NCBI RefSeq assembly: GCF_001550135.1
Contig: NZ_LRUE01000021.1
Span: forward strand, 125,434 to 189,433
From: Pseudoalteromonas shioyasakiensis
Lineage (GTDB): Bacteria; Pseudomonadota; Gammaproteobacteria; Enterobacterales; Alteromonadaceae
Length of the DNA stretch: 64,000 bases
Direction of reading: 5' to 3'
Under the pieces are notes generated by a model. That model was not told the origin of the DNA. It worked only from the letters and a program-made list of their open reading frames with translations, and did no database searches. The position numbers were made by a program, and so were the translations under genes. Below are positions 1-64,000 of this stretch, piece by piece. Each line of letters begins with the position of its first letter. The first letter of the stretch is position 1.

Positions 1-64
1 CTGCTGCACAAGAGTAACAAAGTGAGGTGAGCTGCCTCACCTCAACTATTTGTTGTCTGGAAAG

Positions 65-88
65 GCCGGGTGAAAACCCGGCTTTTTT
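65..88 (+). terminator. Rho-independent terminator of an upstream gene
   Basis: A 6 bp GC stem (GCCGGG and CCCGGC, loop TGAAAA) is followed by six T. It ends a transcript that enters from outside the window. Because a possible GTG at 70 lies inside this hairpin, the following gene is taken to start at the ATG at 148. Confidence 0.85.
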
Positions 89-147
89 CTAAAGCTTTAG
101 TACCCCTTGCCGATACATACATATCATTCACTTTCATCGCTCTCATT

Positions 148-567
148 ATGGCTATTAACTCATTAGCAAGTGCGTTAACTATCTCAAACGCAGATACAGC
201 AGTCAGTAATACCAACTCAAAAGTAGGCTACAAACTCAGCAGCCAAGAGATGAACAAACTCTCTGGTCGTGAAGTAGAGCCCGCCCAAAAAGAAGAAGTA
301 TCTAGCGAACTCCCCGCACATATTCGCAAAATGGTTGAGCAACTCGAAAAGCTCAAAGAACAACTCGAACTTGCCAAAGAGCAATTAGCCAAACTGCAAG
401 CACTCAAAAACCAAGAAGATGAAGCTGTAAAAGTGCAAGTTGAAACACAGACCAAGATGGTTATGGAAATCCAAACGCAAGTAATGACTCTTAGCCAATC
501 AATTAGCGATGCGTTAAAAGAAGCAGGTATTAGCGACCCTGGAGTGCTAATGAGTGTATTGGTGTGA
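148..567 (+). CDS. Small hypothetical coiled-coil protein
   Basis: A protein of 139 residues that I do not recognise. After a Ser/Thr/Asn-rich N-terminus (about residues 1-45) comes a strongly charged Glu/Lys/Leu/Gln helix with heptad-like spacing (about 60-110), then a shorter amphipathic stretch and a hydrophobic tail ending in LMSVLV. It has no Cys, no convincing signal peptide and no transmembrane segment, so it is probably cytoplasmic and self-associating. The frame stays open upstream to a GTG at position 70, but that codon is inside a terminator, so the ATG at 148 is preferred although no good Shine-Dalgarno precedes it. No neighbour suggests a role. Confidence 0.5.
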   Translation: MAINSLASALTISNADTAVSNTNSKVGYKLSSQEMNKLSGREVEPAQKEEVSSELPAHIRKMVEQLEKLKEQLELAKEQLAKLQALKNQEDEAVKVQVETQTKMVMEIQTQVMTLSQSISDALKEAGISDPGVLMSVLV

Positions 568-1032
568 TGGAAGCTGTAAGTTTTGAGCTGTAAGCTTTAA
601 GTCTCAGGCTTTACTCTTGTCTCTTTCATCTCGCTAACTCCCTTTCATGCTCACTTTACTCTTGCAACTTTACCCTCGCTAACTTCTCTCAAAAACCCAA
701 AAAAGGGTCAAAAACCTAGTAACTATGCGGGCTCTGAAATATCGAGCACGCAAATACGAAACTTCCTTAGCAGTAAAAATAAGTGCTATTTAGGGTCATT
801 GTCGTTACATTTAGCAGCTGTTAAAACGAATTAATTTGCTCAATAAATCAACAGTATAAACTTAACAATTTAATCTACATCGCCACTTTACGAACTCAGT
901 TGCAAAGATCGCTCAAATAAAAGACAGCACTTAAATCCCGCTAAAAAGCCTTCCCTAGCACTTTTTCAGTATAGAAATTAACCAGCTCATTCGTATTATG
1001 AATTCACCCTATGAACGAAGTGAGGGCGTCTT
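568..1032. other. Intergenic stretch, no gene seen
   Basis: There are 465 bases without a convincing ORF or RNA gene. The first 50 bases contain short AGCTGTAAG-type repeats, resembling the AGCTGAAGGCTGACAGC tracts in the repeats after position 2055. The last 60 bases are AT-rich and end with GAGG ten bases before the ATG of the next gene, so they probably hold its promoter. Confidence 0.4.
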
Positions 1033-1467
1033 ATGCGTCAAATTTTATTACTTTCTGTAAATGGATTTACGCTACAAAAACTGTTTTTACTGGCATCATT
1101 ATTGGTGTGCTTTTTCACCTCAGCTGAAGAAACAAGCCCTATTTCAACAGCGAGAGCATGGTTAACCTTGGTCGATTCAGGAGAGTACCACGAGAGCTGG
1201 CAGCAAGCTGATCAGGTCTTTCAAAACACCACGCCAAAAGCTCGCTGGCAAACAGCCTTAGATCAAATACGCGTTCCTTTAGGCCGAGTTATGTCTCGCA
1301 CCTATTTTGGCACAGCAGAATATAACTCATTACCCGGCCTGCCAAATGGTGAGTATTTAGTGGTCAAGTTTCAAACCGAGTTTATGAATAAAGAGGCTGT
1401 AGTTGAAACGCTCAGCCTTAGCAAAGCCGCCGATGGCTGGCACCCATTAGGTTATCTTATCGATTAA
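1033..1467 (+). CDS. DUF4019 family exported protein, copy 1
   Basis: A protein of 144 residues with a hydrophobic signal-like segment at about residues 14-30, ending near TSAEE, followed by a DUF4019 domain. Recognisable family features are ARAWLTLVDSGEYHESW near the start, a central RVPLGRV, and the final SKAADGWHPLGYLI. The family has no established biochemical function; its members are small secreted or periplasmic proteins. The gene has a close paralogue 173 bp downstream on the same strand, and the shared segments (WLTL.D.G.Y..SWQQAD, FMNKE....TLSLSK) show tandem duplication. The ATG is preceded by GAGG. Confidence 0.75.
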   Translation: MRQILLLSVNGFTLQKLFLLASLLVCFFTSAEETSPISTARAWLTLVDSGEYHESWQQADQVFQNTTPKARWQTALDQIRVPLGRVMSRTYFGTAEYNSLPGLPNGEYLVVKFQTEFMNKEAVVETLSLSKAADGWHPLGYLID

Positions 1468-1640
1468 TTTAGAGCAGCACAAAGCGCCTTGAGCTATGTG
1501 CTGTAAAACTTATCGGCAGTCAAAATGCTTATCTGCGGGAAAATAAACCGCACAATTGATGAATAGTATTTATTGTTCGTCGCCGTAACATAAAAACACT
1601 TCAAGACGAATTCAATAAACAACTAGTAAATGGAATTGCT

Positions 1641-2036
1641 ATGAGAAAAACGCTTTTACTAATCATTTTTTTAAGCTGCTTTTGTGCACATGCTGAAGAG
1701 CTCGAAGTTATTCATCGCGCTAAAAGCTGGCTTACGTTAATCGACAACGGTCAGTATCAGCAAAGTTGGCAGCAAGCAGACTCATTATTTAAACAAAAAA
1801 TGCCTCAAAGCCACTGGAGCAAATCGTTAAAACAAGTTCGAGTACCACTTGGCAAGGTGATTTTACGTAAGAATTTAAGCCTGATGAATTATGACTCTTT
1901 ACCCGGAACACCTGATGGTGAATACGTGATCATTCAGTTTCAAAGCCAATTTATGAATAAAGAGCAGGCCATTGAAACAATTAGCCTCAGTAAAAGTAGT
2001 GGCCAGTGGCAACCTATCGGTTATTTTATTAATTAG
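1641..2036 (+). CDS. DUF4019 family exported protein, copy 2
   Basis: A protein of 131 residues with a short cleavable-looking signal peptide (KTLLLIIFLSCFCAHA) and the same DUF4019 domain as the preceding gene. Roughly half of the residues look identical by eye between the two mature proteins, including SWQQAD, VRVPLGKV-like, SLPG.P.GEY and FMNKE. This copy lacks the longer N-terminal extension of copy 1. The function is unknown; the tandem arrangement suggests duplication with divergence. The large direct repeats begin about 20 bp after its stop codon. Confidence 0.75.
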   Translation: MRKTLLLIIFLSCFCAHAEELEVIHRAKSWLTLIDNGQYQQSWQQADSLFKQKMPQSHWSKSLKQVRVPLGKVILRKNLSLMNYDSLPGTPDGEYVIIQFQSQFMNKEQAIETISLSKSSGQWQPIGYFIN

Positions 2037-2054
2037 GGGATTTGCAGAGGCTTA

Positions 2055-2760
2055 GATGGATTATGTTGGGTTTCGCTTCGCTCAAACCAACCTACCCGAA
2101 GAATGAACAGGTAAGTAATGCGGTAGGTGTCACGCTTGCTTGGCGCGTCATGAAATCAACACCCAAAGAGCAGACATACACATCACCAACATACCCCACC
2201 GCTCAGCTAAAAACTGACAGCTGAAGGCTGACAGCTCCTAAACAACGCGCAAAATAAATTTCACGCCTACAACAACACGTGGGTTTTATATGCAATGTAG
2301 GGCATGAAAAGGTGTAGATGGATTATGTTGGGTTTCGCTTCGCTCAAACCAACCTACCCGAAGACTGAGTAGGGCAAGTAATGTCGTAGGCGTCACGCTT
2401 GCTTGGCGCGTCATGAAATCAACACCCTACGATCAGACAGACATATCACCAACATCCCCCACCGCTCAGCTAAAAACTGACAGCTGAAGGCTGACAGCTC
2501 CTAAACAACGCGCGAAATAAATTTCACGCCTACAACAACACGTGGGGTTTTATATGCAATGCAGAGGCATGAGAAGGTTTTGATGGATTATGTTGGGTTT
2601 CGCTTCGCTCAAACCAACCTACCCGAAGAATGAACAGGTAAGTAATGCGGTAGGTGTCACGCTTGCTTGGCGCGTCATGAAATCAACACCCAAAGAGCAG
2701 ACATACACATCACCAACATACCCCACCGCTCAGCTAAAAACTGACAGCTGAAGGCTGAAG
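2055..2760. repeat. Three direct copies of a ~262 bp palindrome-rich repeat
   Basis: Near-identical units begin at 2055, 2317 and 2582 (periods 262 and 265); the third is cut short at about 2760. Each unit holds two REP-like hairpins headed by GTAG: on the minus strand GTAGGTTGGTTTGAGCG folding back on CGAAACCCAA, and on the plus strand GTAGG(T/C)GTCACGC folding towards CAACACCC. In the middle copy the second palindrome is longer, ending ACACCCTACGA. Each unit also has an AGCTGAAGGCTGACAGCT tract. A short open frame across the first unit (2042-2224) is repeat sequence, not a gene. No RAYT gene lies next to these copies. Confidence 0.85.
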
Positions 2761-2765
2761 GCTAT

Positions 2766-2795
2766 AAAAAAAGCCACTCATAAATGAAGTGGCTT
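2766..2795 (-). terminator. Terminator of the arabinose block
   Basis: On the minus strand AAGCCACTTCA pairs with TGAGTGGCTT and is followed by seven T. It lies 28 bp past the stop of the GH43 gene. Confidence 0.85.
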
Positions 2796-2822
2796 TGGTT
2801 GAGTCGATTTTTTACTTATAAC

Positions 2823-4772
2823 TTAATTTGGTTCACGCAGATGGAATACTTGGCACTTGTTACCTAAATCAGGTTGTTGTGCGAAGTTAGTGTTTTCAGC
2901 TAAACCACAGTTACTTAAGCCAAGCGCTTGTTTTGTGTAGCGGTTGATAAGCATCACACCACCACCTTCTACTGGAGCAATGCGCCACTGTGCTGTTTTC
3001 GCCGCACAAGAAGCCATCTCTACGTTTGCACCTGGTACTAAGGCGTTATCAGCTACCGCAGCACAGAACTCGCTGTCAGCGCTTTGTTTAAGACTTACAT
3101 AGCCTGTATCTGTTGGTGTGAAGAACCATTGCTGTGCATCTTTATGCGTGTAAGCTTGTTGCTCAACATTGGTGCCTGCTTTAACTGTATCTGCCACGCT
3201 AAGTGCTTTACCACTTTGTTGGCTTAATACGACAACACTGCCCATAGGGCGTAATTGCCAGTCGCCACACGCTGTTGCGTCGCTTTGCTGTAAAACCGCT
3301 TGGTTTTGTGCCGCAGAACAACCAGCAACCGCTAACGGCTTGCCTGTGTAACGGTTAGTAATAGATACATTACCATCTGTGCTTGGTGCTACTTTCCATT
3401 GCTGACAGAAGTTATTACGCCATGCTGCAGATTGTACTTTAGCGTTATCTGCGTCATTACAGCTTTCGAGCTCTAAGAACTTGCTGTCTTCACGGTTAGC
3501 TAAACGAACAAAACCATCTGTTGTTGCATCAATAACCCATTGACCATTGGTGCTTGCACACTGACGTTGAACTGCACGTGCATCTTGTGGATCAGCTGCG
3601 ATGTCTAAACATAAGCCACTTGTTGCATTCACTAATTGATAGCGCTGACCTTGTACTCGCGTTACCAGTGGACCGTATTCACCTGATGGTGGAGCTACTT
3701 CAACGCCTGGTGTTAATGGTTTACCAAAGCTTGGTGTGCCATCGTCGTTCCAAGTGAATTTTTGCGCACGTAATGAACGAGTCGCACTACAACCGTGCTC
3801 TACCGAATCATTACCGTGATAAACTAACCAATCTTCTGTGCCGTCTGGCGATGTGAAAAAGCCGTTGTGACCTGGGCCAAACACTTCTTCTGTACGCTCA
3901 AATACTGGCTTGTCGTATTTTTTCCAGCTGCTCGCTTTAAGCGGATCGTCACCAACAAGTTCAAGCATACCTAGTTTGTAATCTGGGGTATTACAGAAGC
4001 TTGCTGAGTACGTCATAAACGTACGACCATTGTGCTGTAAAATTTCAGCACCTTCAGTTACTTTACGACCACTGATTTCCCAATCTAGCTCAGGACGCGT
4101 GATCACCGTATGCGGTGAGTTCTCTTTCAGTGTCCACGGATCTTCCATTTCTGCAATAATGTTTAATTGCTGATCGCCTTGCCATTGTGAGTAGATCACA
4201 TATAGCTTGTCTTTGTATGTTAGGTAGTTACCGTCGATGTTCCATACGTTAGGCATTAATGCGCCCTTGTATTCGTATGGACCCATAGGATCGTCACCAG
4301 CACTTTCTAGTACGTTTAAGTGTTGGTTATCTAAAGTGCCATCAGTACCAGCTGTATACATCATGTACCAACGGTAGCCGTTTGGTCCTTTTAGGCGGTG
4401 GAACTCAAACGCCCAGAAGTTACAACAGCGCTCAGGATTTGAATCAGACCAAACATTGACTGGTGTTGCATCAGCAAGGCCAGCTAGTGTTGGTGATTTA
4501 CGCATCACTAACTCAGATGTCCATGTTGTTGTGGTTAGGTAATAGTTACCATCCCAGTACTTAAGCCATGGATCGGCGCCATTAGGAAAAAGTGGGTTGG
4601 TAAAAATACCATTATCTTGGATTGGCGCTTTTTCTGTGGCTGCCACGTCAGCTTTCTTAGCTGTGTTGTCTTCAGCTGTAGTCTGACAACCAGTCAGTGC
4701 ACCAAACGACAAGGCAAATACGCTGGCTAAGCCAGCCTTTTGCATTGCGCTTTTAAGCTTTGTTGTTTTCAC
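2823..4772 (-). CDS. GH43 alpha-L-arabinofuranosidase-type lipoprotein with ricin-type lectin domains
   Basis: A protein of 649 residues. A lipobox (LTGC, Cys29) predicts a lipid anchor. A five-bladed GH43 domain spans about residues 55-365; the expected acidic triad is visible as D67 (NGADPWLKYW), D180 (NVWNIDGNYL) and E240 (VTEGAEIL). From about residue 370 to the end is a Gln/Trp-repeat region with five QxW-like motifs (GQWVI, QQWKV, GDWQL, QQWFF, AQWRI), typical of CBM13/ricin-B lectin folds that bind polysaccharide. GH43 enzymes of this kind release arabinose from arabinan or arabinoxylan side chains. It is the last gene of the arabinose block, 12 bp after the epimerase, which supports a role in supplying arabinose. 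Exact substrate linkage cannot be read from the sequence. Confidence 0.88.
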   Translation of the reverse strand: MKTTKLKSAMQKAGLASVFALSFGALTGCQTTAEDNTAKKADVAATEKAPIQDNGIFTNPLFPNGADPWLKYWDGNYYLTTTTWTSELVMRKSPTLAGLADATPVNVWSDSNPERCCNFWAFEFHRLKGPNGYRWYMMYTAGTDGTLDNQHLNVLESAGDDPMGPYEYKGALMPNVWNIDGNYLTYKDKLYVIYSQWQGDQQLNIIAEMEDPWTLKENSPHTVITRPELDWEISGRKVTEGAEILQHNGRTFMTYSASFCNTPDYKLGMLELVGDDPLKASSWKKYDKPVFERTEEVFGPGHNGFFTSPDGTEDWLVYHGNDSVEHGCSATRSLRAQKFTWNDDGTPSFGKPLTPGVEVAPPSGEYGPLVTRVQGQRYQLVNATSGLCLDIAADPQDARAVQRQCASTNGQWVIDATTDGFVRLANREDSKFLELESCNDADNAKVQSAAWRNNFCQQWKVAPSTDGNVSITNRYTGKPLAVAGCSAAQNQAVLQQSDATACGDWQLRPMGSVVVLSQQSGKALSVADTVKAGTNVEQQAYTHKDAQQWFFTPTDTGYVSLKQSADSEFCAAVADNALVPGANVEMASCAAKTAQWRIAPVEGGGVMLINRYTKQALGLSNCGLAENTNFAQQPDLGNKCQVFHLREPN

Positions 4773-4784
4773 GATTGTGTTCCT

Positions 4785-5996
4785 TTATTTTGTACCAAAT
4801 TCGTACACGATGCGTGTTGAATACACGTCACCCGGTAATAATGTTGTGCTTGGGAACGTTGGCTGATTTGGTGCATCAGGGAAATGCTGTGGCTCTAAAC
4901 AAAAACCACTTCTGAAATTATGCACTAAGCCAGACGCTTGCTGAGTACTACCGTCTAAGAAGTTACCTGAATAAAACTGTACAGCAGGCTCTTCTGTGTA
5001 AACTGTCAACGTACGGCCAGAATTTGCTTCGTAAACCGTCGCCGCTTCCATAAGTTCATTGCTTGGCGTGTCTTTAAGCACAAAGTTATGGTCATAACCT
5101 TTACCAAGTTTCAGTTGTTCGTTGCTAGCTTTGATGTCTTGACCAATTGCTTTCGCTGTGCGGAAGTCAAACGGTGTGCCTGCAACATCCATCAACTCAC
5201 CCGTTGGGATCAAGCCGCCATCCACAGGGGTAATTGCTTTTGAGTTAATTTGCATTTGGTGATCAAGAATGTCGCCTTTACCCGCTAGGTTAAAGTAGCT
5301 GTGTTGCGTCATATTGATGATGGTAGGCTTGCTTGTTGTAGCAATAAACTGCATATCTAACGTGTTGTTGTTCGTTAGCGTGTAAGTTACTTCAGTCGTC
5401 ACTTCACCCGGGTAGCCTTGGTCGCCATCAGGGCTCACTAAGCTTAAGGTAACACCGGCACTGTTTTGCGTCGTGAACGGTGTCATGTTCCATACTTTCT
5501 TATCGAAACCTTGCACACCACCATGTAAGTGGTTGTCACCATCGTTAGTTGCTAATTGGTATTCAGTGCCATTTAACGTGAATTTACCGTTTGCGATACG
5601 GTTACCAAAACGACCGATGATTGCACCGTAGTAAGTTGTCGCTTTTGTGTATGCTTCTAGGTTATCTAAACCCAGTACAATATTACCCATTTCGCCTTTT
5701 GCATCAGGTGTTTCAATACGCGTGATTATGCCGCCGTAGTTGATTACATCAACGCTAATACCATTGCTGTTAGTCAGCGTTACTTGATTAACTGGCGTTT
5801 GATCAGCAAGTACGCCATAGGCCGTCATTGATGCTGAAGGGGAAGTAGTCATATTGTCTCCTTGATGAGCACAAGCTGGTGTAAGGGCAATCCCACATGT
5901 CACCAACAATGCATAAAGCCCGCGCGACTTTTTCGTGTTCGAACTGGCTGTTTGATGAGTTGTTTTTAAACCTTGGAAAACACATTGCAATGACAT
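4785..5996 (-). CDS. galM: Aldose 1-epimerase (mutarotase), possibly exported
   Basis: A protein of 403 residues of the galactose mutarotase family, which interconverts alpha and beta anomers of aldoses. Family landmarks are GRFGNRIANGKF, the HLHGG motif, the HSYFNL motif with its catalytic His, and a C-terminal CLEPQHFPDAPN containing the catalytic Glu. The full reading frame begins with about 45 extra residues that look like a lipoprotein signal (KKSRG, then a hydrophobic run, then LTPAC). Inside it, ATG 5852 (residue 49, MTTSPSAS) has a strong AAGGAG Shine-Dalgarno and would give a cytosolic protein of normal family length, about 355 residues. Both starts are plausible. It lies between the HAD phosphatase and GH43 genes. 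Confidence 0.9.
   Translation of the reverse strand: MSLQCVFQGLKTTHQTASSNTKKSRGLYALLVTCGIALTPACAHQGDNMTTSPSASMTAYGVLADQTPVNQVTLTNSNGISVDVINYGGIITRIETPDAKGEMGNIVLGLDNLEAYTKATTYYGAIIGRFGNRIANGKFTLNGTEYQLATNDGDNHLHGGVQGFDKKVWNMTPFTTQNSAGVTLSLVSPDGDQGYPGEVTTEVTYTLTNNNTLDMQFIATTSKPTIINMTQHSYFNLAGKGDILDHQMQINSKAITPVDGGLIPTGELMDVAGTPFDFRTAKAIGQDIKASNEQLKLGKGYDHNFVLKDTPSNELMEAATVYEANSGRTLTVYTEEPAVQFYSGNFLDGSTQQASGLVHNFRSGFCLEPQHFPDAPNQPTFPSTTLLPGDVYSTRIVYEFGTK
5857..5863 (-). promoter_or_regulatory. Strong internal Shine-Dalgarno in the mutarotase gene
   Basis: On the minus strand AAGGAGA is followed by CAAT and then ATG (5852). It is stronger than the AAGG found about nine bases before the first ATG (5996), so translation may start at either or both sites. 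Confidence 0.6.
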
Positions 5997-6015
5997 ACGA
6001 ATAACCTTTTTGTAA

Positions 6016-6040
6016 TTGTATTTATAGTTTTATAATACAA
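6016..6040 (-). promoter_or_regulatory. Inverted repeat upstream of the mutarotase gene, candidate operator
   Basis: Perfect 7 bp arms TTGTATT and AATACAA are separated by 11 AT-rich bases, 20 bp ahead of the first ATG of galM. A related palindrome starting TTGTATGATAATATCAACAA lies upstream of araB at about 10705-10724. Binding by an arabinose regulator is inferred only. Confidence 0.4.
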
Positions 6041-6067
6041 ATAAGGGTGTCATTGCAACTTTAATCG

Positions 6068-6652
6068 CTAAAGTTGGATTTTTCCGTCTTTCACCATGAT
6101 GCAATCCATTCCCGCACTTTTGGCAGCTTGATAACCAATTTGCGTGTCTTCAAATACCACACATTGGCTTGGCTCAACACCTAATTGCTCTGCTACTTTT
6201 AAGAATGTTTCTGGGTTTGGCTTGCCTTTACTTACATCACTGGCAGTCACTAACGCACCAATTTTATTTATTAAATTGGTATCAGTTAGATGATCAATTG
6301 CATGCTCGCGGTCAGCGCCTGTGCCAACGCCCATAGGCAATACACCATGGTACTTTTCAAGTACTGCGACGGTTTCGTCAATTACTAGCGGTTGGTGCTG
6401 TAAATCAACCCAAAACTGGTGTTTATCTTTTGCCACAACTAGAGGGTCGTGTTCTAAACCAAATTTTTCGTTAAGCATTTCAATTGTTTTAACGGTCGGA
6501 ATGCCACCTAAGCTGTACATGTAGTCGTAATCGAATGGGTAGCCATAGGCTTCGCAAGCTTTTTGCCATGCCTTTAAGTGACTGCCCATTGAGTCAATTA
6601 AGGTGCCATCCATATCAAAAATAATGCCTTGGTAGGCGCTTAAATCGATCAT
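6068..6652 (-). CDS. HAD-superfamily sugar-phosphate phosphatase, YqaB-like
   Basis: A protein of 194 residues when started at the ATG with a clear AGGAG Shine-Dalgarno (6658-6662); an in-frame ATG nine codons upstream has none. Motif I FDMDGTLIDS supplies the nucleophile Asp and acid/base Asp, motif II is GVGTGADRE, motif III is the Lys in SKGKPNPETF, and motif IV is VFEDTQIG. Overall it resembles E. coli YqaB and beta-phosphoglucomutase relatives, which hydrolyse small phosphosugars. Its place between araA and galM suggests removal of unwanted phosphorylated sugars during arabinose use, but this is inference; the substrate is unknown. Confidence 0.8.
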   Translation of the reverse strand: MIDLSAYQGIIFDMDGTLIDSMGSHLKAWQKACEAYGYPFDYDYMYSLGGIPTVKTIEMLNEKFGLEHDPLVVAKDKHQFWVDLQHQPLVIDETVAVLEKYHGVLPMGVGTGADREHAIDHLTDTNLINKIGALVTASDVSKGKPNPETFLKVAEQLGVEPSQCVVFEDTQIGYQAAKSAGMDCIMVKDGKIQL

Positions 6653-6742
6653 ATCTACTCCTAAAATGTTTCGCTTCACAATAGCATAAGCCAGCGAAGA
6701 GCGAGGCTCATCACTGGCTTAATCGACAACAAAATTTGGGGT

Positions 6743-6784
6743 GAACGTGCTCACACACAGCACGTTCTAGTACATAAAGTACTA
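6743..6784 (-). other. Two intercistronic hairpins after araA
   Basis: A 9 bp stem (GAACGTGCT and AGCACGTTC, 6743-6767) sits beside a 6 bp stem (TAGTAC and GTACTA, 6768-6784), directly after the araA stop. No T-run follows on either strand, so they look like RNA-processing or stability elements that could separate araA from the downstream genes. A third pair, TAAGCCAG and CTGGCTTA, lies just beyond. Confidence 0.5.
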
Positions 6785-6788
6785 ATTC

Positions 6789-8288
6789 TTACAGGCCACG
6801 TTTTAGCATGTAGTAAGCTGCGTTATGACGAAGCTCTGTTTTGAAACCACGGATCGTCGTATCGTTATCGATGATCATCGTTTCAACGCCAGCCATTTCA
6901 GCAAAATCGATAATCATATCGGTTGTTACTGCTTGGCTATATGCAGTGTGGTGTGCACCACCGGCGTGGATCCATGCAGCTGATGCTACAGATAGATTTG
7001 GTTTTGGTTCCCAAAGCGCTGAAGCAACCGGTAAGTGAGGTAAATCAGCTGGCGGAGCCACTGTATCTACTTCGTTAATAAGAATACGGAAACGGTTACC
7101 CATATCAATTGGTGATACGTTGATTGCAGCACCCGGTTTTGCAGTAAACAATAAACGACCTACATCACATTTCACACCGATAGTGTGCTGGTGAACTTCA
7201 AGACGTGGTTTTTGTGCTGCAATTGAAGGACACACTTCTAACATGTGCGCGCCAAGTACTTGGTCAGTTTCACCCATGTTGTAAGTGTAATCTTCCATGA
7301 ATGAACAACCGCCCTCACGGCCTTCACCCATTACTTTCATGATGCGAACCATAGCAGCTGTTTTCCAGTCACCCTCACCACCGTAACCATAGCCTTTCGA
7401 CATTAGTCGCTGTGTAGCAAGACCAGGAAGACCAGAAAGACCTGATAAGTCTTCAAAACAGTTAGTGAATGCTTTAAAGCCGCCTTTCTCTAAGAAACGC
7501 TCCATACCAAGCTCTAAACGTGCTTCGTTGCGTAGCATTTTCACTGCGTAATCGTCTTGTAGAGTTTCGTCAGCAATTACGTAGTCTTGCTTATAAAGCT
7601 CTAACTGTGCATCAACTTCTTCTTCAGTGATAGTATCAACCACTTTTACAAGCTCAGCGACACCAAAGGCGTGTACTTCATAACCAAAAGTAATTTGCGC
7701 TGAAACTTTGTTACCTTCAGTAACTGCAACTTGACGCATGTTGTCGCCAAAACGCGCAACTTTAAGTGTTTGGCTTTCTGCCCAACCTTTTGCCGCACGA
7801 CACCAGTCATCTAACTGCTGTTGTACGTCAGCACGTTGCCAGTGACCTGCAACAACTTTACGCTCTTTACGCATTACAGTACCGATGAAACCGAACTCAC
7901 GGTCACCGTGTGCACTTTGGTGCGTATTCATGTAGTTCATGTTGATGTCAGACCAAGGAAGGGCTGCATTGAACTGAGTATGAAGGTGTAACCAAGGCTT
8001 ACGTAATTCGCTTAGGCCAGCAATCCACATTTTCGCAGGTGAGAAAGTGTGCATCCATAAAACTAAACCAACACAGTTAGGATCCGTATTTGCCGCTTGG
8101 CAAACAGCGTGAATTTCTTCAGGTGACTTAACGGTAGGCTTACATACCAAGTTTACTGGTAGATTAGCTTCGCTGTTTAAGCCCGCTACAATTGCTTCGC
8201 TGTCTTTGGCAACCGTTTCTAACACCTTAGGACCATAAAGATGTTGTGAGCCGGTAACAAACCAGACTTCTTTCGTCATCGTCGTCAT
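6789..8288 (-). CDS. araA: L-arabinose isomerase
   Basis: A protein of 499 residues, matching the usual family length of about 500. It converts L-arabinose to L-ribulose using Mn2+. The N-terminus [20 protein letters not shown] is the typical family opening, and conserved blocks such as [45 protein letters not shown] and the late metal-ligand region AGGAHHT are present. An AGAGG Shine-Dalgarno lies about ten bases before the first ATG; a second ATG three codons in is also usable. It follows araD after 23 bp in an araB-araD-araA order. Confidence 0.97.
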
Positions 8289-8311
8289 GTTAATAATCCT
8301 CTAAATTCTTG

Positions 8312-9007
8312 CTATTTGCTCTGACCGTAATACGCGTTTTTACCGTGCTTACGTAGATAATGTTTATCCATCACTGCTTTTTTAAGTTCAGCTGCGTGTG
8401 GATCTAAAGTGCGTGTTAAATACGCCATGCGTGCAATCTCTTCGAGTAGCGCGGCATGGTATACAGACTGAGCGGCATCTTTACCCCACGTGAAAGGCGC
8501 ATGACCCGCAACAATCACCATAGGTGCAGCTTTCGGATCGCGGTCTTGATACGCATCAGTAATTTGAATACCGGTTTCTAATTCATAATCGCCATTCACT
8601 TGCTCATCGGTTAGCTCACGAGTACAGGTGATGTCACCGTGTACATAGTCAGCGTGAGTTGTGCCAAGACAAGGAATGCTTTGTTTTGCTTGCGCCCATG
8701 CAGTTGCATAGGTCGAATGCGTGTGTGTTACACCGCCAATTGAATCAAAGTGGCGATATAAATGAACATGTGTTTTGGTGTCAGAAGACGGACGCATAGA
8801 ACCTTCAACAATGTTGTTTTCAAGGTCAACGATCACCATGTCGTCGGCTTTCATTTGGTCGTACGAAACACCACTTGGTTTAATCGCAATCACGCCTTTG
8901 TCGCGGTCGATTTGCGATACGTTACCAAAGGTATAAATTACTAAGCCACGACGTTGCAGCTCCATGTTCGCTTCATAGACTTCACGTTTTAGTTCATTAA
9001 AACTCAT
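8312..9007 (-). CDS. araD: L-ribulose-5-phosphate 4-epimerase
   Basis: A protein of 231 residues, the family's usual length. It is a class II aldolase-fold, Zn2+-dependent enzyme that converts L-ribulose-5-phosphate to D-xylulose-5-phosphate. Signatures are GNVSQIDRDKG, IKPSGVSYD, SSDTKTHVHLYRHF, the metal His pair in GGVTHTHSTYATAWAQ, and VAGHAPFTWGKDA. It overlaps the araB stop by four bases (ATGA), so the two are translationally coupled. Confidence 0.97.
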   Translation of the reverse strand: MSFNELKREVYEANMELQRRGLVIYTFGNVSQIDRDKGVIAIKPSGVSYDQMKADDMVIVDLENNIVEGSMRPSSDTKTHVHLYRHFDSIGGVTHTHSTYATAWAQAKQSIPCLGTTHADYVHGDITCTRELTDEQVNGDYELETGIQITDAYQDRDPKAAPMVIVAGHAPFTWGKDAAQSVYHAALLEEIARMAYLTRTLDPHAAELKKAVMDKHYLRKHGKNAYYGQSK

Positions 9008-10656
9008 GCTTTGTCTCCGTTTACATAGCTTGCAAGTGCTTGGTAGTTGGCATAAAGCTCGTCATACACAGCAACGCGCTCAGGGTTTGGTAAATACTGA
9101 TGACATACAGACGACGCCATCACTTTTTGAGCATCTGCCACTGTTGCGTGCTCACCCGCAGCAACCGCAGCCATAATTGCTGCACCCAATGCACAGCTTT
9201 GCTCACTTTCTAAAACGTCGATTGGGCAGTTCCAAACATCAGCACAAGTTTGCATTACGTAATCTGATTTTTTAGAGATACCGCCGATAACAACCACTGA
9301 CTCGATTGGTACGCCTTCGCTACGGAAACGCTCAGTGATAGCACGTGCGCCAAAGGCAGTTGCTTCAACAAGTGCTTTGAAGAACTTAGGTGCATCAGTG
9401 CCCATTTTTAAGCCTGTTAATGCCATGGCAACGCTTTGGTCAGCATCTGGCGTACGACGACCATTTACCCAATCAAGCGCAGTTACATCGTTGCTTGTTA
9501 CAGGCAGTGCTGCCGCTGCTTTTGATAGATCAACTAAGATTGAATCTTCTAGCTTGTTAACTAACGCTTGTTCAGCGTCAGATAGATTTGTAAGTTGGCG
9601 AGTTGGCCAAAGTACTAGGTTTTTGAACCATGCGTATAAGTCACCGAATGCAGATTGACCGGCTTCTAAGCCAATTAACCCTGGGATCACTGAGCCATCA
9701 ACTTGACCACAAATACCTTTAACGCAAGTATCACCTAGTTGTTCTTTAGACGTTACTGTGATGTCACAAGTTGAAGTACCCATTACTTTAGTTAGAACGC
9801 CAGGACGAACATTGGCTGCTACTGCGCCCATGTGACAGTCAAATGCACCGTAACCAATCACGATACCTTGTGGTAAACCTAGCTTCTCGGCCCACTCAGC
9901 AGTTAAGTTGCCAGCAACTTGATCGCTTGGCTCTGTAGTTGCATTTAACGTATCAACAACACCATCTAATAGTGGATCGATATTGCTGAAGAAACTGTTT
10001 GGTGGGAAACCGCCCCACTGCTCGTTCCACATTTGTTTGTGGCCCGTTGCACAACGACCTAGCTTTAATGCTTCAGGGTGTGTTGTGCCGCACATTAGCG
10101 CGGTCATCCAATCGCAGTGCTCAACCCATGAATATGTGGCTGCTTTAACACTGCTATCAACGCGGAAAATATGTAATGCTTTGGCCCAGTACCACTCAGA
10201 AGAGTAGATACCGCCCATGTGTGAAAGGTAGTTCACATCATTGTTAGTTGCAGCTTCAGTGATTTCATTTGCTTCTTTAATAGACGTATGGTCTTTCCAC
10301 AAAATGAACATTGCATTTGGGTTTTCTGCAAATTCTTCAGTTAATGCCAGTGGTGTACCTTGGCTATTAATTGCTACAGGTGTTGAGCCTGTCGTATCAA
10401 AGCTCATACCCACTACTTTGTCTGCAGTACCTGCTGGAACTTGTGACCAAAGACCATTAACTACTTCTACAAGGCTATCAATATAGTCTTGTGGATGCTG
10501 ACGAAACTGATCTTTACTTGGGTCACAATATAAACCTTGTGCCCAGCGCGGGTAGTTTACTAAATGGCTGGCAAGTTCTTCACCAGTCGCAACATCAACG
10601 AGTAATGCTCTTACCGAGTCCGACCCGTAGTCTAATCCCAACGTATAACGAGACAT
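9004..10656 (-). CDS. araB: Ribulokinase
   Basis: A protein of 550 residues of the FGGY carbohydrate kinase family. It phosphorylates L-ribulose. The N-terminal phosphate loop is visible in YTLGLDYGSDSVRALLVD; further landmarks are SFDTTGSTPVAI, the catalytic-base region GAFDCHMGAVAANVRPG, and the C-terminal ATP-binding glycine motif VVVIGGISKKSDYVMQ followed by SCALGAAIMAAVAAG. It is the first gene of the minus-strand arabinose block and faces the transaldolase gene across a 231 bp control region. Confidence 0.96.
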   Translation of the reverse strand: MSRYTLGLDYGSDSVRALLVDVATGEELASHLVNYPRWAQGLYCDPSKDQFRQHPQDYIDSLVEVVNGLWSQVPAGTADKVVGMSFDTTGSTPVAINSQGTPLALTEEFAENPNAMFILWKDHTSIKEANEITEAATNNDVNYLSHMGGIYSSEWYWAKALHIFRVDSSVKAATYSWVEHCDWMTALMCGTTHPEALKLGRCATGHKQMWNEQWGGFPPNSFFSNIDPLLDGVVDTLNATTEPSDQVAGNLTAEWAEKLGLPQGIVIGYGAFDCHMGAVAANVRPGVLTKVMGTSTCDITVTSKEQLGDTCVKGICGQVDGSVIPGLIGLEAGQSAFGDLYAWFKNLVLWPTRQLTNLSDAEQALVNKLEDSILVDLSKAAAALPVTSNDVTALDWVNGRRTPDADQSVAMALTGLKMGTDAPKFFKALVEATAFGARAITERFRSEGVPIESVVVIGGISKKSDYVMQTCADVWNCPIDVLESEQSCALGAAIMAAVAAGEHATVADAQKVMASSVCHQYLPNPERVAVYDELYANYQALASYVNGDKA

Positions 10657-10887
10657 AATTACCTTTCACTAATTGCTTACTAACATTGTTAGTCATTATC
10701 TTTATTTGTATGATAATATCAACAATACCAGATTGTAAAGGTATTATAAAAATATTATTAACAGGATTATTTGCTGCTGGCGGGCGATTTATTGCGCAGT
10801 TTCTCTGGTAGATTAGATTGTTTTTTCAGCACAAATAATAGGTTAAAGCCACTACATTAACTTTTATATGATAAGAATGGGATAACT
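10657..10887. promoter_or_regulatory. Divergent araB/tal control region
   Basis: There are 231 AT-rich bases between the two divergent genes. The araB-proximal half contains a near palindrome TTGTATGATAATATCAACAA (arms TTGT-TGATA and TATCAACAA with one extra base) and an inverted repeat AATACC...GGTATT, suitable as operators. The tal side has TTATATGATAAG just ahead of its ribosome-binding site. No regulator gene lies in this block. Confidence 0.45.
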
Positions 10888-11841
10888 ATGTCTAGTCAAT
10901 TAGAACAACTTAAAGCAGTGACAACCGTTGTTGCTGACACGGGTGATTTTGAAGCAATCAACGAATATAAACCGCAAGATGCAACAACAAACCCATCACT
11001 AATCTTAAACGCGATTCAAATTGAGAAATATCGCCCACTTGCTGCAGAAGCCGTATCATGGGCAAAAGCACAAAGCAGTGACGCAGCTGAAGTTGTAACA
11101 AAAGCAGCTGATAAGCTAGCGGTATTAATTGGCTCTAAATTAATGGAGCAAGTGCCAGGTTTAGTTTCAACAGAAGTGGATGCGCGTTTATCATTTGATA
11201 CTCAAGCAACTGTTGATAAAGCACTTGAGCTTGTTGCTTTATATAAAGAGCAAGGTATCGACACATCACGCGTGTTAATCAAAATTGCTTCAACATGGGA
11301 AGGTATTCAAGCAGCTAAGGTACTTGAAGCACAAGGTATCCGTTGTAACCTAACGCTGGTATTTGCATTTGCTCAAGCACGTGCTTGTGCCGAAGTGGGT
11401 GCTTACCTAATTTCACCATTCGTTGGTCGTATTCTTGACTGGTACAAAGCACAAGATGCAAGCGCTGATTTCGACGGTGCTAACGATCCGGGCGTTAAGT
11501 CAGTAACGCATATCTACAACTACTTCAAAAAGCACGGCTACGAAACGATTGTAATGGGCGCAAGCTTCCGTAACATCGGTGAAATCCAAGAATTAGCAGG
11601 TTGTGACCGTTTAACTATCAGCCCTAAGTTACTTGCTGAACTAGCTGCAACTGACGCACCATTAACTCAAAAACTATTACCAGCAACAGAAAAAGCAGAA
11701 GCGCCAGCGGCAATGACTGAGCAAGCTTTCCGCTGGGAAATGAATGAAGATGCCATGGCTACTGAAAAACTAAGCCAAGGTATTCGTCAGTTCGCAATTG
11801 ACCAAGAAAAACTAGAGTCAATCTTAAGCGAATTAGTTTAA
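10888..11841 (+). CDS. tal: Transaldolase
   Basis: A protein of 317 residues, exactly the length of E. coli TalB. It moves a dihydroxyacetone unit between sedoheptulose-7-phosphate and glyceraldehyde-3-phosphate in the non-oxidative pentose phosphate pathway. The Schiff-base Lys is in the motif [12 protein letters not shown] (about residue 132); TTNPSL near the start and [13 protein letters not shown] further on are family signatures. Its location beside the arabinose genes and the transketolase suggests co-regulation for pentose use. A strong terminator follows. Confidence 0.97.
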
Positions 11842-11860
11842 ACCGATTGTTTAAGCAGCA

Positions 11861-11894
11861 AAAAGCCCGCAAACCAAAGTTTGCGGGCTTTTTT
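11861..11894. terminator. Bidirectional terminator between tal and tkt
   Basis: A stem AAGCCCGCAAAC with GTTTGCGGGCTT, loop CAAA, has A-runs on the left and T-runs on the right. It can stop tal and also serve tkt from the other side. Confidence 0.9.
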
Positions 11895-11962
11895 ATTACC
11901 TACACATCATCACAAATGTAGGTTTATCGTGTTGCGATTACGATAATTTTTCGCCAGTCACA

Positions 11963-13963
11963 TTATTCAGCAAGTAATGCGTTTGCTTTTGCAACTAGGT
12001 TTGCCACTGTGAAACCAAAGTGCTCAAGCAATACGGCACCAGGCGCTGACTCACCAAATGTGTCCATGCCTAGTACATCACCATCTTGGCCAACATACTT
12101 GAACCAGAAGTCACGGTGTGCAGCTTCAACAGCAATCTTAGGTGTACCCGCAGGTAACACGCTTTGACGGTATGCTTTATCTTGGCTGTCAAACTGATTA
12201 GTTGATGGCATAGATACCACGCGAACTTGCTTGCCTTGTGCTTTTAGCTCAGCAGCAGCATTCACAGCTAACTCTACCTCAGAACCCGTTGCAATAAGGA
12301 TAAGCTCTGCAGCTTGTTCGCTATCAACAAGTACATAACCCCCTTTTGCAATGTCAGCAACTTGCTGTGCATCACGTGCCATTGCTTTGGTACCCTGACG
12401 GCTGAAGATAAGTGAACTTGGGCCTGTTTCTTTTAATAACGATTGACGCCAAGCTACTGCTGTTTCAGTTTCATCACACGGACGCCATGCAGTCATATTT
12501 GGTGTCATACGAAGGTTAGCGATTTGCTCGATTGGTTGGTGAGTAGGACCATCTTCACCTTGACCGATTGAGTCATGGGTATACACAAAAATGCTTTGCG
12601 CTTTCATTAATGCTGCCATACGTACTGCATTACGTGCGTATTCCATAAACATTAAGAAAGTTGCGCCAAATGGAATGAAGCCACCATGTAATGCAATACC
12701 ATTCATGATTGCGCTCATACCAAACTCACGTACGCCATAGAATACGTAGTTACCATCAGCTGCATCTTGTAAACCTTTTGCTTCTGGCCATAACGTTAAG
12801 TTAGAACCGGCAAGGTCAGCAGAGCCACCCATTAATTCTGGAAGTTGGTTAGCAAAGAAGGTGATCGCGTTTTGTGATGCTTTACGTGTCGCAATGTTTT
12901 GCATGTCGGCTTGGCATTTAGCAATGTACTCATCAGCTAATTCAGCGAAGTTAGCTGGTAATGCTTTTTCAAGAACACGACGTGTATATTCTTTTGCAAG
13001 TTCAGGATGTGCTTTGCTATAAGCTGCAAACTTTTGCTGCCATGCACCTTCAAGCTCTTGGCCTTTCGCTTGATTATTCCACTCGTTATAAACTTCTTGT
13101 GGAACTTCAAATGCAGGGTGCGGCCAGTTTAGCTGCTCACGTACAGCGGCGATTTCGTCGTGACCCAGTGGTGCACCGTGACAGTCGTGGCTACCTGATT
13201 TATTTGGCGAGCCAAAACCAATCACTGTTTTACAACAGATTAGTGTTGGTTGCGTAGTGTTGCTTTGTGCCGCTTCGATTGCACCCGCAATTGCATTCAT
13301 ATCGTGACCATCAACATCACGGATAACTTGCCAACCGTAAGATTCAAAACGTGCAGGTGTATCGTCGGTGAACCAACCTTCTACTTCACCATCGATAGAG
13401 ATGCCATTGTCATCCCAAAATGCGATTAGCTTGCCTAGGCCTAATGTACCTGCCAGCGAACATGCTTCGTGCGAGATACCTTCCATTAAACAGCCGTCAC
13501 CCATAAAGCAGTAAGTGAAGTGATCAACAATATCAAACTTTGGCTTATTGAATTGTGCTGCTAAAGTTTTTTCAGCGATTGCCATACCAACTGCGTTAGC
13601 AATACCAGAACCTAATGGGCCCGTAGTTGTTTCAACACCCGGAGTATAACCATATTCTGGGTGACCCGGTGTTTTTGAGTGAAGCTGACGGAATTGCTTA
13701 ATATCTTCGATGCTTACGTCGTAACCGCTTAGGTGTAACAATGCATATTGAAGCATTGAACCATGGCCATTTGATAACACAAAGCGGTCACGGTTAGACC
13801 AGTCTGGATTTAATGGGTTATGGCGGTGAAAGTTTTGCCACAATACCGCTGCAATATCAGCCATACCCATAGGCGCACCTGGGTGGCCAGAGTTAGCTTG
13901 TTGAACGGCATCGACAGCAAGTATGCGAATAGCATTTGCAGATTGAGAACTAGGCAGAGTCAT
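11963..13963 (-). CDS. tkt: Transketolase
   Basis: A protein of 666 residues. It is a thiamine-diphosphate enzyme that transfers two-carbon units in the pentose phosphate pathway. The Pfam-type order is visible: N-terminal ThDP-binding domain with [26 protein letters not shown], the GDGCLMEG motif and the Mg2+-binding Asn region; a middle pyrimidine-binding domain with [10 protein letters not shown]-like residues and [19 protein letters not shown]; and a C-terminal domain. A Shine-Dalgarno AGGAAG precedes the ATG by eight bases. With tal it completes the route from xylulose-5-phosphate to glycolysis. Whether this is the only tkt of the genome cannot be told here. Confidence 0.97.
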
Positions 13964-14317
13964 CTTATTAGCTTCCTGTTAATATTATAATATAAATAAT
14001 ATCGCAAAAACTCACTCAAATAGCAACTTAATAAACCGCCATGCCAGTAATGACGTGTATTTAGGGCCATTTTGTACCGCTAAGCGCAGGTTTTAACACC
14101 ATTTTATTGTTAATAATTTTTTCTAACTAAAGAAATGACGACACCGCTCAAAATAACCAAACCAAATTAGTGAAATATACTTATTTATCAAGCAATTTCC
14201 TTAACTAATTTAGGTTACAAAAACCAGACCTTGCTACAATTTGGTACATTATTTCATTGTTCAAGCCATTAATAACAACTTAATGTTAACAGGATTTTTC
14301 ATTAAGGTTGTTTATTT
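13964..14317. promoter_or_regulatory. Divergent tkt/mipA control region
   Basis: There are 354 AT-rich bases with no gene. The tkt-proximal part has an AT palindrome-like run (TAATATTATAATATAAATAA) that may include its -10 region. The mipA-proximal part has the 20 bp direct repeat described separately at 14231-14250. Confidence 0.5.
14231..14250 (+). promoter_or_regulatory. Tandem 10-mer, candidate OmpR-family operator, site A
   Basis: Two adjacent 10-mers, TTGCTACAAT and TTGGTACATT, form a direct repeat with one helical turn spacing, the layout bound by OmpR/PhoB-type regulators. It lies about 70 bp upstream of mipA. A second site with the same right half is at 17506-17525. Confidence 0.6.
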
Positions 14318-15205
14318 GTGACTGTTCTAGGTAGTTGCTCACTTGGGCTACGAGTTTTATTTCTAATTAGTGCATTTTGCCTTTCACCAATGGCAAGCAG
14401 CACTGACTCTGCGTATTTAGCAGATGAAGGAGTAAGCCTTGGTTTAAGCTTAGGTTATGGTCAACTCGACAACCCGGTTTATAAAAAAGACGACATTCCT
14501 CTTTATGCCCTACCGCGCATTGAGGTATTTGCCGGTGACTTTTCATTTGCAAATACTCAGTTTGCTTGGACACCCGTGTGGGGCGATAACTATCAAGTGT
14601 CGTTATTCACCCAACTTAATGAAGATGGGCTGTATTTTGCTAAACACTCAGCAGCACTGACCGCGATTAGAACAACCGGCGGCCGCCCCTCAATGACACC
14701 GCCACCACCCGGTTCAGGTATCGAAACACCAGCGGTGACAAAGCGCCGCGGTGATATTACTAAAATATCAAAACGTAAACTGTCTGCCATGAGCGGTATT
14801 GAAGCTATCGTTGACTGGCAAAGCTGGCGTTTTAGCGCGCATTGGTCAATGGAGCTCACCAACTATCACAAAGGGTTACAAGGCGCATTATCAGCACAGC
14901 GCTTGTTTTTGTTTGATCAGCATCTAGTTTTGCTCGGCGCAGAAATACAACATTTAAGTGCTGGTTTAGTGGATTACTACTATGGCAGCGCACAACAAGA
15001 GATACGAGCCGGATTTAGCCCTTTTTTAGGTCACTCTAGTCAAAAGTACAGTCTAAAAGCCAGTTACCAATATCAGTTTAATCAACAATGGCAATTTATC
15101 AGCGATATAAAATACCAACGCTTATCATCGGGTATTGCCGATAGCCCCCTTATCGATGACAGCAACTTACTGTCTTTTTATGCTGGCTTTGCATGGAATT
15201 ACTGA
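14318..15205 (+). CDS. MipA/OmpV family outer-membrane protein
   Basis: A protein of 295 residues with an N-terminal signal sequence (LGLRVLFLISAFCLSPMASS) and alternating aromatic beta-strand pattern ending in the barrel-type C-terminus LSFYAGFAWNY. Landmarks of the MipA/OmpV family are SLGLSLGYGQLDNPVY, IPLYALPRIEVFAGDFSF and DGLYF. Family members include MltA-interacting scaffolds and OmpV-like porins; which applies here is not evident. The start is GTG with an AAGG about nine bases upstream. It is the first gene of a four-gene operon (mipA, DUF3019, response regulator, kinase), each overlapping or nearly touching the next. Confidence 0.85.
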   Translation: MTVLGSCSLGLRVLFLISAFCLSPMASSTDSAYLADEGVSLGLSLGYGQLDNPVYKKDDIPLYALPRIEVFAGDFSFANTQFAWTPVWGDNYQVSLFTQLNEDGLYFAKHSAALTAIRTTGGRPSMTPPPPGSGIETPAVTKRRGDITKISKRKLSAMSGIEAIVDWQSWRFSAHWSMELTNYHKGLQGALSAQRLFLFDQHLVLLGAEIQHLSAGLVDYYYGSAQQEIRAGFSPFLGHSSQKYSLKASYQYQFNQQWQFISDIKYQRLSSGIADSPLIDDSNLLSFYAGFAWNY

Positions 15206-15588
15206 TGATGTTGCGTACGAAGCTTTTTTCACTCTTATTCATTTGTAGCCTCGCGTTTGTTGGCAGTACATTCGCACAAGCCGGTTATATCGAGGCAACA
15301 CCAGAAAACTGTGTAACGATAGAGCAAGACTGCGTGATGGATGTATCGATTAATTGGTATACCGAAGTCAGCAAAACGGTGTGCATTCGTGTTACTGATC
15401 AACAAATTAGGCTGTTCTGCCAAAAGCCAAATCAAGGGCAGAACTTTGCAATCACAGTGCAAAACAATCGCAACATTGTATTAGAGCTACTTAGCGAACA
15501 GCTAGAGCCATTAGAAAGCACTGAAATTAGTTTATTCCACCAGCATGTTAAGAAACGCCGACGTGATATCGCATGGAGTATTTTTTGA
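15205..15588 (+). CDS. DUF3019 family exported protein
   Basis: A protein of 127 residues whose ATG overlaps the mipA stop (TGATG). A signal peptide ends near TFAQA. The mature part has four Cys (ENCVTIEQDCV, KTVCIRV, RLFCQK), likely two disulfides, and ends with a basic stretch HVKKRRRDIAWSIF. It belongs to the DUF3019 family, found mostly beside two-component systems and MipA genes in marine gammaproteobacteria; function unknown. The context suggests a periplasmic partner of the kinase or of the MipA protein. Confidence 0.75.
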   Translation: MMLRTKLFSLLFICSLAFVGSTFAQAGYIEATPENCVTIEQDCVMDVSINWYTEVSKTVCIRVTDQQIRLFCQKPNQGQNFAITVQNNRNIVLELLSEQLEPLESTEISLFHQHVKKRRRDIAWSIF

Positions 15589-16298
15589 TGAGCCAGCATA
15601 CTATTTTATATATTGAAGATGATTTAAAACTTGCCCAACTAGTCTCTAATTATTTAACTGATCATGGCTATACCATTGAACACTTTGAAAGTGGTTGCCA
15701 TGCCTGTTACCAAGCAAGCTGCAAAAAGTACGACCTAATTTTGCTTGATATCGGATTAGGATCAGAAGATGGTTTTGAGGTATTTAAAGAACTAAAACAA
15801 TATCAAGATACGCCAATTATTTTTATGACCGCAAGGCAGAGCCAAGTTGATCATATCACTGGCCTTGAGCTAGGCGCCGATGATTACCTAACCAAACCTG
15901 TTTCCCCGTCCATTTTATTAGCGCGAATTAACAATACCATTCGCCGCAGCCATGCTGTTAAGCCAACAAGTACCACCCATAACGCCCATAATATTCGCTT
16001 TGGTTCTTTAAGTATTAATACTATTCAGCGCGAGGCTTATTTGCATAGCCAGCCACTAGAATTGACCAGTGCAGAGTTCGAAATACTGATCCAACTAGCT
16101 CAATCAGCGGGTCAGTTGGTCAGTCGAGATCAGTTATTTGATGGCACTATTGGCCGTAAATATGATGGTCAAAGCCGCACAATCGATGGCCGCATTAGTC
16201 GCTTACGCAAAAAACTCGGTGACGAAGCGGTGCCGGCACAAAAAATCGTCACGGTTTGGGGTAAAGGATATATTTTTTCTCCACAAGCGTGGGGTTAA
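15588..16298 (+). CDS. OmpR/PhoB family response regulator
   Basis: A protein of 236 residues when started at the ATG overlapping the DUF3019 stop (TGATG). The receiver domain begins TILYIEDDLKLAQLV with the acidic pair; the phosphoacceptor Asp is in LILLDIGLG, Thr in FMTARQ and Lys in DDYLTKPV. The C-terminal winged-helix DNA-binding domain runs through LTSAEFEILIQLA, GRKYDGQSRTIDGRISRLRKKL and VTVWGKGYIF. The partner kinase follows directly. A shared direct-repeat site upstream of mipA and of the S8 protease is its likely target. Confidence 0.93.
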   Translation: MSQHTILYIEDDLKLAQLVSNYLTDHGYTIEHFESGCHACYQASCKKYDLILLDIGLGSEDGFEVFKELKQYQDTPIIFMTARQSQVDHITGLELGADDYLTKPVSPSILLARINNTIRRSHAVKPTSTTHNAHNIRFGSLSINTIQREAYLHSQPLELTSAEFEILIQLAQSAGQLVSRDQLFDGTIGRKYDGQSRTIDGRISRLRKKLGDEAVPAQKIVTVWGKGYIFSPQAWG

Positions 16299-16304
16299 TG
16301 CAGT

Positions 16305-17489
16305 TTGCTACGCCTTTTTTGCTATTTGTATTTAACCCTAGCAGTTTGTCTGGGGAGCGCCGCTTGGTTACTAGAAACCTATTTTCCAAGCCCACCGAGT
16401 TACAGTACAGAGCAGCAATTAGCAGAGAGTATATTGAGTCTTGCGCCCAATAACCCTGATATTAAACAAACACCTCTGGCGAACTTTTACCTTGGTGAAC
16501 AATTACAGGCATCACTTTTAGCAGGTCAGGTAATTAGCGTTAACGATGCTAATAACAACCTTTACTTTCATAAACTTGCCGATGATAGACAGACCTTATT
16601 AAGCATTGGCCCCTACAGCCAGCCTGCTGATCAGGGCTATCAGTCTTTAGTAAGCCTTCTGTTTTACTCTAGCCTTGCCTTAGCTGTGGTGATTTTTACA
16701 GGCCCACTGCTGTTTGACTTAAATAAGCTACGCAAAGCCAGTAGTAAAATGTCTAATGCCGACTTTACAGCACAAGTCCACTTCACACGTTTTAGCTTGC
16801 TAAAGAGCATTGGCGATACCTTCGATAACATGGCATTAGCGCTTCATAACCGTAATCAAAGCCAACGCGAATTGATCAATGCTGTTTCTCATGACTTTTT
16901 AACGCCTATTTCACGGGCTAAATTCGCCCTCGAAGCAGTCGTTGATAACAACGCTTATCGGCACAGTGTGTTGCAAGACATTATTGAACTTGAGCTTTTA
17001 GTCGAAGAGTTTTTAACCTATGCCGAGCTTGAACAATGCGAACCCACCTTGTTAGTGAAAGACTACTGCCCAGACGAGCTATTACAGCCCTGCATTACTA
17101 AGTTTCAAAGCTATAGCCCTTTGGCTATTCGTCTTGACTGCGAATTAACAGCCATTTGCGTTGATAAACAAAGCTTTCAACGCTTATTGCAAAACTTACT
17201 CGGCAACGCGGTTCGCTTTGCTAAAACGCAAATTCATATCAGGCTTTCACAATGCGAAAACGGCACTTTGTTAGTGATTGAAGATGATGGCCCAGGGATC
17301 CCAGAACATATGCGCGCCAGCCTCATGCAACCATTTTCTAAAACCGCTTCGGTGCACCAAACAGGCTACCAAGGTGTTGGCCTTGGCTTATCAATCGTTA
17401 AGCAACTATGCCTATGGAATAACGCAAAGTTTAGCCTAGATAACGCACAAACCTTAAGCGGAGCAAGAGCAAGCATCTTGTTTCGATAA
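16305..17489 (+). CDS. Sensor histidine kinase
   Basis: A protein of 394 residues with two transmembrane segments (about 3-22 and 116-136) enclosing a periplasmic sensor loop of about 90 residues. The H box is NAVSHDFLTPISRAKF, the N box NLLGNAVRFAK, and the G boxes EDDGPGIP and GVGLGLSIVK. It starts with TTG because no ATG exists near the N-terminus; GGGG in the end of the regulator gene can serve as Shine-Dalgarno. It is in the same reading frame as the regulator and separated from it only by TAA and two codons. It probably senses an envelope signal together with the MipA and DUF3019 proteins. Confidence 0.9.
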   Translation: MLRLFCYLYLTLAVCLGSAAWLLETYFPSPPSYSTEQQLAESILSLAPNNPDIKQTPLANFYLGEQLQASLLAGQVISVNDANNNLYFHKLADDRQTLLSIGPYSQPADQGYQSLVSLLFYSSLALAVVIFTGPLLFDLNKLRKASSKMSNADFTAQVHFTRFSLLKSIGDTFDNMALALHNRNQSQRELINAVSHDFLTPISRAKFALEAVVDNNAYRHSVLQDIIELELLVEEFLTYAELEQCEPTLLVKDYCPDELLQPCITKFQSYSPLAIRLDCELTAICVDKQSFQRLLQNLLGNAVRFAKTQIHIRLSQCENGTLLVIEDDGPGIPEHMRASLMQPFSKTASVHQTGYQGVGLGLSIVKQLCLWNNAKFSLDNAQTLSGARASILFR

Positions 17490-17505
17490 ACAGTTTTTCG
17501 GTAAA

Positions 17506-17525
17506 AATGTACCAAGCTGTAACAG
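17506..17525 (-). promoter_or_regulatory. Tandem 10-mer, candidate operator, site B
   Basis: Read on the minus strand this is CTGTTACAGC followed by TTGGTACATT, matching 16 of 20 positions of site A at 14231-14250, with the right half identical. It lies about 125 bp upstream of the S8 protease gene. Confidence 0.55.
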
Positions 17526-17649
17526 TGTGTGCCAATTGTTTACATTTCATTGATGTTATAGTCACAACTCAACACTATCCCTACTGATTACAACCGTTCG
17601 CCGTTAGCGCGAGCTCATAATTATAATCCTTCGAGGGAAGTTAGATCAC

Positions 17650-20600
17650 ATGTTCAATATGAAAAAAGTATCAGTGATGGTCGCATCTGCACTTTACTTA
17701 GGTGTAGGTACGTCTGCTGCTGCGCTAAATGACCAGGCATGGCCAGAACAGCCAGCAGGCTATGCGCCAAAGCAAACCGTTACCAATGAATTTGTGTGGG
17801 AAGACAAGGTTAATAACACAGTTAAAAAACAAAGCCGCGTTTTCACACCAGAGAAAGATATTAGTGGTATTCAAACTTATATCGTGCAACTGGACGATGC
17901 ACCAATTTCGACTTACCAAGGTGGTGTTAAAGGGCTTGCGAGCACTAAAGATGTGGTAATGCAGACGCAACAAGCAACAACACGCTCAACGCTTAATATG
18001 GCGCAGCCTGCTATCGCAACTTACGCTAACCACCTAGCAAGTAAGCGCCAATCAGTACTGAGTACTGCGATGAGTCAACAAGGCTTACAGCTAAATGTTG
18101 AGCGCACATTCAATGTGACATTAAACGGTTTCACCACCCAAATGACACAAGATGAAGCGAAGCGCCTTGCTAAAGTGGCTGGTGTTAAGAAGATCACTCG
18201 CTCAAAAATCTACAGCCTAAATACTTTTAATACCATTGAGCAAACCGGTGCTTCTGCACTGTGGAGCACAAGTGCTAGCAACCCGAGCAGCAACAAAGGT
18301 GAAGGCACGGTTGTCGGTATCATCGATACGGGTATCAATACCGATCACCCATCATTTGCAGCTGTAGGTGGCGATGGCTACACTCACACCAACCCTCTAG
18401 GCGACAAGTACCTAGGTGACTGTGCAACCGCTGAATTTGCTGATCTGTGTAACGACAAGCTAATTGGTGTGTACTCATACCCTGAGATCACCGCAGCCTA
18501 CGTTGATACTGTATTTGAAGAGACTCGCCCAGAAAATGGTGAAGACTATCATAGCCATGGTTCACACGTTGCAGGTACAGCGGCAGGTAATATCCTTTAC
18601 GATATTCCTTACAAACTGACTGAGTATGAAAGCCAATCATCTGGTTTAGAAACCAATGTAACTTTCCCGCAAGTATCAGGTATGGCGCCACACGCTAATA
18701 TCATTTCATACCAAGTATGTTGGCCGGGTGGTTCTGGTGACCCTTATGCAGGCTGTCCAACAAGCGCAATCTTAGCTGCTGTAGAACAAGCAGCGATTGA
18801 TAATGTTGACGTACTGAATGCTTCATTAGGTGGCCTTGAAGAAGACCCATGGAGCGACCCAATTGAGCAAGCGTTCATGAATGCAGCTGAAACCGGTGTA
18901 TTTGTGGCGGTAGCGGCAGGTAACAGCGGCCCAGAATATTCAACGGCTGACCACTCTTCACCTTGGGTAACCACAGTTGCAGCTCATACGCCTTCAACTA
19001 AAGTCAATTTTGGTAACAAACAACTTAAAAACCTAACTGGTGGCGATACTGCAGCGCCAGGACCATTTGCTGGTGCAGGTGTAAACTTTAACGAGCTAAC
19101 AGGTTTAATCGTTGCCGCAACTGACTTTGAAAATCCAAATGAAAGCTCAAGCTATGCGCTTGCCAACTGTGACAAGCCATTCCCTGAAGGGACATTTGAT
19201 TTAGTTGATGACCCAGCAACCGCTATCGACGAAAGTGCGCAAGATGTAATTGTCGTATGTAAGCGTAGCTCTTACCCGCTGTACTCTAAATCGCTAAACG
19301 TAGAAGCAGGTGGTGCTGAAGGTTTAATTATTTATAACCATGTATCATTCTACGATCGCTACACGATTCCTTCAGTGACTTACCCTATTCCTACCATTCA
19401 CATTAAAAACGTCGATGGTACGAGCTTACTTGACTGGCTAAGCACAGGCGACAGCCACATGGGTACCATTGAAGCAACCGAAGGTACTGTAGATGCTGTA
19501 GATAAAGACCGCATTGCTTACTTCTCTGGCCGTGGCCCATCATACTTTGGTTTTGACACCTTACTTGTAGACGTTGCGGCTCCGGGTGTTGATATCTATG
19601 CGCCATCATCAGACGATCAACCATTTACTAGCAACCCTGCAACTTCAGACTGGCAATCTATGTCTGGTACATCAATGGCAAGCCCACACGTTGCGGGTGC
19701 GGCAGCATTGTTAAAACAATCTCATCCTGATTGGACACCAATGCAAATTCAATCAGCATTGATGTTAACTGCAAACAATCAAGTTGCTTTAGCACAGTAC
19801 CTAAACAACTACACCGATGATGGCTTTGATGCTGCCCTTGCTGAAATGGGTTCGGGTAAAATGCAAGTTGAGCGTGCTGATAAAGCAGGCCTATTGCTTG
19901 ATGAAACCATTGCTAACATGAATGCTGCTAACCCAAGCCTTGGTGGCCGTGAAAAAGCACTAAACACAGCTTACATGGTTGATAATGACTGTGGCTTTAA
20001 GTGTACGTTTATCAGAACCTTTACAGCGACAGAAGACGCAAGCTGGACACTTCATACAGAAAACTGGATTGGTAATAGCAAAATTAGTGTTGAGCCAAGC
20101 AACTTTGATATTAAAGCAGGTGAGACACAAAGCATTGTTGTTACGGTTGAAGCAAGCCAACAAGCAACACCACAAGAAATTGTTGATTACACAGGTAACC
20201 AAGGTCAAATCGTAATGACCTCAAGCAATCCTGAATCACCAGTTTTAGAAATGCCTGTATGGACTTTCGCTGGTGATACCGGTTTACCAGAGTATATTCA
20301 AATTGATGCTCACCGCCGCTCTGCGACGATGAAAGTGGGTCCATTCAATACTGATGAAATTAGCAACCTAACCACACAATCGTACGGCTTAGTAAAAGGC
20401 CAAGTTGAAACAGTACACCTATTCAACGACACCACACCAGGCGACCCATTCGATAGCGTAGAGGTTGAAGGTGAAGGCGAAGCTGTGAACAACAACCACA
20501 TACAGTGGACGACAGTGCCAGAAGGCGCAAAAATGCTAAGCGCAAGCGTGATGAACGACACGTCACGTGTACTTGTGTTCATGGGTAAAGATAGTAACGG

Positions 20601-22596
20601 TGATGGCATTGCGTCTTATGAAGAAACGCTATGTATGTCAACGAGCTACACCCTAACTAACTTCTGTAATATTGTTGACCCTGAAGCGGGTGAATACTTT
20701 ACGCTATACATGAGCCTACAGACTCTATCGTATGGTGAAGTTGATGAAGGTATCGAAGTATCATTTGCGACAGCGGTGACCACTGAAGACAATGGTTCAT
20801 TAACCGTAACAGGCCCAAGCAGCGTACCGGGTTATGACCAGCTTGAGCTTGACCTTGCTTATAACCTACCTGATATGGAAGTGGGCGATATCTACTTTGG
20901 TGGCTTTGATATTGGTAGCAACCCAGAAGATGCGGGTAATCTTGGTTTTGTGCCTGTGATCATCGAGCAAGTTGATAAAGACGTGACCTTTACAGCTAAC
21001 AAAGACAAAGCATTTGTGGGTGATTTAGTTGACTTCGAAATCAGCGTTATTGCTAATAACGAAGATGAAGCGCGTCAATTTGCACTAAACACTGAGTTCC
21101 CTGCGGGCGTAGACATTGTTCCTGACAGCATTGTCGCATCTAACTCAACGCCAGTAACACCAATGTTAGATAGCAACGCTCTAGCACTAGTTGGTGTTCA
21201 AGAGACGACTAAAAATGTTGAGCGTAATTATAACATTACCACCAACATCACAGACGAAATGTGTTCATTAACATCGGCGCATTCACCAGATCCTCACTAC
21301 CTAGAACTACGTGAGCTTGGCTGGCGTACACTAGAAGGTGTTGAAGGTCGTTACTACAACGAGTTTGAGTACACATTTAAAGAAATCATGAACACTAACC
21401 TTGATGTGTCATTCCCATTCTTTAATAAGTACCACTTTGACTCAATTAAACTTAACCCAGCTGGCTTAGTCACATTTGGTTCGCAAGGCCGTACAACGCC
21501 ATTCCACGTTGAACTGCCTGAGGGTTACACTCAGCCGCCACCGCCGCCTTACCTAATCGCACCTTTCTGGGTTGGTGACAACATGATCCCAGAGCGTGTT
21601 GACGGTGGTTACGGTAACTATGACGCCAACGCAGGTATCACACCAACTTACACAGTATCGCGTGAGTGGTTAGTACTTGAGTGGGATAATATCCAGCGTT
21701 CAAGAACTGAAGGCCAATCTGTTGACGTTGAAATGTTCATGCGCATGGGCATTGACTATGAGCCAGGTGAATACGAGCTACTTTTTGCTTACGACAACCT
21801 AAGCTTAGTTGATGCACAAGGTTCTATCGGCTTGAAAGCTGCTGATGGTCGTGGCTTTATCAGTGGTGATATTCCAATCGATTTAAACATCGGTAACAAG
21901 TACGGCTTCGACAATATGGACGAAGTACTACACGACAAACTGGTTGTGTGTCTTGACTACACAGGTCCTGAGATTTCTAAGTTTGACGTGAAATTCCAAG
22001 CGTACATTGGTGAGCAAGCGGCGAATCAAACGCATCAACTATCACTTACAAATGGTTTAGTTGGCGCAGATGATGAAACCATCACCCTTGACCTAGAAGT
22101 TATCGGTAACCTAGAAATGGCAGCCTTAACTGATATGTCGGTGGCAGAGAACGAAACGATTAGTTTTGACGTGCTTTATGCTGACGAAAACCAAGTGAGC
22201 AACCAAATCGAAGTGTTAGGCGAAAACTTCACTTATGAAGTATCTGGTCACACATCAGGTAGCACTGTGACTATCACGCCAGCGGCGCACTTCCATGGTG
22301 ATATTGATGTAACAGTAAAAGTTAGCGACAGCGTTAACCCAACTGATGCAGCAATGAGTTCATTTGTATTATCGGTGATGTCTGATGGTGAAGAGCTTGG
22401 CTGTACTGATAGCTCAGCAACTAACTATGATGAAAGCGCCAATACTGACGATGGTAGCTGTACTTTCCCTGAGGCGGTGATTCCAGAAGCAGAGATTGAA
22501 AAAGACAAGAAATCATCAAGCGGTTCATTCGGCTGGTTACTACTAGCAGTTGCACCACTGATGGCACTTCGTCGTAAAAAACCTCGAATTAACTAA
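17650..22596 (+). CDS. Large secreted subtilisin-like (S8) serine protease with C-terminal sorting signal
   Basis: A protein of 1648 residues. Order: signal peptide (about 1-24), an I9-like inhibitory propeptide (about 75-190), and an S8 catalytic domain with Asp226 (VVGIIDTGIN), His303 (HSHGSHVAGT) and Ser675 (SGTSMASPHVAG). A protease-associated-like insert lies at about 470-610. Beyond about 790 come beta-sandwich domains, then a Cys-containing GCTDSSATNYDESANTDDGS segment with the Asp/Asn pattern of a small calcium-binding repeat. The end is a Ser/Gly linker, a hydrophobic helix (SFGWLLLAVAPLMAL) and RRKK, the layout of GlyGly-CTERM rhombosortase signals. It is expected to be secreted by a type II route and to degrade extracellular protein. 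Confidence 0.93.
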   Translation: MFNMKKVSVMVASALYLGVGTSAAALNDQAWPEQPAGYAPKQTVTNEFVWEDKVNNTVKKQSRVFTPEKDISGIQTYIVQLDDAPISTYQGGVKGLASTKDVVMQTQQATTRSTLNMAQPAIATYANHLASKRQSVLSTAMSQQGLQLNVERTFNVTLNGFTTQMTQDEAKRLAKVAGVKKITRSKIYSLNTFNTIEQTGASALWSTSASNPSSNKGEGTVVGIIDTGINTDHPSFAAVGGDGYTHTNPLGDKYLGDCATAEFADLCNDKLIGVYSYPEITAAYVDTVFEETRPENGEDYHSHGSHVAGTAAGNILYDIPYKLTEYESQSSGLETNVTFPQVSGMAPHANIISYQVCWPGGSGDPYAGCPTSAILAAVEQAAIDNVDVLNASLGGLEEDPWSDPIEQAFMNAAETGVFVAVAAGNSGPEYSTADHSSPWVTTVAAHTPSTKVNFGNKQLKNLTGGDTAAPGPFAGAGVNFNELTGLIVAATDFENPNESSSYALANCDKPFPEGTFDLVDDPATAIDESAQDVIVVCKRSSYPLYSKSLNVEAGGAEGLIIYNHVSFYDRYTIPSVTYPIPTIHIKNVDGTSLLDWLSTGDSHMGTIEATEGTVDAVDKDRIAYFSGRGPSYFGFDTLLVDVAAPGVDIYAPSSDDQPFTSNPATSDWQSMSGTSMASPHVAGAAALLKQSHPDWTPMQIQSALMLTANNQVALAQYLNNYTDDGFDAALAEMGSGKMQVERADKAGLLLDETIANMNAANPSLGGREKALNTAYMVDNDCGFKCTFIRTFTATEDASWTLHTENWIGNSKISVEPSNFDIKAGETQSIVVTVEASQQATPQEIVDYTGNQGQIVMTSSNPESPVLEMPVWTFAGDTGLPEYIQIDAHRRSATMKVGPFNTDEISNLTTQSYGLVKGQVETVHLFNDTTPGDPFDSVEVEGEGEAVNNNHIQWTTVPEGAKMLSASVMNDTSRVLVFMGKDSNGDGIASYEETLCMSTSYTLTNFCNIVDPEAGEYFTLYMSLQTLSYGEVDEGIEVSFATAVTTEDNGSLTVTGPSSVPGYDQLELDLAYNLPDMEVGDIYFGGFDIGSNPEDAGNLGFVPVIIEQVDKDVTFTANKDKAFVGDLVDFEISVIANNEDEARQFALNTEFPAGVDIVPDSIVASNSTPVTPMLDSNALALVGVQETTKNVERNYNITTNITDEMCSLTSAHSPDPHYLELRELGWRTLEGVEGRYYNEFEYTFKEIMNTNLDVSFPFFNKYHFDSIKLNPAGLVTFGSQGRTTPFHVELPEGYTQPPPPPYLIAPFWVGDNMIPERVDGGYGNYDANAGITPTYTVSREWLVLEWDNIQRSRTEGQSVDVEMFMRMGIDYEPGEYELLFAYDNLSLVDAQGSIGLKAADGRGFISGDIPIDLNIGNKYGFDNMDEVLHDKLVVCLDYTGPEISKFDVKFQAYIGEQAANQTHQLSLTNGLVGADDETITLDLEVIGNLEMAALTDMSVAENETISFDVLYADENQVSNQIEVLGENFTYEVSGHTSGSTVTITPAAHFHGDIDVTVKVSDSVNPTDAAMSSFVLSVMSDGEELGCTDSSATNYDESANTDDGSCTFPEAVIPEAEIEKDKKSSSGSFGWLLLAVAPLMALRRKKPRIN

Positions 22597-22626
22597 GGAT
22601 TAGTTAATTAGGATAGTAAGTAGGTA

Positions 22627-22658
22627 ATGCCGATATGCTTAGCATATCGGCATTTTTC
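22627..22658. terminator. Terminator after the S8 protease
   Basis: A 12 bp stem ATGCCGATATGC with GCATATCGGCAT, loop TTA, is followed by five T. It lies only a few bases from the convergent acyltransferase gene. Confidence 0.9.
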
Positions 22659-22659
22659 G

Positions 22660-23805
22660 TTATAAATACTTTAACCAAGGCTTGTTAGCCTTACGCTTGT
22701 ATTCACTAAACTTCTTGGTTGGCCAATAAAGCCCTACAGCCAACAACAAAGTAATAAACCATATACCTGATATATCACTGACTCCTAAATATTGCCCTTG
22801 ATTTGCCCCCCAGATCAGCATGCCTATTTGATACATAAATAGCAGTACATAGAGGTGGAAAATATAAAAGAACATAGGCACAGAGCCATATACACGTAGC
22901 CCATTAGTAAAGCGGTTGAGTGGTCTTTCAAATAACCACAAGCCTACAAACATGCCTGCTAACGTGATCAGCAAAAAGCTCAGTGATGGTGGGTACTTAG
23001 TCACGTTAAACACCGACATCATGGTTTCGGTTGTAGTGCTAAACGTTTGCCACGGCAAGGTTTCACCATAGATATTAAAACCACGCAGCAGCGAAAATAA
23101 TCCCACACATAACAGGGCTAACAGTAGTAATGCTCGTTTACGCGAATCTGCCGATTGGGTGTGCGCATATAAAGGACCTGCACAGTAACCCAATAAGATA
23201 ACGCCAACCCAAGGCAGCACTGGGTAGCTAATTTTGACGTCGATTAAACCGCCTTGTGATAGATAGCCTCGGTCATGCAAAATCGTCCACAGCGAGTAAC
23301 CAAACTCATCGGGCGTAAAGCTGATTGGAGTCAGTAAGTTGTGACCAAATACAATAACTAAACCAAGCACCAGCAATAGGTTGCGTGGCAGCTTAATCAA
23401 TGCTGCTAACACCAGCATACAAAGGCCAATCGCCCACATCACTTGTAGCCAAATGGTGTGATAGTAACCCATCCACGAAAAACAAATCAGTGTCACTTCG
23501 AGGGCGATTAAAAAAAGCCCTCGCTTGATTAAAAAGCTTCGTGCTGAGCGCGCCACGCCACTTGCTGGGTGACTATAAAGCCACGCCGACAAACCGGTTA
23601 AAAAGATAAAGGTTGGTGCACAAAAGTGCGCGGCAAAGCGGCTCCAAAACAGCCCCGGCGAAGTTGTATCAACCACCATGGGATCGGCCACCTGCATGTG
23701 CAAGAAAAATCGCTCTCGCACATGATCAAGTAGCATCAGCAGAATAACGACACCACGCATGATGTCGATACTGTGAATACGGCTTTTAACTTGCTCAGAA
23801 GTCAT
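22660..23805 (-). CDS. Multi-spanning membrane protein, DUF1624 / acyltransferase-type
   Basis: A protein of 381 residues with about ten hydrophobic transmembrane segments. The start RIHSIDIMRGVVILLMLLDHVRERF is typical of DUF1624 and heparan-alpha-glucosaminide acetyltransferase-like proteins, which share the R(S/G)-x-D-x-xRG...DH pattern with other membrane acyltransferases. Catalysis on a surface or periplasmic sugar is the usual guess, but the substrate is unknown. Its start overlaps the end of the TonB-dependent receptor gene by 11 bases, so the two are one transcription unit, behind two candidate Zur boxes. Confidence 0.75.
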   Translation of the reverse strand: MTSEQVKSRIHSIDIMRGVVILLMLLDHVRERFFLHMQVADPMVVDTTSPGLFWSRFAAHFCAPTFIFLTGLSAWLYSHPASGVARSARSFLIKRGLFLIALEVTLICFSWMGYYHTIWLQVMWAIGLCMLVLAALIKLPRNLLLVLGLVIVFGHNLLTPISFTPDEFGYSLWTILHDRGYLSQGGLIDVKISYPVLPWVGVILLGYCAGPLYAHTQSADSRKRALLLLALLCVGLFSLLRGFNIYGETLPWQTFSTTTETMMSVFNVTKYPPSLSFLLITLAGMFVGLWLFERPLNRFTNGLRVYGSVPMFFYIFHLYVLLFMYQIGMLIWGANQGQYLGVSDISGIWFITLLLAVGLYWPTKKFSEYKRKANKPWLKYL

Positions 23806-25879
23806 AACTTACGCCAAGTTTAAATTGCGTCGGCGCCCCTGGGTAGGCCCACAATGCATTGTAAGAACTAGCAATATACTGCTCATCAAACACGTTATCG
23901 ACATTTAATGATACCGTAGTACGTTCAGCCGCTCGCCATTTAGCAAATAAACCAACAGTTTGGTAACTCGGTAAACGGAAGGTAAGATCAGCTGGGTCGC
24001 CCAAACGGTCAGACACATATTGATAATGACCACCAATCTTTATGTCTTGTGCGAATACACTTAGGTCATGGTTTAAGCCAATCGAAAGGTTATTCTTTGG
24101 TACGTTCACAAGTGGGCTACCTTTAGGAATTGGCACTAACCAATCAACATTTAGACTGTCTGTTGCAGTCTCTGCATCAACATAGGCATAAGATAGGTTG
24201 TACTCGGTATTGTCACCCAATGAACCTGTTAAATCTAACTCAAAACCTGTGCTATTTGCTTTACCTACAGGTGTTGAATAACCCACATTTACTGGATCTG
24301 CCACCAGCATGTTGCTCTTGCTTGCATCAAAATAAGCAAGCGTACCGCTGATATTGGCGTAGCTAAATTTAACACCCACTTCAAACGAGTCACTTTCTTC
24401 AAAACCGAATGGATTACCTTCTGCATCGGTGCCACTCAGTGGTAAAAAGCCTTCTGAATAGCTTGAGTAAAGGTTAATGTCGTCATTAAGTGCGTAAACC
24501 ACACCAAAACGTGGACTAATGCGGTTTTCTTTGCTGTTTGATGCCACACCAGACTTAGTTTCAAAGATATCTTGCTCAATTTCATCAAAACGCAGACCTA
24601 ACATCACTTTTAAGTTATCGGTTAGATCTAGTTGGTCTTGCAGGTAAATACCGTACGCATTTTGCTGTTCGTTATTTTCGTACTGCATGCCCACTTCAGG
24701 GCCTTCAGTAGTGCTGTACTCTGGTTCATAAATATCAATGGTGTAAGTGCCATTACCACCACGGTAGCGATAAAGCCCAGTGCGCAGCTCATAGTCGTAA
24801 CCGTCAACACCAATCAATACATGGTTGGTGATACCGGCAACATCAAAGTGACCGCTTAACTCAAAACGCAGCGATAAATCATCAGACTCATAGTCACGGT
24901 ATCTGTGCTGGCGAGTTAAAGTTCTACCATCATCAAATAATGACTGACGCGATGGTGAAAGCTCAGCATCTGACGAATAACCCGTTAACGTTGCAGTACG
25001 GTAACTAGCACCTAATAACAAGCTCCAATCTTGGTTTAGCTCGTTGCTGTAATTTAATTGATGGCCGCGTGAGTGCACTTTGGTTGGTGCATCATTTGGG
25101 TTACCTAAAAAGCGTGACTCAGGTACGGTATCAAAATCACCATTTAACACCACAATACCGCGGTCATACATTTGCTGTTGATCAACATACTCAAACTCAT
25201 AAGTCAGTGATGAGTTATCGTTGATTTGATAATAAAGCGAAGGCGTAATCACGAATTTGTCGTGGTGTACATAGTCTCTGAAGCTGTCACTGTCTTGCCA
25301 TGCGCCATTGATACGAAATGCTAAATCATCGCTTAAACCATTAGTGTAATCACCTTGAATACGCTTGTGATCATCGCTACCGAACTCAGCTTGAAGTTGC
25401 CCTTGCTGATAAAACTGTGGCTTTTTAGTAATAATGTTTACTGTACCACCTGGCTCCGAACGGCCATAGAGTGCTGAGCCAGGTCCTTTTAATACTTCGA
25501 TGTATTCAATGTTTGATACATCACGTGGGCCTGCAAAGCCGCGACCACCACTAAAACCGTTAACTAAGTACCCAGACGGCATATTTTCGTTACCTGACAA
25601 ACCACGAATTGAATAGCTATCCCACAGCGCGCCACCATTATTCTTACGGGTAATACTGGCAGAAAAATCCAGTGCATCACGAAACTTAGTAATACCGTTA
25701 TCAGTCATCATGTCTTTACTTAATGTGGTGATCGACTGCGGTAAATCTTTTGTTGGAATATCACCACGAAACGTCTGTTTATGTTCAATGGTGATCGTTT
25801 CGATATCGCTGTTATCAGCTGCATGTGTATTCGCTGCAAACGCCGCAGCTAAGGCTAAACTAAGAGTTGAGTACTTCAT
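23795..25879 (-). CDS. TonB-dependent receptor of the siderophore-receptor type, candidate metallophore receptor
   Basis: A protein of 694 residues with a signal peptide ending THA-AD, a short extension with a TonB-box-like ETITI, a plug domain (DLPQSITTLSKDMM, SYSIRGLSG, EYIEVLKGPGSALYG, EPGGTVNIITKKP) and a 22-strand barrel ending FKLGVSYDF. It falls in the FhuA/FoxA-type siderophore receptor family, which also contains opine-metallophore receptors. It has no His-rich loops. Its promoter region carries two palindromes that match the Zur consensus better than a Fur box, so zinc-chelate uptake is a real alternative to ferric siderophore uptake. The acyltransferase-like gene is downstream and overlapping. 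Confidence 0.9.
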   Translation of the reverse strand: MKYSTLSLALAAAFAANTHAADNSDIETITIEHKQTFRGDIPTKDLPQSITTLSKDMMTDNGITKFRDALDFSASITRKNNGGALWDSYSIRGLSGNENMPSGYLVNGFSGGRGFAGPRDVSNIEYIEVLKGPGSALYGRSEPGGTVNIITKKPQFYQQGQLQAEFGSDDHKRIQGDYTNGLSDDLAFRINGAWQDSDSFRDYVHHDKFVITPSLYYQINDNSSLTYEFEYVDQQQMYDRGIVVLNGDFDTVPESRFLGNPNDAPTKVHSRGHQLNYSNELNQDWSLLLGASYRTATLTGYSSDAELSPSRQSLFDDGRTLTRQHRYRDYESDDLSLRFELSGHFDVAGITNHVLIGVDGYDYELRTGLYRYRGGNGTYTIDIYEPEYSTTEGPEVGMQYENNEQQNAYGIYLQDQLDLTDNLKVMLGLRFDEIEQDIFETKSGVASNSKENRISPRFGVVYALNDDINLYSSYSEGFLPLSGTDAEGNPFGFEESDSFEVGVKFSYANISGTLAYFDASKSNMLVADPVNVGYSTPVGKANSTGFELDLTGSLGDNTEYNLSYAYVDAETATDSLNVDWLVPIPKGSPLVNVPKNNLSIGLNHDLSVFAQDIKIGGHYQYVSDRLGDPADLTFRLPSYQTVGLFAKWRAAERTTVSLNVDNVFDEQYIASSYNALWAYPGAPTQFKLGVSYDF

Positions 25880-25912
25880 AAGGTCTGATTGTGAAAGTTA
25901 AGGGAAATGATT

Positions 25913-25927
25913 TGTTATAAAATAACA
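25913..25927. promoter_or_regulatory. Candidate Zur box 1
   Basis: TGTTATAAAATAACA matches the gammaproteobacterial Zur consensus TGTTATAnTATAACA at all but one defined position. It lies 34 bp ahead of the receptor gene (minus strand) and may also act on the TonB-like gene on the plus strand. Confidence 0.6.
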
Positions 25928-25940
25928 CAAATAAAAAATA

Positions 25941-25955
25941 GGTTATAGTATAACA
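25941..25955. promoter_or_regulatory. Candidate Zur box 2
   Basis: GGTTATAGTATAACA contains the perfect 13 bp palindrome GTTATAGTATAAC and differs from the Zur consensus at one defined position. It is centred 28 bp from box 1. Confidence 0.6.
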
Positions 25956-26057
25956 ATACATTTATCCCTTAAATTTTAGCCAAGCCTCTAGTTTACAAAG
26001 ATAATTTTTAACGCTAAATTTGGGGTAGATTAAAAAACAAACAAGTTAAGGAAAACT

Positions 26058-26522
26058 ATGTATAAATCACTTTTAGCATTAACGCTCGTATGCGCATCAA
26101 TCAGCTCATTCGCAAACCCTGATTTATCACGTAAATTTCCATTTGTTGATATTCAAGCGCAGGTACTCGATACCACTACAGATAAGCCTAGCTGGCAACG
26201 GCTGCCACCAATGCACCATGTACAATACCCGACAGGGCTGCTAAATCGACAAGGCAGTGGCTGCGCTATTGTCAACTTTCAGGTAACGCCAGAAGGCGAT
26301 GTGAAAAACTTAAATATTGAAAATTCAGCACCTAAGCGCTTTAGTAAAGACGTTAGAAAGGCAGCAAGGCAAATAGTGAGAGACTGGCAATGGCCAGAGC
26401 GCACGGATGAACAAGTAATTGAGTTAACCATGCGTTTTGATTACTGCTTAACGCACGACTTCGATAAAAAGAGTGAAGCCGTTGCCATGTGCGTTGAGCA
26501 TTCAGAACAAGCCTGCGAGTAA
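26058..26522 (+). CDS. Small periplasmic TonB C-terminal-domain-like protein
   Basis: A protein of 154 residues with a signal peptide (LLALTLVCASISSFA) and a domain resembling the TonB C-terminal fold: a proline-containing PPMHHVQYPTGLLNRQGSGCAIVNFQVTPEGDVKNL, then a helix with KAARQIVRDWQWP, then a final strand. It has no TonB-like N-terminal anchor or proline-rich spacer, so it is not a complete TonB; it may be soluble in the periplasm. Four Cys lie in the mature part. It is divergent from the receptor gene across the region with the two Zur boxes. AAGGAAA precedes the ATG. Confidence 0.65.
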   Translation: MYKSLLALTLVCASISSFANPDLSRKFPFVDIQAQVLDTTTDKPSWQRLPPMHHVQYPTGLLNRQGSGCAIVNFQVTPEGDVKNLNIENSAPKRFSKDVRKAARQIVRDWQWPERTDEQVIELTMRFDYCLTHDFDKKSEAVAMCVEHSEQACE

Positions 26523-26607
26523 ACAATAAATTTGCCGTGTAGATACTTGAGCCAATGCCAGCTATTGCCTACAATGGCGCACAATTTATTCAATGCAGAT
26601 CGCAACT

Positions 26608-26853
26608 ATGACTGATACACAAAAACCAGAATTACCAAACCAACTTTCTATCAATCCACGTAGTAAATTTTATGTGGAAGAAGTTTTCGAGCATGAAATT
26701 GGTGTAAAACTTAACGGCAAAGAGCGTTTTGACGTTGAAGAATATAATATCAGCGAAGGCTGGATCAAAGTCGCTTCTCCAAAAGCACTTGATCGCCGCG
26801 GCCAACCTTTACTATTAAAAGTAAAAGGCACTGTAGAAGTATTCTACAAGTAA
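26608..26853 (+). CDS. DUF3297 family small protein
   Basis: A protein of 81 residues. The segment LSINPRSKFYVEEVFEHEIGVKLNGKERFDVEEYNISEGWI is typical of DUF3297. It has no signal peptide or membrane segment, so it is cytoplasmic; its role is unknown. An in-frame ATG five codons upstream exists, but the family usually begins close to MTDTQKPELPN, so 26608 is preferred. Confidence 0.75.
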   Translation: MTDTQKPELPNQLSINPRSKFYVEEVFEHEIGVKLNGKERFDVEEYNISEGWIKVASPKALDRRGQPLLLKVKGTVEVFYK

Positions 26854-26872
26854 TTCAGTTTTGCTGAATTAG

Positions 26873-26910
26873 CTTGTTGGCCAACACAATGGTTGGTCAA
26901 CAAGTTTATA
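26873..26910 (+). terminator. Terminator after the DUF3297 gene
   Basis: A 13 bp stem (CTTGTTGGCCAAC with GTTGGTCAACAAG, one G-U pair) is followed by TTTATATCTTT. A smaller hairpin AATTCAG/CTGAATT precedes it at 26852-26870. It may work in both directions. Confidence 0.65.
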
Positions 26911-26913
26911 TCT

Positions 26914-27315
26914 TTACGAGCTTAGACACTCAGCCCCTCGTTTTTTCCCACACAAGCGAAAGTTAAACCAATGCCCGGTGACTACAAAGAGCGAACCCAA
27001 TAAAGTAAGTACTTTTTCGCCAGCCTCACCAATAACATTTTCGCCAAGCAGCACCGCTGCAGACAACAACACCAGCCCTGCACCACCTAGCATCAATAAT
27101 CGATAACGTTTATGTTTTTTACACCCTAAAAATAGTGCTAATAAGCTGCTTGGCAGTACCGCAACTAACATCCAAAAATGAAATTGCTCGTTACCTAAAC
27201 CCAGTGCTGCAGCACTTGGTAATAAAACCAATAACACAGGCACAGCTAAACAGTGAATAGCACACATAGCTGATAACCCGATGGCAAACTTGTCCATTAT
27301 TTCTTGTAATTTCAC
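26914..27315 (-). CDS. MerC-domain membrane protein
   Basis: A protein of 133 residues with four hydrophobic segments. The first contains the paired-Cys motif CAIHCLAVPVLLVLLP found in MerC-type mercury/metal membrane proteins; further Cys are in LGCKKHKR and near the C-terminus (RLCGKK). The start is GTG with TAGGA upstream. It is third in the zrgA-zur-merC gene line, with 45 bp between it and zur. The context suggests that it handles zinc or another soft metal rather than mercury; there are no other mer genes here. Confidence 0.8.
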   Translation of the reverse strand: MKLQEIMDKFAIGLSAMCAIHCLAVPVLLVLLPSAAALGLGNEQFHFWMLVAVLPSSLLALFLGCKKHKRYRLLMLGGAGLVLLSAAVLLGENVIGEAGEKVLTLLGSLFVVTGHWFNFRLCGKKRGAECLSS

Positions 27316-27360
27316 TGAATAATTCCTACAAAATTGAACACATGAATTATAAAAAGTGCA

Positions 27361-27828
27361 TCAAGCAAGTTTTGCTTGGCACTCATTGCATACTCCCAAC
27401 ATTTCAAATTGCTTTGTTTGTGAGGTAAAACCTGCATCATCAAAATGCGGGAAAAGCTTTGCAACATCACTGTGTGAAACCGCTAAAGTCTCAACTTTTT
27501 GGCAATGACGGCAAATTAAAAACAAAGAAGTCTCACGCTTAAAAACCTCACTGTCGGTACCGTAAGCGATATATTTGTTAGCACTATTAAGCCTGCGAAC
27601 AAGGTTTACCGACTCCAAAAAGCTCAAGATTCGATAAACAGACATAACAGATACACTTGAACTTGTGCGCAGCTTGTAGCAACTGGCCAATTCGTAGGCC
27701 GATAGCGGCACGTCTGTGGTTAGTAATATTTGCAGTATTTGCTTGCGCTGAATGGTGAACTTTCTGCCATGCTCAAGGCAAACCTGCTTCGCTTTATTAA
27801 GTGTGCTGGTTAATCGCTGTTTATTCAT
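27361..27828 (-). CDS. zur: Fur-family zinc uptake regulator
   Basis: A protein of 155 residues. The winged-helix part contains RKFTIQRKQILQILLTTDVPLSAYELA and SVMSVYRILSFLES, and the dimerisation part has two CxxC pairs (LICRHCQKVE and GVCNECQAKLA) for the structural zinc. Fur-family members with this Cys pattern and gene context are Zur, which represses zinc uptake genes when zinc is plentiful. The ATG overlaps the zrgA stop (ATGA), so the regulator is co-transcribed with a zinc-binding protein and probably autoregulated through the two boxes in front of zrgA. Confidence 0.88.
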   Translation of the reverse strand: MNKQRLTSTLNKAKQVCLEHGRKFTIQRKQILQILLTTDVPLSAYELASCYKLRTSSSVSVMSVYRILSFLESVNLVRRLNSANKYIAYGTDSEVFKRETSLFLICRHCQKVETLAVSHSDVAKLFPHFDDAGFTSQTKQFEMLGVCNECQAKLA

Positions 27829-28328
27829 AGCGGCCACTCAATATAAGGTTTTGTTGCTGTCAGCTCTGCTATCCCTTGCGCTTGCTCTGTGATCCACTGT
27901 GCTTCGATAACAGATATTGCTTCAGCCCATGCAAATAAAGTAACTGTGACTTTAGAGACGGGCTTATCACAGCTAAACGAGTATTCAACTTCTAAGTCTT
28001 GATGTGCATGATGAGTGTGATGCTCAAATGGGTTTTCAAAATTTGCTTGAGTAAGCTTACATTCGCCGTTAAATGTCACTAACTGCTGTGAATTTGCTAA
28101 TTGGGCTAACGTTTGTTTAATAGTTTGCTTTTGCTCAGCTGTTTCGGGCTGATGCTCAAAGCCAAAAATATCTCCAGCCGGTAAAATGAATTTAACCTGC
28201 CACTTGTCTTGATCATGAACCACAAAAAGCACTCCCTCACCATGTGAATGATGATGGTGTTGATGCCCTTGAGCTGAAAAGATACATCCAACCATAAAGC
28301 ATATCACTGCTAATTTTGCTGCTTTCAT
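27825..28328 (-). CDS. zrgA: ZrgA/DUF2796 family zinc uptake protein
   Basis: A protein of 167 residues with a signal peptide (KLAVICFMVGCIFSAQG) directly followed by a His cluster HQHHHHSHGEG, then an internal HHTHHAHQDLE. The fold is that of DUF2796, the family named after Vibrio ZrgA, which takes part in zinc uptake. It is expected to bind zinc in the periplasm. The ATG at 28328 is preferred to a GTG four codons upstream. It is divergent from the His-rich receptor and shares its control region with two Zur boxes. Confidence 0.85.
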   Translation of the reverse strand: MKAAKLAVICFMVGCIFSAQGHQHHHHSHGEGVLFVVHDQDKWQVKFILPAGDIFGFEHQPETAEQKQTIKQTLAQLANSQQLVTFNGECKLTQANFENPFEHHTHHAHQDLEVEYSFSCDKPVSKVTVTLFAWAEAISVIEAQWITEQAQGIAELTATKPYIEWPL

Positions 28329-28405
28329 AACCCCAATCACTCCATTTACCTCACTTTAAACATGCTGTTACAAAAAAGAATAAAACTCATTCATTGATTC
28401 ACACT

Positions 28406-28420
28406 TGATACATTATAACA
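28406..28420. promoter_or_regulatory. Candidate Zur box 3
   Basis: TGATACATTATAACA matches 12 of the 14 defined positions of the Zur consensus TGTTATAnTATAACA. An identical copy lies 28 bp further right. The pair sits between the divergent zrgA operon and receptor gene. Confidence 0.6.
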
Positions 28421-28433
28421 ATTAAAGCACAAT

Positions 28434-28448
28434 TGATACATTATAACA
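28434..28448. promoter_or_regulatory. Candidate Zur box 4
   Basis: This is an exact repeat of box 3 (16 identical bases including the preceding T), 19 bp ahead of the receptor start codon. Confidence 0.6.
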
Positions 28449-28466
28449 TATCCATAATGGTGAATA

Positions 28467-30881
28467 ATGAATAACATCTCAAGAGTGGCTGTCGTCATAG
28501 CAGCGTTATTACCAGCCAGTGTTTTGGCACAATCGATCAAAGGCGTTGTTTTAAATAACCAAGGTAAAGCGGTGGCTAATGCCACAGTTGACCTTGAAGG
28601 GTCTGATCAAAAAGTAACAACTAACGACAAAGGTGAGTTTGAAATCAGCGGCTTAAATAACGGCTTAAAAGAGCTACATATTTCAGCGCCAGGTTATGCT
28701 CACTTACATCGAGATATCACACTTGCCAATGACCAAGACCACAGCGCAACCTTTAATCTAAAACGCTCACCGATTGAAGTGATTGATGTTGAAGCAACGC
28801 CGATTCATATGTCGGCAATGGAATCTGCCTCACCTGTTAGTGTGTTATCTGGCGAACAATTAAGACGCCAACAAGCATCAACGCTTGGCGATAGCCTCGA
28901 AAAGCTGCCGGGCGTTAACACAAACTTTCATGCCAAGGTTGCCAGTACGCCTGTGATCCGTGGTTTGAGCGGCCCACGTGTTTTAATTACGCAAAATGGC
29001 TTAGATGTAAGTGATGTGTCACGTGTTGGCCCTGATCACTCAGTGGCATCGGAAGCATCAACAGCGCAGCAAATTGAAGTATTACGTGGCCCAGCAACTC
29101 TTTTTTATGGCAGCGGTGCAATTGGTGGTGTCGTCAACGTAGTTGACAGCCGAGTACCAACAGACAGCACAACACGCGGTGAGTGGAACCTAGAACATAA
29201 CTCTGTAGATGAGCAAAAAGTTGCTTCGTTTAATGCCACCACAGGGACAGAGTCATTTGCCTTTTATGCTGATGCATTCTGGCGTGAATCAGACGATTAC
29301 GAAGTACCTGTTGCCGCCGATATTGACGACACAGAGCACAGCTCAAAGTACGTAGTAGAAAACAGTAATGAAGACTCAGATGGCTTTACTGTTGGTACTA
29401 GCTACTTATTTGAGCAAGGTTACCTTGGTGTTGCGGTTGAGCAATTTAACCGCCAATACGGTATTCCTGGCCATACTCATGGTGAAGAAGAAGAGCATGA
29501 TCACGAAGAGGAGCACAGCGAAGAAGAAGCTGTTTTTGCTGATCTTGAACAAACCAAAGTCCAGCTACTTGGTGAATACAATATCGACAGTGAGTGGCTA
29601 AGCAAAATTAACTTACGTGCAGGCCACACTGACTACGAACACGCTGAAATCGAGCACGGTGCTGTAGGCACAACTTTCAAAAATGAAACCAATGAGCTGC
29701 GCGTTGACATTTTGCATAGCCAATTTGATGAGTGGAATGGTGGCGTTAGCTTTCATTACAAAAAAAGTGATGTAGAAGCACAAGGTTCTGAAGCATTCAC
29801 CCCTCCTTCTGTTACTGAAAGTATTGCTTTTGCAATTATGGAAGAAAAGCACTTTGGCGATTTTTTAGTGCAATTAGGTGGCCGTGTAGAGCGAGTTACT
29901 ATTGATGCTAATAATGTGCTGTTACCTGAGATCGACGCCCATGCACATGATGAAGACGGTGATGAGCACGATCATGATCATGACCACGAAGAACCCGGTT
30001 ACACACGCGTATTTGATGTTGCCCAAGAGTTTACACCGGTCAGTTTATCAACAGGTGTGGTATGGGATTTTACACCGGGTTATAACCTAGGTTTATCGGT
30101 ATCGCGTTCTGAGCGTGCTCCGTCTGCTTCTGAGCTGTTATCTTTTGGCCCACACATTGGTACTGCAACTTATGAAGTTGGTGCGCTATTCGACACTCAT
30201 GATGGTCATTTTGAGCTATCAGAAGAGGCTATCGAATTAGAAACAGCAAATAATATCGACCTGACATTCCGTAAAACCGAAGGTGATATTGGCTTTATCT
30301 TCAATGCCTTTTACAACCAAGTAGATAACTATTATTACCAGATCAACACAGGCCTATACGCTGAAAGCGGTCATGATCACGACCATGGCGACGAACATAA
30401 TCACGAAGAAGAGCACGATCATTCATCTGAACTACCGGTTTATTTATTTAAAACAGACGATGTGATTTTGCATGGTTTTGAAGCGCAAGTTGCTTGGCAG
30501 CTAAGCGACGAATTTAAAGTCGACTTATTCTCTGATTATGTACGCGCGCGCCTAAAAGACGGCGGAGATTTACCACGCACTCCACCACTGCGTTTTGGTA
30601 CTGAGTTTAGCTATCAAACCGAAAACCTAACGGCAAATATTCACGTTACGCGCTACCAAGAACAAGACCGCATAGCACAAGAGGAAACCACAACAGACGG
30701 CTATACCCTTGTTGATGCCAGTATTTCTTATGATTTATCGGTACTGAACCAAGACCTATCGCTTTATTTAAAAGGCACAAATTTAACGGACACAGAAGCC
30801 CGCGTTCATAGCTCATTCTTAAAAAATATTGCACCACGTCCTGGGCGCAGTTTTGCGCTTGGTGTTCGCGGCTACTTCTAA
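28467..30881 (+). CDS. TonB-dependent zinc receptor, ZnuD-like, with His-rich loops
   Basis: A protein of 804 residues. After a signal peptide (ending VLAQ) is a carboxypeptidase-regulatory-like beta domain (about 23-95), then a plug (about 110-230, with SPVSVLSGEQLRRQQ, GLSGPRVLITQNGL, EVLRGPATLFYGSGAIGGVVNV) and a barrel ending RSFALGVRGYF. Three predicted outer loops are very rich in His and Glu/Asp: about residues 336-355 (HTHGEEEEHDHEEEHSE), 491-510 (HAHDEDGDEHDHDHDHEE) and 635-655 (HDHDHGDEHNHEEEHDH). Such loops are known in ZnuD-type zinc importers. Two tandem Zur boxes precede it, and the AztD-like lipoprotein follows after 28 bp in the same operon. Confidence 0.9.
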   Translation: MNNISRVAVVIAALLPASVLAQSIKGVVLNNQGKAVANATVDLEGSDQKVTTNDKGEFEISGLNNGLKELHISAPGYAHLHRDITLANDQDHSATFNLKRSPIEVIDVEATPIHMSAMESASPVSVLSGEQLRRQQASTLGDSLEKLPGVNTNFHAKVASTPVIRGLSGPRVLITQNGLDVSDVSRVGPDHSVASEASTAQQIEVLRGPATLFYGSGAIGGVVNVVDSRVPTDSTTRGEWNLEHNSVDEQKVASFNATTGTESFAFYADAFWRESDDYEVPVAADIDDTEHSSKYVVENSNEDSDGFTVGTSYLFEQGYLGVAVEQFNRQYGIPGHTHGEEEEHDHEEEHSEEEAVFADLEQTKVQLLGEYNIDSEWLSKINLRAGHTDYEHAEIEHGAVGTTFKNETNELRVDILHSQFDEWNGGVSFHYKKSDVEAQGSEAFTPPSVTESIAFAIMEEKHFGDFLVQLGGRVERVTIDANNVLLPEIDAHAHDEDGDEHDHDHDHEEPGYTRVFDVAQEFTPVSLSTGVVWDFTPGYNLGLSVSRSERAPSASELLSFGPHIGTATYEVGALFDTHDGHFELSEEAIELETANNIDLTFRKTEGDIGFIFNAFYNQVDNYYYQINTGLYAESGHDHDHGDEHNHEEEHDHSSELPVYLFKTDDVILHGFEAQVAWQLSDEFKVDLFSDYVRARLKDGGDLPRTPPLRFGTEFSYQTENLTANIHVTRYQEQDRIAQEETTTDGYTLVDASISYDLSVLNQDLSLYLKGTNLTDTEARVHSSFLKNIAPRPGRSFALGVRGYF

Positions 30882-30909
30882 AACAAAATTACAAATAAAG
30901 GAAACCTAC

Positions 30910-32295
30910 ATGACACACTTATTTAGATTAAAACTATTGGCACTAGCAATTAGTAGCACCCTGATCACCGCATGTGGTGACGCAGAAACAAATATTGTTG
31001 AGAAAGACCCTATCGAGGTTCCTGACGACAGTGGTGATGACCATGATCATGATGACGGTTATACCATTGACTCAATGGGCCGTTTAGCGGTTTTAGCAGC
31101 TGATAGCAACGAAGCGAATATCTTTGATTTAGATGACGACTCATTACTAGAAACGTTTTCGCTTATCCATGATTCAAGCTCACTAAATGTTTCACCAAGC
31201 TACCGTTATGCAGTTATTGCTAACCGCAGCCAAGATTACTTAGGCTTTATCGATGGCGGTTTATGGCGTGAAGATCATGGCGAGCATTTACATGATTATA
31301 AACAAGGCCCTGCATTTAGTGACTACGAGCTAACAACGGGCAGCCGCCCTACTCACATAGTTAAACATGATGGTCAAATGGCCGTGTTTTACGATGGTAA
31401 TGCCGATGCAGGTACGGTTGCCTCTGTAGAAGTGTTAACCGATAACGACATTGCTAACGAAACAGAGACGCTTGCTGGTATTCAGTACGACATCAATATG
31501 CATGGTGTTGCAGAGCCACGTGGCGAGCACCTAGTTGCAACATTGCGTCGTGCGGATAGCGAAAGCACTTCAAACGCTAAAATCCTGCCGGATCAGGTGG
31601 GTGTTTTCCACCTTCATGACGGTGAATATGAGCTTGAACAAACATTTGAAGTTACTTGCCCAGATTTACACGGTGCAGCGCAAAACCATAATTATGTAGC
31701 ATTTGGTTGTGGTGACGGTGTACTGGTAGCCCACCAACATGACGATGAATACCATGCAGAAAAAATCGCAAATATTGAAGCGGTTGGCGATTTGAGGATC
31801 GGTACTTTATATGGTCATGAAGCAAGCGACAGCTTTATTGGCGTTGCATCAGGCCACGGTGGCGGAGCCGCAGTTTTTGTAAATATCAATCCAAGCGAAG
31901 CTGAAATGGAAGTACTTGAGTGGCAACTTGATGAAGGCGCAAGTGCTGTATCTTACTCATTCTCAGCAAGCGGTGAGCACTTTTTAGTACTTGATAGCTT
32001 AGGCTTTTTAAACGTGCTTGAAGCCCATGAGCACGACGGCCACATGCACTGGGAACTTGCCGGTAAAGTAGATATCACTGAAGAAGACGTAACAATGATG
32101 CCAGAGGGCATGAACTTCAGCATGACTGTGTCACAAAATAGTGAGTTTGCTTACGTTGCTGACCCTATCGCTCAGCACGTACTTAAAGTACATATCGAAG
32201 ACCTTGAAATTGAAGGTGATCTTGAAATGACTTTTGCACCAAGCGCCATCACTTGGTTAGGTATCGCAGAAGAAAGTGACGATCACGACCACTAA
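30910..32295 (+). CDS. AztD-like zinc-binding lipoprotein (beta-propeller)
   Basis: A protein of 461 residues. The start at 30910 has AAAGGAAA upstream and gives a lipoprotein signal with lipobox LITAC. After the Cys is an acidic/His stretch (DDSGDDHDHDDG), then a repeat-rich all-beta domain with motifs recalling the zinc chaperone AztD: FIDGGLWREDHGEHLHDY, RPTHIVKHDGQMAVFYDG, DLHGAAQNHNYVAFGCGDGVLV. His residues are frequent to the C-terminus DDHDH. AztD proteins pass zinc to an ABC binding protein; here the homologue is lipid-anchored and paired with a TonB-dependent receptor, so it may receive zinc at the outer membrane. No aztABC genes are in the window. The family call is by remembered motifs. 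Confidence 0.7.
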   Translation: MTHLFRLKLLALAISSTLITACGDAETNIVEKDPIEVPDDSGDDHDHDDGYTIDSMGRLAVLAADSNEANIFDLDDDSLLETFSLIHDSSSLNVSPSYRYAVIANRSQDYLGFIDGGLWREDHGEHLHDYKQGPAFSDYELTTGSRPTHIVKHDGQMAVFYDGNADAGTVASVEVLTDNDIANETETLAGIQYDINMHGVAEPRGEHLVATLRRADSESTSNAKILPDQVGVFHLHDGEYELEQTFEVTCPDLHGAAQNHNYVAFGCGDGVLVAHQHDDEYHAEKIANIEAVGDLRIGTLYGHEASDSFIGVASGHGGGAAVFVNINPSEAEMEVLEWQLDEGASAVSYSFSASGEHFLVLDSLGFLNVLEAHEHDGHMHWELAGKVDITEEDVTMMPEGMNFSMTVSQNSEFAYVADPIAQHVLKVHIEDLEIEGDLEMTFAPSAITWLGIAEESDDHDH

Positions 32296-32327
32296 GAAGT
32301 TATGTTTTATGGTATGACATAGCTCGC

Positions 32328-32358
32328 AAAGGTTGGCATTTACTGCCAACCTTTTTTT
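32328..32358 (+). terminator. Terminator of the zinc receptor operon
   Basis: A stem AAGGTTGGCA with TGCCAACCTT, loop TTTAC, is followed by a T-run. Confidence 0.9.
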
Positions 32359-32452
32359 ATTCATATTTTGTAACAGACTTTCATCGCATCAGCATCGCTA
32401 TTTGAAACTGAATAGTTATGATGTAACAGTTCCCAAAATAGGATGTAATCCC

Positions 32453-35400
32453 ATGAAAAAACTAACAACGTTGGCACTGGCCATGGCTGCGACACTGGCA
32501 CCTTGGGCATCAGCTTACGAAACAAAAGACACACGCTTACTGCGTTTTCCAGATATTCATAACCAAAACGTTACCTTTGTGTACGGTGGCGATATTTACA
32601 TTGCTAATACGCAAACAGGCGAAAGCAAACGCTTAACTGACCATATTGGCTTTGAAACCTTCCCTAAGTTTTCACCTGACGGTAAACGCATTGCCTTTGC
32701 AGCCGAGTACAATGGCAGCCGCCAAATTTATGTAATTAACAGCGATGGTTCTGGCTTAAAGCAACTGACTTATTACAACGATGTTGGCCCAATGCCACCA
32801 CGCGGCGGTTTTGATTATCGTGTTCTCGATTGGACACCAGATGGTAAAAATGTGGTATTTCGTGCTAACCGCACACCGTGGGGTAAGCGTATGGGTCGTC
32901 CATACATGGTTCCTGCTGACGGAGGCCTTGAGCAGGCTCTGGCTATTCCAGAAACCGGCGGCGGTATGCTTTCGCCAGATGGTAGTAAATATGTTTACAC
33001 GCCAATTGACCGTGAATTTCGTACTTGGAAACGCACCCGTGGCGGTCGTGCACAAGATGTCTGGGTTTACGATCTAAAAAACAATACCTCAGAGCAGCTA
33101 ACCACTAACCGCGCTACCGATCAGCAACCAACCTGGGTTGGCGACAACATTTACTTTGTATCTGACCGAGATTACACCCTTAACTTGTATCAATACCAAA
33201 AAGGCGCTGAGCCGAAAAAGCTAACCAACCATAAAGACTTTGACGTACTGTGGCCATCAGCTGGCCCAAATGCTGTTGTTTATGAAAATGGTGGTTACCT
33301 TTATCGCTTTGACCCAAAAACTCAAAAAAGTAGCAAGCTAAGTATTAACATTGCTGGTGTGCGTCAATACGCAATGCCGTACACAAAAAATGTGAGTGAC
33401 TTTATCGACTCAATGTCGATTTCTCATGATGGTAAACGTGCACTCTTTACTGCCCGCGGTGAGCTATTTAGCGTACCGGTTAAACAAGGCCCAACACGTA
33501 ACTTATCTTACACAGCAAAAGGCCGCGAAATTGACGCAAGTTGGTCGCCAAATGGCCGCTATATTGCTTATATGAGCGATGAAAGTGGCGAATACGAAAT
33601 TTACTTAAAAGACCGCAGTAAAAATAATGCCACCAAGCAGCTAACCAGCAACGGAACTATTTGGCGTTTTACACCTATTTGGTCACCAGATAGCTCAAAA
33701 CTGTTATTTGCAGATAAAAACCACACACTCTGGTGGATAGATGCAAAATCAGGTAAACAACACAAAATTGATACCAGCATCTACGATGAAGAAGGCATTC
33801 GCCAATATACTTGGTCGCCAAATAGCGAAGACATTGTGTATGTAAAAAACAATGAAAACCGCTATGCCTCGCTGTGGCACTACAATGTTGATAAAAAGAA
33901 AGTGACTCGCTTAACGGATGAAATGACCAATGAGCAAAACCCAACTTTCTCTCCTGATGGTCAATACCTGTATTTTAGTTCTGAGCGCGACTTTAACTTA
34001 GCCTTTAGCAGCTACGAGTTTGACTACATGTTTAATCGTGCAACGCGTATTTATGCCGCAGCCGTAAATGACAGCATCAAACCACTTATCGCACTACAAA
34101 GTGATGAAACAGCAATCGTAAGCGATAAACAAAAAGATGACGACAAGAAAGCGAAAAATACCCTGCAAAGCAGCGACTTTATGCAGCGCGTTACCGCTTT
34201 AAATGCGCCGGCTGGAGATTATCGCGGTTTAACGGCTGTAAAGGATGGCGTGCTAACACTGGCTAATGGCGGCCTACAATTGATAGGCACAGCTCACGAC
34301 AGCGAGCTTGAAACCGTGGCTAAAGGGGTTCGTAGTTATACTATTTCGAGCAACGGTGAACACCTGTTAGTACATGCGGGTAACGATTACAGCTTAATTG
34401 AGCCAAAAGCAAAACAAGACCTAGCAGCGAATAAGCTAGATCTTAGTAACATGACCTTAAAAATTGAGCCACAAATTGAATGGCAGCAAATGTATGTTGA
34501 AGGCTGGCGTACATTACGTGATTGGTTCTACGATGAAAACCATCACGGCCAAGATTGGGACGCAATTTTAGCTAAGTATCAACCTATGGCTGATGCAATC
34601 TCACACCGTAGTGACCTAGATTACATTCTCAGTGAAATCGCAGGTGAAATTAACTCAGGCCACATTTATGTACAGTCGGGTGATATGCCTAAAGCAGAGC
34701 GTAAAAAGCACGGCTTATTGGGTGCAAAACTTGCCAGCGATCCATCTGGATACGTAAAAATTGAGCAAATCTTCCAAGGTGAAAACTGGCATGAAGACTT
34801 CCGCTCACCACTTGGCACAACAGGGGTAAAAGCACATAACGGCGACTACATCATTGCCGTAAATGGCCGCTCAGTAAAAGACGTCGCTAACTTCTACGAA
34901 TTACTAGAGAACACTCAAGGTGAGCAAGTTGAGCTAGTCCTTAACAGTAAGCCGCGCAGCAAAGGTGCATGGCAAGTTACCGTTAAGCCTGTAGCCAGCG
35001 AGCAAGGTTTGCGTTATTTAGACTGGGTTAACTCTCGTGCAGCCTACGTTGATAAGCTATCAAATGGCCGTATTGGTTATGTTCACTTACCAAATACAGC
35101 CTACGAAGGTAACCGCGCCATGTTCAAAAACTACATGCCGCAAACCACCAAAGACGCCATGATTATTGATGACCGATACAATGGCGGCGGCTTTATTCCT
35201 GAGCACATGATCACTTGGCTTGCTCGTAAACCGCTTAACTACTGGAAGCGCCGCGGTGTTGAGCCTACGAAAACACCACAATTTGCTCATGATGGTCCAA
35301 AAGCCATGCTGATCAATGGTTACTCAAGTTCAGGCGGTGACGCTATTCCTTACTACTTCCGCCAAGCGGGGTTAGGTAAGCTTATTGGTACCCGTACTTG

Positions 35401-35668
35401 GGGTGGATTAATTGGTATTTCGGGTAACCCAAGCCTAGTAGATGGCGGCCAAGTTATCGCGGCAACATTCCGCATTTTAGATAACGATGGCAACTGGATC
35501 ATCGAAAACGAAGGTGTCACCCCAGACATCAAGGTGGTTGATCGCCCAGAGCTAATCTACCAAGGTAAAGATCCATCGATTGAACGTGCCGTAGAAGAGC
35601 TATTAAAAGAGCTAAAAGACAACCCGAAAAAGCCACTCACCGTGCCACCAGCACCGACTGACTTTTAA
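32453..35668 (+). CDS. Tricorn-like S41 protease with N-terminal beta-propeller
   Basis: A protein of 1071 residues when started at 32453 (AGGA upstream, followed by a signal peptide MKKLTTLALAMAATLAPWASA). About residues 30-610 are WD/PD40-type TolB-like propeller repeats (FSPDGKRIAFAAE, SPDGSKYVY, WSPNGRYIAYMSDE, FSPDGQYLYFSS). Then come a C1 helical region (EGWRTLRDWFYDENHHGQDW), a PDZ domain with HNGDYIIAVNGRSV, and the S41 catalytic domain with the nucleophile Ser in NGYSSSGGDAIPYYF and IGTRTWGG following. Secreted bacterial tricorn relatives trim peptides. It stands alone between two terminators, so links to its neighbours are not evident. Confidence 0.92.
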   Translation: MKKLTTLALAMAATLAPWASAYETKDTRLLRFPDIHNQNVTFVYGGDIYIANTQTGESKRLTDHIGFETFPKFSPDGKRIAFAAEYNGSRQIYVINSDGSGLKQLTYYNDVGPMPPRGGFDYRVLDWTPDGKNVVFRANRTPWGKRMGRPYMVPADGGLEQALAIPETGGGMLSPDGSKYVYTPIDREFRTWKRTRGGRAQDVWVYDLKNNTSEQLTTNRATDQQPTWVGDNIYFVSDRDYTLNLYQYQKGAEPKKLTNHKDFDVLWPSAGPNAVVYENGGYLYRFDPKTQKSSKLSINIAGVRQYAMPYTKNVSDFIDSMSISHDGKRALFTARGELFSVPVKQGPTRNLSYTAKGREIDASWSPNGRYIAYMSDESGEYEIYLKDRSKNNATKQLTSNGTIWRFTPIWSPDSSKLLFADKNHTLWWIDAKSGKQHKIDTSIYDEEGIRQYTWSPNSEDIVYVKNNENRYASLWHYNVDKKKVTRLTDEMTNEQNPTFSPDGQYLYFSSERDFNLAFSSYEFDYMFNRATRIYAAAVNDSIKPLIALQSDETAIVSDKQKDDDKKAKNTLQSSDFMQRVTALNAPAGDYRGLTAVKDGVLTLANGGLQLIGTAHDSELETVAKGVRSYTISSNGEHLLVHAGNDYSLIEPKAKQDLAANKLDLSNMTLKIEPQIEWQQMYVEGWRTLRDWFYDENHHGQDWDAILAKYQPMADAISHRSDLDYILSEIAGEINSGHIYVQSGDMPKAERKKHGLLGAKLASDPSGYVKIEQIFQGENWHEDFRSPLGTTGVKAHNGDYIIAVNGRSVKDVANFYELLENTQGEQVELVLNSKPRSKGAWQVTVKPVASEQGLRYLDWVNSRAAYVDKLSNGRIGYVHLPNTAYEGNRAMFKNYMPQTTKDAMIIDDRYNGGGFIPEHMITWLARKPLNYWKRRGVEPTKTPQFAHDGPKAMLINGYSSSGGDAIPYYFRQAGLGKLIGTRTWGGLIGISGNPSLVDGGQVIAATFRILDNDGNWIIENEGVTPDIKVVDRPELIYQGKDPSIERAVEELLKELKDNPKKPLTVPPAPTDF

Positions 35669-35694
35669 TTCTTAACTGGTTGTTAAAAAACAAA

Positions 35695-35725
35695 AAACCC
35701 CGCAGCAATGCGGGGTTTATTTTTA
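35695..35725. terminator. Bidirectional terminator between the S41 protease and rtcR
   Basis: A stem AAACCCCGC with GCGGGGTTT, loop AGCAAT, has A-runs on the left and T-runs on the right. Confidence 0.9.
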
Positions 35726-35764
35726 ATTAAAAGAACTACCATTTAACTTGTATATACAAATAAT

Positions 35765-37357
35765 TTAAGCTAAGTCAGACCATGCTAAATTGAATTTACG
35801 TAAGTATTTTTGTAATCGAGTTGAGTCATTGGCTTGTGCTTTTTTGGTACGACTCACATCAAATAATTCACGACCAGCTGAGGCCATGCTTGAATGCTGC
35901 TCACAGATACTAAGCACATAATTTAACTGAGCAATATCAAACTGATCTAAATTCGCTATTTGCTCTTCTGACAAATAGTGAGCAAGGCGATTAGACGCTT
36001 TAGGTTGCACATTAGATTGCCATGAGTCTTGTAACCGTGCGATTTCGTCATTAACATCAGTCACGGTAATACGCGAAGAGCTCGCTAAAGTACATAAACG
36101 AGTAATTGCAGAGCTTAAATCACGAAAGTTTCCCCGCCATACCGCTCGCTTCGACATAGCAAACTGCTCAAACAACTGCTTTGCTTCTTTATTGAATTGA
36201 ATTCGCTGCCCGGTTTTTTGCTCAAATAAACCCATTTCATAGTCAATATTGGCAGGTATATCTTCTTTTCTGTCTTTTAATGCCGGTAACTGATAGCTCC
36301 ACAAATTGATACGCGCTAATAAATCTTCACGAAACAGCCCTTTTTCGACTTCGGCTTTTAAATCTTTGTTAGTGCCAGCTATGAGTTGAAAATCACTCGC
36401 AACAGTTTGATCACTGCCCACTGGATGAAAGGTCTTATTTTCAATGGCATGTAACAGCATTGCTTGCTCTTCTAAACCAAGCTCGCCAATTTCATCTAAA
36501 AACAGCACACCATTATTTGCAGTGAGTAAGTAACCGCTTCGCTCTTTTTGAGCACCTGTAAAAGCTCCTTTTGTGTGGCCAAACAAAGCAGCCATGGCAT
36601 TTTCACCACGTAATGTGGCGCAGTTAACCGACACAAGCTCACCTTTTAAAATGGCGCGCTTCTTTTTCAGTTTATAAATTCTCGTTGCCAACTGGCTTTT
36701 ACCAGCTCCCGTAGGACCCGTCAGAAGCATAGGATCATCTGAACGAATAGCCACAACTTCAATCTGCGCAATCAACTTATTGAATGCACTGTTTTTAGTT
36801 TGAATACCGCCTTTTAAAAATGCATTACCTTCTAAATGCTCTTTATCAAAACGAGTGGCAAGTTGATCATATTTAGATAAGTCCAAATCAATAATTTGAA
36901 TCTTACCTGTCGCTTTATTTTGATTATGCTTATTGGGTGATGTTTGAATTAAACGCCCAGGAAAATGACCACTCTCGGTTAATAAGAAAATACATATCTG
37001 CACAACATGGGTGCCAGTCGTGATATGAAAAAAGTAATCGTGCTGATCAGCATCAAAACGCTGTTGATGGCACCAATCATAAAGCTTGGCGTAAACCTCT
37101 TCAAAATCCCAAGGGTCTATAAAGTTAATATTTTCAAGGCATACCGTGGTTTCTGGGGAAACTGACTCAATATCTACTGCAACATTATTCGCTAAACGCG
37201 AGCTATGAGTATCATGCATCATATACAGCTTATTAACGATGAACTCTTCTTGACTACATAAACTGACATTGGGTCGCCATCTTGCCCAACGATCAACACG
37301 CTTACCCACATAGTCTAATTGAGTTCCGAGAATACTCACCACAATCGTACTTTTCAA
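35765..37357 (-). CDS. rtcR: Sigma-54-dependent activator of RNA repair
   Basis: A protein of 530 residues. The N-terminal RtcR domain (about 1-180, with VVSILGTQLDYVGKRVDRW and HITTGTHVVQICIFLLTESG) is a CARF-like ligand-binding fold that senses RNA-damage products. A central AAA+ domain follows with Walker A GPTGAGKS (214-221), the sigma-54 contact motif GAFTGA (264-269) and Walker B region VLFLDEIGEL. The C-terminus holds the DNA-binding helices (SMASAGRELFDVSRTKK). It is divergent from the slipin-rtcB-rtcA operon, whose leader has a sigma-54 promoter. In E. coli RtcR stays off until RNA damage relieves its N-terminal domain. Confidence 0.95.
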   Translation of the reverse strand: MKSTIVVSILGTQLDYVGKRVDRWARWRPNVSLCSQEEFIVNKLYMMHDTHSSRLANNVAVDIESVSPETTVCLENINFIDPWDFEEVYAKLYDWCHQQRFDADQHDYFFHITTGTHVVQICIFLLTESGHFPGRLIQTSPNKHNQNKATGKIQIIDLDLSKYDQLATRFDKEHLEGNAFLKGGIQTKNSAFNKLIAQIEVVAIRSDDPMLLTGPTGAGKSQLATRIYKLKKKRAILKGELVSVNCATLRGENAMAALFGHTKGAFTGAQKERSGYLLTANNGVLFLDEIGELGLEEQAMLLHAIENKTFHPVGSDQTVASDFQLIAGTNKDLKAEVEKGLFREDLLARINLWSYQLPALKDRKEDIPANIDYEMGLFEQKTGQRIQFNKEAKQLFEQFAMSKRAVWRGNFRDLSSAITRLCTLASSSRITVTDVNDEIARLQDSWQSNVQPKASNRLAHYLSEEQIANLDQFDIAQLNYVLSICEQHSSMASAGRELFDVSRTKKAQANDSTRLQKYLRKFNLAWSDLA

Positions 37358-37505
37358 AATATATCCTTATAGATAGAAACTGTATCTATTTAAATACCAA
37401 GTAACACTATCGTCAAGTACCTCATCACCCAACACAAACTACAAAAATATAATAAAAACATAAAAATCAGTGCGTTAGAAACTAAAAAACACTCTTTTTT
37501 AGTTG

Positions 37506-37521
37506 TGGCACAGCTCTTGGA
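37506..37521 (+). promoter_or_regulatory. Sigma-54 promoter of the RNA-repair operon
   Basis: TGGCAC at -24 and TTGGA at -12, with correct spacing, differ from consensus only in the second base of the -12 GC. Transcription would start near 37531, exactly where the structured leader begins. Confidence 0.8.
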
Positions 37522-37530
37522 ATAGAGAAG

Positions 37531-37601
37531 TGTGATTAATTAGGAGTGATTCAAATATCACCCTGGTGCGTTACACACTGTGAACACGTATGCCTAATCA
37601 C
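37531..37601 (+). ncRNA. Putative structured 5' leader RNA (three-way junction)
   Basis: A closing stem GTGATTA (37532-37538) with TAATCAC (37595-37601) encloses two hairpins: GTGAT/ATCAC (37546-37561) and GTT-A-CAC/GTGAAC (37570-37585). It begins within a base or two of the predicted sigma-54 start and ends six bases before the first tRNA-like element. Folded by hand; no Rfam family is assigned. Confidence 0.45.
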
Positions 37602-37606
37602 AAAAC

Positions 37607-37679
37607 TATTAATGTAGCTCAGAGGTAGAGCAGCGAAATGATTTCGTCGGTCATGGGTTCGATTCCCATCTTAATACCA
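37607..37679 (+). ncRNA. tRNA-like RNA element 1, short anticodon loop
   Basis: The parts of a tRNA are present in order. D arm: GCTC, loop AGAGGTA, GAGC. Anticodon arm: GCGAA, loop ATGAT, TTCGT. Variable loop: CGGTC. T arm: ATGGG, loop TTCGATT, CCCAT. The acceptor strands TATTAA(T)G and CTTAATA pair with one bulged T and are followed by an encoded CCA. The anticodon loop has only five bases with a 5 bp stem (or seven with a 4 bp stem, then lacking T33), so this is unlikely to decode. It lies in the leader of the rtcBA-type operon and may be a mimic of damaged tRNA or a repair substrate. Confidence 0.65.
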
Positions 37680-37748
37680 TAAGTAGCTCAAACAGGTAGA
37701 GCACCAAAACCAATTTGGATGTTGCGGGTTCAAATCCCGCCTTAGTCA
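37677..37748 (+). ncRNA. tRNA-like RNA element 2, short anticodon loop
   Basis: This follows element 1 directly. D arm: GCTC, loop AAACAGGTA, GAGC. Anticodon arm: CCAAA, loop ACCAA, TTTGG. Variable loop: ATGTT. T arm: GCGGG, loop TTCAAAT, CCCGC. Only four acceptor pairs remain (TAAG with CTTA), and there is no CCA. The five-base anticodon loop is shared with element 1, which argues against random decay of two tRNA genes. The element probably acts as RNA within the operon leader. Confidence 0.6.
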
Positions 37749-37910
37749 AAATCGTAACTTTAAATGTTAGTAAGTCGTTGTTTGCGCTGACTGATAAACG
37801 CTTAAGCATGAACGATAACAGCAAGCCGGATGCTCCCTGTTATTGCGACGCCCAAAGCCTTTTTCAGATAACAAATACACACTTGCTAACAATCAATAAG
37901 GAAATAGAAC
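37749..37910 (+). other. Leader segment between tRNA-like elements and slipin
   Basis: An untranslated segment of 162 bases. A short open frame (from 37715, or ATG 37808, to 37963) crosses it and overlaps slipin, but it has no good Shine-Dalgarno and no recognised domain, so I do not call it a gene. The GGAAATAG just before 37911 serves slipin. Confidence 0.4.
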
Positions 37911-39065
37911 ATGTTAAGAAAAACACAATTAGTAGCAGAGAACCAAAGAGTGCTCGTTTTTAAAGACCAGCAACTAACAGACGTGTTAACGCCAGGAAAG
38001 CATCGTTATTGGGATTTTCAGAAGCAGCTTGAGTTTGTCACCTTTGATATTAACTCACTGTATTTCTCAGAGCGAAATACTGAACGTTTGTACCGCAATA
38101 ATCCAATCTTGCAACAGCATATAAGTCATTGGAAACTTGAGAACAACGAACTAGGTATGTTGTATGTTGATGATTTACTACAAGGGATCGTCGCTCCTGG
38201 TGAGCACTTATATATTTGGCAAGATGCAGGGGCTATAAAACTTGAAAGAATTACTCTCAACAGCACTCAAGCGGTGCCTGAGCAATTATTAAATTTAGTT
38301 AATCGAGCTGGTGCAAATAGCGCAACTCGCTTAATTAGAAGCGAAAAAACAGTCGCAATCAAACCGATCGCCGAGTTTAAAGTCGCGAAAGAGCATGTAG
38401 GCTTACTTTACATTAACGGCCATTTTATTGGGAAGTTGCAGCCTGGTATTCATGCCTATTGGCAATTTAACCATGATATTGAAGTGAAATGTTATGACTG
38501 TAGAACACAAAGCGTAGAAGTATCTGGGCAAGAAATTCTCAGCAAAGACCGTGTTAGCCTACGCATTAATTTGACTGCCAATATCAAGCTGATGGATGCT
38601 GAGCTTGCAGCAAAGAGCGTAGATAAATTGGATGAATTCATCTACAAAACTCTACAACTAGCACTCAGAGAAGCGGTTGGTACAAAAACGCTCGATGATA
38701 TCTTATTAGATAAGTTGTATATCAATGAAACAGTGAAAGAGCTGGTGATTGAACAGCTGAAGGAGATTGGTATTGCTCTATCTGGCGTTGGTGTGAAAGA
38801 CATTATTTTACCGGGCGAGATGAAAGCCATTTTAAATCAAGTAGTCGAAGCGCAAAAAGCAGCTGAGGCAAATGTAATAAAGCGACGTGAAGAAACATCA
38901 GCAACACGCAGCTTACACAACACCGCGAAAGTAATTGAGAACAACCCGACGCTAATGCGCCTTAAAGAGTTAGAGGCATTAGAGAAAGTCGCAGAAAAAA
39001 TAAATAACTTAACTGTTTATGGCGGCCTTGAAGGGCTAATGAGCGGGGTCGTAAAAATAGCCTAA
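37911..39065 (+). CDS. Slipin (SPFH/band-7) protein of the RNA-repair operon
   Basis: A protein of 384 residues. The SPFH region (about 160-300) includes EHVGLLYINGHFIGKLQPGIHAYWQF, CYDCRTQSVEVSGQEILSKDRVSLRI and the helix EAVGTKTLDDILLDK; a helical coiled-coil tail with QVVEAQKAAEANVIKRREETSATR follows. The N-terminal 150 residues hold a second, partly repeated SPFH-like segment (VLVFKDQQLTDVLTPGKHRYWDF). It lacks the N-terminal membrane hairpin of typical slipins, so it may be soluble or peripheral. Slipins recur in RtcR-controlled operons of many bacteria, but their job there is unknown. It is the first protein-coding gene after the tRNA-like leader. Confidence 0.88.
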   Translation: MLRKTQLVAENQRVLVFKDQQLTDVLTPGKHRYWDFQKQLEFVTFDINSLYFSERNTERLYRNNPILQQHISHWKLENNELGMLYVDDLLQGIVAPGEHLYIWQDAGAIKLERITLNSTQAVPEQLLNLVNRAGANSATRLIRSEKTVAIKPIAEFKVAKEHVGLLYINGHFIGKLQPGIHAYWQFNHDIEVKCYDCRTQSVEVSGQEILSKDRVSLRINLTANIKLMDAELAAKSVDKLDEFIYKTLQLALREAVGTKTLDDILLDKLYINETVKELVIEQLKEIGIALSGVGVKDIILPGEMKAILNQVVEAQKAAEANVIKRREETSATRSLHNTAKVIENNPTLMRLKELEALEKVAEKINNLTVYGGLEGLMSGVVKIA

Positions 39066-39093
39066 CAGGCTAGGACGAGTAAGGAATCAAATT

Positions 39094-40320
39094 ATGTGTA
39101 ATAACTACAACACAATCGAACAACAAGGACAGGTACCTATAAAGGCATGGACAAAAGGCGTACCGTTTGAAGATGCAGCTATTGCTCAATTAAATAATAT
39201 TGCGCAAATGTCGCTAGTTCATTCTCATATCGCGGTCATGCCAGATGTTCACATGGGCAAAGGCGCCACAATAGGTAGCGTCATTCCCTCTGTAGATGCA
39301 GTGATCCCCGCAGCGGTAGGTGTTGATATTGGTTGCGGCATGGTTGCAACTAAAACAACGTTAACGGCTTCGCAACTGCCCGATAATCTGGCGGCAATTC
39401 GTCATGCGTTTGAAGCTGCGGTACCACATGGTCGAACGGGCCGAGGTAGAGGGGCTCGCGACAGAGGTGCTTGGCATAATATTCCTGATGTTGTTGCAGG
39501 TGAGTGGCAAAAACTTGAGAAGCGGTTTGAAAAAATCTGCGCTAAGCACCCTGCAATTAAAAACAGTAATCATGTAAATCACCTAGGTACGATGGGCACA
39601 GGCAATCATTTTTTAGAGCTCTGCCTAGATGAAAACAATGCTGTTTGGATCATGCTGCACTCAGGTAGCCGAGGAGTTGGTAACCGCATAGGCACTTACT
39701 TTATCGAGCTGGCTAAAAAAGAGATGGAGCGTCATCAAATCAACTTACCTGATATGGATCTTGCGTATCTGAAAGAAGGAAGCGAATACTTTGATGACTA
39801 TGTTGAGGCTGTGGAATGGGCGCAAGATTTTGCAGCTAAAAACAGAGAGATCATGATGTTTAACGCTATCAAAGCGCTTAAAAAGCAAATACCTATCGCT
39901 TTTGAAACCGCGGAGCTTGCTGTTAACTGTCATCATAACTATATCTCGCGTGAGCATCACTTTGGCAAAGATTGTTTTGTAACACGCAAAGGAGCTGTAC
40001 GTGCACAAAAAGGTGAAATGGGGATCATTCCCGGAAGTATGGGAGCGCGCTCTTTTATTGTTCGCGGCTTAGGAAACCCAGATAGCTTTAATAGCTGTAG
40101 TCATGGAGCCGGCCGAGTCATGTCTCGTACAAAAGCTAAAAATGTCTTTAATATTCAAGATCAAATAGCGGCAACCCAAGGGGTAGAATGCCGCAAAGAT
40201 GCTGCGGTGATTGATGAAATTCCGCATGCGTACAAGGATATTGAAAAGGTTATGGCAGCACAGCAAGACTTGGTTGAGGTTGTGCATACGCTAAAACAAA
40301 TAGTCTGCGTAAAAGGATGA
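39094..40320 (+). CDS. rtcB: RNA 3'-phosphate/5'-hydroxyl ligase
   Basis: A protein of 408 residues, the same length as E. coli RtcB. It joins 2',3'-cyclic-phosphate or 3'-phosphate ends to 5'-OH ends using GTP and Mn2+. Conserved motifs: HIAVMPDVHMGKGATIGSVI, the metal site VGVDIGCGM, GTGNHFLEL, HSGSRGVGN, the His-rich NCHHNY, IPGSMGARSFIVRG, and the guanylylated His at residue 337 (CSHGAGRVMSRTKA). It would religate tRNAs cut in their anticodon loops. It lies between slipin and rtcA, with 28 bp and a short overlap respectively. Confidence 0.97.
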   Translation: MCNNYNTIEQQGQVPIKAWTKGVPFEDAAIAQLNNIAQMSLVHSHIAVMPDVHMGKGATIGSVIPSVDAVIPAAVGVDIGCGMVATKTTLTASQLPDNLAAIRHAFEAAVPHGRTGRGRGARDRGAWHNIPDVVAGEWQKLEKRFEKICAKHPAIKNSNHVNHLGTMGTGNHFLELCLDENNAVWIMLHSGSRGVGNRIGTYFIELAKKEMERHQINLPDMDLAYLKEGSEYFDDYVEAVEWAQDFAAKNREIMMFNAIKALKKQIPIAFETAELAVNCHHNYISREHHFGKDCFVTRKGAVRAQKGEMGIIPGSMGARSFIVRGLGNPDSFNSCSHGAGRVMSRTKAKNVFNIQDQIAATQGVECRKDAAVIDEIPHAYKDIEKVMAAQQDLVEVVHTLKQIVCVKG

Positions 40321-40322
40321 TA

Positions 40323-41351
40323 ATGAACTATTTAATAATCGATGGAGCACAAGGTGAAGGCGGAGGGCAAGTACTTCGCACCGCCCTCACCTTATCAATG
40401 TTAACCAAGCAAGCCATTGAAGTTGTTAATATTCGGGCCAAGCGAAAAAAGCCTGGCCTGTTACGCCAGCACCTAACCTGTGTGTTAGCAGCACAACAAA
40501 TCTGTGATGCCGAAACAGCAGGAGTTGAACTAGGCTCAAACCATATTCGCTTTGCGCCTAAACAAATAAAAGCGGGTGATTATCACTTTGCGATTGGCAC
40601 AGCAGGCAGTACAACTCTTGTATGCCAAACTGTATTACTGACATTAGCGACAGCAAAGCAGCCCTCTACCATAACCTTTGAAGGTGGCACACATAATGGC
40701 ATGTCACCTTCACTGTGCTTTTTTGAGCACTGTTATTTGCCAGCTTTAGCAAAAATGGGGGTGTATTGTGAGCTTACAGTTACCAAGTATGGCTTTTACC
40801 CTGCCGGTGGTGGCAAATGGCAGTTAACCGTTTACCCGTGTGAAACATTAAAGCCCTTTGCGCATTTTGCACCGCCAACTAAGGATGCCAAAAAGTCGAT
40901 TAAAGTACTTGTTAACAAGTTACCGGGGCATGTTGCGAAGCGTGAAATTAGCACTGTAAAACAAAACCTTGGTTGGACAAACGCTGAAACCACGATCACT
41001 CAAGTAGAAAGTATTGGAGCAGGAAACAGCTTGCAGCTACATATAACATCAGACACTCATAACAGTATTTTTGAAGTTATTGGTCAACATGGCGTTGCAG
41101 CACAAAAGGTGGCTCTGAAAGCCGTAGAACAAGTTACACAATTTACCCAATCAGCAGCGGCAGTAGAAGAACATCTGGCAGATCAGCTGCTTTTGCCATT
41201 AGCTTTGGCCGGTAAAGGCGAGTTCAAAACCAATGAACCAAGCTTGCACAGCTTAACCAATGCAGAGGTCATAAAAACGCTTTTGCATGTAGAGATAACG
41301 TTTACTCAGCTTGATGATAACCTTTGGCAGGTATCATTAACTGATACCTAA
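40323..41351 (+). CDS. rtcA: RNA 3'-terminal phosphate cyclase
   Basis: A protein of 342 residues. It converts RNA 3'-phosphates to 2',3'-cyclic phosphates, using ATP through a His adduct. The start LIIDGAQGEGGGQVLRTAL is the family signature; LRQHLTCVLAAQQI, GTAGSTTLVCQTVL, FEGGTHNGMSPS, FYPAGGGKW and the active-site His in VEEHLADQLLLPLAL follow. The ATG at 40323 has AAAAGG at good spacing; an ATG at 40317 overlapping the rtcB stop is too close to that site. Together with RtcB it forms the classical RNA-repair pair. Confidence 0.95.
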   Translation: MNYLIIDGAQGEGGGQVLRTALTLSMLTKQAIEVVNIRAKRKKPGLLRQHLTCVLAAQQICDAETAGVELGSNHIRFAPKQIKAGDYHFAIGTAGSTTLVCQTVLLTLATAKQPSTITFEGGTHNGMSPSLCFFEHCYLPALAKMGVYCELTVTKYGFYPAGGGKWQLTVYPCETLKPFAHFAPPTKDAKKSIKVLVNKLPGHVAKREISTVKQNLGWTNAETTITQVESIGAGNSLQLHITSDTHNSIFEVIGQHGVAAQKVALKAVEQVTQFTQSAAAVEEHLADQLLLPLALAGKGEFKTNEPSLHSLTNAEVIKTLLHVEITFTQLDDNLWQVSLTDT

Positions 41352-41366
41352 TTAGGATGATCGGCA

Positions 41367-42623
41367 ATGGAAAACACATTAAAACATGTTTATTTAGTCG
41401 GTGGTGCAGTTCGCGACAAATTGCTAAACAGAGCGGCAGCTGATCAAGACTTTGTTGTTGTGGGTGAAACACCAGAAACCATGTTAGCCCTAGGCTTTGA
41501 AACTGTTGGTAGAGATTTTCCAGTATTTTTACATCCAACCACCAAGCAAGAATATGCCCTCGCTCGCACTGAACGAAAGCAAGGTCGTGGCTACAAAGGG
41601 TTCACGGTGAATGCCAGTACCAGCGTAACTTTAGAAGACGACCTTGCGCGACGAGACTTAACTATCAATGCAATGGCGATGAGTGCCGATGGCGAGCTTA
41701 TAGACCCATTTAACGGCCAACAAGATTTAAATAACAAAGTACTTAGACATACATCAGCCGCATTTGCTGAAGATCCATTACGTGTTTTGAGAGTAGCTCG
41801 ATTTTTAGCTCGTTTTGGTGAAAGCTTTAGTATACACCCGGAAACCAAGGCATTAATGATGCAAATACACCAACAAGGTGAATTAGCTTATTTAACGCCA
41901 GAACGGGTTTGGAAAGAAACCGAAAAAGCACTTGCTGAGCCTCACCCTGAGCTTTACTTCAAGACGTTGTATGGTTTAGGTGTGTTTCCAGAAATAGATG
42001 CAATGAGTGGTGTTCCCCAACCAAAAGAACACCACCCTGAGGGCGATGTTTACACCCACACACTGTTAGTTTTGCAAAGAGCGGCTCAGCTAAATTTTGA
42101 TGTAGAAACTCGCTTTGCCGCATTAACGCATGATTTTGGCAAGGCGACGAGCTTTGAGCTAAACGGTAATTTACATGGCCATGAACAACGCGGCGTGACA
42201 GTTATCAAGGCGTTTTGTCAGCGTTTAAAAGTGCCTAAACGGTTTTATGAGCTGGCAGCATTAACCAGTGACAATCATACGCGTTGTCACAAAATCGCAA
42301 AGCTAACACCAAAAACATTACATAAATTACTTGTCGACAAGCTAAATGCGCAAAATAAGCCTGCGCGGTTTTTGCAGTTTTTGGATGCGTGTCAGTGTGA
42401 TGCGCAAGGACGGGGACCAAGCTTTATACATCGGCCTTATGCGCAACGAACACTTGCACTGGATTTAGTAAAACAACTAAACAAACTAAATAAAAAAGCA
42501 CTTGTGCAACAAGCAATACAGCAAGGTAAAAGCGGCATAGCCATCGGAAAAGAAGTTCGCGAAGCAGAAATAAAGCAACTACGAGATTACCTCACAGAGC
42601 AAAGTAGTAAGGAAACAAAATGA
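41367..42623 (+). CDS. cca: CCA-adding tRNA nucleotidyltransferase with HD domain
   Basis: A protein of 418 residues, slightly longer than E. coli Cca (412). It adds or restores the CCA end of tRNAs with CTP and ATP. The nucleotidyltransferase core shows YLVGGAVRDKLL and DQDFVVVG with the metal Asp pair, then EYALARTERKQGRGYKGF, RRDLTINAMAM and EDPLRVLRVARFLARFG. An HD phosphohydrolase-type domain follows (HTLLVLQRA, ALTHDFGKATS), as in the multifunctional gammaproteobacterial enzyme. Embedded 15 bp after rtcA and overlapping rlaP, it is probably made on damage to rebuild tRNA 3' ends. Whether a housekeeping cca exists elsewhere is not visible here. Confidence 0.95.
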   Translation: MENTLKHVYLVGGAVRDKLLNRAAADQDFVVVGETPETMLALGFETVGRDFPVFLHPTTKQEYALARTERKQGRGYKGFTVNASTSVTLEDDLARRDLTINAMAMSADGELIDPFNGQQDLNNKVLRHTSAAFAEDPLRVLRVARFLARFGESFSIHPETKALMMQIHQQGELAYLTPERVWKETEKALAEPHPELYFKTLYGLGVFPEIDAMSGVPQPKEHHPEGDVYTHTLLVLQRAAQLNFDVETRFAALTHDFGKATSFELNGNLHGHEQRGVTVIKAFCQRLKVPKRFYELAALTSDNHTRCHKIAKLTPKTLHKLLVDKLNAQNKPARFLQFLDACQCDAQGRGPSFIHRPYAQRTLALDLVKQLNKLNKKALVQQAIQQGKSGIAIGKEVREAEIKQLRDYLTEQSSKETK

Positions 42624-43435
42624 ATAACACAACAGCACACTCAGCAATCGATGACAGTGTAAGAGCTGAAATAATGCGACGCATAAAAACGGCAGAAGCA
42701 GAACATAACGTTAAAGTGTTATTTGCTATTGAGTCGGGTAGCCGAGCATGGGGATTTGCAAGTCCTAACAGTGATTATGATGTGCGCTTTATCTATGCGC
42801 ATGCTAAAGATTGGTATGTAGCAATTGATGTTGAAGAGCAAAGAGATGTAATTGAATACCCAATCGTCGATGAAATCGATATAAATGGTTGGGATATTCG
42901 TAAAGCACTCAAACTATTCAGCAAATCAAATCCCGCGTTTATTGAGTGGTTACAATCCCCCATAGTGTATGTTGATGATGGCTTTTTTGCTGCACATGCA
43001 AAGCGGCTAATGCCACAGATAGTGTCATCTCATAAAGGCATTTATCATTACCTGCATATGGCAAAAGGTAACTTTAGAGAGTATCTGAAAAAAGAGCGCG
43101 TTCCGCTGAAAAAATACTTTTACGTATTACGACCACTACTGGCGATTATGTGGCTCGAAAAATACGATGAACCAGCTCCGATTGAGTTTGATAAACTAAG
43201 GGAGCTTGTCAAAGAGAACCTTGCATTGGATGCTGCGATTTCAGATTTGCTCGCCCGAAAAAGGGTAAGCTTAGAAAAAGAATACGCGCCAGCTGTGCCT
43301 GTAATTAATGAGTTTATCGAAGCAGAGTTAACACGGCATGAAAACTACACAGCTAACGTAAAGAAGAAAGTCGTCGATTTTGATGCTTTAAATCAGTTGT
43401 TTAAAGAAACATTAGCAAGATACAGTGAATCCTAA
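42620..43435 (+). CDS. rlaP: RlaP-type nucleotidyltransferase of RNA repair operons
   Basis: A protein of 271 residues. The polymerase-beta-like nucleotidyltransferase motif is VLFAIESGSRAWGFASPNSD followed by YDVRFIY, giving the GSxxxG and DxD-type catalytic elements; the rest is helical (DINGWDIRKALKLFSKSNPAFIEWL). This is the family labelled RlaP in Pfam, associated with RNA ligase operons. The exact reaction is not established; adding or altering nucleotides at broken RNA ends is the usual proposal. It overlaps the cca stop by four bases and is the last gene of the RtcR operon, with its stop codon inside the terminator loop. Confidence 0.85.
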   Translation: MNNTTAHSAIDDSVRAEIMRRIKTAEAEHNVKVLFAIESGSRAWGFASPNSDYDVRFIYAHAKDWYVAIDVEEQRDVIEYPIVDEIDINGWDIRKALKLFSKSNPAFIEWLQSPIVYVDDGFFAAHAKRLMPQIVSSHKGIYHYLHMAKGNFREYLKKERVPLKKYFYVLRPLLAIMWLEKYDEPAPIEFDKLRELVKENLALDAAISDLLARKRVSLEKEYAPAVPVINEFIEAELTRHENYTANVKKKVVDFDALNQLFKETLARYSES

Positions 43436-43454
43436 GCTCACTGTATCTGTTTTT
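43418..43454. terminator. Terminator between the convergent RNA-repair operons
   Basis: A perfect 11 bp stem AGATACAGTGA with TCACTGTATCT has a nine-base loop containing the rlaP stop, and is followed by GTTTTT. It ends the rtcB-rtcA-cca-rlaP transcript and adjoins the stop of the converging phosphatase gene. Confidence 0.88.
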
Positions 43455-43775
43455 CTACAAGTATTGATTTACGACATCAACTAAAGTTTCAATGAGTGCC
43501 TCATCCATATATTGGTACTCATCGGGTATATCGAGTACCTGAATCGGCTTGTATTGTAATAAACGGCTAAACCGCGCTTTAATGCGTTGTTTATGCTTAT
43601 GTTCCATCACAAAAATTATATCTGCCCAATTAATATCAGCAGTTGTTACCGTGTGCCTTGCTCGTGGGCTTGTGCCTGCAGAGCGGGCTTTAATGCCATT
43701 GTATTGGTTGTATACCTTTTCAGCCGTTGGGCTACGCCACTGGTTACGGCTACATATAAACAGTAAGTTTTCCAT
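43455..43775 (-). CDS. Small low-molecular-weight protein tyrosine phosphatase-like protein
   Basis: A protein of 106 residues. The phosphatase loop [10 protein letters not shown] keeps the Cys-x5-Arg-Ser/Thr pattern close to the N-terminus ([13 protein letters not shown]), and a late Asp-rich segment [11 protein letters not shown] can supply the general acid. It belongs to the short tyrosine phosphatase-like family (COG4551 type). The start at 43775 lies inside the end of prfH (26 bp overlap), so it is co-expressed with rtcB2 and prfH. Its substrate is unknown; in this setting a phosphoprotein or a phosphate on damaged RNA are both conceivable. Earlier in-frame starts would only add prfH-overlapping residues. 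Confidence 0.8.
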
Positions 43776-44412
43776 GTCCTTTTCCTTTGTGAGTCTGGCT
43801 AAACTCAGGGCCCTTAAACGTACGAATCGGATTACCCCGTTGCAGCTCATTGTGTTGTTGCCACCGCGACTTTTGCTGCTGGCTTGCAGCCTGCTGAGCT
43901 TGCTCTGCCAGTTTTTGCATTAGCAAAGCTCGGGCTAAACGCTTATTCGCATGCTGACTTCTTTCACTCTCTACGCGAACAGTAATTCCTGTCGCAACAT
44001 GGGTAGCACGAACAGCCGAATCAGTGGTGTTTACATGTTGGCCTCCCGCGCCACTTGCACGGCATTGCTGAAAGCGGATCTCGCTATCAAAAGTTTGCTC
44101 TGCTATTTCAAATAGTTGACCGCCAAAGTACCAGTTTTTACGCTTATGCCTTGCTCTGAATGGGCTTTGACAAACCCACAACATCGAGCCATGCCATTGC
44201 TGCGCAAACTGTTTTAAAATTTGCGGCTCAGCACCGGTTAATTCAAGCAATAACGATTTGTAGCAGCCTGAAAGCTCAGCTTGCTCTACTGCAAGAGTAT
44301 TCACCTTAATAGCTAACGCTTTAGCATCACACTCAAGGCGCTTAACAGCCATTGCCACCGCTTTACAGCACTCTAAAGGACCCGCCCCTGACGATAATTG
44401 CACTAAGATCAT
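43750..44412 (-). CDS. prfH: Peptide chain release factor homologue PrfH
   Basis: A protein of 220 residues, shorter than RF1/RF2 because the codon-recognition domain is replaced by a different N-terminus. The catalytic GGQ motif is at residues 123-125 in [22 protein letters not shown], followed by a basic tail for the peptidyl-transferase centre ([16 protein letters not shown]). PrfH is reported to recognise ribosomes whose 16S rRNA has been cut in the decoding centre and to release the stalled peptide, so that the partner ligase can reseal the rRNA. The ATG overlaps the rtcB2 stop (ATGA); a GTG two codons upstream is less likely. Confidence 0.93.
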
Positions 44413-45560
44413 CCGCACGTTCCTTGTGTTTTAAAGGTAAGCACAGGCTTTAATTTGGCAATTACAGTAACCAGCCCAGCATCAACAAGGTCATCAATAA
44501 CTGTTTGGCAGTCTTTGTAAGCTTGTGGTGCTTCATCATAAAGCAGCGTTTTATCATTACAGATCACCCTGCTACCAAACGCAGTGCGATATAAATCTTC
44601 CTTTTTAAACTTGTGACTCAAACGGCCTTGGCATTCTCCACGCTTCCATTTGCGACCAGCGCCATGTGCAAGGGAGCGTAAGTTTACGTTTTGCTCAGCC
44701 GTTGGCTTAACTAAGTAACTGTAATCACCGCGAGAGCCAGGGATCATCACAGCCCCTTGATCGCTAGGTGTAGCGCCTTTTCGATGTAACCAGCCTGCTT
44801 GTCCTGCAATCTGTGATTGACTTACAAGGTTATGATTTACATCTAAAACCTCTTCGCCACCAGCGCGAATAGCTTGTAAAAAACGCCGTGCGATCAGTTC
44901 TCGGTTTAACTGAGCCCAACGCAGTGCTTCGTCATGTTTGGCCATATAATCTGTAAAGGCACCACTTTCTACCTCAAGGCCATCATGGTTATGCTCTGCA
45001 ATATGCTTAACTAAAATAGCTTGTCCTAACCCTCTAGAGCCAGAATGCACCAATAGCTGCAATTGTTTAGATTGTAGGCCTAAAGCAAGCAAGGCTTGTT
45101 GATCAAACACCTCTTCAATCGCCTGAAATTCAGCGAAATGATTGCCACCACCTATGGTGCCAAGGGCGCTATCAAAACCAGTTTGTGTGATAGCTAGTTC
45201 ATGTTTTCGCTCGCTAATCAATGTGTGCCAACTTTCATCTAGCGGCAGTTCAACATCGCTTAAGCGTTTTGCGAGCTTATCTACATTTAACTTGGCTAAC
45301 TTAGTATTGGTTTGCCAAAGCGACATACCGCAGCCAATATCATTCCCCACTAAAGCGGGGTAAATTCTACCTTCTGTAAAAAAGGCTGCCCCAATGGGGT
45401 AACCTCGACCTGGGTGTAAATCGGGCATACCCGCTACAGCGTACATACCAGGTAATTCAGAAGTTTTAATTAATTGTTGTATTGCTAGCCCTTCAATCCA
45501 CGACTCTTTAGACGCAATAAGGCTAACGTTATCAGTAAGTTTTTGGACGGACTTGCCCAT
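44409..45560 (-). CDS. rtcB2: RtcB2-type RNA ligase paired with PrfH
   Basis: A protein of 383 residues, distinctly divergent from and shorter than the RtcB at 39094. Conserved ligase elements are [13 protein letters not shown], the metal site [55 protein letters not shown] and the guanylylation His in [15 protein letters not shown]. In known rtcB2-prfH pairs this ligase reseals 16S rRNA cleaved by ribotoxins such as colicin E3. The ATG has AAGGAA ten bases upstream. The 5' leader contains a small ORF and a cloverleaf-like fold. Confidence 0.93.
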
Positions 45561-45611
45561 AATACCAATTCCTTTCTCTGCAATAGAAAAATGCTAACGA
45601 AAAATGATTTG

Positions 45612-45694
45612 GCAGGTCTTTGATTAATTGATCAGGCTTAGCTTTGAAAAGCTAATAAAGAAATAGCTTCGAGCTAGGCAAGAAAACGACCTGC
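45612..45694 (-). ncRNA. Cloverleaf-like fold in the rtcB2-prfH leader
   Basis: A closing 7 bp stem, GCAGGTC with GACCTGC (45688-45694 and 45612-45618), encloses three hairpins: TAGCT/AGCTA with a 3-base loop (45664-45676), TTAGCTT/AAGCTAA with a 4-base loop (45638-45655), and TGAT/ATCA (45621-45634). The 5' strand of the closing stem consists of codons 9-11 of the leader ORF, so a translating ribosome would prevent the fold. No T-run follows, so it is not a simple terminator. It lies 51 bp ahead of the rtcB2 start. Confidence 0.5.
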
Positions 45695-45718
45695 AAAGGA
45701 ACAAGTTGTATAAGTCAT
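45674..45718 (-). CDS. Putative 14-residue leader peptide of rtcB2-prfH
   Basis: The sequence is MTYTTCSFAGRFLA, ending in TAG. It is preceded by GAGGAG eight bases before the ATG (45727-45732), the strongest ribosome-binding site in the neighbourhood and better than that of rtcB2 itself. The stop codon forms the first bases of a hairpin, and codons 9-11 form one side of the cloverleaf closing stem. This geometry resembles translation-coupled leader control, and would let the operon read out the state of the ribosome. Expression is not shown by sequence alone. Confidence 0.5.
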   Translation of the reverse strand: MTYTTCSFAGRFLA

Positions 45719-45762
45719 ATTGTTTACTCCTCTACAGTGTGTGAATGGTTAAAATCGCGGCG

Positions 45763-45791
45763 ATTGTAAACAGCTTAAAAAGTGAAAGCAA
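45763..45791 (-). promoter_or_regulatory. Candidate sigma-70 promoter of rtcB2-prfH
   Basis: On the minus strand a -10 TACAAT lies 17 bases after a weak -35 TTGCTT. A start near 45756 would place the leader ORF about 38 bases into the transcript. No sigma-54 signature is seen here, so this operon is probably not controlled by RtcR. Confidence 0.45.
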
Positions 45792-45964
45792 CTAAAAAAT
45801 AATCAATCGTTGTTATTTACGCCCTTTTTAAATGTTCATCACAACGTGAAAAATGTGCAATTAAGCGACTATGGGTTGTCATCTAGAGAAAATTTGAGCA
45901 ATCTAAAAATGCCTTAAAAATAATAACAAGAGTGACTGCAAAGTTACTCAAAAAGGATGCCGCC

Positions 45965-47113
45965 ATGCTCAAACACCGTATAGCTCGCTCACTCATCAGC
46001 TTACCACTGTTGATTGCTGCCCATGTCACTAGCGCAGCTGAACTACCAAAAGCGATTGATGCCGCCTTTCAATCGGCGGTGAGTGCGAAAACAGTACCGG
46101 GCATTACTGTCGCGGTGGCCGATAAATCAGGAATAATCGCGGCAAAGGGTTATGGTTTTGCCGATATCGAAAACCAAGTTTTAATGAGTCCCGAGCATAA
46201 GGTTCGCATTGGCAGTGTCTCTAAGCTTATTGCCACAGCTGCTATGATGCGCCTTTACGACAAGGGATTGATTAACTTAGACAAACCTGTAACCGACTAT
46301 GTAACTAACTGGCCAGAAAAACACGCAGCTTTAACACTGCGCCAGCTCGCGTCACATACCGCAGGGATCCGCCATTACAAAAAAGGCGCCAATGAATTTT
46401 TACTCAACAAATGGTATGGCGATATTGATAGCGCTTTAGCCATGTTTAAAAATGATCCCCTACTGTTTGAGCCGGGCACCAAACAGCAGTATTCAACATT
46501 TGCTTGGACATTAGTTAGCGCTGCGATGGAAGGCGCTGATCAGAAACGCAACTTTCGACAAATTATCGAACAAGAAGTCTTCGCGCCACTCAAGTTAAAC
46601 GACACATATTTTGATGAGCAGTTTACCCTGATCCCACATCGAGCAAGACCTTATAGCGTTGATCAGGGCCGTTTAATTAACTCACCGCAGACCGATCACA
46701 GCTATAAATGGGCAGGCGGTGGGTTTATTGCAACACCAAGTGATATCGTCAAGTTTGCAGTAGCTCACACGCAGGGCAATTATCTAAAAGCAGCCACAGT
46801 GGATGAAATGTTTACCCCAGCCACACTCAATAATGGTGAACAGGTCGATTTTGGTATTGGTTGGATGACAGGTTTCAAAAACTATCAACAAAGAGAAAAA
46901 TACCAACATGATACTGAACTACAAGCCTTGATGGCCGACATGCCACACGCAGTGATGCATTCTGGCGGTAGTATGGGTGGCATTACCATGACCATTATGT
47001 GTGTTGATCATCAACGCGCGGTGACTGTGGTTAAAAACGTTAATGGTGATAACAGCGCAGATGTATTTGCGCTTGCCCTACAAACCCTAAGCTATTATCA
47101 CCAAGACCATTGA
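45965..47113 (+). CDS. Serine hydrolase of the beta-lactamase / class C family, exported
   Basis: A protein of 382 residues started at 45965, which follows AAAAGGATG and gives a signal peptide (RIARSLISLPLLIAAHVTSAAE). The penicillin-binding fold signatures are SVSK (nucleophile Ser and Lys), a Tyr-containing YSTFAW motif, and HSGGSMGG late in the chain. Such proteins act as esterases, D-peptidases or beta-lactamases; the class cannot be settled here. A GTG start further upstream would spoil the signal peptide. The D-aminoacylase nearby hints at D-amino-acid or peptidoglycan-fragment metabolism, though the strands differ. Confidence 0.85.
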   Translation: MLKHRIARSLISLPLLIAAHVTSAAELPKAIDAAFQSAVSAKTVPGITVAVADKSGIIAAKGYGFADIENQVLMSPEHKVRIGSVSKLIATAAMMRLYDKGLINLDKPVTDYVTNWPEKHAALTLRQLASHTAGIRHYKKGANEFLLNKWYGDIDSALAMFKNDPLLFEPGTKQQYSTFAWTLVSAAMEGADQKRNFRQIIEQEVFAPLKLNDTYFDEQFTLIPHRARPYSVDQGRLINSPQTDHSYKWAGGGFIATPSDIVKFAVAHTQGNYLKAATVDEMFTPATLNNGEQVDFGIGWMTGFKNYQQREKYQHDTELQALMADMPHAVMHSGGSMGGITMTIMCVDHQRAVTVVKNVNGDNSADVFALALQTLSYYHQDH

Positions 47114-47132
47114 TTTGTTTAAGGCAGCTTAA

Positions 47133-48308
47133 CTATAGCTGCCCTTGTAACCTCGTTTTTGTCTCTTTTAAGTAATCAGGGTAGGGATACGAGTCATCGG
47201 CAACAGCTATTGCAGCCTCAATTTGAACTAATGCTTGGCGAGTATTACCTTGCATTTCATAGCCATATGACAAAGCTGACAGTGCATACGCTGATTTTGG
47301 GTAGTTTTTGATATTGTACTTAAACACCTCAATAGCCCGCTCAAATTGCTGGTTATCCGTTAAGCTGTAACCCAGCAACCTAACAGCGCGGTCTGGTGGC
47401 GCTATTTGCTCGCCCCATTGCTGAGATAAACGTTGATAATAAACATCAATTGATGAAACATCATCGCCTAGTGCACTCAAAGGCATATATTTAGATAAAA
47501 ATAAGCCATGGTACGCATTAAATGCCCCAGCAGCTGAGGTTAGGTTATGCGAAACGCCTGCAAAGGCGTCGCTCTTAAAGCGCAGATTTTGCACCTTACT
47601 ATTTTGCATCGTTTGCTGCATATCATCGTATCTTTCGCGCATAATGCCGGCTTCTTCGCCGATATTCATATATACATAGCTGTTAATACTTTTGGCTTTA
47701 GTAACAAAGGTATTTAGACTCTTAGCAGGGGCGCCATAGTTCCACCATACCGCAGGGCTATAAGCAATGTGCGCTTGAAATAACTCAGGATCAGCCTGCA
47801 TTGCGTAAAGAGCAAATACACCCGCAGCAGAGGCTCCTGCGATAACTCTATAATCATGAGTACGATACTGTTTATTAACCAAAGGCATCAGTTCTTGCTC
47901 TAAGAAAGCTAAAAACTTTGCAGCACCACCGCCTTCACCAACAGGCCCTTGAGGTTCTTTGTTCACTGTAGGATAAAAATCTCTAAGTCGATTAGTGCTT
48001 TCAATTGCAACTACAATCACCTCTGGCGCTTGATCATTTTCTTGTAAGCGTTCAAGCACAGCATTAATCAATGGTAAATTACCGGCCCCATCTAAACGGT
48101 AAATAACGGGATACCTTTTGTTTGGATGTGTTTGATAGCTTTTTGGCAATTGCACAACGACAGTGCGTTGCTCACTAAGATTACTTGATTCGATAGTATG
48201 CGTATGTTGGTTGTAATGTGTAACCGCATCATCTGCAGCGGGTTGAGCCATTACATGACTAGTACAGAGTAAAAAACCACTAATACAGAGTAACTTAAAT
48301 AGTCGCAC
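47133..48308 (-). CDS. Exported alpha/beta-hydrolase (esterase D type) with TPR-like tail
   Basis: A protein of 391 residues with a signal peptide (LLCISGFLLCTSHVMA). The hydrolase part has RYPVIYRLDGAGNL, VVAIESTNRLRDFYP, the nucleophile elbow GASAAGVFAL and the late His in GVSHNLTSA. This resembles siderophore-esterase and esterase D (PF00756) proteins. The last 90 residues form two helical TPR-like repeats (GYSLTDNQQFERAIEVFKYN, YPKSAYALSALSYGYEMQGN). Substrate unknown. It converges on the beta-lactamase-like gene with only 19 bp between them. Confidence 0.85.
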   Translation of the reverse strand: MRLFKLLCISGFLLCTSHVMAQPAADDAVTHYNQHTHTIESSNLSEQRTVVVQLPKSYQTHPNKRYPVIYRLDGAGNLPLINAVLERLQENDQAPEVIVVAIESTNRLRDFYPTVNKEPQGPVGEGGGAAKFLAFLEQELMPLVNKQYRTHDYRVIAGASAAGVFALYAMQADPELFQAHIAYSPAVWWNYGAPAKSLNTFVTKAKSINSYVYMNIGEEAGIMRERYDDMQQTMQNSKVQNLRFKSDAFAGVSHNLTSAAGAFNAYHGLFLSKYMPLSALGDDVSSIDVYYQRLSQQWGEQIAPPDRAVRLLGYSLTDNQQFERAIEVFKYNIKNYPKSAYALSALSYGYEMQGNTRQALVQIEAAIAVADDSYPYPDYLKETKTRLQGQL

Positions 48309-48421
48309 GACTTATCCTTAAGAAATATTGGTAATTTTTTAAGCTAACAGAATTGCAGGTACAAACAAAGATAACTTATGTACTTTTTTCGTAAAAAAGT
48401 ACATATAAGTCATTATTTTAA

Positions 48422-50008
48422 CTAAAGCGTATGTCGCAATATTTGCCCGGCGCTTTTACCCGTCATGCCATCCGGTGATTTAATGACTTGGCCATTAATA
48501 ATGACGTATTGAATTCCTTCTGCGTACTGATGTGGTGCGCTAAACGTTGATTTATCAGCAACCGTCGCAGGGTCGAGTATAACAATATCAGCAGCATAGC
48601 CTTGTGCTATCACTCCTCGGTCAGTTAGGCCCATTCTTGCTGCGGGTAAACTGGTCATTTTACGTATTGCATCAGGTAACGAAATCACCCCTTGTTCACG
48701 AACATAATGACCTAATACTCTGGGGAAGGTGCCGTATCCTCTTGGATGGGGGTTGCCCTTACCAAGTTCTGAACCACCCGCATCGGTGGCGATTGCAGTA
48801 ATTGGGTAAGCCATGATGTACTTAACATCATCTTCATTAATAGCGTGGAAGATCCCCTGAGCACCGCCATTTGCTTGAATTTCCATGGTAAGTTCAGCGG
48901 CTTCGTCGATACTTTGCGCTCGCCCTTCACGTTTTAATACTTCAGCAAAGGTTAGCCCATCCCATGCAGGGTTTGCCGCATAATGCGCTATTTGCAGCCT
49001 TGCGGGGTCACCACCGCCTCTGTCTTCACGGATATTTTTGATCAAGCCTTTTTTTATTTTTTGCCTTAACTCTGGATCTTGTAGGCGCTTTGCAACTTCA
49101 GCTTGGCCACCAGCCAATGACCATGCAGGAAATAAAATAGCAAATCGCGTAGAAGAAGCCGTGTAAGGATACTGATCGAGGGTGACATCTAAACCCGCTT
49201 TACGAGCATCGCGGATCATCTGAATAGTGTGCTTACTCTCACCCCAATTTGGATGACCAATCAGCTTATGATGAGAGATATGCACAGGAATACCGGTCTC
49301 TTTTGCAACATCGAGCACTTCATTCATCGCCGTAACAATCTCTGCGCCTTCATCCCGCATATGAGAGGCAAAAAATCCATGCTGAGCATGAGCGGTTTCG
49401 GCAAGCACCTTTACCTCAGCAAAGTTTGAGTACACACCTGGAACATATTTAAGCCCAGTCGATAAACCAAACGCCCCCTGCTGCATCGCTTTATCGACCA
49501 GTGCTTGCATTGCTTTTAGCTCATCAGCGCTGGCAAGTCGTTGCTCTTCACCCATAACAGCCTTACGAACATCATTATGGCCAATTAATAAGGCTAAGTT
49601 AGGCCCTAGAGGTGAACGCTCGGTTTGCGCAAAAAATTGCTTAAAGTCGACAGGAGAAAAACCACAGTTACCGCCCAAAATAGTGGTAATGCCCTGCTGC
49701 ACTAAATTATCAAGCCGAGGCAGCTCTGCAATTGAACGCTCAGCATGGGAATGTAAATCGATAAAGCCAGGGGCAACAACCTTACCTTTGGCATCTATAA
49801 CTTGTTGAGCTTTGTCAGCCGCCAAATCACCAATTTTATTGATCTTGCCGCTTTCAATACCAACATCTGCGCGAACCGCTTTGCCACCACGACCATCGAG
49901 CAACATCGCGTTTTTAATGATGAGATCAAAAGATTGCCCATAAGCAATCCCTGAGCTGAGCACTAATACAGTCAATCCTATAGAGGTTAAAACACTGTGC
50001 CTTTTCAT
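48422..50008 (-). CDS. N-acyl-D-amino-acid deacylase (D-aminoacylase), exported
   Basis: A protein of 528 residues of the amidohydrolase superfamily with a signal peptide ending GIAYGQS. Metal-site motifs are GFIDLHSHAE near the N-terminus, GGNCGFSP, SHMRDEG, HISHHKL and the late TDAGGSELG. The C-terminal YAADIVILDP belongs to the small beta-sandwich that caps these enzymes. Family members remove acyl groups from N-acyl-D-amino acids. The start is preceded by AAGGATAA. It follows glmS in the same direction but behind that gene's terminator, so it has its own promoter. Confidence 0.9.
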   Translation of the reverse strand: MKRHSVLTSIGLTVLVLSSGIAYGQSFDLIIKNAMLLDGRGGKAVRADVGIESGKINKIGDLAADKAQQVIDAKGKVVAPGFIDLHSHAERSIAELPRLDNLVQQGITTILGGNCGFSPVDFKQFFAQTERSPLGPNLALLIGHNDVRKAVMGEEQRLASADELKAMQALVDKAMQQGAFGLSTGLKYVPGVYSNFAEVKVLAETAHAQHGFFASHMRDEGAEIVTAMNEVLDVAKETGIPVHISHHKLIGHPNWGESKHTIQMIRDARKAGLDVTLDQYPYTASSTRFAILFPAWSLAGGQAEVAKRLQDPELRQKIKKGLIKNIREDRGGGDPARLQIAHYAANPAWDGLTFAEVLKREGRAQSIDEAAELTMEIQANGGAQGIFHAINEDDVKYIMAYPITAIATDAGGSELGKGNPHPRGYGTFPRVLGHYVREQGVISLPDAIRKMTSLPAARMGLTDRGVIAQGYAADIVILDPATVADKSTFSAPHQYAEGIQYVIINGQVIKSPDGMTGKSAGQILRHTL

Positions 50009-50104
50009 TGTTATTATCCTTAGCCAGAGTGTTTAACCATCCTAATCAATTGCAATACAAATTGCATCAGCGAACAGTAATTAAGCAAATTACAGGCACA
50101 AAAA

Positions 50105-50124
50105 AGCCGGCTAATTAGCCGGCT
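50105..50124 (-). terminator. Terminator of glmS
   Basis: A perfect palindrome with 8 bp arms AGCCGGCT around AATT is followed on the minus strand by TTTTTT. Confidence 0.92.
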
Positions 50125-50138
50125 CTTAATGCTTTAAC

Positions 50139-51959
50139 TTACTCAACCGTCACCGATTTTGCTAGGTTTCGAGGTTGGTCTACGTCGGTGCCTTTAATAA
50201 CCGCAACATAGTATGAAAGCAGCTGTAGCGGAATTGTATATACAACTGGAGCAATCACGTCATCGACATGGTTTACGTTGATTACACGCATCGTTTCGTC
50301 AGATTCAAACGCTGAGTCTTTATCTGCGAATACATAGATAATACCGCCACGGGCACGTACTTCTTCTACGTTTGATTTAAGCTTTTCTAGTAGCTCGTTG
50401 TTTGGTGCCACAACAATGATTGGCATGTCGGCATCAATCAACGCAAGAGGGCCATGCTTAAGCTCACCCGCTGCGTATGCCTCGGCGTGAATGTATGAAA
50501 TCTCTTTCAGCTTAAGCGCACCTTCCATCGCGATTGGGTATTGTGAGCCACGACCTAAGAATAGTGAGTGGTGCTTATCAGCAAACTCTTCAGCTAAATC
50601 TTCAATCCCTTCTGCAAGCAGTAGTGCTTCTTCTAACTTGTTAGGAAGTGTTTTGATTGCATTTACAATCGCACCTTGCTCTAGGCCTTTTTCTTGGGCA
50701 ATCGATGCTGTTAGCATTAATAAGCCAACAAGCTGTGTGGTGAAGGCTTTAGTTGATGCAACACCAATTTCAGCACCGGCTTTAGTCATAAAGGCTAAAT
50801 CCGATTCACGTACTAACGATGAACCCGGTACGTTACAAATGGTCATTGACGCCATGTAACCTTGCTGTTTTGCAAGACGAAGTGCAGCAAGTGTATCTGC
50901 TGTTTCACCAGACTGTGAAATGGTCACAAGTAAGCTGTTTTCATGTACAAATGATTCGCGGTAACGGAACTCAGAAGCAATCTCAACGTTACAGCTCACG
51001 CCTGCGAACTGTTCAAGCCAGTAACGAGCAACCATACCTGAGTGGTATGAAGTACCACAGGCAATAATTTGCACGTGTTTTACGTCTTTAAAGATTTGCT
51101 GAGCGCTTTCGCCAAAGGCATCAATCGCGACAGTGTCATTAACTAGGCGGCCATCAAGGGTGTTACGCACAGCAAGTGGTTGTTCGTAAATTTCTTTCAG
51201 CATGTAGTGACGATATTCGCCTTTACCTGATGCATCTTGCGTAATGTTTGATTCAATCACTTCGCGCTCGACTGCATCACCGTTTGCATCAAAGATTTCA
51301 ACACTGTCACGGGTAATACGAGCCACATCACCTTCTTCAAGGTAAATAAAACTGCGAGTAACAGGTAATAAAGCAAGTTGGTCAGAGGCAATAAAGTTTT
51401 CGCCAAGACCTAAACCAATCACCAGTGGGCTACCGGAGCGCGCTACGATGATTTCGTTGTCGTTCGCTTTATCAAAAACAACCGTACCAAATGCACCTTC
51501 AAACTGCTTAACAGCAGCTTGTACAGCTGCTAAAAGTGTATCGTGCTGTTGGCGAAGTTGGTGGATAAGGTGCACCATGACTTCTGTATCTGTTTCTGAT
51601 AAAAACTCATAACCATCGCCTTTTAGCGCATCGCGCAGGCTGGCATGATTTTCGATAATGCCGTTATGAACTAGGGCAATTTCGCTATTCGAAACATGTG
51701 GGTGAGCATTCGCTTCGGTTACACTACCATGGGTAGCCCAACGTGTATGTGCGATACCGGTAGTGCCTTTAACAGCGGCTTCATTCAGTGCCGCTTCAAG
51801 GTTAGCAACCTTACCTACTGCTTTTACAGTGTTAAGCTCAGTACCTTTAAGTAAAGCCACACCTGCCGAGTCATAGCCACGGTATTCAAGGCGCTTAAGG
51901 CCTTCAACAAGTATTTTGTTTACTGGGCGTTCTGCAACAGCCCCTACGATTCCACACAT
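50139..51959 (-). CDS. glmS: Glutamine-fructose-6-phosphate aminotransferase
   Basis: A protein of 606 residues (E. coli 609). It makes glucosamine-6-phosphate for peptidoglycan and LPS. The start at 51959 (AGGAGA upstream) places the catalytic Cys at position 2 ([13 protein letters not shown]). The glutaminase part has [21 protein letters not shown] and HNGIIENH; two SIS isomerase domains follow ([55 protein letters not shown]), ending in the conserved [13 protein letters not shown]. The regulator gene upstream is a DeoR protein, a frequent partner of glmS in marine gammaproteobacteria. Confidence 0.98.
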
Positions 51960-52054
51960 AATCTCTCCTTTTGCACATGCCAAAGTGTTTTACTTTGGGC
52001 GAGATGTGTTGTCATAAATGATGCGTAATAAGGTGTTGTCGGTCTTATTACGGG

Positions 52055-52825
52055 TTATTCAATTTCTGCACAGATCAGCTGTACACCACATGCTGTTATC
52101 GCCTCGCGCTTATCTGCGCTTAGGTTGTTGTCTGTGATAACAGTGGTAACACGCTGCCAAGGCAGTTCTAAATTCGGTATTCTTCGGCCAATTTTTTCTG
52201 ACTCAACCAGCACCACTACTTCACGGGCTGCTTCAGCCATCACTTGGCTAAGCCCCACTAATTCATTGAAGGTTGTAGTACCTCTATCAATATCAATGCC
52301 ATCGGCACCAATAAAGAGCTGGTCAAAGTCGTAAGAGCGTAGAACATTCTCAGCAACTTGGCCCTGAAACGATTCTGAATGCGGATCCCAAGTTCCGCCG
52401 GTCATCAAAAGTGTTGGCTCATTTTCTAATGAAAGCAGTCGGTTAGCGACATTAATAGCATTTGTCATCACCACTAAACCGCGCTTACTTGCAAGCTCAG
52501 GGATCATCGCCGCTGTAGTTCGGCCGCTATCAATGATGATGCGGTTATGATCTTTAATAAGCTTTGCAGCCGCCTGTGCGATTGCCATTTTGCGAAGCGA
52601 GTCGCTTTTCTCGTTGCTATTTGCAACGATTTCTTGCGGCAAGGCAATAGCACCACCATAACGGCGTAGCAACAAGCCACTTTTTTCAAGGGCTGTCAGA
52701 TCTTTACGTATCGTCACTTCAGAAGTTTGAAACTGCTCTGCTAACGCTTCAACAGCAACTTCACCAAGTTCATTCACTTGGCTTAAGATAGTATGGCGAC
52801 GTTGTTGAGTGTTTCGTTTTGTCAT
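52055..52825 (-). CDS. DeoR-family transcriptional regulator next to glmS
   Basis: A protein of 256 residues started at 52825; earlier in-frame codons would add an atypical 39-residue extension. The N-terminal helix-turn-helix is RRHTILSQVNELGEVAVEALAEQFQTSEVTIRKDLTALEKSG, followed by LLRRYGGA. The sugar-phosphate sensing domain has DSGRTTAAMIPELA, MTNAINVANRL, GGTWDPHSESFQG, FIGADGID and TTFNELVGLSQ. By position it probably controls amino-sugar synthesis (glmS) and itself; repeated GTTTCGTTT boxes lie just upstream. It ends 95 bp before the glmS start. Confidence 0.9.
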   Translation of the reverse strand: MTKRNTQQRRHTILSQVNELGEVAVEALAEQFQTSEVTIRKDLTALEKSGLLLRRYGGAIALPQEIVANSNEKSDSLRKMAIAQAAAKLIKDHNRIIIDSGRTTAAMIPELASKRGLVVMTNAINVANRLLSLENEPTLLMTGGTWDPHSESFQGQVAENVLRSYDFDQLFIGADGIDIDRGTTTFNELVGLSQVMAEAAREVVVLVESEKIGRRIPNLELPWQRVTTVITDNNLSADKREAITACGVQLICAEIE

Positions 52826-52841
52826 AAAGTGAACCACATAA

Positions 52842-52877
52842 GTTTCGTTTCGAAAGTTTTGAGATTTTAAACGAAAC
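52842..52877 (-). promoter_or_regulatory. GTTTCGTTT repeats, candidate DeoR operator
   Basis: GTTTCGTTT at 52842-52850 faces its inverted copy AAACGAAAC at 52869-52877, and a third copy lies in the start of the gene at 52811-52819. Such TTTCGTTT half-sites are typical of DeoR-family regulators and point to autoregulation. Confidence 0.6.
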
Positions 52878-52979
52878 AATATAAATGGCAAGTGAATGAT
52901 CGTTAACCTACACAGCTTTATTTTGATCTTCATCACCAACACGCTAAGCTATTGGCAAATATAACCATGAAAATGCCCC

Positions 52980-53507
52980 ATGAAAGAGTTTAATAGCCTC
53001 GACAAGTCCTTACTCGAACAACGAAAAAATACCCATGAAATTTGCCGTTTATTTGCCAAAAGCCCGAGTAAAGGCAATTTAAAACGACTAAAAGGCATGT
53101 TTGCTCACTGTGGCGAACAGGTTGTTATTGAAGCGGGTTTTCATTGTGATTATGGCAGTGGTATTAAAATAGGTGATCGAACCTTCATAAATATTAACTC
53201 TACTATGCTCGATGCACCGCTAACTGATGCGCAAATTACGATAGGCGATGACTGCTTAATAGGCCCTAATGTGCAAATACTCGCGGTATCGCATGCAGTA
53301 AACCCAACCGAACGTTTAGCAAAAGCTAACTTTGCAGCACCGATTAGCATCGGCAACAATGTATGGATTGGTGCAGGCGCTATTATACTTGCGGGTATTA
53401 AAGTTGCTGATAATGCCGTGATTGGCGCAGGGGCAATAGTTACCAAAGATGTCGCGGCAAATACCCTAGTAGCAGGTAACCCTGCGGTGAAGGTTAAAGA
53501 ACTTTAA
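52980..53507 (+). CDS. Sugar O-acetyltransferase, left-handed beta-helix
   Basis: A protein of 175 residues resembling maltose/galactoside acetyltransferases (Maa, LacA, NodL). A helical N-terminus (SLLEQRKNTHEICRLFAKSP) is followed by hexapeptide repeats: GIKIGDRTFININ, ITIGDDCLIGPNVQI, PISIGNNVWIGAGAIILAGI, AVIGAGAIVTKDV, with the final AGNPAVKV. The catalytic His is probably in AVSHAVNPTER. It transfers acetyl from acetyl-CoA to a sugar hydroxyl; the acceptor is unknown. It is divergent from the DeoR gene. Confidence 0.9.
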   Translation: MKEFNSLDKSLLEQRKNTHEICRLFAKSPSKGNLKRLKGMFAHCGEQVVIEAGFHCDYGSGIKIGDRTFININSTMLDAPLTDAQITIGDDCLIGPNVQILAVSHAVNPTERLAKANFAAPISIGNNVWIGAGAIILAGIKVADNAVIGAGAIVTKDVAANTLVAGNPAVKVKEL

Positions 53508-53518
53508 CCCTATATTTA

Positions 53519-53735
53519 CGCTAAAGCACGTGATACGTAGGTCGTCATTTATGGCGACAAAGAATACATGCTAACGCGCTAAAGCACGTCCTACCGTAGG
53601 TCGTCATTTATGGCGACAAAGAATACATATTAACGCGCTAAAGCACGTCCTACGTAGGTTGTCATTTATGGCGACAAAGAATACTTACTAACGCGCTAAA
53701 GCACGCCCTAAGTAGGTCGTCATTTATGGCGACAA
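53519..53735. repeat. Array of four REP elements beside a RAYT gene
   Basis: Four units with 58-59 bp period have GTAG heads at 53537, 53596, 53654 and 53712. Each unit is a weak hairpin CGCGCTAAAGCACG, then CCTAC(C)GTAGG, then an imperfect palindrome GTCGTCATTTATGGCGAC. A GTAG tetranucleotide at the foot of an imperfect hairpin is the standard REP layout recognised by RAYT transposases. Units are identical enough to rule out a CRISPR array, as there are no unique spacers. Confidence 0.88.
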
Positions 53736-53739
53736 TCAA

Positions 53740-54186
53740 TCACAAGAAAACAGAATTCCAATATGGATAACTACCTAAATTATCAACTAGTTTTTTTCGC
53801 AAAGGGTTTGCTGCGATATATCTGGCTACAGCTATTCTACTTTCTTCTTCACGTAGTGCATGGTCATAGTAAGCAGGTTGCCATACCGTTTGAGAAAAAC
53901 AACGTATATTGTTTATCTCTCTAGCAGAAAGACCTTTTAGATGACCAACTGTTTTACCCAAGCTACTATCGCTAAGCCTTAATAAACCATGAAAATGATC
54001 GGGCATAAGCACCCAAGTTAACCAGCAGCATTGATGCAATAGTTCATTTATTTCAATACACCTACAAAATACTTTTGCTAAGTTATGATCACTGAACAGT
54101 GCTTTTCTGTTATGGCAGTTGAACGTTATGAAATATTCACCTGATTGAATTGAAACTCGTCCTTTCTTTAAATGGCTCCAGCTCAT
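53740..54186 (-). CDS. rayT: REP-associated tyrosine transposase
   Basis: A protein of 148 residues of the IS200/Y1 HUH family. The metal-binding HUH motif is HFH in VLMPDHFHGLLRLSD, and the active Tyr lies in VWQPAYYDHALREEE; the tail RYIAANPLRKKL is typical of RAYTs. These single-copy domesticated transposases cut and move REP hairpins rather than their own ends. REP arrays on both sides (53519-53735 and 54235-54276) confirm the pairing. The reading frame is intact, so it is probably active. Confidence 0.93.
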   Translation of the reverse strand: MSWSHLKKGRVSIQSGEYFITFNCHNRKALFSDHNLAKVFCRCIEINELLHQCCWLTWVLMPDHFHGLLRLSDSSLGKTVGHLKGLSAREINNIRCFSQTVWQPAYYDHALREEESRIAVARYIAANPLRKKLVDNLGSYPYWNSVFL

Positions 54187-54234
54187 GAAAAATCCTTTTT
54201 CACAAAATTGTAGAACATTAAATATAGTAGATTA

Positions 54235-54276
54235 ACGCGCTAAAGCACGTCCTACCGTAGGTTGTCATTTATGGCG
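54235..54276. repeat. Single REP element on the other side of the RAYT gene
   Basis: A fifth copy of the same unit, with GTAG at 54257, has the same orientation as the four on the left. It differs slightly at the end of the hairpin (ATGGCGTCAC). Confidence 0.88.
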
Positions 54277-54290
54277 TCACATTTAAAACT

Positions 54291-54317
54291 AAAAAAGCCC
54301 AGCTGTATTGCTGGGCT
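54291..54317 (-). terminator. Terminator of the ABC exporter operon
   Basis: On the minus strand AGCCCAGC pairs with GCTGGGCT around AATACA and is followed by six T. Confidence 0.9.
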
Positions 54318-54340
54318 TATAGTTGGGAGTTAGTTAACTG

Positions 54341-56737
54341 TTATTCATATCTTAAGATAAGTGATGGTCTGGTGCTTGCGGCCTTAAAGGCTAAGCTTGC
54401 AACGGTAACCCAAGTAATGGCGGCCACCGCGACGGCGGCAACTAAATACACCCATACAGCTTGTTCAATGCGGTCATTAAAGTTTGCTAACCAATCACCT
54501 ACCAACAAGTAAGTCACTGGATACGCAATAGCAATACTTACCGCCACCAGCACTAAGAACTCTTTAGCAATGATATTTACGATACTGATGCGAGATGCAC
54601 CTAGCACTTTTCGAACAGCCACTTCTTTTTGACGACGCACTGTTGCGAACGAAGCCAAACCAAAGGTACCTAAACAAGTTAAGAACACAGCAAGACCGGT
54701 AAAGATTAAAACCACATTCGAAATTCGCTCATCACCTTTTAACAGGGTTTTGTAGTTGTCTGCGAGTAAGTTAATTTTTGGCTCATAGATATTGGCTGAG
54801 CTTGCTAATACTTCAGCGATCTGAGCTTTAATGTAAGGCAAGTTTTGCTGATCAATCGTTAAAATTAGTTCTGATACTGGTGATAAAAAGTTAAAGCCAC
54901 ATAAGAACATAATATTTGAGTTGGCATCTTTAGCATTACCTACTTTTACATCTTCAACCACACCCACAACACGCATATCTACGCCGCGACCTGAGTCTTT
55001 AATTACCTTACCGATAATGTCACTCATGTTAGTGTAACCCGCTTGCCTTGCAACAGATTCAGTCACAATGGTGCCCGTACTTGTTACTCCATTTGCACGG
55101 CTTGCCCAATCACCAGCAAATTCACGGCTAAAGTCACGTCCAGCAACCAGTTTTAATCCTAGCGTTTTTACAACATCGTAGCTTGCGCCAACAACAGGCG
55201 TTAAGCTGCCAGACGCTTCACCATTTGGCCAAGTTGGCATAAGTGTATTATTGATTGAAACAGTTAAACGGGTATCAATAACAGTTGTTTGCTGTACACC
55301 TTGAATTGCACTAATACGGTTAACTAAGGCATTTTTTTCTTTTGTGAATACTTCGCCTACAGGTAGCTCTGAAATAACCAATCTTTGTGTTGTTTCATAG
55401 CCTAAAGGTAAGCTTTGTAAGTAAGTTAATTGCTTTAACAAGGTAATAGAGGCAATGATTAAACCTATTGCTAGTGAAGCCTGTAAGGTTAGTAAGCTCT
55501 TACGAACCCATATTGCAGTATTACCACGCTGTAAGTCTCCACTTAAAACGCGTTTTGCACTGAATGACGAAATAAAGAATGCAGGATAAAGCCCAGCTAA
55601 TATGCCCACAGCAATTGCGACCACAATAATGGCAATGCCAAATTCAGAGGCATAGTTTACTGCTAACTCTCGGTCTACTAGTTGATTAAAACTTGGTAAA
55701 AATAGCTCCACTAAAGCACATGCAATCACCATTGAAAGCATTGATACCAACACAGATTCAGATAAAAACTGCGTTACTAACTGGCCTTTACTTGCGCCAA
55801 GCGCTTTACGCACACCCACTTCTTTTGCACGTTTCGTCGATTGAGCGACGGTCATATTAATGAAGTTAAAACCTGCAATAAGAATAAGTAACACGCTTAA
55901 ACCAACGCAAATCATAACCACTTGTTTAGCGCCACCCGCTTTCATCTCAAACGGTGATTTAGCCGTTAAGTGCAAATCAAGTAATGGATGCAGCTCTAAA
56001 CTAACTTGATCCAGCATCGAACCACTAAAAAAGCGCTCTGTTAAGGTTTTAGCTAATGCATCTGTATCGGTGCCCTCTGCTAAACGCATATAAACATAAC
56101 TACTGTTGATGTTTATATCGCTTGGATCATGCTTAACATAAACAAGGTTTTTAAAGGCAAAGTGAGTGTTATCTGCTAAGTCTGCAAACACAGCACGCAC
56201 TGTGTACTGTCCTTGTTCATGCGTAAGTGTTTCACCAATCACATCGGTGCGACCAAAAATGCGCAGTGCTTCTGACTCACTTAAAGCAAGGCTGTCTGGT
56301 GTACTCATTGCTGTTGTTAAGTCACCCGCAATCGTCTTCATAGCAATAAAGTTTTCAATATTTGCTGTAGCACCATATAAGGCATTTAACTTATAGCCTT
56401 GGTTGCGGTAACTCACATCAACCATGGCTTCACGGGTCAGCTCGACCATAGTTAATCCGAATACTTCTTCAACTTGGCTGTAATCTTCGGCCTGCTTTGA
56501 CTGCACATAATTAAAAATAGGCACCACAGATAAACCGAGTTTTGAGAAGTCCTGGCCAACGCGATAAACACGCTCAGCATGTGGCTGTTGGCTATCGTAC
56601 GAAAGCTCATTTTTTGCAAACAACGCAACTAGAATTGCCGCAGCTAAGCCCACACTTAAACCCAGAACATTTAAAATAAAGTGCTGTTTTTGGTTTTTAA
56701 ACGCGCGCAGCGCGGTGATCAAATAACTTAAAATCAT
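54341..56737 (-). CDS. MacB-type ABC transporter permease, duplicated FtsX module
   Basis: A protein of 798 residues, started one base after the stop of the ATPase gene. Transmembrane segments lie at about 20-42, in a group at 275-425, and in a group at 670-790, with two large extracytoplasmic MacB-type domains between. The FtsX coupling motifs ARKRAKEVGVRKALGAS-like (TKRAKEVGVRKALGASKGQL) and RRQKEVAVRKVLGASRISI mark the two halves. Both halves are fused in one chain, as in putative antimicrobial-peptide and lipoprotein exporters of this class. It works with the ATPase and adaptor genes upstream in the same operon. Confidence 0.9.
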   Translation of the reverse strand: MILSYLITALRAFKNQKQHFILNVLGLSVGLAAAILVALFAKNELSYDSQQPHAERVYRVGQDFSKLGLSVVPIFNYVQSKQAEDYSQVEEVFGLTMVELTREAMVDVSYRNQGYKLNALYGATANIENFIAMKTIAGDLTTAMSTPDSLALSESEALRIFGRTDVIGETLTHEQGQYTVRAVFADLADNTHFAFKNLVYVKHDPSDININSSYVYMRLAEGTDTDALAKTLTERFFSGSMLDQVSLELHPLLDLHLTAKSPFEMKAGGAKQVVMICVGLSVLLILIAGFNFINMTVAQSTKRAKEVGVRKALGASKGQLVTQFLSESVLVSMLSMVIACALVELFLPSFNQLVDRELAVNYASEFGIAIIVVAIAVGILAGLYPAFFISSFSAKRVLSGDLQRGNTAIWVRKSLLTLQASLAIGLIIASITLLKQLTYLQSLPLGYETTQRLVISELPVGEVFTKEKNALVNRISAIQGVQQTTVIDTRLTVSINNTLMPTWPNGEASGSLTPVVGASYDVVKTLGLKLVAGRDFSREFAGDWASRANGVTSTGTIVTESVARQAGYTNMSDIIGKVIKDSGRGVDMRVVGVVEDVKVGNAKDANSNIMFLCGFNFLSPVSELILTIDQQNLPYIKAQIAEVLASSANIYEPKINLLADNYKTLLKGDERISNVVLIFTGLAVFLTCLGTFGLASFATVRRQKEVAVRKVLGASRISIVNIIAKEFLVLVAVSIAIAYPVTYLLVGDWLANFNDRIEQAVWVYLVAAVAVAAITWVTVASLAFKAASTRPSLILRYE

Positions 56738-56738
56738 G

Positions 56739-57440
56739 TTATGCCACCTCTGCTGTTTGTTGAACACGGTTAGCTTTATCTACCATCACTTGGCCATCAA
56801 GTAAGCGCACTAAACGGTCAGCATAATTGCCTTCTTTTTCTGAGTGAGTAACCACAATTACCGTCGTACCTTCGCGATTTAGCTCACGCAGCATCGCCAT
56901 GACTTCATCACCATTTTTTGAATCAAGGTTACCTGTAGGCTCATCCGCTAAGATAAGTTTTGGATTAATCACCAGTGCTCGGGCTACCGCTACACGTTGC
57001 TGCTGACCGCCCGATAGCTGCTGCGGTAAGTGATCTGCTCTATGGTCGATTGCAACACGTTTTAAGATTGCGTCTACTCGCTGCTTACGTTCACTTTTTG
57101 AGATGTTTTGATACTGTAGTGGCAGCTCAACGTTTTCAAATACTGTTAATTCATCAATTAAGTTAAAGCTTTGGAAAACAAAACCAATTGACGCTTTTCT
57201 AAGTGCCGCTAATTGTTTTTCACCAAACCCTGCGATGTCTTCACCTAAAAATTCAAAACTGCCTGCTGATGGCGAATCCAACATACCTAAAATAGAGAGT
57301 AATGTTGATTTACCACAGCCAGATGGCCCCATAATGGCAAGAAACTCGCCTTCGTTTACATGTAAGTTAATGTTATTAAGCGCTGTTGTTTCAACATCTT
57401 GAGTACGGAATACGCGTGATAAGTTAGTTAATTTAATCAT
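56739..57440 (-). CDS. ABC transporter ATPase, LolD/MacB type
   Basis: A protein of 233 residues with Walker [11 protein letters not shown] loop [13 protein letters not shown], signature [15 protein letters not shown], Walker [14 protein letters not shown] and H loop VVTHS. It energises the neighbouring permease. It lies 11 bp after the adaptor gene. Confidence 0.96.
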
Positions 57441-57451
57441 TGTTTTTATCC

Positions 57452-58705
57452 TTAAAATTGTAGTTGTTGTGCTTTATCAAAGTTGCTGTAGCTAGAGGTG
57501 ATCACGCGATCTCCGGCGCTTAGGCCACTTAACACTTCATAATAGTTTTGATTCTTTTTGCCAAGGCGAATATCTTTTCGTACTGCACGATTGCCATCTT
57601 TTTCCATGACATAAACCCAGTTACCCCCTGAGCTGGTAAAAAATGCGCCGCGTTCAAGTAATAAAGCAGTGCCCTTGCTATCACCTAGCATCAGCTGCAC
57701 ATCAAGGCTTTGCCCACGTTTTATGTTGCTCGTGCCATTGGGTAAATCGACTTCAACCTGAAACTGTGATTGCTGAACACGGCTATCAATTTTGCTAACT
57801 GTTGCCGCAATTTCGCCTTGCTCGTGTTCAATAAGCACTTGCATACCTGTTTGAACCTGGCTCAGGTAAAACTCATCTAGTCTCACAACTAGCTTGTATT
57901 CATTAGGAATATCAATCTGCCCTAGGCGAGCACCACGGCCTTTTGATTCACCAATTTCAACATCAAGTTCACTTAAATAACCATCGGCAGGTGCTGTTAC
58001 GAGTAAGTTTTCAAGGTTCTTACGCGCAAACTGAAGGTTTTTCTCTAACATGTCGGCACTGTCTTTTAACTGGGCTACTTGAACTTCACGAATGCTGTTT
58101 TCTTGCTTTTGACGCTCAAGGGTTAGTTCTTTTCGAGCTTTGTAATACGCTAAGTCTTCTTGAATTTCAGATAATTGCTCTTGTGCTAACACACCCGTTT
58201 TCACTAGCGGCTGAGTTTGTTTTAAGCGACGCGATAAATGCGTAATTTTAAGATCGATTTCAAGCAAATCACGACGTAAGTTTAAACGGCTGGTTTCCAT
58301 ATTCATTTGCGTGTTACGTAAAAAGTTAAGCTGCTCAGTCACCTGTGCTTCACGACTCATTACATCAAGCTGCAAATTGGTATTGCTTAAACGCACAAGT
58401 GGTTGGCCTTTTTTAACAAACTCACCCTGCTCAACAAGTCGCTCTTCGACTTGGCCTCCGGCAATGGTGTCGAGGTAAATAGTAGTGCGAGGCATAACCT
58501 GACCACGAAGACTTAAAGCATCAACAAACTCACCTTGTTGTACTGTGCTAATCGTTAAGCTTGTCGCGGTTACTTGCTGACTACGACCTGTTTGCTCAGT
58601 TTGTGTGAAACCATAAGCTGCTGCCGCAACAGCTAAACATGCTGCTGCAATTACTGATTTCTTAAAAAATGCTTTGTTATTTGAGCGTGTAATTTTCTTA
58701 TCCAT
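57452..58705 (-). CDS. Periplasmic adaptor (HlyD/MacA-like) of the ABC exporter
   Basis: A protein of 417 residues with one N-terminal membrane segment (KKSVIAAACLAVAAAAYGFT). A lipoyl-like half (GEFVDALSLRGQVMPRTTIYLD, VEERLVEQGEFVKKGQPLVRLSN) is followed by a long coiled-coil hairpin (about 115-210) and the returning half (VTAPADGYLSELDVEIGESKGRGARLG) with beta-barrel and membrane-proximal domains. It would link the permease to an outer-membrane channel, none of which is encoded nearby. It is the first gene of the operon, behind a sigma-54 promoter. Confidence 0.92.
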   Translation of the reverse strand: MDKKITRSNNKAFFKKSVIAAACLAVAAAAYGFTQTEQTGRSQQVTATSLTISTVQQGEFVDALSLRGQVMPRTTIYLDTIAGGQVEERLVEQGEFVKKGQPLVRLSNTNLQLDVMSREAQVTEQLNFLRNTQMNMETSRLNLRRDLLEIDLKITHLSRRLKQTQPLVKTGVLAQEQLSEIQEDLAYYKARKELTLERQKQENSIREVQVAQLKDSADMLEKNLQFARKNLENLLVTAPADGYLSELDVEIGESKGRGARLGQIDIPNEYKLVVRLDEFYLSQVQTGMQVLIEHEQGEIAATVSKIDSRVQQSQFQVEVDLPNGTSNIKRGQSLDVQLMLGDSKGTALLLERGAFFTSSGGNWVYVMEKDGNRAVRKDIRLGKKNQNYYEVLSGLSAGDRVITSSYSNFDKAQQLQF

Positions 58706-58750
58706 GTTGACGCCTTTAAGTTATCTAGGTGCTAATTACCTATAGATAAA

Positions 58751-58765
58751 ACAACTCTTGTGCCA
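58751..58765 (-). promoter_or_regulatory. Sigma-54 promoter of the ABC exporter operon
   Basis: On the minus strand TGGCAC and TTGT are spaced as -24/-12 elements (TGGCACAAGAGTTGT), differing from consensus at one key base. It points towards the adaptor gene, 46 bp away. Confidence 0.75.
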
Positions 58766-58825
58766 ACTTTTATTTTTATTAAATTACAAGGACTTATACA
58801 AAAATCAATACGATTGCATATAATC

Positions 58826-58877
58826 AAGTGTCCGCTTATAGAACACTTCAAAACCCATATATCGTCCATAAATGGAC
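58826..58877. promoter_or_regulatory. Candidate enhancer sites for the NtrC-type regulator
   Basis: There are two inverted repeats: AAGTGTCC...GAACACTT (58826-58848) and GTCCATAAATGGAC (58864-58877). They lie 60-125 bp upstream of the sigma-54 promoter, the usual place for activator binding. A third, weaker TTCC...GGAA pair is at 58907-58920. Confidence 0.55.
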
Positions 58878-58935
58878 ACTGTTACTATTTTCAATTAGTC
58901 TTAGTGTTCCCATAAAGGAATAATAATAAATAGCT

Positions 58936-60339
58936 ATGAAACAAGCAGGATCAATTCTTATCGTCGATGATAACCCCGACGTACTCATCGCCGCACGATT
59001 ACTTTTAAAGCAGCATTATCAGGTTGTAAAAACCACAGATAACCCCTTTGATATCGAAGGTATCATTAACGCACAGCATGAAGCGGATCAGGCTATAGAT
59101 GTTGTGTTACTCGATATGAACTTCACGCAAGACTCAATTAGTGGCAAAGAAGGATTCTACTGGCTAAAAAAGATCATGAGCCAAGACGCTAACATTGCGG
59201 TACTGCTTATGACGGCCTACAGCGATATTCAGCTAGCTGTCGAAGCAATTAAAGCTGGTGCCTCTGACTTTATTGCCAAGCCTTGGCAAAATGAGCAATT
59301 ACTCGGTGCTGTAGCGGCGGCATTTTCACACGCTAAAGACAAACAGCAAGTTGGTAAGCTCACAAAACAAAAGCAAGCCTTGCAGCAGTCAATCGGCAAT
59401 CAACCATTTGAGTTTTTAGGCCAAAGTGATGCCATGCAGCAGGTTTTTTCGGTTATCGACAAAGCAGCCAACACAGATGCCAACATATTGATCAGTGGCG
59501 AAAGTGGCACAGGTAAAGAACTCACTGCCCATGCAATCCACAATGCAAGCCTGCGCCAAAGCCAACCCTTCATAAGCCTAGACATGGGCTCACTAGCCGA
59601 AAGCCTGTTTGAAAGCGAACTATTTGGCCATAAAAAAGGCGCGTTTACCGGCGCGAAAGAAGATCGCATTGGCCGATTTGAGCTGGCCCATGGTGGTAGT
59701 TTATTTTTAGACGAGCTAGGTAATTTACCGCTTAACCAACAAGTTAAACTGCTCGCAGCACTACAAAACAGGCAAATAACACCGGTTGGTGGTTCAAAAG
59801 TCATCGATATTGATATTCGTTTGATCTGTGCAACGAATGAAAACCTCGAACAAGCAGTTACTGAAGGCAAATTTAGGCAAGACTTACTGTACCGTGTTAA
59901 TACCGTAGAGATCCGTTTGCCAGCTCTGCGCGAGCGCAGTGAAGACATTCCATTACTGTGTAACTACTACTTGCAGCACTTTGCACATAAATACAAACGT
60001 GAGCTCTCGATTGCGGCATCTGATATGACACGTTTAAGTCAGTATCATTGGCCAGGCAATGTCCGTGAACTTGCGCATGCAATTGAGCGAGCAGTCATCC
60101 TCTCAGAAGGCTCAGAGCTCGATATAAGCTCAGTGCTAAGCTCACCAAGTGCTGCTGTTAGTACAAGTGAGCTCTCTTCAAGCGCCACTGACTACGACAC
60201 TTTTGATCTCGAAATCATCGAGCAAAGAACCGTTCGTGCAGCTTTAAAGCATTTTCAAGGGAACGTGAGTCATGCAGCTAAAGCCCTCGGCCTAACACGC
60301 GGAGCCATGTATCGTCGTTTAGAAAAATACGGACTGTAA
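58936..60339 (+). CDS. NtrC-family sigma-54 response regulator
   Basis: A protein of 467 residues. Receiver domain: ILIVDDNPDVLIAA with phosphoacceptor Asp60 in VVLLDMNF, Thr in LMTAYSD and Lys in FIAKPWQ. AAA+ domain: Walker A SGESGTGKELTA, sigma-54 motif KKGAFTGAKEDR, Walker B GGSLFLDELGNL. C-terminal Fis-type helix-turn-helix: ALKHFQGNVSHAAKALGLTRGAMYRRLEKYGL. It is the likely activator of the divergent ABC exporter operon, whose promoter is of the sigma-54 type. Its cognate kinase begins three bases after its stop. Confidence 0.95.
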   Translation: MKQAGSILIVDDNPDVLIAARLLLKQHYQVVKTTDNPFDIEGIINAQHEADQAIDVVLLDMNFTQDSISGKEGFYWLKKIMSQDANIAVLLMTAYSDIQLAVEAIKAGASDFIAKPWQNEQLLGAVAAAFSHAKDKQQVGKLTKQKQALQQSIGNQPFEFLGQSDAMQQVFSVIDKAANTDANILISGESGTGKELTAHAIHNASLRQSQPFISLDMGSLAESLFESELFGHKKGAFTGAKEDRIGRFELAHGGSLFLDELGNLPLNQQVKLLAALQNRQITPVGGSKVIDIDIRLICATNENLEQAVTEGKFRQDLLYRVNTVEIRLPALRERSEDIPLLCNYYLQHFAHKYKRELSIAASDMTRLSQYHWPGNVRELAHAIERAVILSEGSELDISSVLSSPSAAVSTSELSSSATDYDTFDLEIIEQRTVRAALKHFQGNVSHAAKALGLTRGAMYRRLEKYGL

Positions 60340-60342
60340 TCG

Positions 60343-61647
60343 ATGCGTAATTTTATTAGCTTAGCCTGCCTATTAGCTGCATTAATTGGTTTATCAATAG
60401 CTTTGTTTTGGCAAGTAGAGCAAAGCGGGTTTTCTGCAATTTCGGCACTTTTAGTTATTTTAAATTTGGTATGTGCCGCGCAAATTTTTAATTTATTTAA
60501 ACGCCAAACAAGGCGTGCAGATATGGTGTTTCGCGCTTTAGCGAATGGAGACAGCACATTAGGCTTTGGCGACCAACACCCTATGCAGCAGCAATTTGAG
60601 CAGGTTAAACAACAAATTCAGGCTGCGCGTTTTAATGCAGAGCAACAAGCCCAGTTCTTACAAGCGCTATTAATTCATATCGATTTAGCAGTATTAGTAT
60701 GTGACGAACAAGGCACTATTATTGAAAGCAATCCGGCGGTCAGCCGTTTACTTGGACAAGCTGTAAAGCACATCGATGATTTAGGTGTAATAGCCAACCT
60801 AGTCCAAGACGCAAAGCAAAATAGCCGTAATACCGTGCCATGGCAAAATGGTGAGCAGCACGATACGTTATCTGTGCAGATCAGTATTGCCGAAATCCAA
60901 GGTAAAGTTCGTAAAGTGATCAGTTTGCAATCGATTCATGATCAGCTGCAATTAAAAGAGCAACAAGCTTATAAGCGCCTTACCAAAGTACTAACCCATG
61001 AAATTGCTAATTCGATTACGCCACTTTCTTCTTTAGCACAAACTTGTACGGCACTGCTGCCAACTGAGCTTAGTTTTGATGATCAGGAAGATAAACAAGA
61101 CTTGCAACTCGCCCTAACAACACTCGCATCACGAACCGAGCATTTAGGAGAGTTTATAGCGCAATTTAAAAAGGTTAGTAGCTTACCCGCCCCACACTTA
61201 CAGCCACATATTCTGGCCGATCTTGCCAAGCAAGTTGTTGCTTTGCACTCACAACAGGCTAAGCAGCTTAATATTACGTTGAATTTGTCGGTGCAAAGCC
61301 AACAGTTAGTAATGATAGATAGAGGCCAAGTTGAACAAGTAATAATAAACCTGCTTACAAATGCCATTGATGTCCTTAAGCAGTTAAATAGTCCAGAGTC
61401 AGCAAAGTGCATTGAGGTAAGCATTGCACAAAATGCTAATCAGCAACTGTATTTAGAGGTCAGCGACAATGGTACAGGTATCAGCGATCATGTGATCGAG
61501 TTGATTTTTGTGCCATTTTTTACTACCAAGCAACAAGGTTCAGGAATAGGCTTAAGTTTATCGCGCCAGATCATGCTCAATCATGGCGGCGATCTGGTTT
61601 ATATCAAACGCCAGCAAGGAGCCTGCTTTCGCTGCGTGTTCGGTTAA
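60343..61647 (+). CDS. NtrY/NtrB-like sensor histidine kinase
   Basis: A protein of 434 residues with two transmembrane helices at the N-terminus (about 3-25 and 32-52, only a very short loop between), so it probably senses the membrane or cytoplasm. A PAS-like region (about 105-200, VLVCDEQGTIIESNPAVSRLLGQ) precedes the H box VLTHEIANSITPLSSLAQ, the N box INLLTNAIDVL and the G boxes VSDNGTGIS and GSGIGLSLSRQI. It lies directly after the regulator gene. Confidence 0.92.
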   Translation: MRNFISLACLLAALIGLSIALFWQVEQSGFSAISALLVILNLVCAAQIFNLFKRQTRRADMVFRALANGDSTLGFGDQHPMQQQFEQVKQQIQAARFNAEQQAQFLQALLIHIDLAVLVCDEQGTIIESNPAVSRLLGQAVKHIDDLGVIANLVQDAKQNSRNTVPWQNGEQHDTLSVQISIAEIQGKVRKVISLQSIHDQLQLKEQQAYKRLTKVLTHEIANSITPLSSLAQTCTALLPTELSFDDQEDKQDLQLALTTLASRTEHLGEFIAQFKKVSSLPAPHLQPHILADLAKQVVALHSQQAKQLNITLNLSVQSQQLVMIDRGQVEQVIINLLTNAIDVLKQLNSPESAKCIEVSIAQNANQQLYLEVSDNGTGISDHVIELIFVPFFTTKQQGSGIGLSLSRQIMLNHGGDLVYIKRQQGACFRCVFG

Positions 61648-61732
61648 CTTACATAGTTAGAACACTTACTTACAATTTGCTAAGGCGCTGTTTGGTATCA
61701 TGTACCCATTAACGTTTAATGGACTAACCAAT

Positions 61733-62272
61733 ATGCGATACCTCGCCTTAGCACTGTTTTCTTCACTTGCCTTTATTCCTACAAAAAGCTTTGCTGGTAT
61801 TTATGACAGCCCAGATATGAACCTGTTTGTTAAATCAGAGCATAATAGTACTGATTCAATCACCTCAGCCGGCATCGAAGTTATGGCTAAAAATAACTAC
61901 AGTAATTTCGGCGCAGCATTTACAACGGCACTAGGCTCAGCAGAAGTATTTACTAAAAAAGGTGATCGGGAGACATTTCTCACCTTAGATAGCGGCATCA
62001 AATTTGGCTATTTCAGTGACTTTTTTGTCTATGGCGAAGTGGGCTTAGATTTAATTGAGCTTGCCGTATACGACGACCGAGATGACCACGACTACAGCGA
62101 CCGCTATGATGACGACCACAATAATATTGATGGCTATGTCGGTGTGGGTATGGGCGTGGACTCAAAGCCATTCAGAATAGAGATCTATGCCAGAGCCCGA
62201 GAAATAGACAGCCGCTATTGGGAAGCACAAAACCATGGTTATGCTGGGTTACAAGTTAGTATTTCGTTTTAA
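61733..62272 (+). CDS. Small outer-membrane beta-barrel protein
   Basis: A protein of 179 residues started at 61733, giving a clean signal peptide (YLALALFSSLAFIPTKSFAG). The mature part shows alternating strands and a terminal GLQVSISF, with a C-terminal Phe as expected for outer-membrane proteins. One loop is highly charged (YDDRDDHDYSDRYDDDHN) and could bind metal ions. I cannot name the family. It stands alone between the kinase gene and the transglycosylase gene. Confidence 0.7.
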   Translation: MRYLALALFSSLAFIPTKSFAGIYDSPDMNLFVKSEHNSTDSITSAGIEVMAKNNYSNFGAAFTTALGSAEVFTKKGDRETFLTLDSGIKFGYFSDFFVYGEVGLDLIELAVYDDRDDHDYSDRYDDDHNNIDGYVGVGMGVDSKPFRIEIYARAREIDSRYWEAQNHGYAGLQVSISF

Positions 62273-62390
62273 TTTCAATTGGGTGAGTAAGTTAGCGAGC
62301 TGTTAATCTAATGGTCATTTTTAGCTCACCCTATGTTAAGCTTAGGCGCTTTAGTTTACCCGCACCTAAGTTAACGGAGTATTTTAATAC

Positions 62391-63668
62391 GTGTTTTTAA
62401 ATCGATTTTTAGGCCTTGTTGTTGTTTCTTTTATTGTAACAGGCTGTCAGACTGCCCCTGAGTCACTTCCCGAAAAGAAGCCCATCATCAAAGCTAATCC
62501 AGGCACTGTGGTTGCAGAAGCTAAAACAGCACAAGTAGACGCGGTGACACCGCTCAAACCAAGTGAACTTGATGACGTATGGCAGCGTATTCGCATTCAA
62601 CTACAGTTTAGCGATTCAAGTCACCCAGATGTGCAAAAGCGCATTGCTTGGTACCTTACTCATCCAAATTACATGGAAGAAATAAGCCGCCGTGCAGAGC
62701 CGTATTTGTATCATATCGTTACAGAAGTAGAAAACCGTGACTTACCAATAGAACTCGCTCTAATGCCGCTTATAGAGAGCGATTTTGATGCCAGTGCCTA
62801 TTCGCACAAACATGCATCGGGTTTATGGCAACTCACCCCCTCAATCGCCAAATACTTTAAAGTAAAAATTACCCCTTGGTATGATGGTCGCCAAGATGTG
62901 ATCGACAGCACCCGCGCAGCTTTGGATTTTATGGAATACCTTTATAAACGCTTTGATGGCGATTGGTATCATGCTATTGCTGCCTACAATATTGGTGAAG
63001 GGCGTGTATTACAGGCAATTGCTCGTAATAAAAAACAAGGTAAGTCGACGGACTTCTTTAGCTTAAAGCTACCATCGCAAACCAAACAATACGTGCCTAA
63101 GTTACTGGCCGCAGCACAATTATTAAAACACCAAAAAATGATATTCCCTGCCATTAAGAATGAGCAGGCTATTGCGACCTTACCAGTAACTGGTGCAGTG
63201 ATCTTGGCAGACAAAGCGAAATGGCAAGAGCTTGAAGAGCTGAACCATGGCGTTATCCGATATCCCGCGGTGATTGATGCGCCACATATTGTGGTCCCAA
63301 AAGATCAGCAGGCAAGTTATCAAACTCTATTAGCTAACCAAAAAAGCAATGATTATAGCCAGTGGCAACATTACACAGTAAAGCGCGGTGATAGCTTAAG
63401 TGTAATTGCAAAGAACTATAAAGTAACAGTTAGCCAGCTGAAAACCTTCAATAACCTAAAAACAAACACCATTCGTATTGGTCAAAAACTGATATTACCG
63501 CAATTGGCTGATCAACAAATCGAGTATAAGGTGAAATCTGGCGATAGCCTTTGGAAGATAGCAAAGCAATACAAAGTCAGTATCACTAAACTCAAACAAT
63601 GGAATAACCTTTCAAGAGATAGCTTAAGAGTGGGTGAAAAGCTCACCGTATTTATCTCAAATAGTTAA
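62391..63668 (+). CDS. mltD: MltD-like membrane-bound lytic transglycosylase with two LysM domains
   Basis: A protein of 425 residues. The start is GTG with GGAG ten bases upstream; a lipobox VTGC places the lipid anchor at Cys19. The SLT domain (about 115-225) has the catalytic Glu in LALMPLIESDFDASAYS, then HASGLWQLTP and DGDWYHAIAAYNIGEGRV. Two LysM repeats close the chain (YTVKRGDSLSVIAKNYKVTV and YKVKSGDSLWKIAKQYKVSI). It cleaves peptidoglycan glycan strands with formation of anhydro-muramyl ends, from the outer membrane. Confidence 0.95.
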   Translation: MFLNRFLGLVVVSFIVTGCQTAPESLPEKKPIIKANPGTVVAEAKTAQVDAVTPLKPSELDDVWQRIRIQLQFSDSSHPDVQKRIAWYLTHPNYMEEISRRAEPYLYHIVTEVENRDLPIELALMPLIESDFDASAYSHKHASGLWQLTPSIAKYFKVKITPWYDGRQDVIDSTRAALDFMEYLYKRFDGDWYHAIAAYNIGEGRVLQAIARNKKQGKSTDFFSLKLPSQTKQYVPKLLAAAQLLKHQKMIFPAIKNEQAIATLPVTGAVILADKAKWQELEELNHGVIRYPAVIDAPHIVVPKDQQASYQTLLANQKSNDYSQWQHYTVKRGDSLSVIAKNYKVTVSQLKTFNNLKTNTIRIGQKLILPQLADQQIEYKVKSGDSLWKIAKQYKVSITKLKQWNNLSRDSLRVGEKLTVFISNS

Positions 63669-63676
63669 TACCAAAC

Positions 63677-63703
63677 CAGGGAGTTTTACTCCCTGTCTCT
63701 TTT
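63677..63703 (+). terminator. Terminator after mltD
   Basis: A stem CAGGGAGT with ACTCCCTG, loop TTT, is followed by TCTCTTTT. Confidence 0.75.
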
Positions 63704-63759
63704 ATCTATCCAATTAAAGTTGTATCTTTATTAGTCTATAAAAACAACAATTAAAAATT

Positions 63760-64000
63760 ATGGATAATCAGCAACAGGACGTAAGCTGTTCAACCGTTAA
63801 ATCAGAGCAAGATTCTAACGTTGAAGAGCAAACAAAGACCACCCAGCAAAACACTCAACAAGCCAGCAATCAGCGCAAGGCATGGTTTACCAACGAGCGG
63901 CTAAACCTATTTCTAGCACTCTGTGCCATTATTATCTCCGCAGCCTCCTTTTATGCCACTTACTTACAAGCCAGCGCCGCAGAACGACAAGTAAAAGCCG
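63760..64000 (+). CDS. Partial gene: single-pass membrane protein, cut by the window edge
   Basis: The first 80 codons are visible and the frame is open at the right end. A hydrophilic Gln/Glu/Thr-rich N-terminus (about 40 residues) leads into one hydrophobic helix (LNLFLALCAIIISAASFYATYL) and then QASAAERQVKA, the start of a second soluble region. No domain can be named. The start follows an AT-rich stretch without a clear Shine-Dalgarno. Confidence 0.6.
   Translation, partial: MDNQQQDVSCSTVKSEQDSNVEEQTKTTQQNTQQASNQRKAWFTNERLNLFLALCAIIISAASFYATYLQASAAERQVKA

What the first reader, a model, noticed from the sequence alone, without database searches (positions are those of the whole stretch)
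37607..37748. Two tRNA-like elements with five-base anticodon loops in the rtc operon leader
Both elements keep D arm, variable loop and T arm almost perfectly, including TTCGATT and TTCAAAT T loops, but both have a 5 bp anticodon stem closed by only five bases (ATGAT, ACCAA). The first has an encoded CCA; the second has a weakened acceptor and no CCA. The same change in both argues for selection rather than decay. They are transcribed from the sigma-54 promoter ahead of the repair enzymes. They could be decoys, reporters of cut or CCA-less tRNA, RtcR ligands, or processing signals. Salmonella repair operons carry YrlA-type RNAs with a tRNA-like domain, but these tandem short-loop elements look different.
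Basis: partly seen in the sequence, partly recalled or inferred. Interest (0 to 1): 0.9.

Follow-up and report, generated by a model that had tools for sequence, protein, structure and literature searches.

The report
tRNA-mimicking RNA paired with slipin gene
The two odd tRNA-like elements are one part of a large folded RNA that sits just before the slipin gene in many proteobacteria, often among RNA-repair genes; it looks like an undescribed RNA family that imitates the body of a tRNA but not its anticodon.

Summary
Window 37607-37744 holds two tandem tRNA-like elements (Rfam tRNA 44.5 and 41.2 bits, cut-off 29), both with five-base anticodon loops. The five-base loop is not the conserved feature: in 101 homologous elements from 74 of 81 non-duplicate loci the loop has 2 to 20 bases, while the stems are kept with compensating changes.

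The elements lie inside a larger structured RNA, window 37533-37890. It has a 5' domain with strong covariation (13 of 16 pairs change on both sides), the tRNA-like part and a long 3' hairpin. No Rfam family reached its cut-off on the non-tRNA parts.

The RNA tracks slipin rather than RtcR. It is detected before slipin in 26 of 27 loci in leader position, 26 of 27 behind rtcB/rtcA, and 21 of 22 with no rtcR/rtcB/rtcA in the flanks. In 274 class genomes, 12 of 13 with the 5' domain have slipin.

Best reading: a tRNA-mimicking ncRNA working with slipin in tRNA repair, analogous to YrlA with Rsr but not a YrlA. A cis-acting slipin leader is the main rival. Function is inferred, not shown.

The parts
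37506..37520 (+). sigma-54 type promoter TGGCACAGCTCTTGG; transcription start expected near 37532, the first base of the RNA (start site inferred)
   Evidence: a similar motif within 1 kb upstream of slipin in 27 of the 30 loci L002-L031 and 11 of the 59 loci L032-L090, loose pattern without a shuffled control
37533..37600 (+). 5' domain of the RNA: closing stem TGATTA/TAATCA, hairpin GTGA-TTC..-TCAC, second stem GGTGCG..CGTAxxCC
   Evidence: 32-sequence alignment: 16 pairs, 89.6% of cells paired vs 66.6% shuffled, 143 cells changed on both sides vs 46.5
37607..37679 (+). tRNA-like element 1 (five-base anticodon loop ATGAT at 37638-37642; CCA 37677-37679 not conserved in the two nearest relatives)
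37680..37744 (+). tRNA-like element 2 (five-base anticodon loop ACCAA at 37709-37713; 4-bp acceptor; no CCA)
37766..37890 (+). 3' domain: one long hairpin closed by GTTAGTAAG/CTTGCTAAC; 124 or 125 nt in the 13 near relatives chosen
   Evidence: alignment A5; 42 predicted pairs, 25 with a compensating change
37898..37902 (+). Shine-Dalgarno-like AAGGA of slipin, outside the closing stem of the 3' domain
37911..39065 (+). slipin: three N-terminal five-strand repeats, SPFH/Band_7 domain, long C-terminal helix; no strongly hydrophobic segment
   Evidence: Pfam Band_7; AlphaFold model pLDDT 84.4; hydropathy
35765..37357 (-). rtcR (RtcR domain + sigma-54 activator), divergent
39094..40320 (+). rtcB RNA ligase
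40317..41351 (+). rtcA RNA cyclase
41367..42623 (+). nucleotidyltransferase (PolyA_pol head + HD), CCA-adding-like
42620..43435 (+). RlaP, RNA repair pathway polymerase-beta family

Best explanation
The two elements are the tRNA-like section of a conserved, multi-domain structured RNA of about 360 nt here and longer in many other loci. It is encoded directly upstream of a probably soluble SPFH protein (slipin) in gamma- and betaproteobacteria. The RNA keeps the tRNA body (U8-A9, D arm, T arm, a paired anticodon stem) but lets anticodon loop, acceptor and CCA drift. It is therefore most likely not decoded or charged; it imitates the tRNA elbow. Proposed mechanism: when tRNAs are cut, RtcR/sigma-54 (in this genome) transcribes the RNA together with slipin, rtcB, rtcA, the CCA-type enzyme and RlaP. 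The 5' and 3' domains hold slipin, and the tRNA-like section binds an enzyme that handles tRNA (ligase, nucleotidyltransferase, modification enzyme or PNPase). RNA and slipin thus act as a tether or scaffold for tRNA repair or disposal, as YrlA does for Rsr and PNPase. SHOWN: the elements, the conserved structure, the link to slipin independent of operon position and of RtcR, no Rfam family at its cut-off on the other parts, and no constraint on anticodon identity or loop length. INFERRED: that the RNA acts in trans, that it binds slipin, which enzyme the tRNA-like part binds, and the purpose.
For: Structure: 5' domain with 16 pairs, 13 changed on both sides, 0 of 500 shuffles reach the covariation score. 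Core 11 pairs 96.6% paired, slid controls 26-50%. 3' hairpin with 25 of 42 pairs compensated in 13 near relatives. tRNA-like stems paired with compensating changes. Generality: 5'-domain model R1 hits 46 of 56 loci not used to build it at E < 0.001, each upstream of slipin on its strand; some of the 56 are close relatives of model sequences. Of the 80 named loci 71 have the 5' domain (29 of them model sequences) and 74 a tRNA-like element. Link to slipin: R1 at E <= 1e-4 in 13 of 274 class genomes, 12 with slipin, the 13th at a contig end; slipin in 15; RtcR in 8; the two RtcR genomes without slipin lack R1. In 148 order genomes R1 at E < 1e-6 occurs in 7, each among the 9 slipin genomes. Not an operon leader by nature: three kinds of gene order. 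In G240 an opposite-strand PhyH gene lies between an intact RNA and slipin. Not decoding: loops 2-20 nt; U33 in 32 of 59 seven-base loops; 17 anticodons in the 51 seven-base loops of the distant group; A34 in 15 of 59. Analogy: YrlA's basal stem tethers Rsr and its tRNA-like domain binds PNPase (PMC8394870, passages). In Anabaena a tRNA cluster, rtcB and a slipin rise together in a trcR mutant (PMC10272220, passages).
Against: No expression, binding or deletion data. Slipin is not basic (median pI 6.1, net charge -3 over 62 homologues). In nearly all loci the RNA is immediately upstream and on the same strand, which fits a cis-acting leader equally well. The E. coli version shows only a lone T arm, no D or anticodon arm, and R1 does not find its leader, so the tRNA body is dispensable in at least one lineage. 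The tRNA-like finder required paired D, anticodon and T stems, so only the acceptor figure is free of that selection. In the distant group 21 of 69 elements are followed by CCA and 51 of 69 have a seven-base loop, so some may still be processed as tRNAs. Three of 15 slipin genomes in the class sample have no R1 hit, and one of them, G207, shows no tRNA-like element either.
Confidence: 0.5

Rival explanations
1. The RNA is a cis-acting leader of slipin: the tRNA-like and 3' domains sense tRNA state (free tRNA-binding enzymes, tRNA fragments) and control slipin mRNA stability, processing or translation.
For: On slipin's strand and nearly always directly upstream, whatever the operon order. In the window it fills the whole expected 5' UTR. 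tRNA-like elements are natural RNase P / RNase Z cutting sites (general knowledge).
Against: No plus-strand terminator in the window leader and the slipin Shine-Dalgarno lies outside the closing stem, so no ordinary attenuation or sequestration design is visible. In G240 an opposite-strand PhyH gene lies between an intact RNA and slipin (one fragmented genome).
Confidence: 0.27
2. Decoy: cleavage-resistant tRNA mimics that soak up anticodon nucleases; shortened loops in the Alteromonadales group avoid being cut.
For: Loops shorter than seven in 21 of 32 elements of the near group. Hughes et al. suggested competitive inhibition of the nuclease for YrlA (PMC7790460, passage).
Against: 51 of 69 elements elsewhere keep a seven-base loop with varied sequence. 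Anticodon nucleases are generally selective for loop bases (general knowledge), and these are not conserved here. The large 5' and 3' domains are unexplained.
Confidence: 0.12
3. Relics of replacement tRNA genes carried in the repair operon, now decaying.
For: True tRNA arrays lie next to the module in several genomes (L032, L036, L038, L053). Some elements score like real tRNAs (71.7 bits in L036) and 21 of 69 are followed by CCA.
Against: Fixed place between conserved 5' and 3' domains, compensated stems, D stem GCTC/GAGC in 95 of 101, and free anticodon loops point to ongoing selection on the body, not decay.
Confidence: 0.08
4. RtcR ligand or reporter: cut tRNA-like halves feed back on RtcR.
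For: RtcR CARF binds 5' tRNA halves ending in 2',3'-cyclic phosphate (PMC7790460, passages).
Against: Seven of the 9 slipin genomes without an RtcR hit in the class sample have the 5' domain, and the two RtcR genomes without slipin lack it.
Confidence: 0.04

Closest known systems
YrlA / bacterial Y RNA (Rfam RF02553) with Rsr (TROVE)
   Same: A tRNA-mimicking RNA encoded in an rtc RNA-repair operon under RtcR; D and T arms kept; the YrlA model aligns across T arm of element 1 and D arm of element 2 (36.2 bits).
   Different: Score far below the cut-off of 69; arms in normal tRNA order, whereas the Rfam YrlA consensus has T arm before D arm; extra 5' and 3' domains; neighbour gene is slipin, and no TROVE gene was found in this genome or in the other class genomes, 0 of 274.
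tRNA genes and tRNA arrays (e.g. Anabaena trn operon / L-array)
   Same: Cloverleaf body, Rfam tRNA score; the Anabaena tRNA cluster, rtcB and a slipin respond together (PMC10272220 and PMC9938897, passages).
   Different: Anticodon loop length and sequence unconstrained, weak acceptors, CCA mostly absent, embedded in a larger conserved RNA.
tmRNA
   Same: Long RNA with a tRNA-like domain.
   Different: No tmRNA match by Rfam or ARAGORN in the window; no charged acceptor expected.
Vault particle: major vault protein with vault RNA
   Same: The slipin model aligns with MVP from residue 5 to 370 (MVP 323-718; Z 11.6, 252 aligned, rmsd 8.9; Foldseek TMq 0.50, the highest of the rows shown); repeats + SPFH-like domain + long helix, no strongly hydrophobic segment.
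   Different: Three repeats, not nine (MVP number recalled); the N-terminal repeats alone match the SPFH1 part of ordinary SPFH proteins better than MVP (Z 4.9-6.3 vs 4.3 and 3.6); no evidence of a cage or of RNA binding; kinship of the RNAs was not tested.

Membership tests
functional tRNA | seven-base anticodon loop with U33 | tested here: not met
   both window loops have five bases
functional tRNA | seven-pair acceptor and encoded CCA end | tested here: not met
   element 1 has a bulged acceptor and a CCA that is CTA in the two nearest relatives; element 2 has 4 pairs and no CCA; CCA added by an enzyme is not testable here
functional tRNA | D arm, T arm, elbow | tested here: met
   Rfam tRNA 44.5 and 41.2 bits
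functional tRNA | aminoacylation and use in translation | not testable with these tools
   needs experiment
YrlA / bacterial Y RNA | match to Rfam RF02553 at gathering score | tested here: not met
   36.2 bits vs 69
YrlA / bacterial Y RNA | encoded with an Rsr/Ro60 (TROVE) protein | tested here: not met
   PF05731 at E <= 1e-10 in 0 of 274 genomes including the window's; the control genome Deinobacterium rang
YrlA / bacterial Y RNA | tRNA-like domain with D and T arms | tested here: met
   but arms are in standard, not permuted, order
YrlA / bacterial Y RNA | binds Rsr by a basal stem and PNPase by the tRNA-like domain | not testable with these tools
   feature taken from a PMC8394870 passage
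vault (MVP) protein, for slipin | tandem five-strand repeats followed by SPFH-like shoulder and cap helix | tested here: inconclusive
   model has three repeats + SPFH + long helix; MVP aligned over 5-370, but isolated repeats match SPFH1 domains of membrane SPFH proteins better and have no Foldseek match at E <= 0.001
vault (MVP) protein, for slipin | assembles a cage and carries a small RNA | not testable with these tools
   needs experiment
known Rfam families other than tRNA | gathering-score match to the 5' or 3' domain | tested here: not met
   window 36000-40000 at E <= 5 gave tRNA, YrlA and a minus-strand Plastid-ycf2 match, the last two below cut-off; 15 of 89 loci at gathering score: only tRNA

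The most novel reading that the evidence does not exclude
A bacterial ribonucleoprotein made of a soluble, vault-like SPFH cage protein and a dedicated large RNA that carries one to three tRNA mimics. It would be induced by tRNA damage and serve as the RNA-repair compartment or scaffold for RtcB, RtcA, the CCA-type enzyme and RlaP: a slipin counterpart of Rsr-YrlA and a distant functional parallel of vaults with vault RNA.
Probability: 0.2. Interest if true: 0.95.

Novelty: new variant of a known kind. Interest (0 to 1): 0.8.

Why it matters
What bacterial RtcB repair operons act on, and why many carry a slipin, is open. A conserved RNA that tracks slipin rather than the regulator gives slipin a candidate partner and makes its role testable. 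If true, Rsr-YrlA is not the only tRNA-mimicking RNA tied to RNA repair, and there is a family of natural tRNA mimics in which the anticodon has been released from selection while the body is kept. A slipin-RlaP pair with a reduced leader in 1617 of 5426 E. coli genomes puts a version of the system within reach of standard genetics.

Tried and rejected
Five-base loop as a selected trait: rejected. Loop lengths drift even among P. luteoviolacea genomes with the same stem (9, 8 and 9 bases in L024, L026, L027).

Encoded CCA as a sign of charging: rejected for element 1, not conserved in L011 and L012.

rtc leader or RtcR ligand as the general role: rejected by gene order and co-occurrence.

YrlA membership: rejected. 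Rsr as an alternative partner could not be compared, because TROVE was absent from the 274 genomes of the class sample.

RBS sequestration or terminator: none seen on the plus strand of the window leader.

Single-sequence test of the 3' closing stem: weak. Only 28 of 82 loci beat the best of 10 shuffles, and the window's own copy did not (12.5 against 13.0). The support for the 3' domain is comparative and comes from 13 near relatives that I chose by eye and that share the closing-stem motif. The window RNA folds only moderately better than shuffles (z -2.5, 2 of 100).

Weak R1 hits: in 6 of 148 order genomes, about 19-21 bits and E 0.001-0.006, none of these genomes having slipin; treated as chance.

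R1 misses at E < 0.001: 10 of the 56 test loci (L010, L054, L067, L072, L078, L080, L084, L086, L087, L089; L084 reaches E 0.36). L054 and L089 have short upstream sequence; L067, L078 and L084 show a variant hairpin by eye. Neither 5' domain nor tRNA-like element was found in L072, L087 and L089. Of 15 slipin genomes in the class sample G207, G390 and G401 have no R1 hit; the finder sees tRNA-like elements in the latter two.

Isolated N-terminal repeats against the PDB: no Foldseek match at E <= 0.001.

One search counts gene order round slipin and did not itself check for the RNA; one search adds that check, counting the 29 model loci among L011-L090 as having the 5' domain.

Rows dropped: eight near-duplicate loci (L008, L009, L011, L012, L026-L029) and tRNA genes more than 560 nt upstream in L008, L009, L059, L063, L064, L070, L002 was dropped instead of L011. 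For one search the window's own copy L113 was left out, and L112 is the genome already seen as L003. L064 and L070 are named records closely matching unnamed L008 and L009.

Literature: the listings of nine full-text searches (8 to 25 rows each) showed no description of a tRNA-like RNA beside slipin. The library lacks most subscription papers. Chen et al. 2014 was not held, nor was the identifier I tried from memory for Burroughs and Aravind 2016, so prior mention is not excluded.

Full report
WHAT IS THERE. The window is a Pseudoalteromonas segment (slipin 99% identical to P. gelatinilytica). Between rtcR on the minus strand and slipin on the plus strand lie two tandem tRNA-like elements, 37607-37679 and 37680-37744. 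Both pass the Rfam tRNA cut-off (44.5 and 41.2 bits against 29) and both have five-base anticodon loops. The stretch has one match in the genome at E <= 0.001, itself. The operon continues with slipin, rtcB, rtcA, a PolyA_pol-head/HD nucleotidyltransferase and RlaP.

THE ELEMENTS ARE PART OF A LARGER RNA. Upstream sequence of slipin was scanned by script in 89 loci: 9 from a search of 148 genomes of the order, one being the window's own copy, and 80 named loci from a slipin search of GTDB species that kept the best 80 of 569. About fifty leaders were also printed and read. The same plan recurs: a 5' domain, one to three tRNA-like elements, often a small D-armless element with GG, a short hairpin and a T arm (38 of 89 loci by a loose pattern, duplicates included), and a 3' domain. 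In the window this is 37533-37890, starting where a transcript from the sigma-54 motif at 37506-37520 should start (inferred).

STATISTICS OF THE STRUCTURE. The 5' domain was aligned in 32 sequences from gamma- and betaproteobacteria. A 16-pair structure has 89.6% of cells paired against 66.6% in shuffles, 13 pairs with changes on both sides, and a covariation score of 0.70 against 0.26 (0 of 500 shuffles). The inner 11 pairs are 96.6% paired, and sliding the partner gives 26-50%. The sequences were mostly picked by a script that demanded a paired first hairpin and the structure was drawn from them, so the fairer test is elsewhere: a covariance model built from them (R1) finds 46 of 56 loci not used in it at E < 0.001, each upstream of slipin on its strand, although some are close relatives. 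In 13 near relatives the 3' domain is one long hairpin with 25 of 42 pairs compensated.

THE tRNA-LIKE PART. A finder requiring at least 3 of 4 D pairs, 4 of 5 anticodon pairs and 4 of 5 T pairs gives 101 elements in 74 of 81 non-duplicate loci. The same finder gives 17 hits in 510 kb, both strands counted, downstream of slipin, where true tRNA genes also lie. The acceptor stem, which the finder ignores, is paired 0.77 against 0.61 shuffled in the Alteromonadales/Vibrionales group and 0.78 against 0.44 in the others. The D stem is GCTC/GAGC in 95 of 101 and U8-A9 is present in 100 of 101. Anticodon loops have 2, 3, 4, 5, 6, 7, 8, 9 and 20 bases in 1, 2, 2, 12, 4, 8, 1, 1 and 1 of the 32 near elements. 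In the 69 others seven bases prevail (51). Even there U33 is present in only 30 of 51, and 17 anticodons occur, including ones starting with A, which bacteria use little outside Arg (recalled). The anticodon is thus free while the body is kept. The five-base loops of the window are two draws from a drifting length.

THE RNA TRACKS SLIPIN. Of 80 named loci, 27 have slipin right after the divergent rtcR, 27 have rtcB or rtcA upstream on the same strand, 22 have none of rtcR, rtcB, rtcA within the flanks (up to 4 kb, some contigs shorter) and 4 have other orders. The 5' domain or a tRNA-like element is present before slipin in 26 of 27, 26 of 27, 21 of 22 and 4 of 4, and both together in 19, 26, 19 and 4. 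In 274 genomes of the class: RtcR in 8, slipin in 15, R1 in 13. Twelve of the 13 have slipin, and the other hit lies at a contig end. The two RtcR genomes without slipin lack R1, and 7 of the 9 slipin genomes without an RtcR hit have it. In 148 genomes of the order, R1 below 1e-6 is found in 7, each among the 9 with slipin. Of 14 slipin loci from the class sample 12 have tRNA-like elements; one of the 12 was already known as L003. In G240 an intact RNA is separated from slipin by an opposite-strand PhyH gene, which hints at a role in trans; this is one draft genome.

SLIPIN. An AlphaFold model from 62 sequences (pLDDT 84.4) shows three N-terminal five-strand repeats, an SPFH domain and a long helix. 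No 19-residue window reaches hydropathy 1.6 in any of 62 homologues, so a membrane segment is unlikely. The whole model aligns to major vault protein from residue 5 to 370 (Z 11.6, 252 aligned, rmsd 8.9), whereas the stomatin rows shown cover the SPFH part, none starting before residue 118. The isolated N-terminal repeats match the SPFH1 part of SPFH proteins (Z 4.9-6.3) rather better than MVP (4.3 and 3.6), with no Foldseek match at E <= 0.001. A vault-like layout is suggestive, not established. Slipin is not basic.

MECHANISM. The only tRNA-mimicking RNA known to me in such operons is YrlA, whose basal stem tethers Rsr and whose tRNA-like domain binds PNPase and is modified by DusA and TruB (PMC8394870, passages). 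RtcR is activated by 5' tRNA halves ending in cyclic phosphate (PMC7790460, passages). I propose the same logic with other parts: 5' and 3' domains for slipin, tRNA mimic for a tRNA enzyme, induced by tRNA damage. Binding, trans action and enzyme are inference. A cis-acting slipin leader is the main rival and cannot be excluded from sequence.

CONTEXT FROM PAPERS. P. aeruginosa has an SPFH gene (PaFlo8) in its rtc locus, and SPFH deletions there gave no pronounced change in key virulence and stress traits (PMC13086221, passages). PA4582 is listed as a conserved unknown of the rtcB operon (PMC8619066, passages). Anabaena TrcR represses a 26-tRNA operon and rtcB, and a slipin (alr0740) rises with them in its mutant (PMC10272220, passages). 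A tRNA cluster, rtcB and alr0740 also changed in a second study, possibly because of erythromycin (PMC9938897, passages).

NOVELTY. No Rfam family reached its cut-off on the non-tRNA parts. YrlA membership fails on score and neighbour gene. The listings of nine literature searches gave no description, within a library that lacks most subscription papers. I rate it a new variant of a known kind (tRNA-mimicking RNA of RNA-repair operons), with a bolder RNP reading kept open.

Noticed in passing
L138 5472-7925 (E. coli, between a DUF3811 gene next to rluF and lysC; the record is labelled a plasmid but carries these chromosomal genes): A slipin plus RlaP pair with a sigma-54-like TGGCACGCTTCTCGC and a reduced leader (5'-domain-like hairpin and a lone T arm, no D arm seen); at least 80% of the stretch is present in 1617 of 5426 complete E. 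coli genomes.
   Followed up: partly
L032, L036, L038, L053: Arrays of 5 to 15 ordinary tRNA genes for many amino acids on the same strand next to the RNA-slipin module, resembling replacement tRNA sets.
   Followed up: partly
window 43750-45560: A second, distant RtcB with an RF-1 domain (PrfH-like) protein on the minus strand directly after the rtc operon.
   Followed up: no
window 37627-37735: The YrlA model aligns over T arm of element 1 and D arm of element 2 (36.2 bits): a tandem of two tRNAs contains the permuted order of YrlA, so Y RNA tRNA-like domains could have arisen from such a tandem.
   Followed up: no
38 of 89 loci, about 230-550 nt upstream of slipin (e.g. L033, L038): A small D-armless tRNA-like element: GG, hairpin such as CCGAAAGG, then T arm GGGG-TTCGACT-CCCC (loose pattern, duplicates included).
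   Followed up: partly
L008, L009, L059, L063, L064, L070: Ordinary tRNA genes lie just upstream of the RNA, suggesting co-transcription and tRNA-type processing.
   Followed up: no
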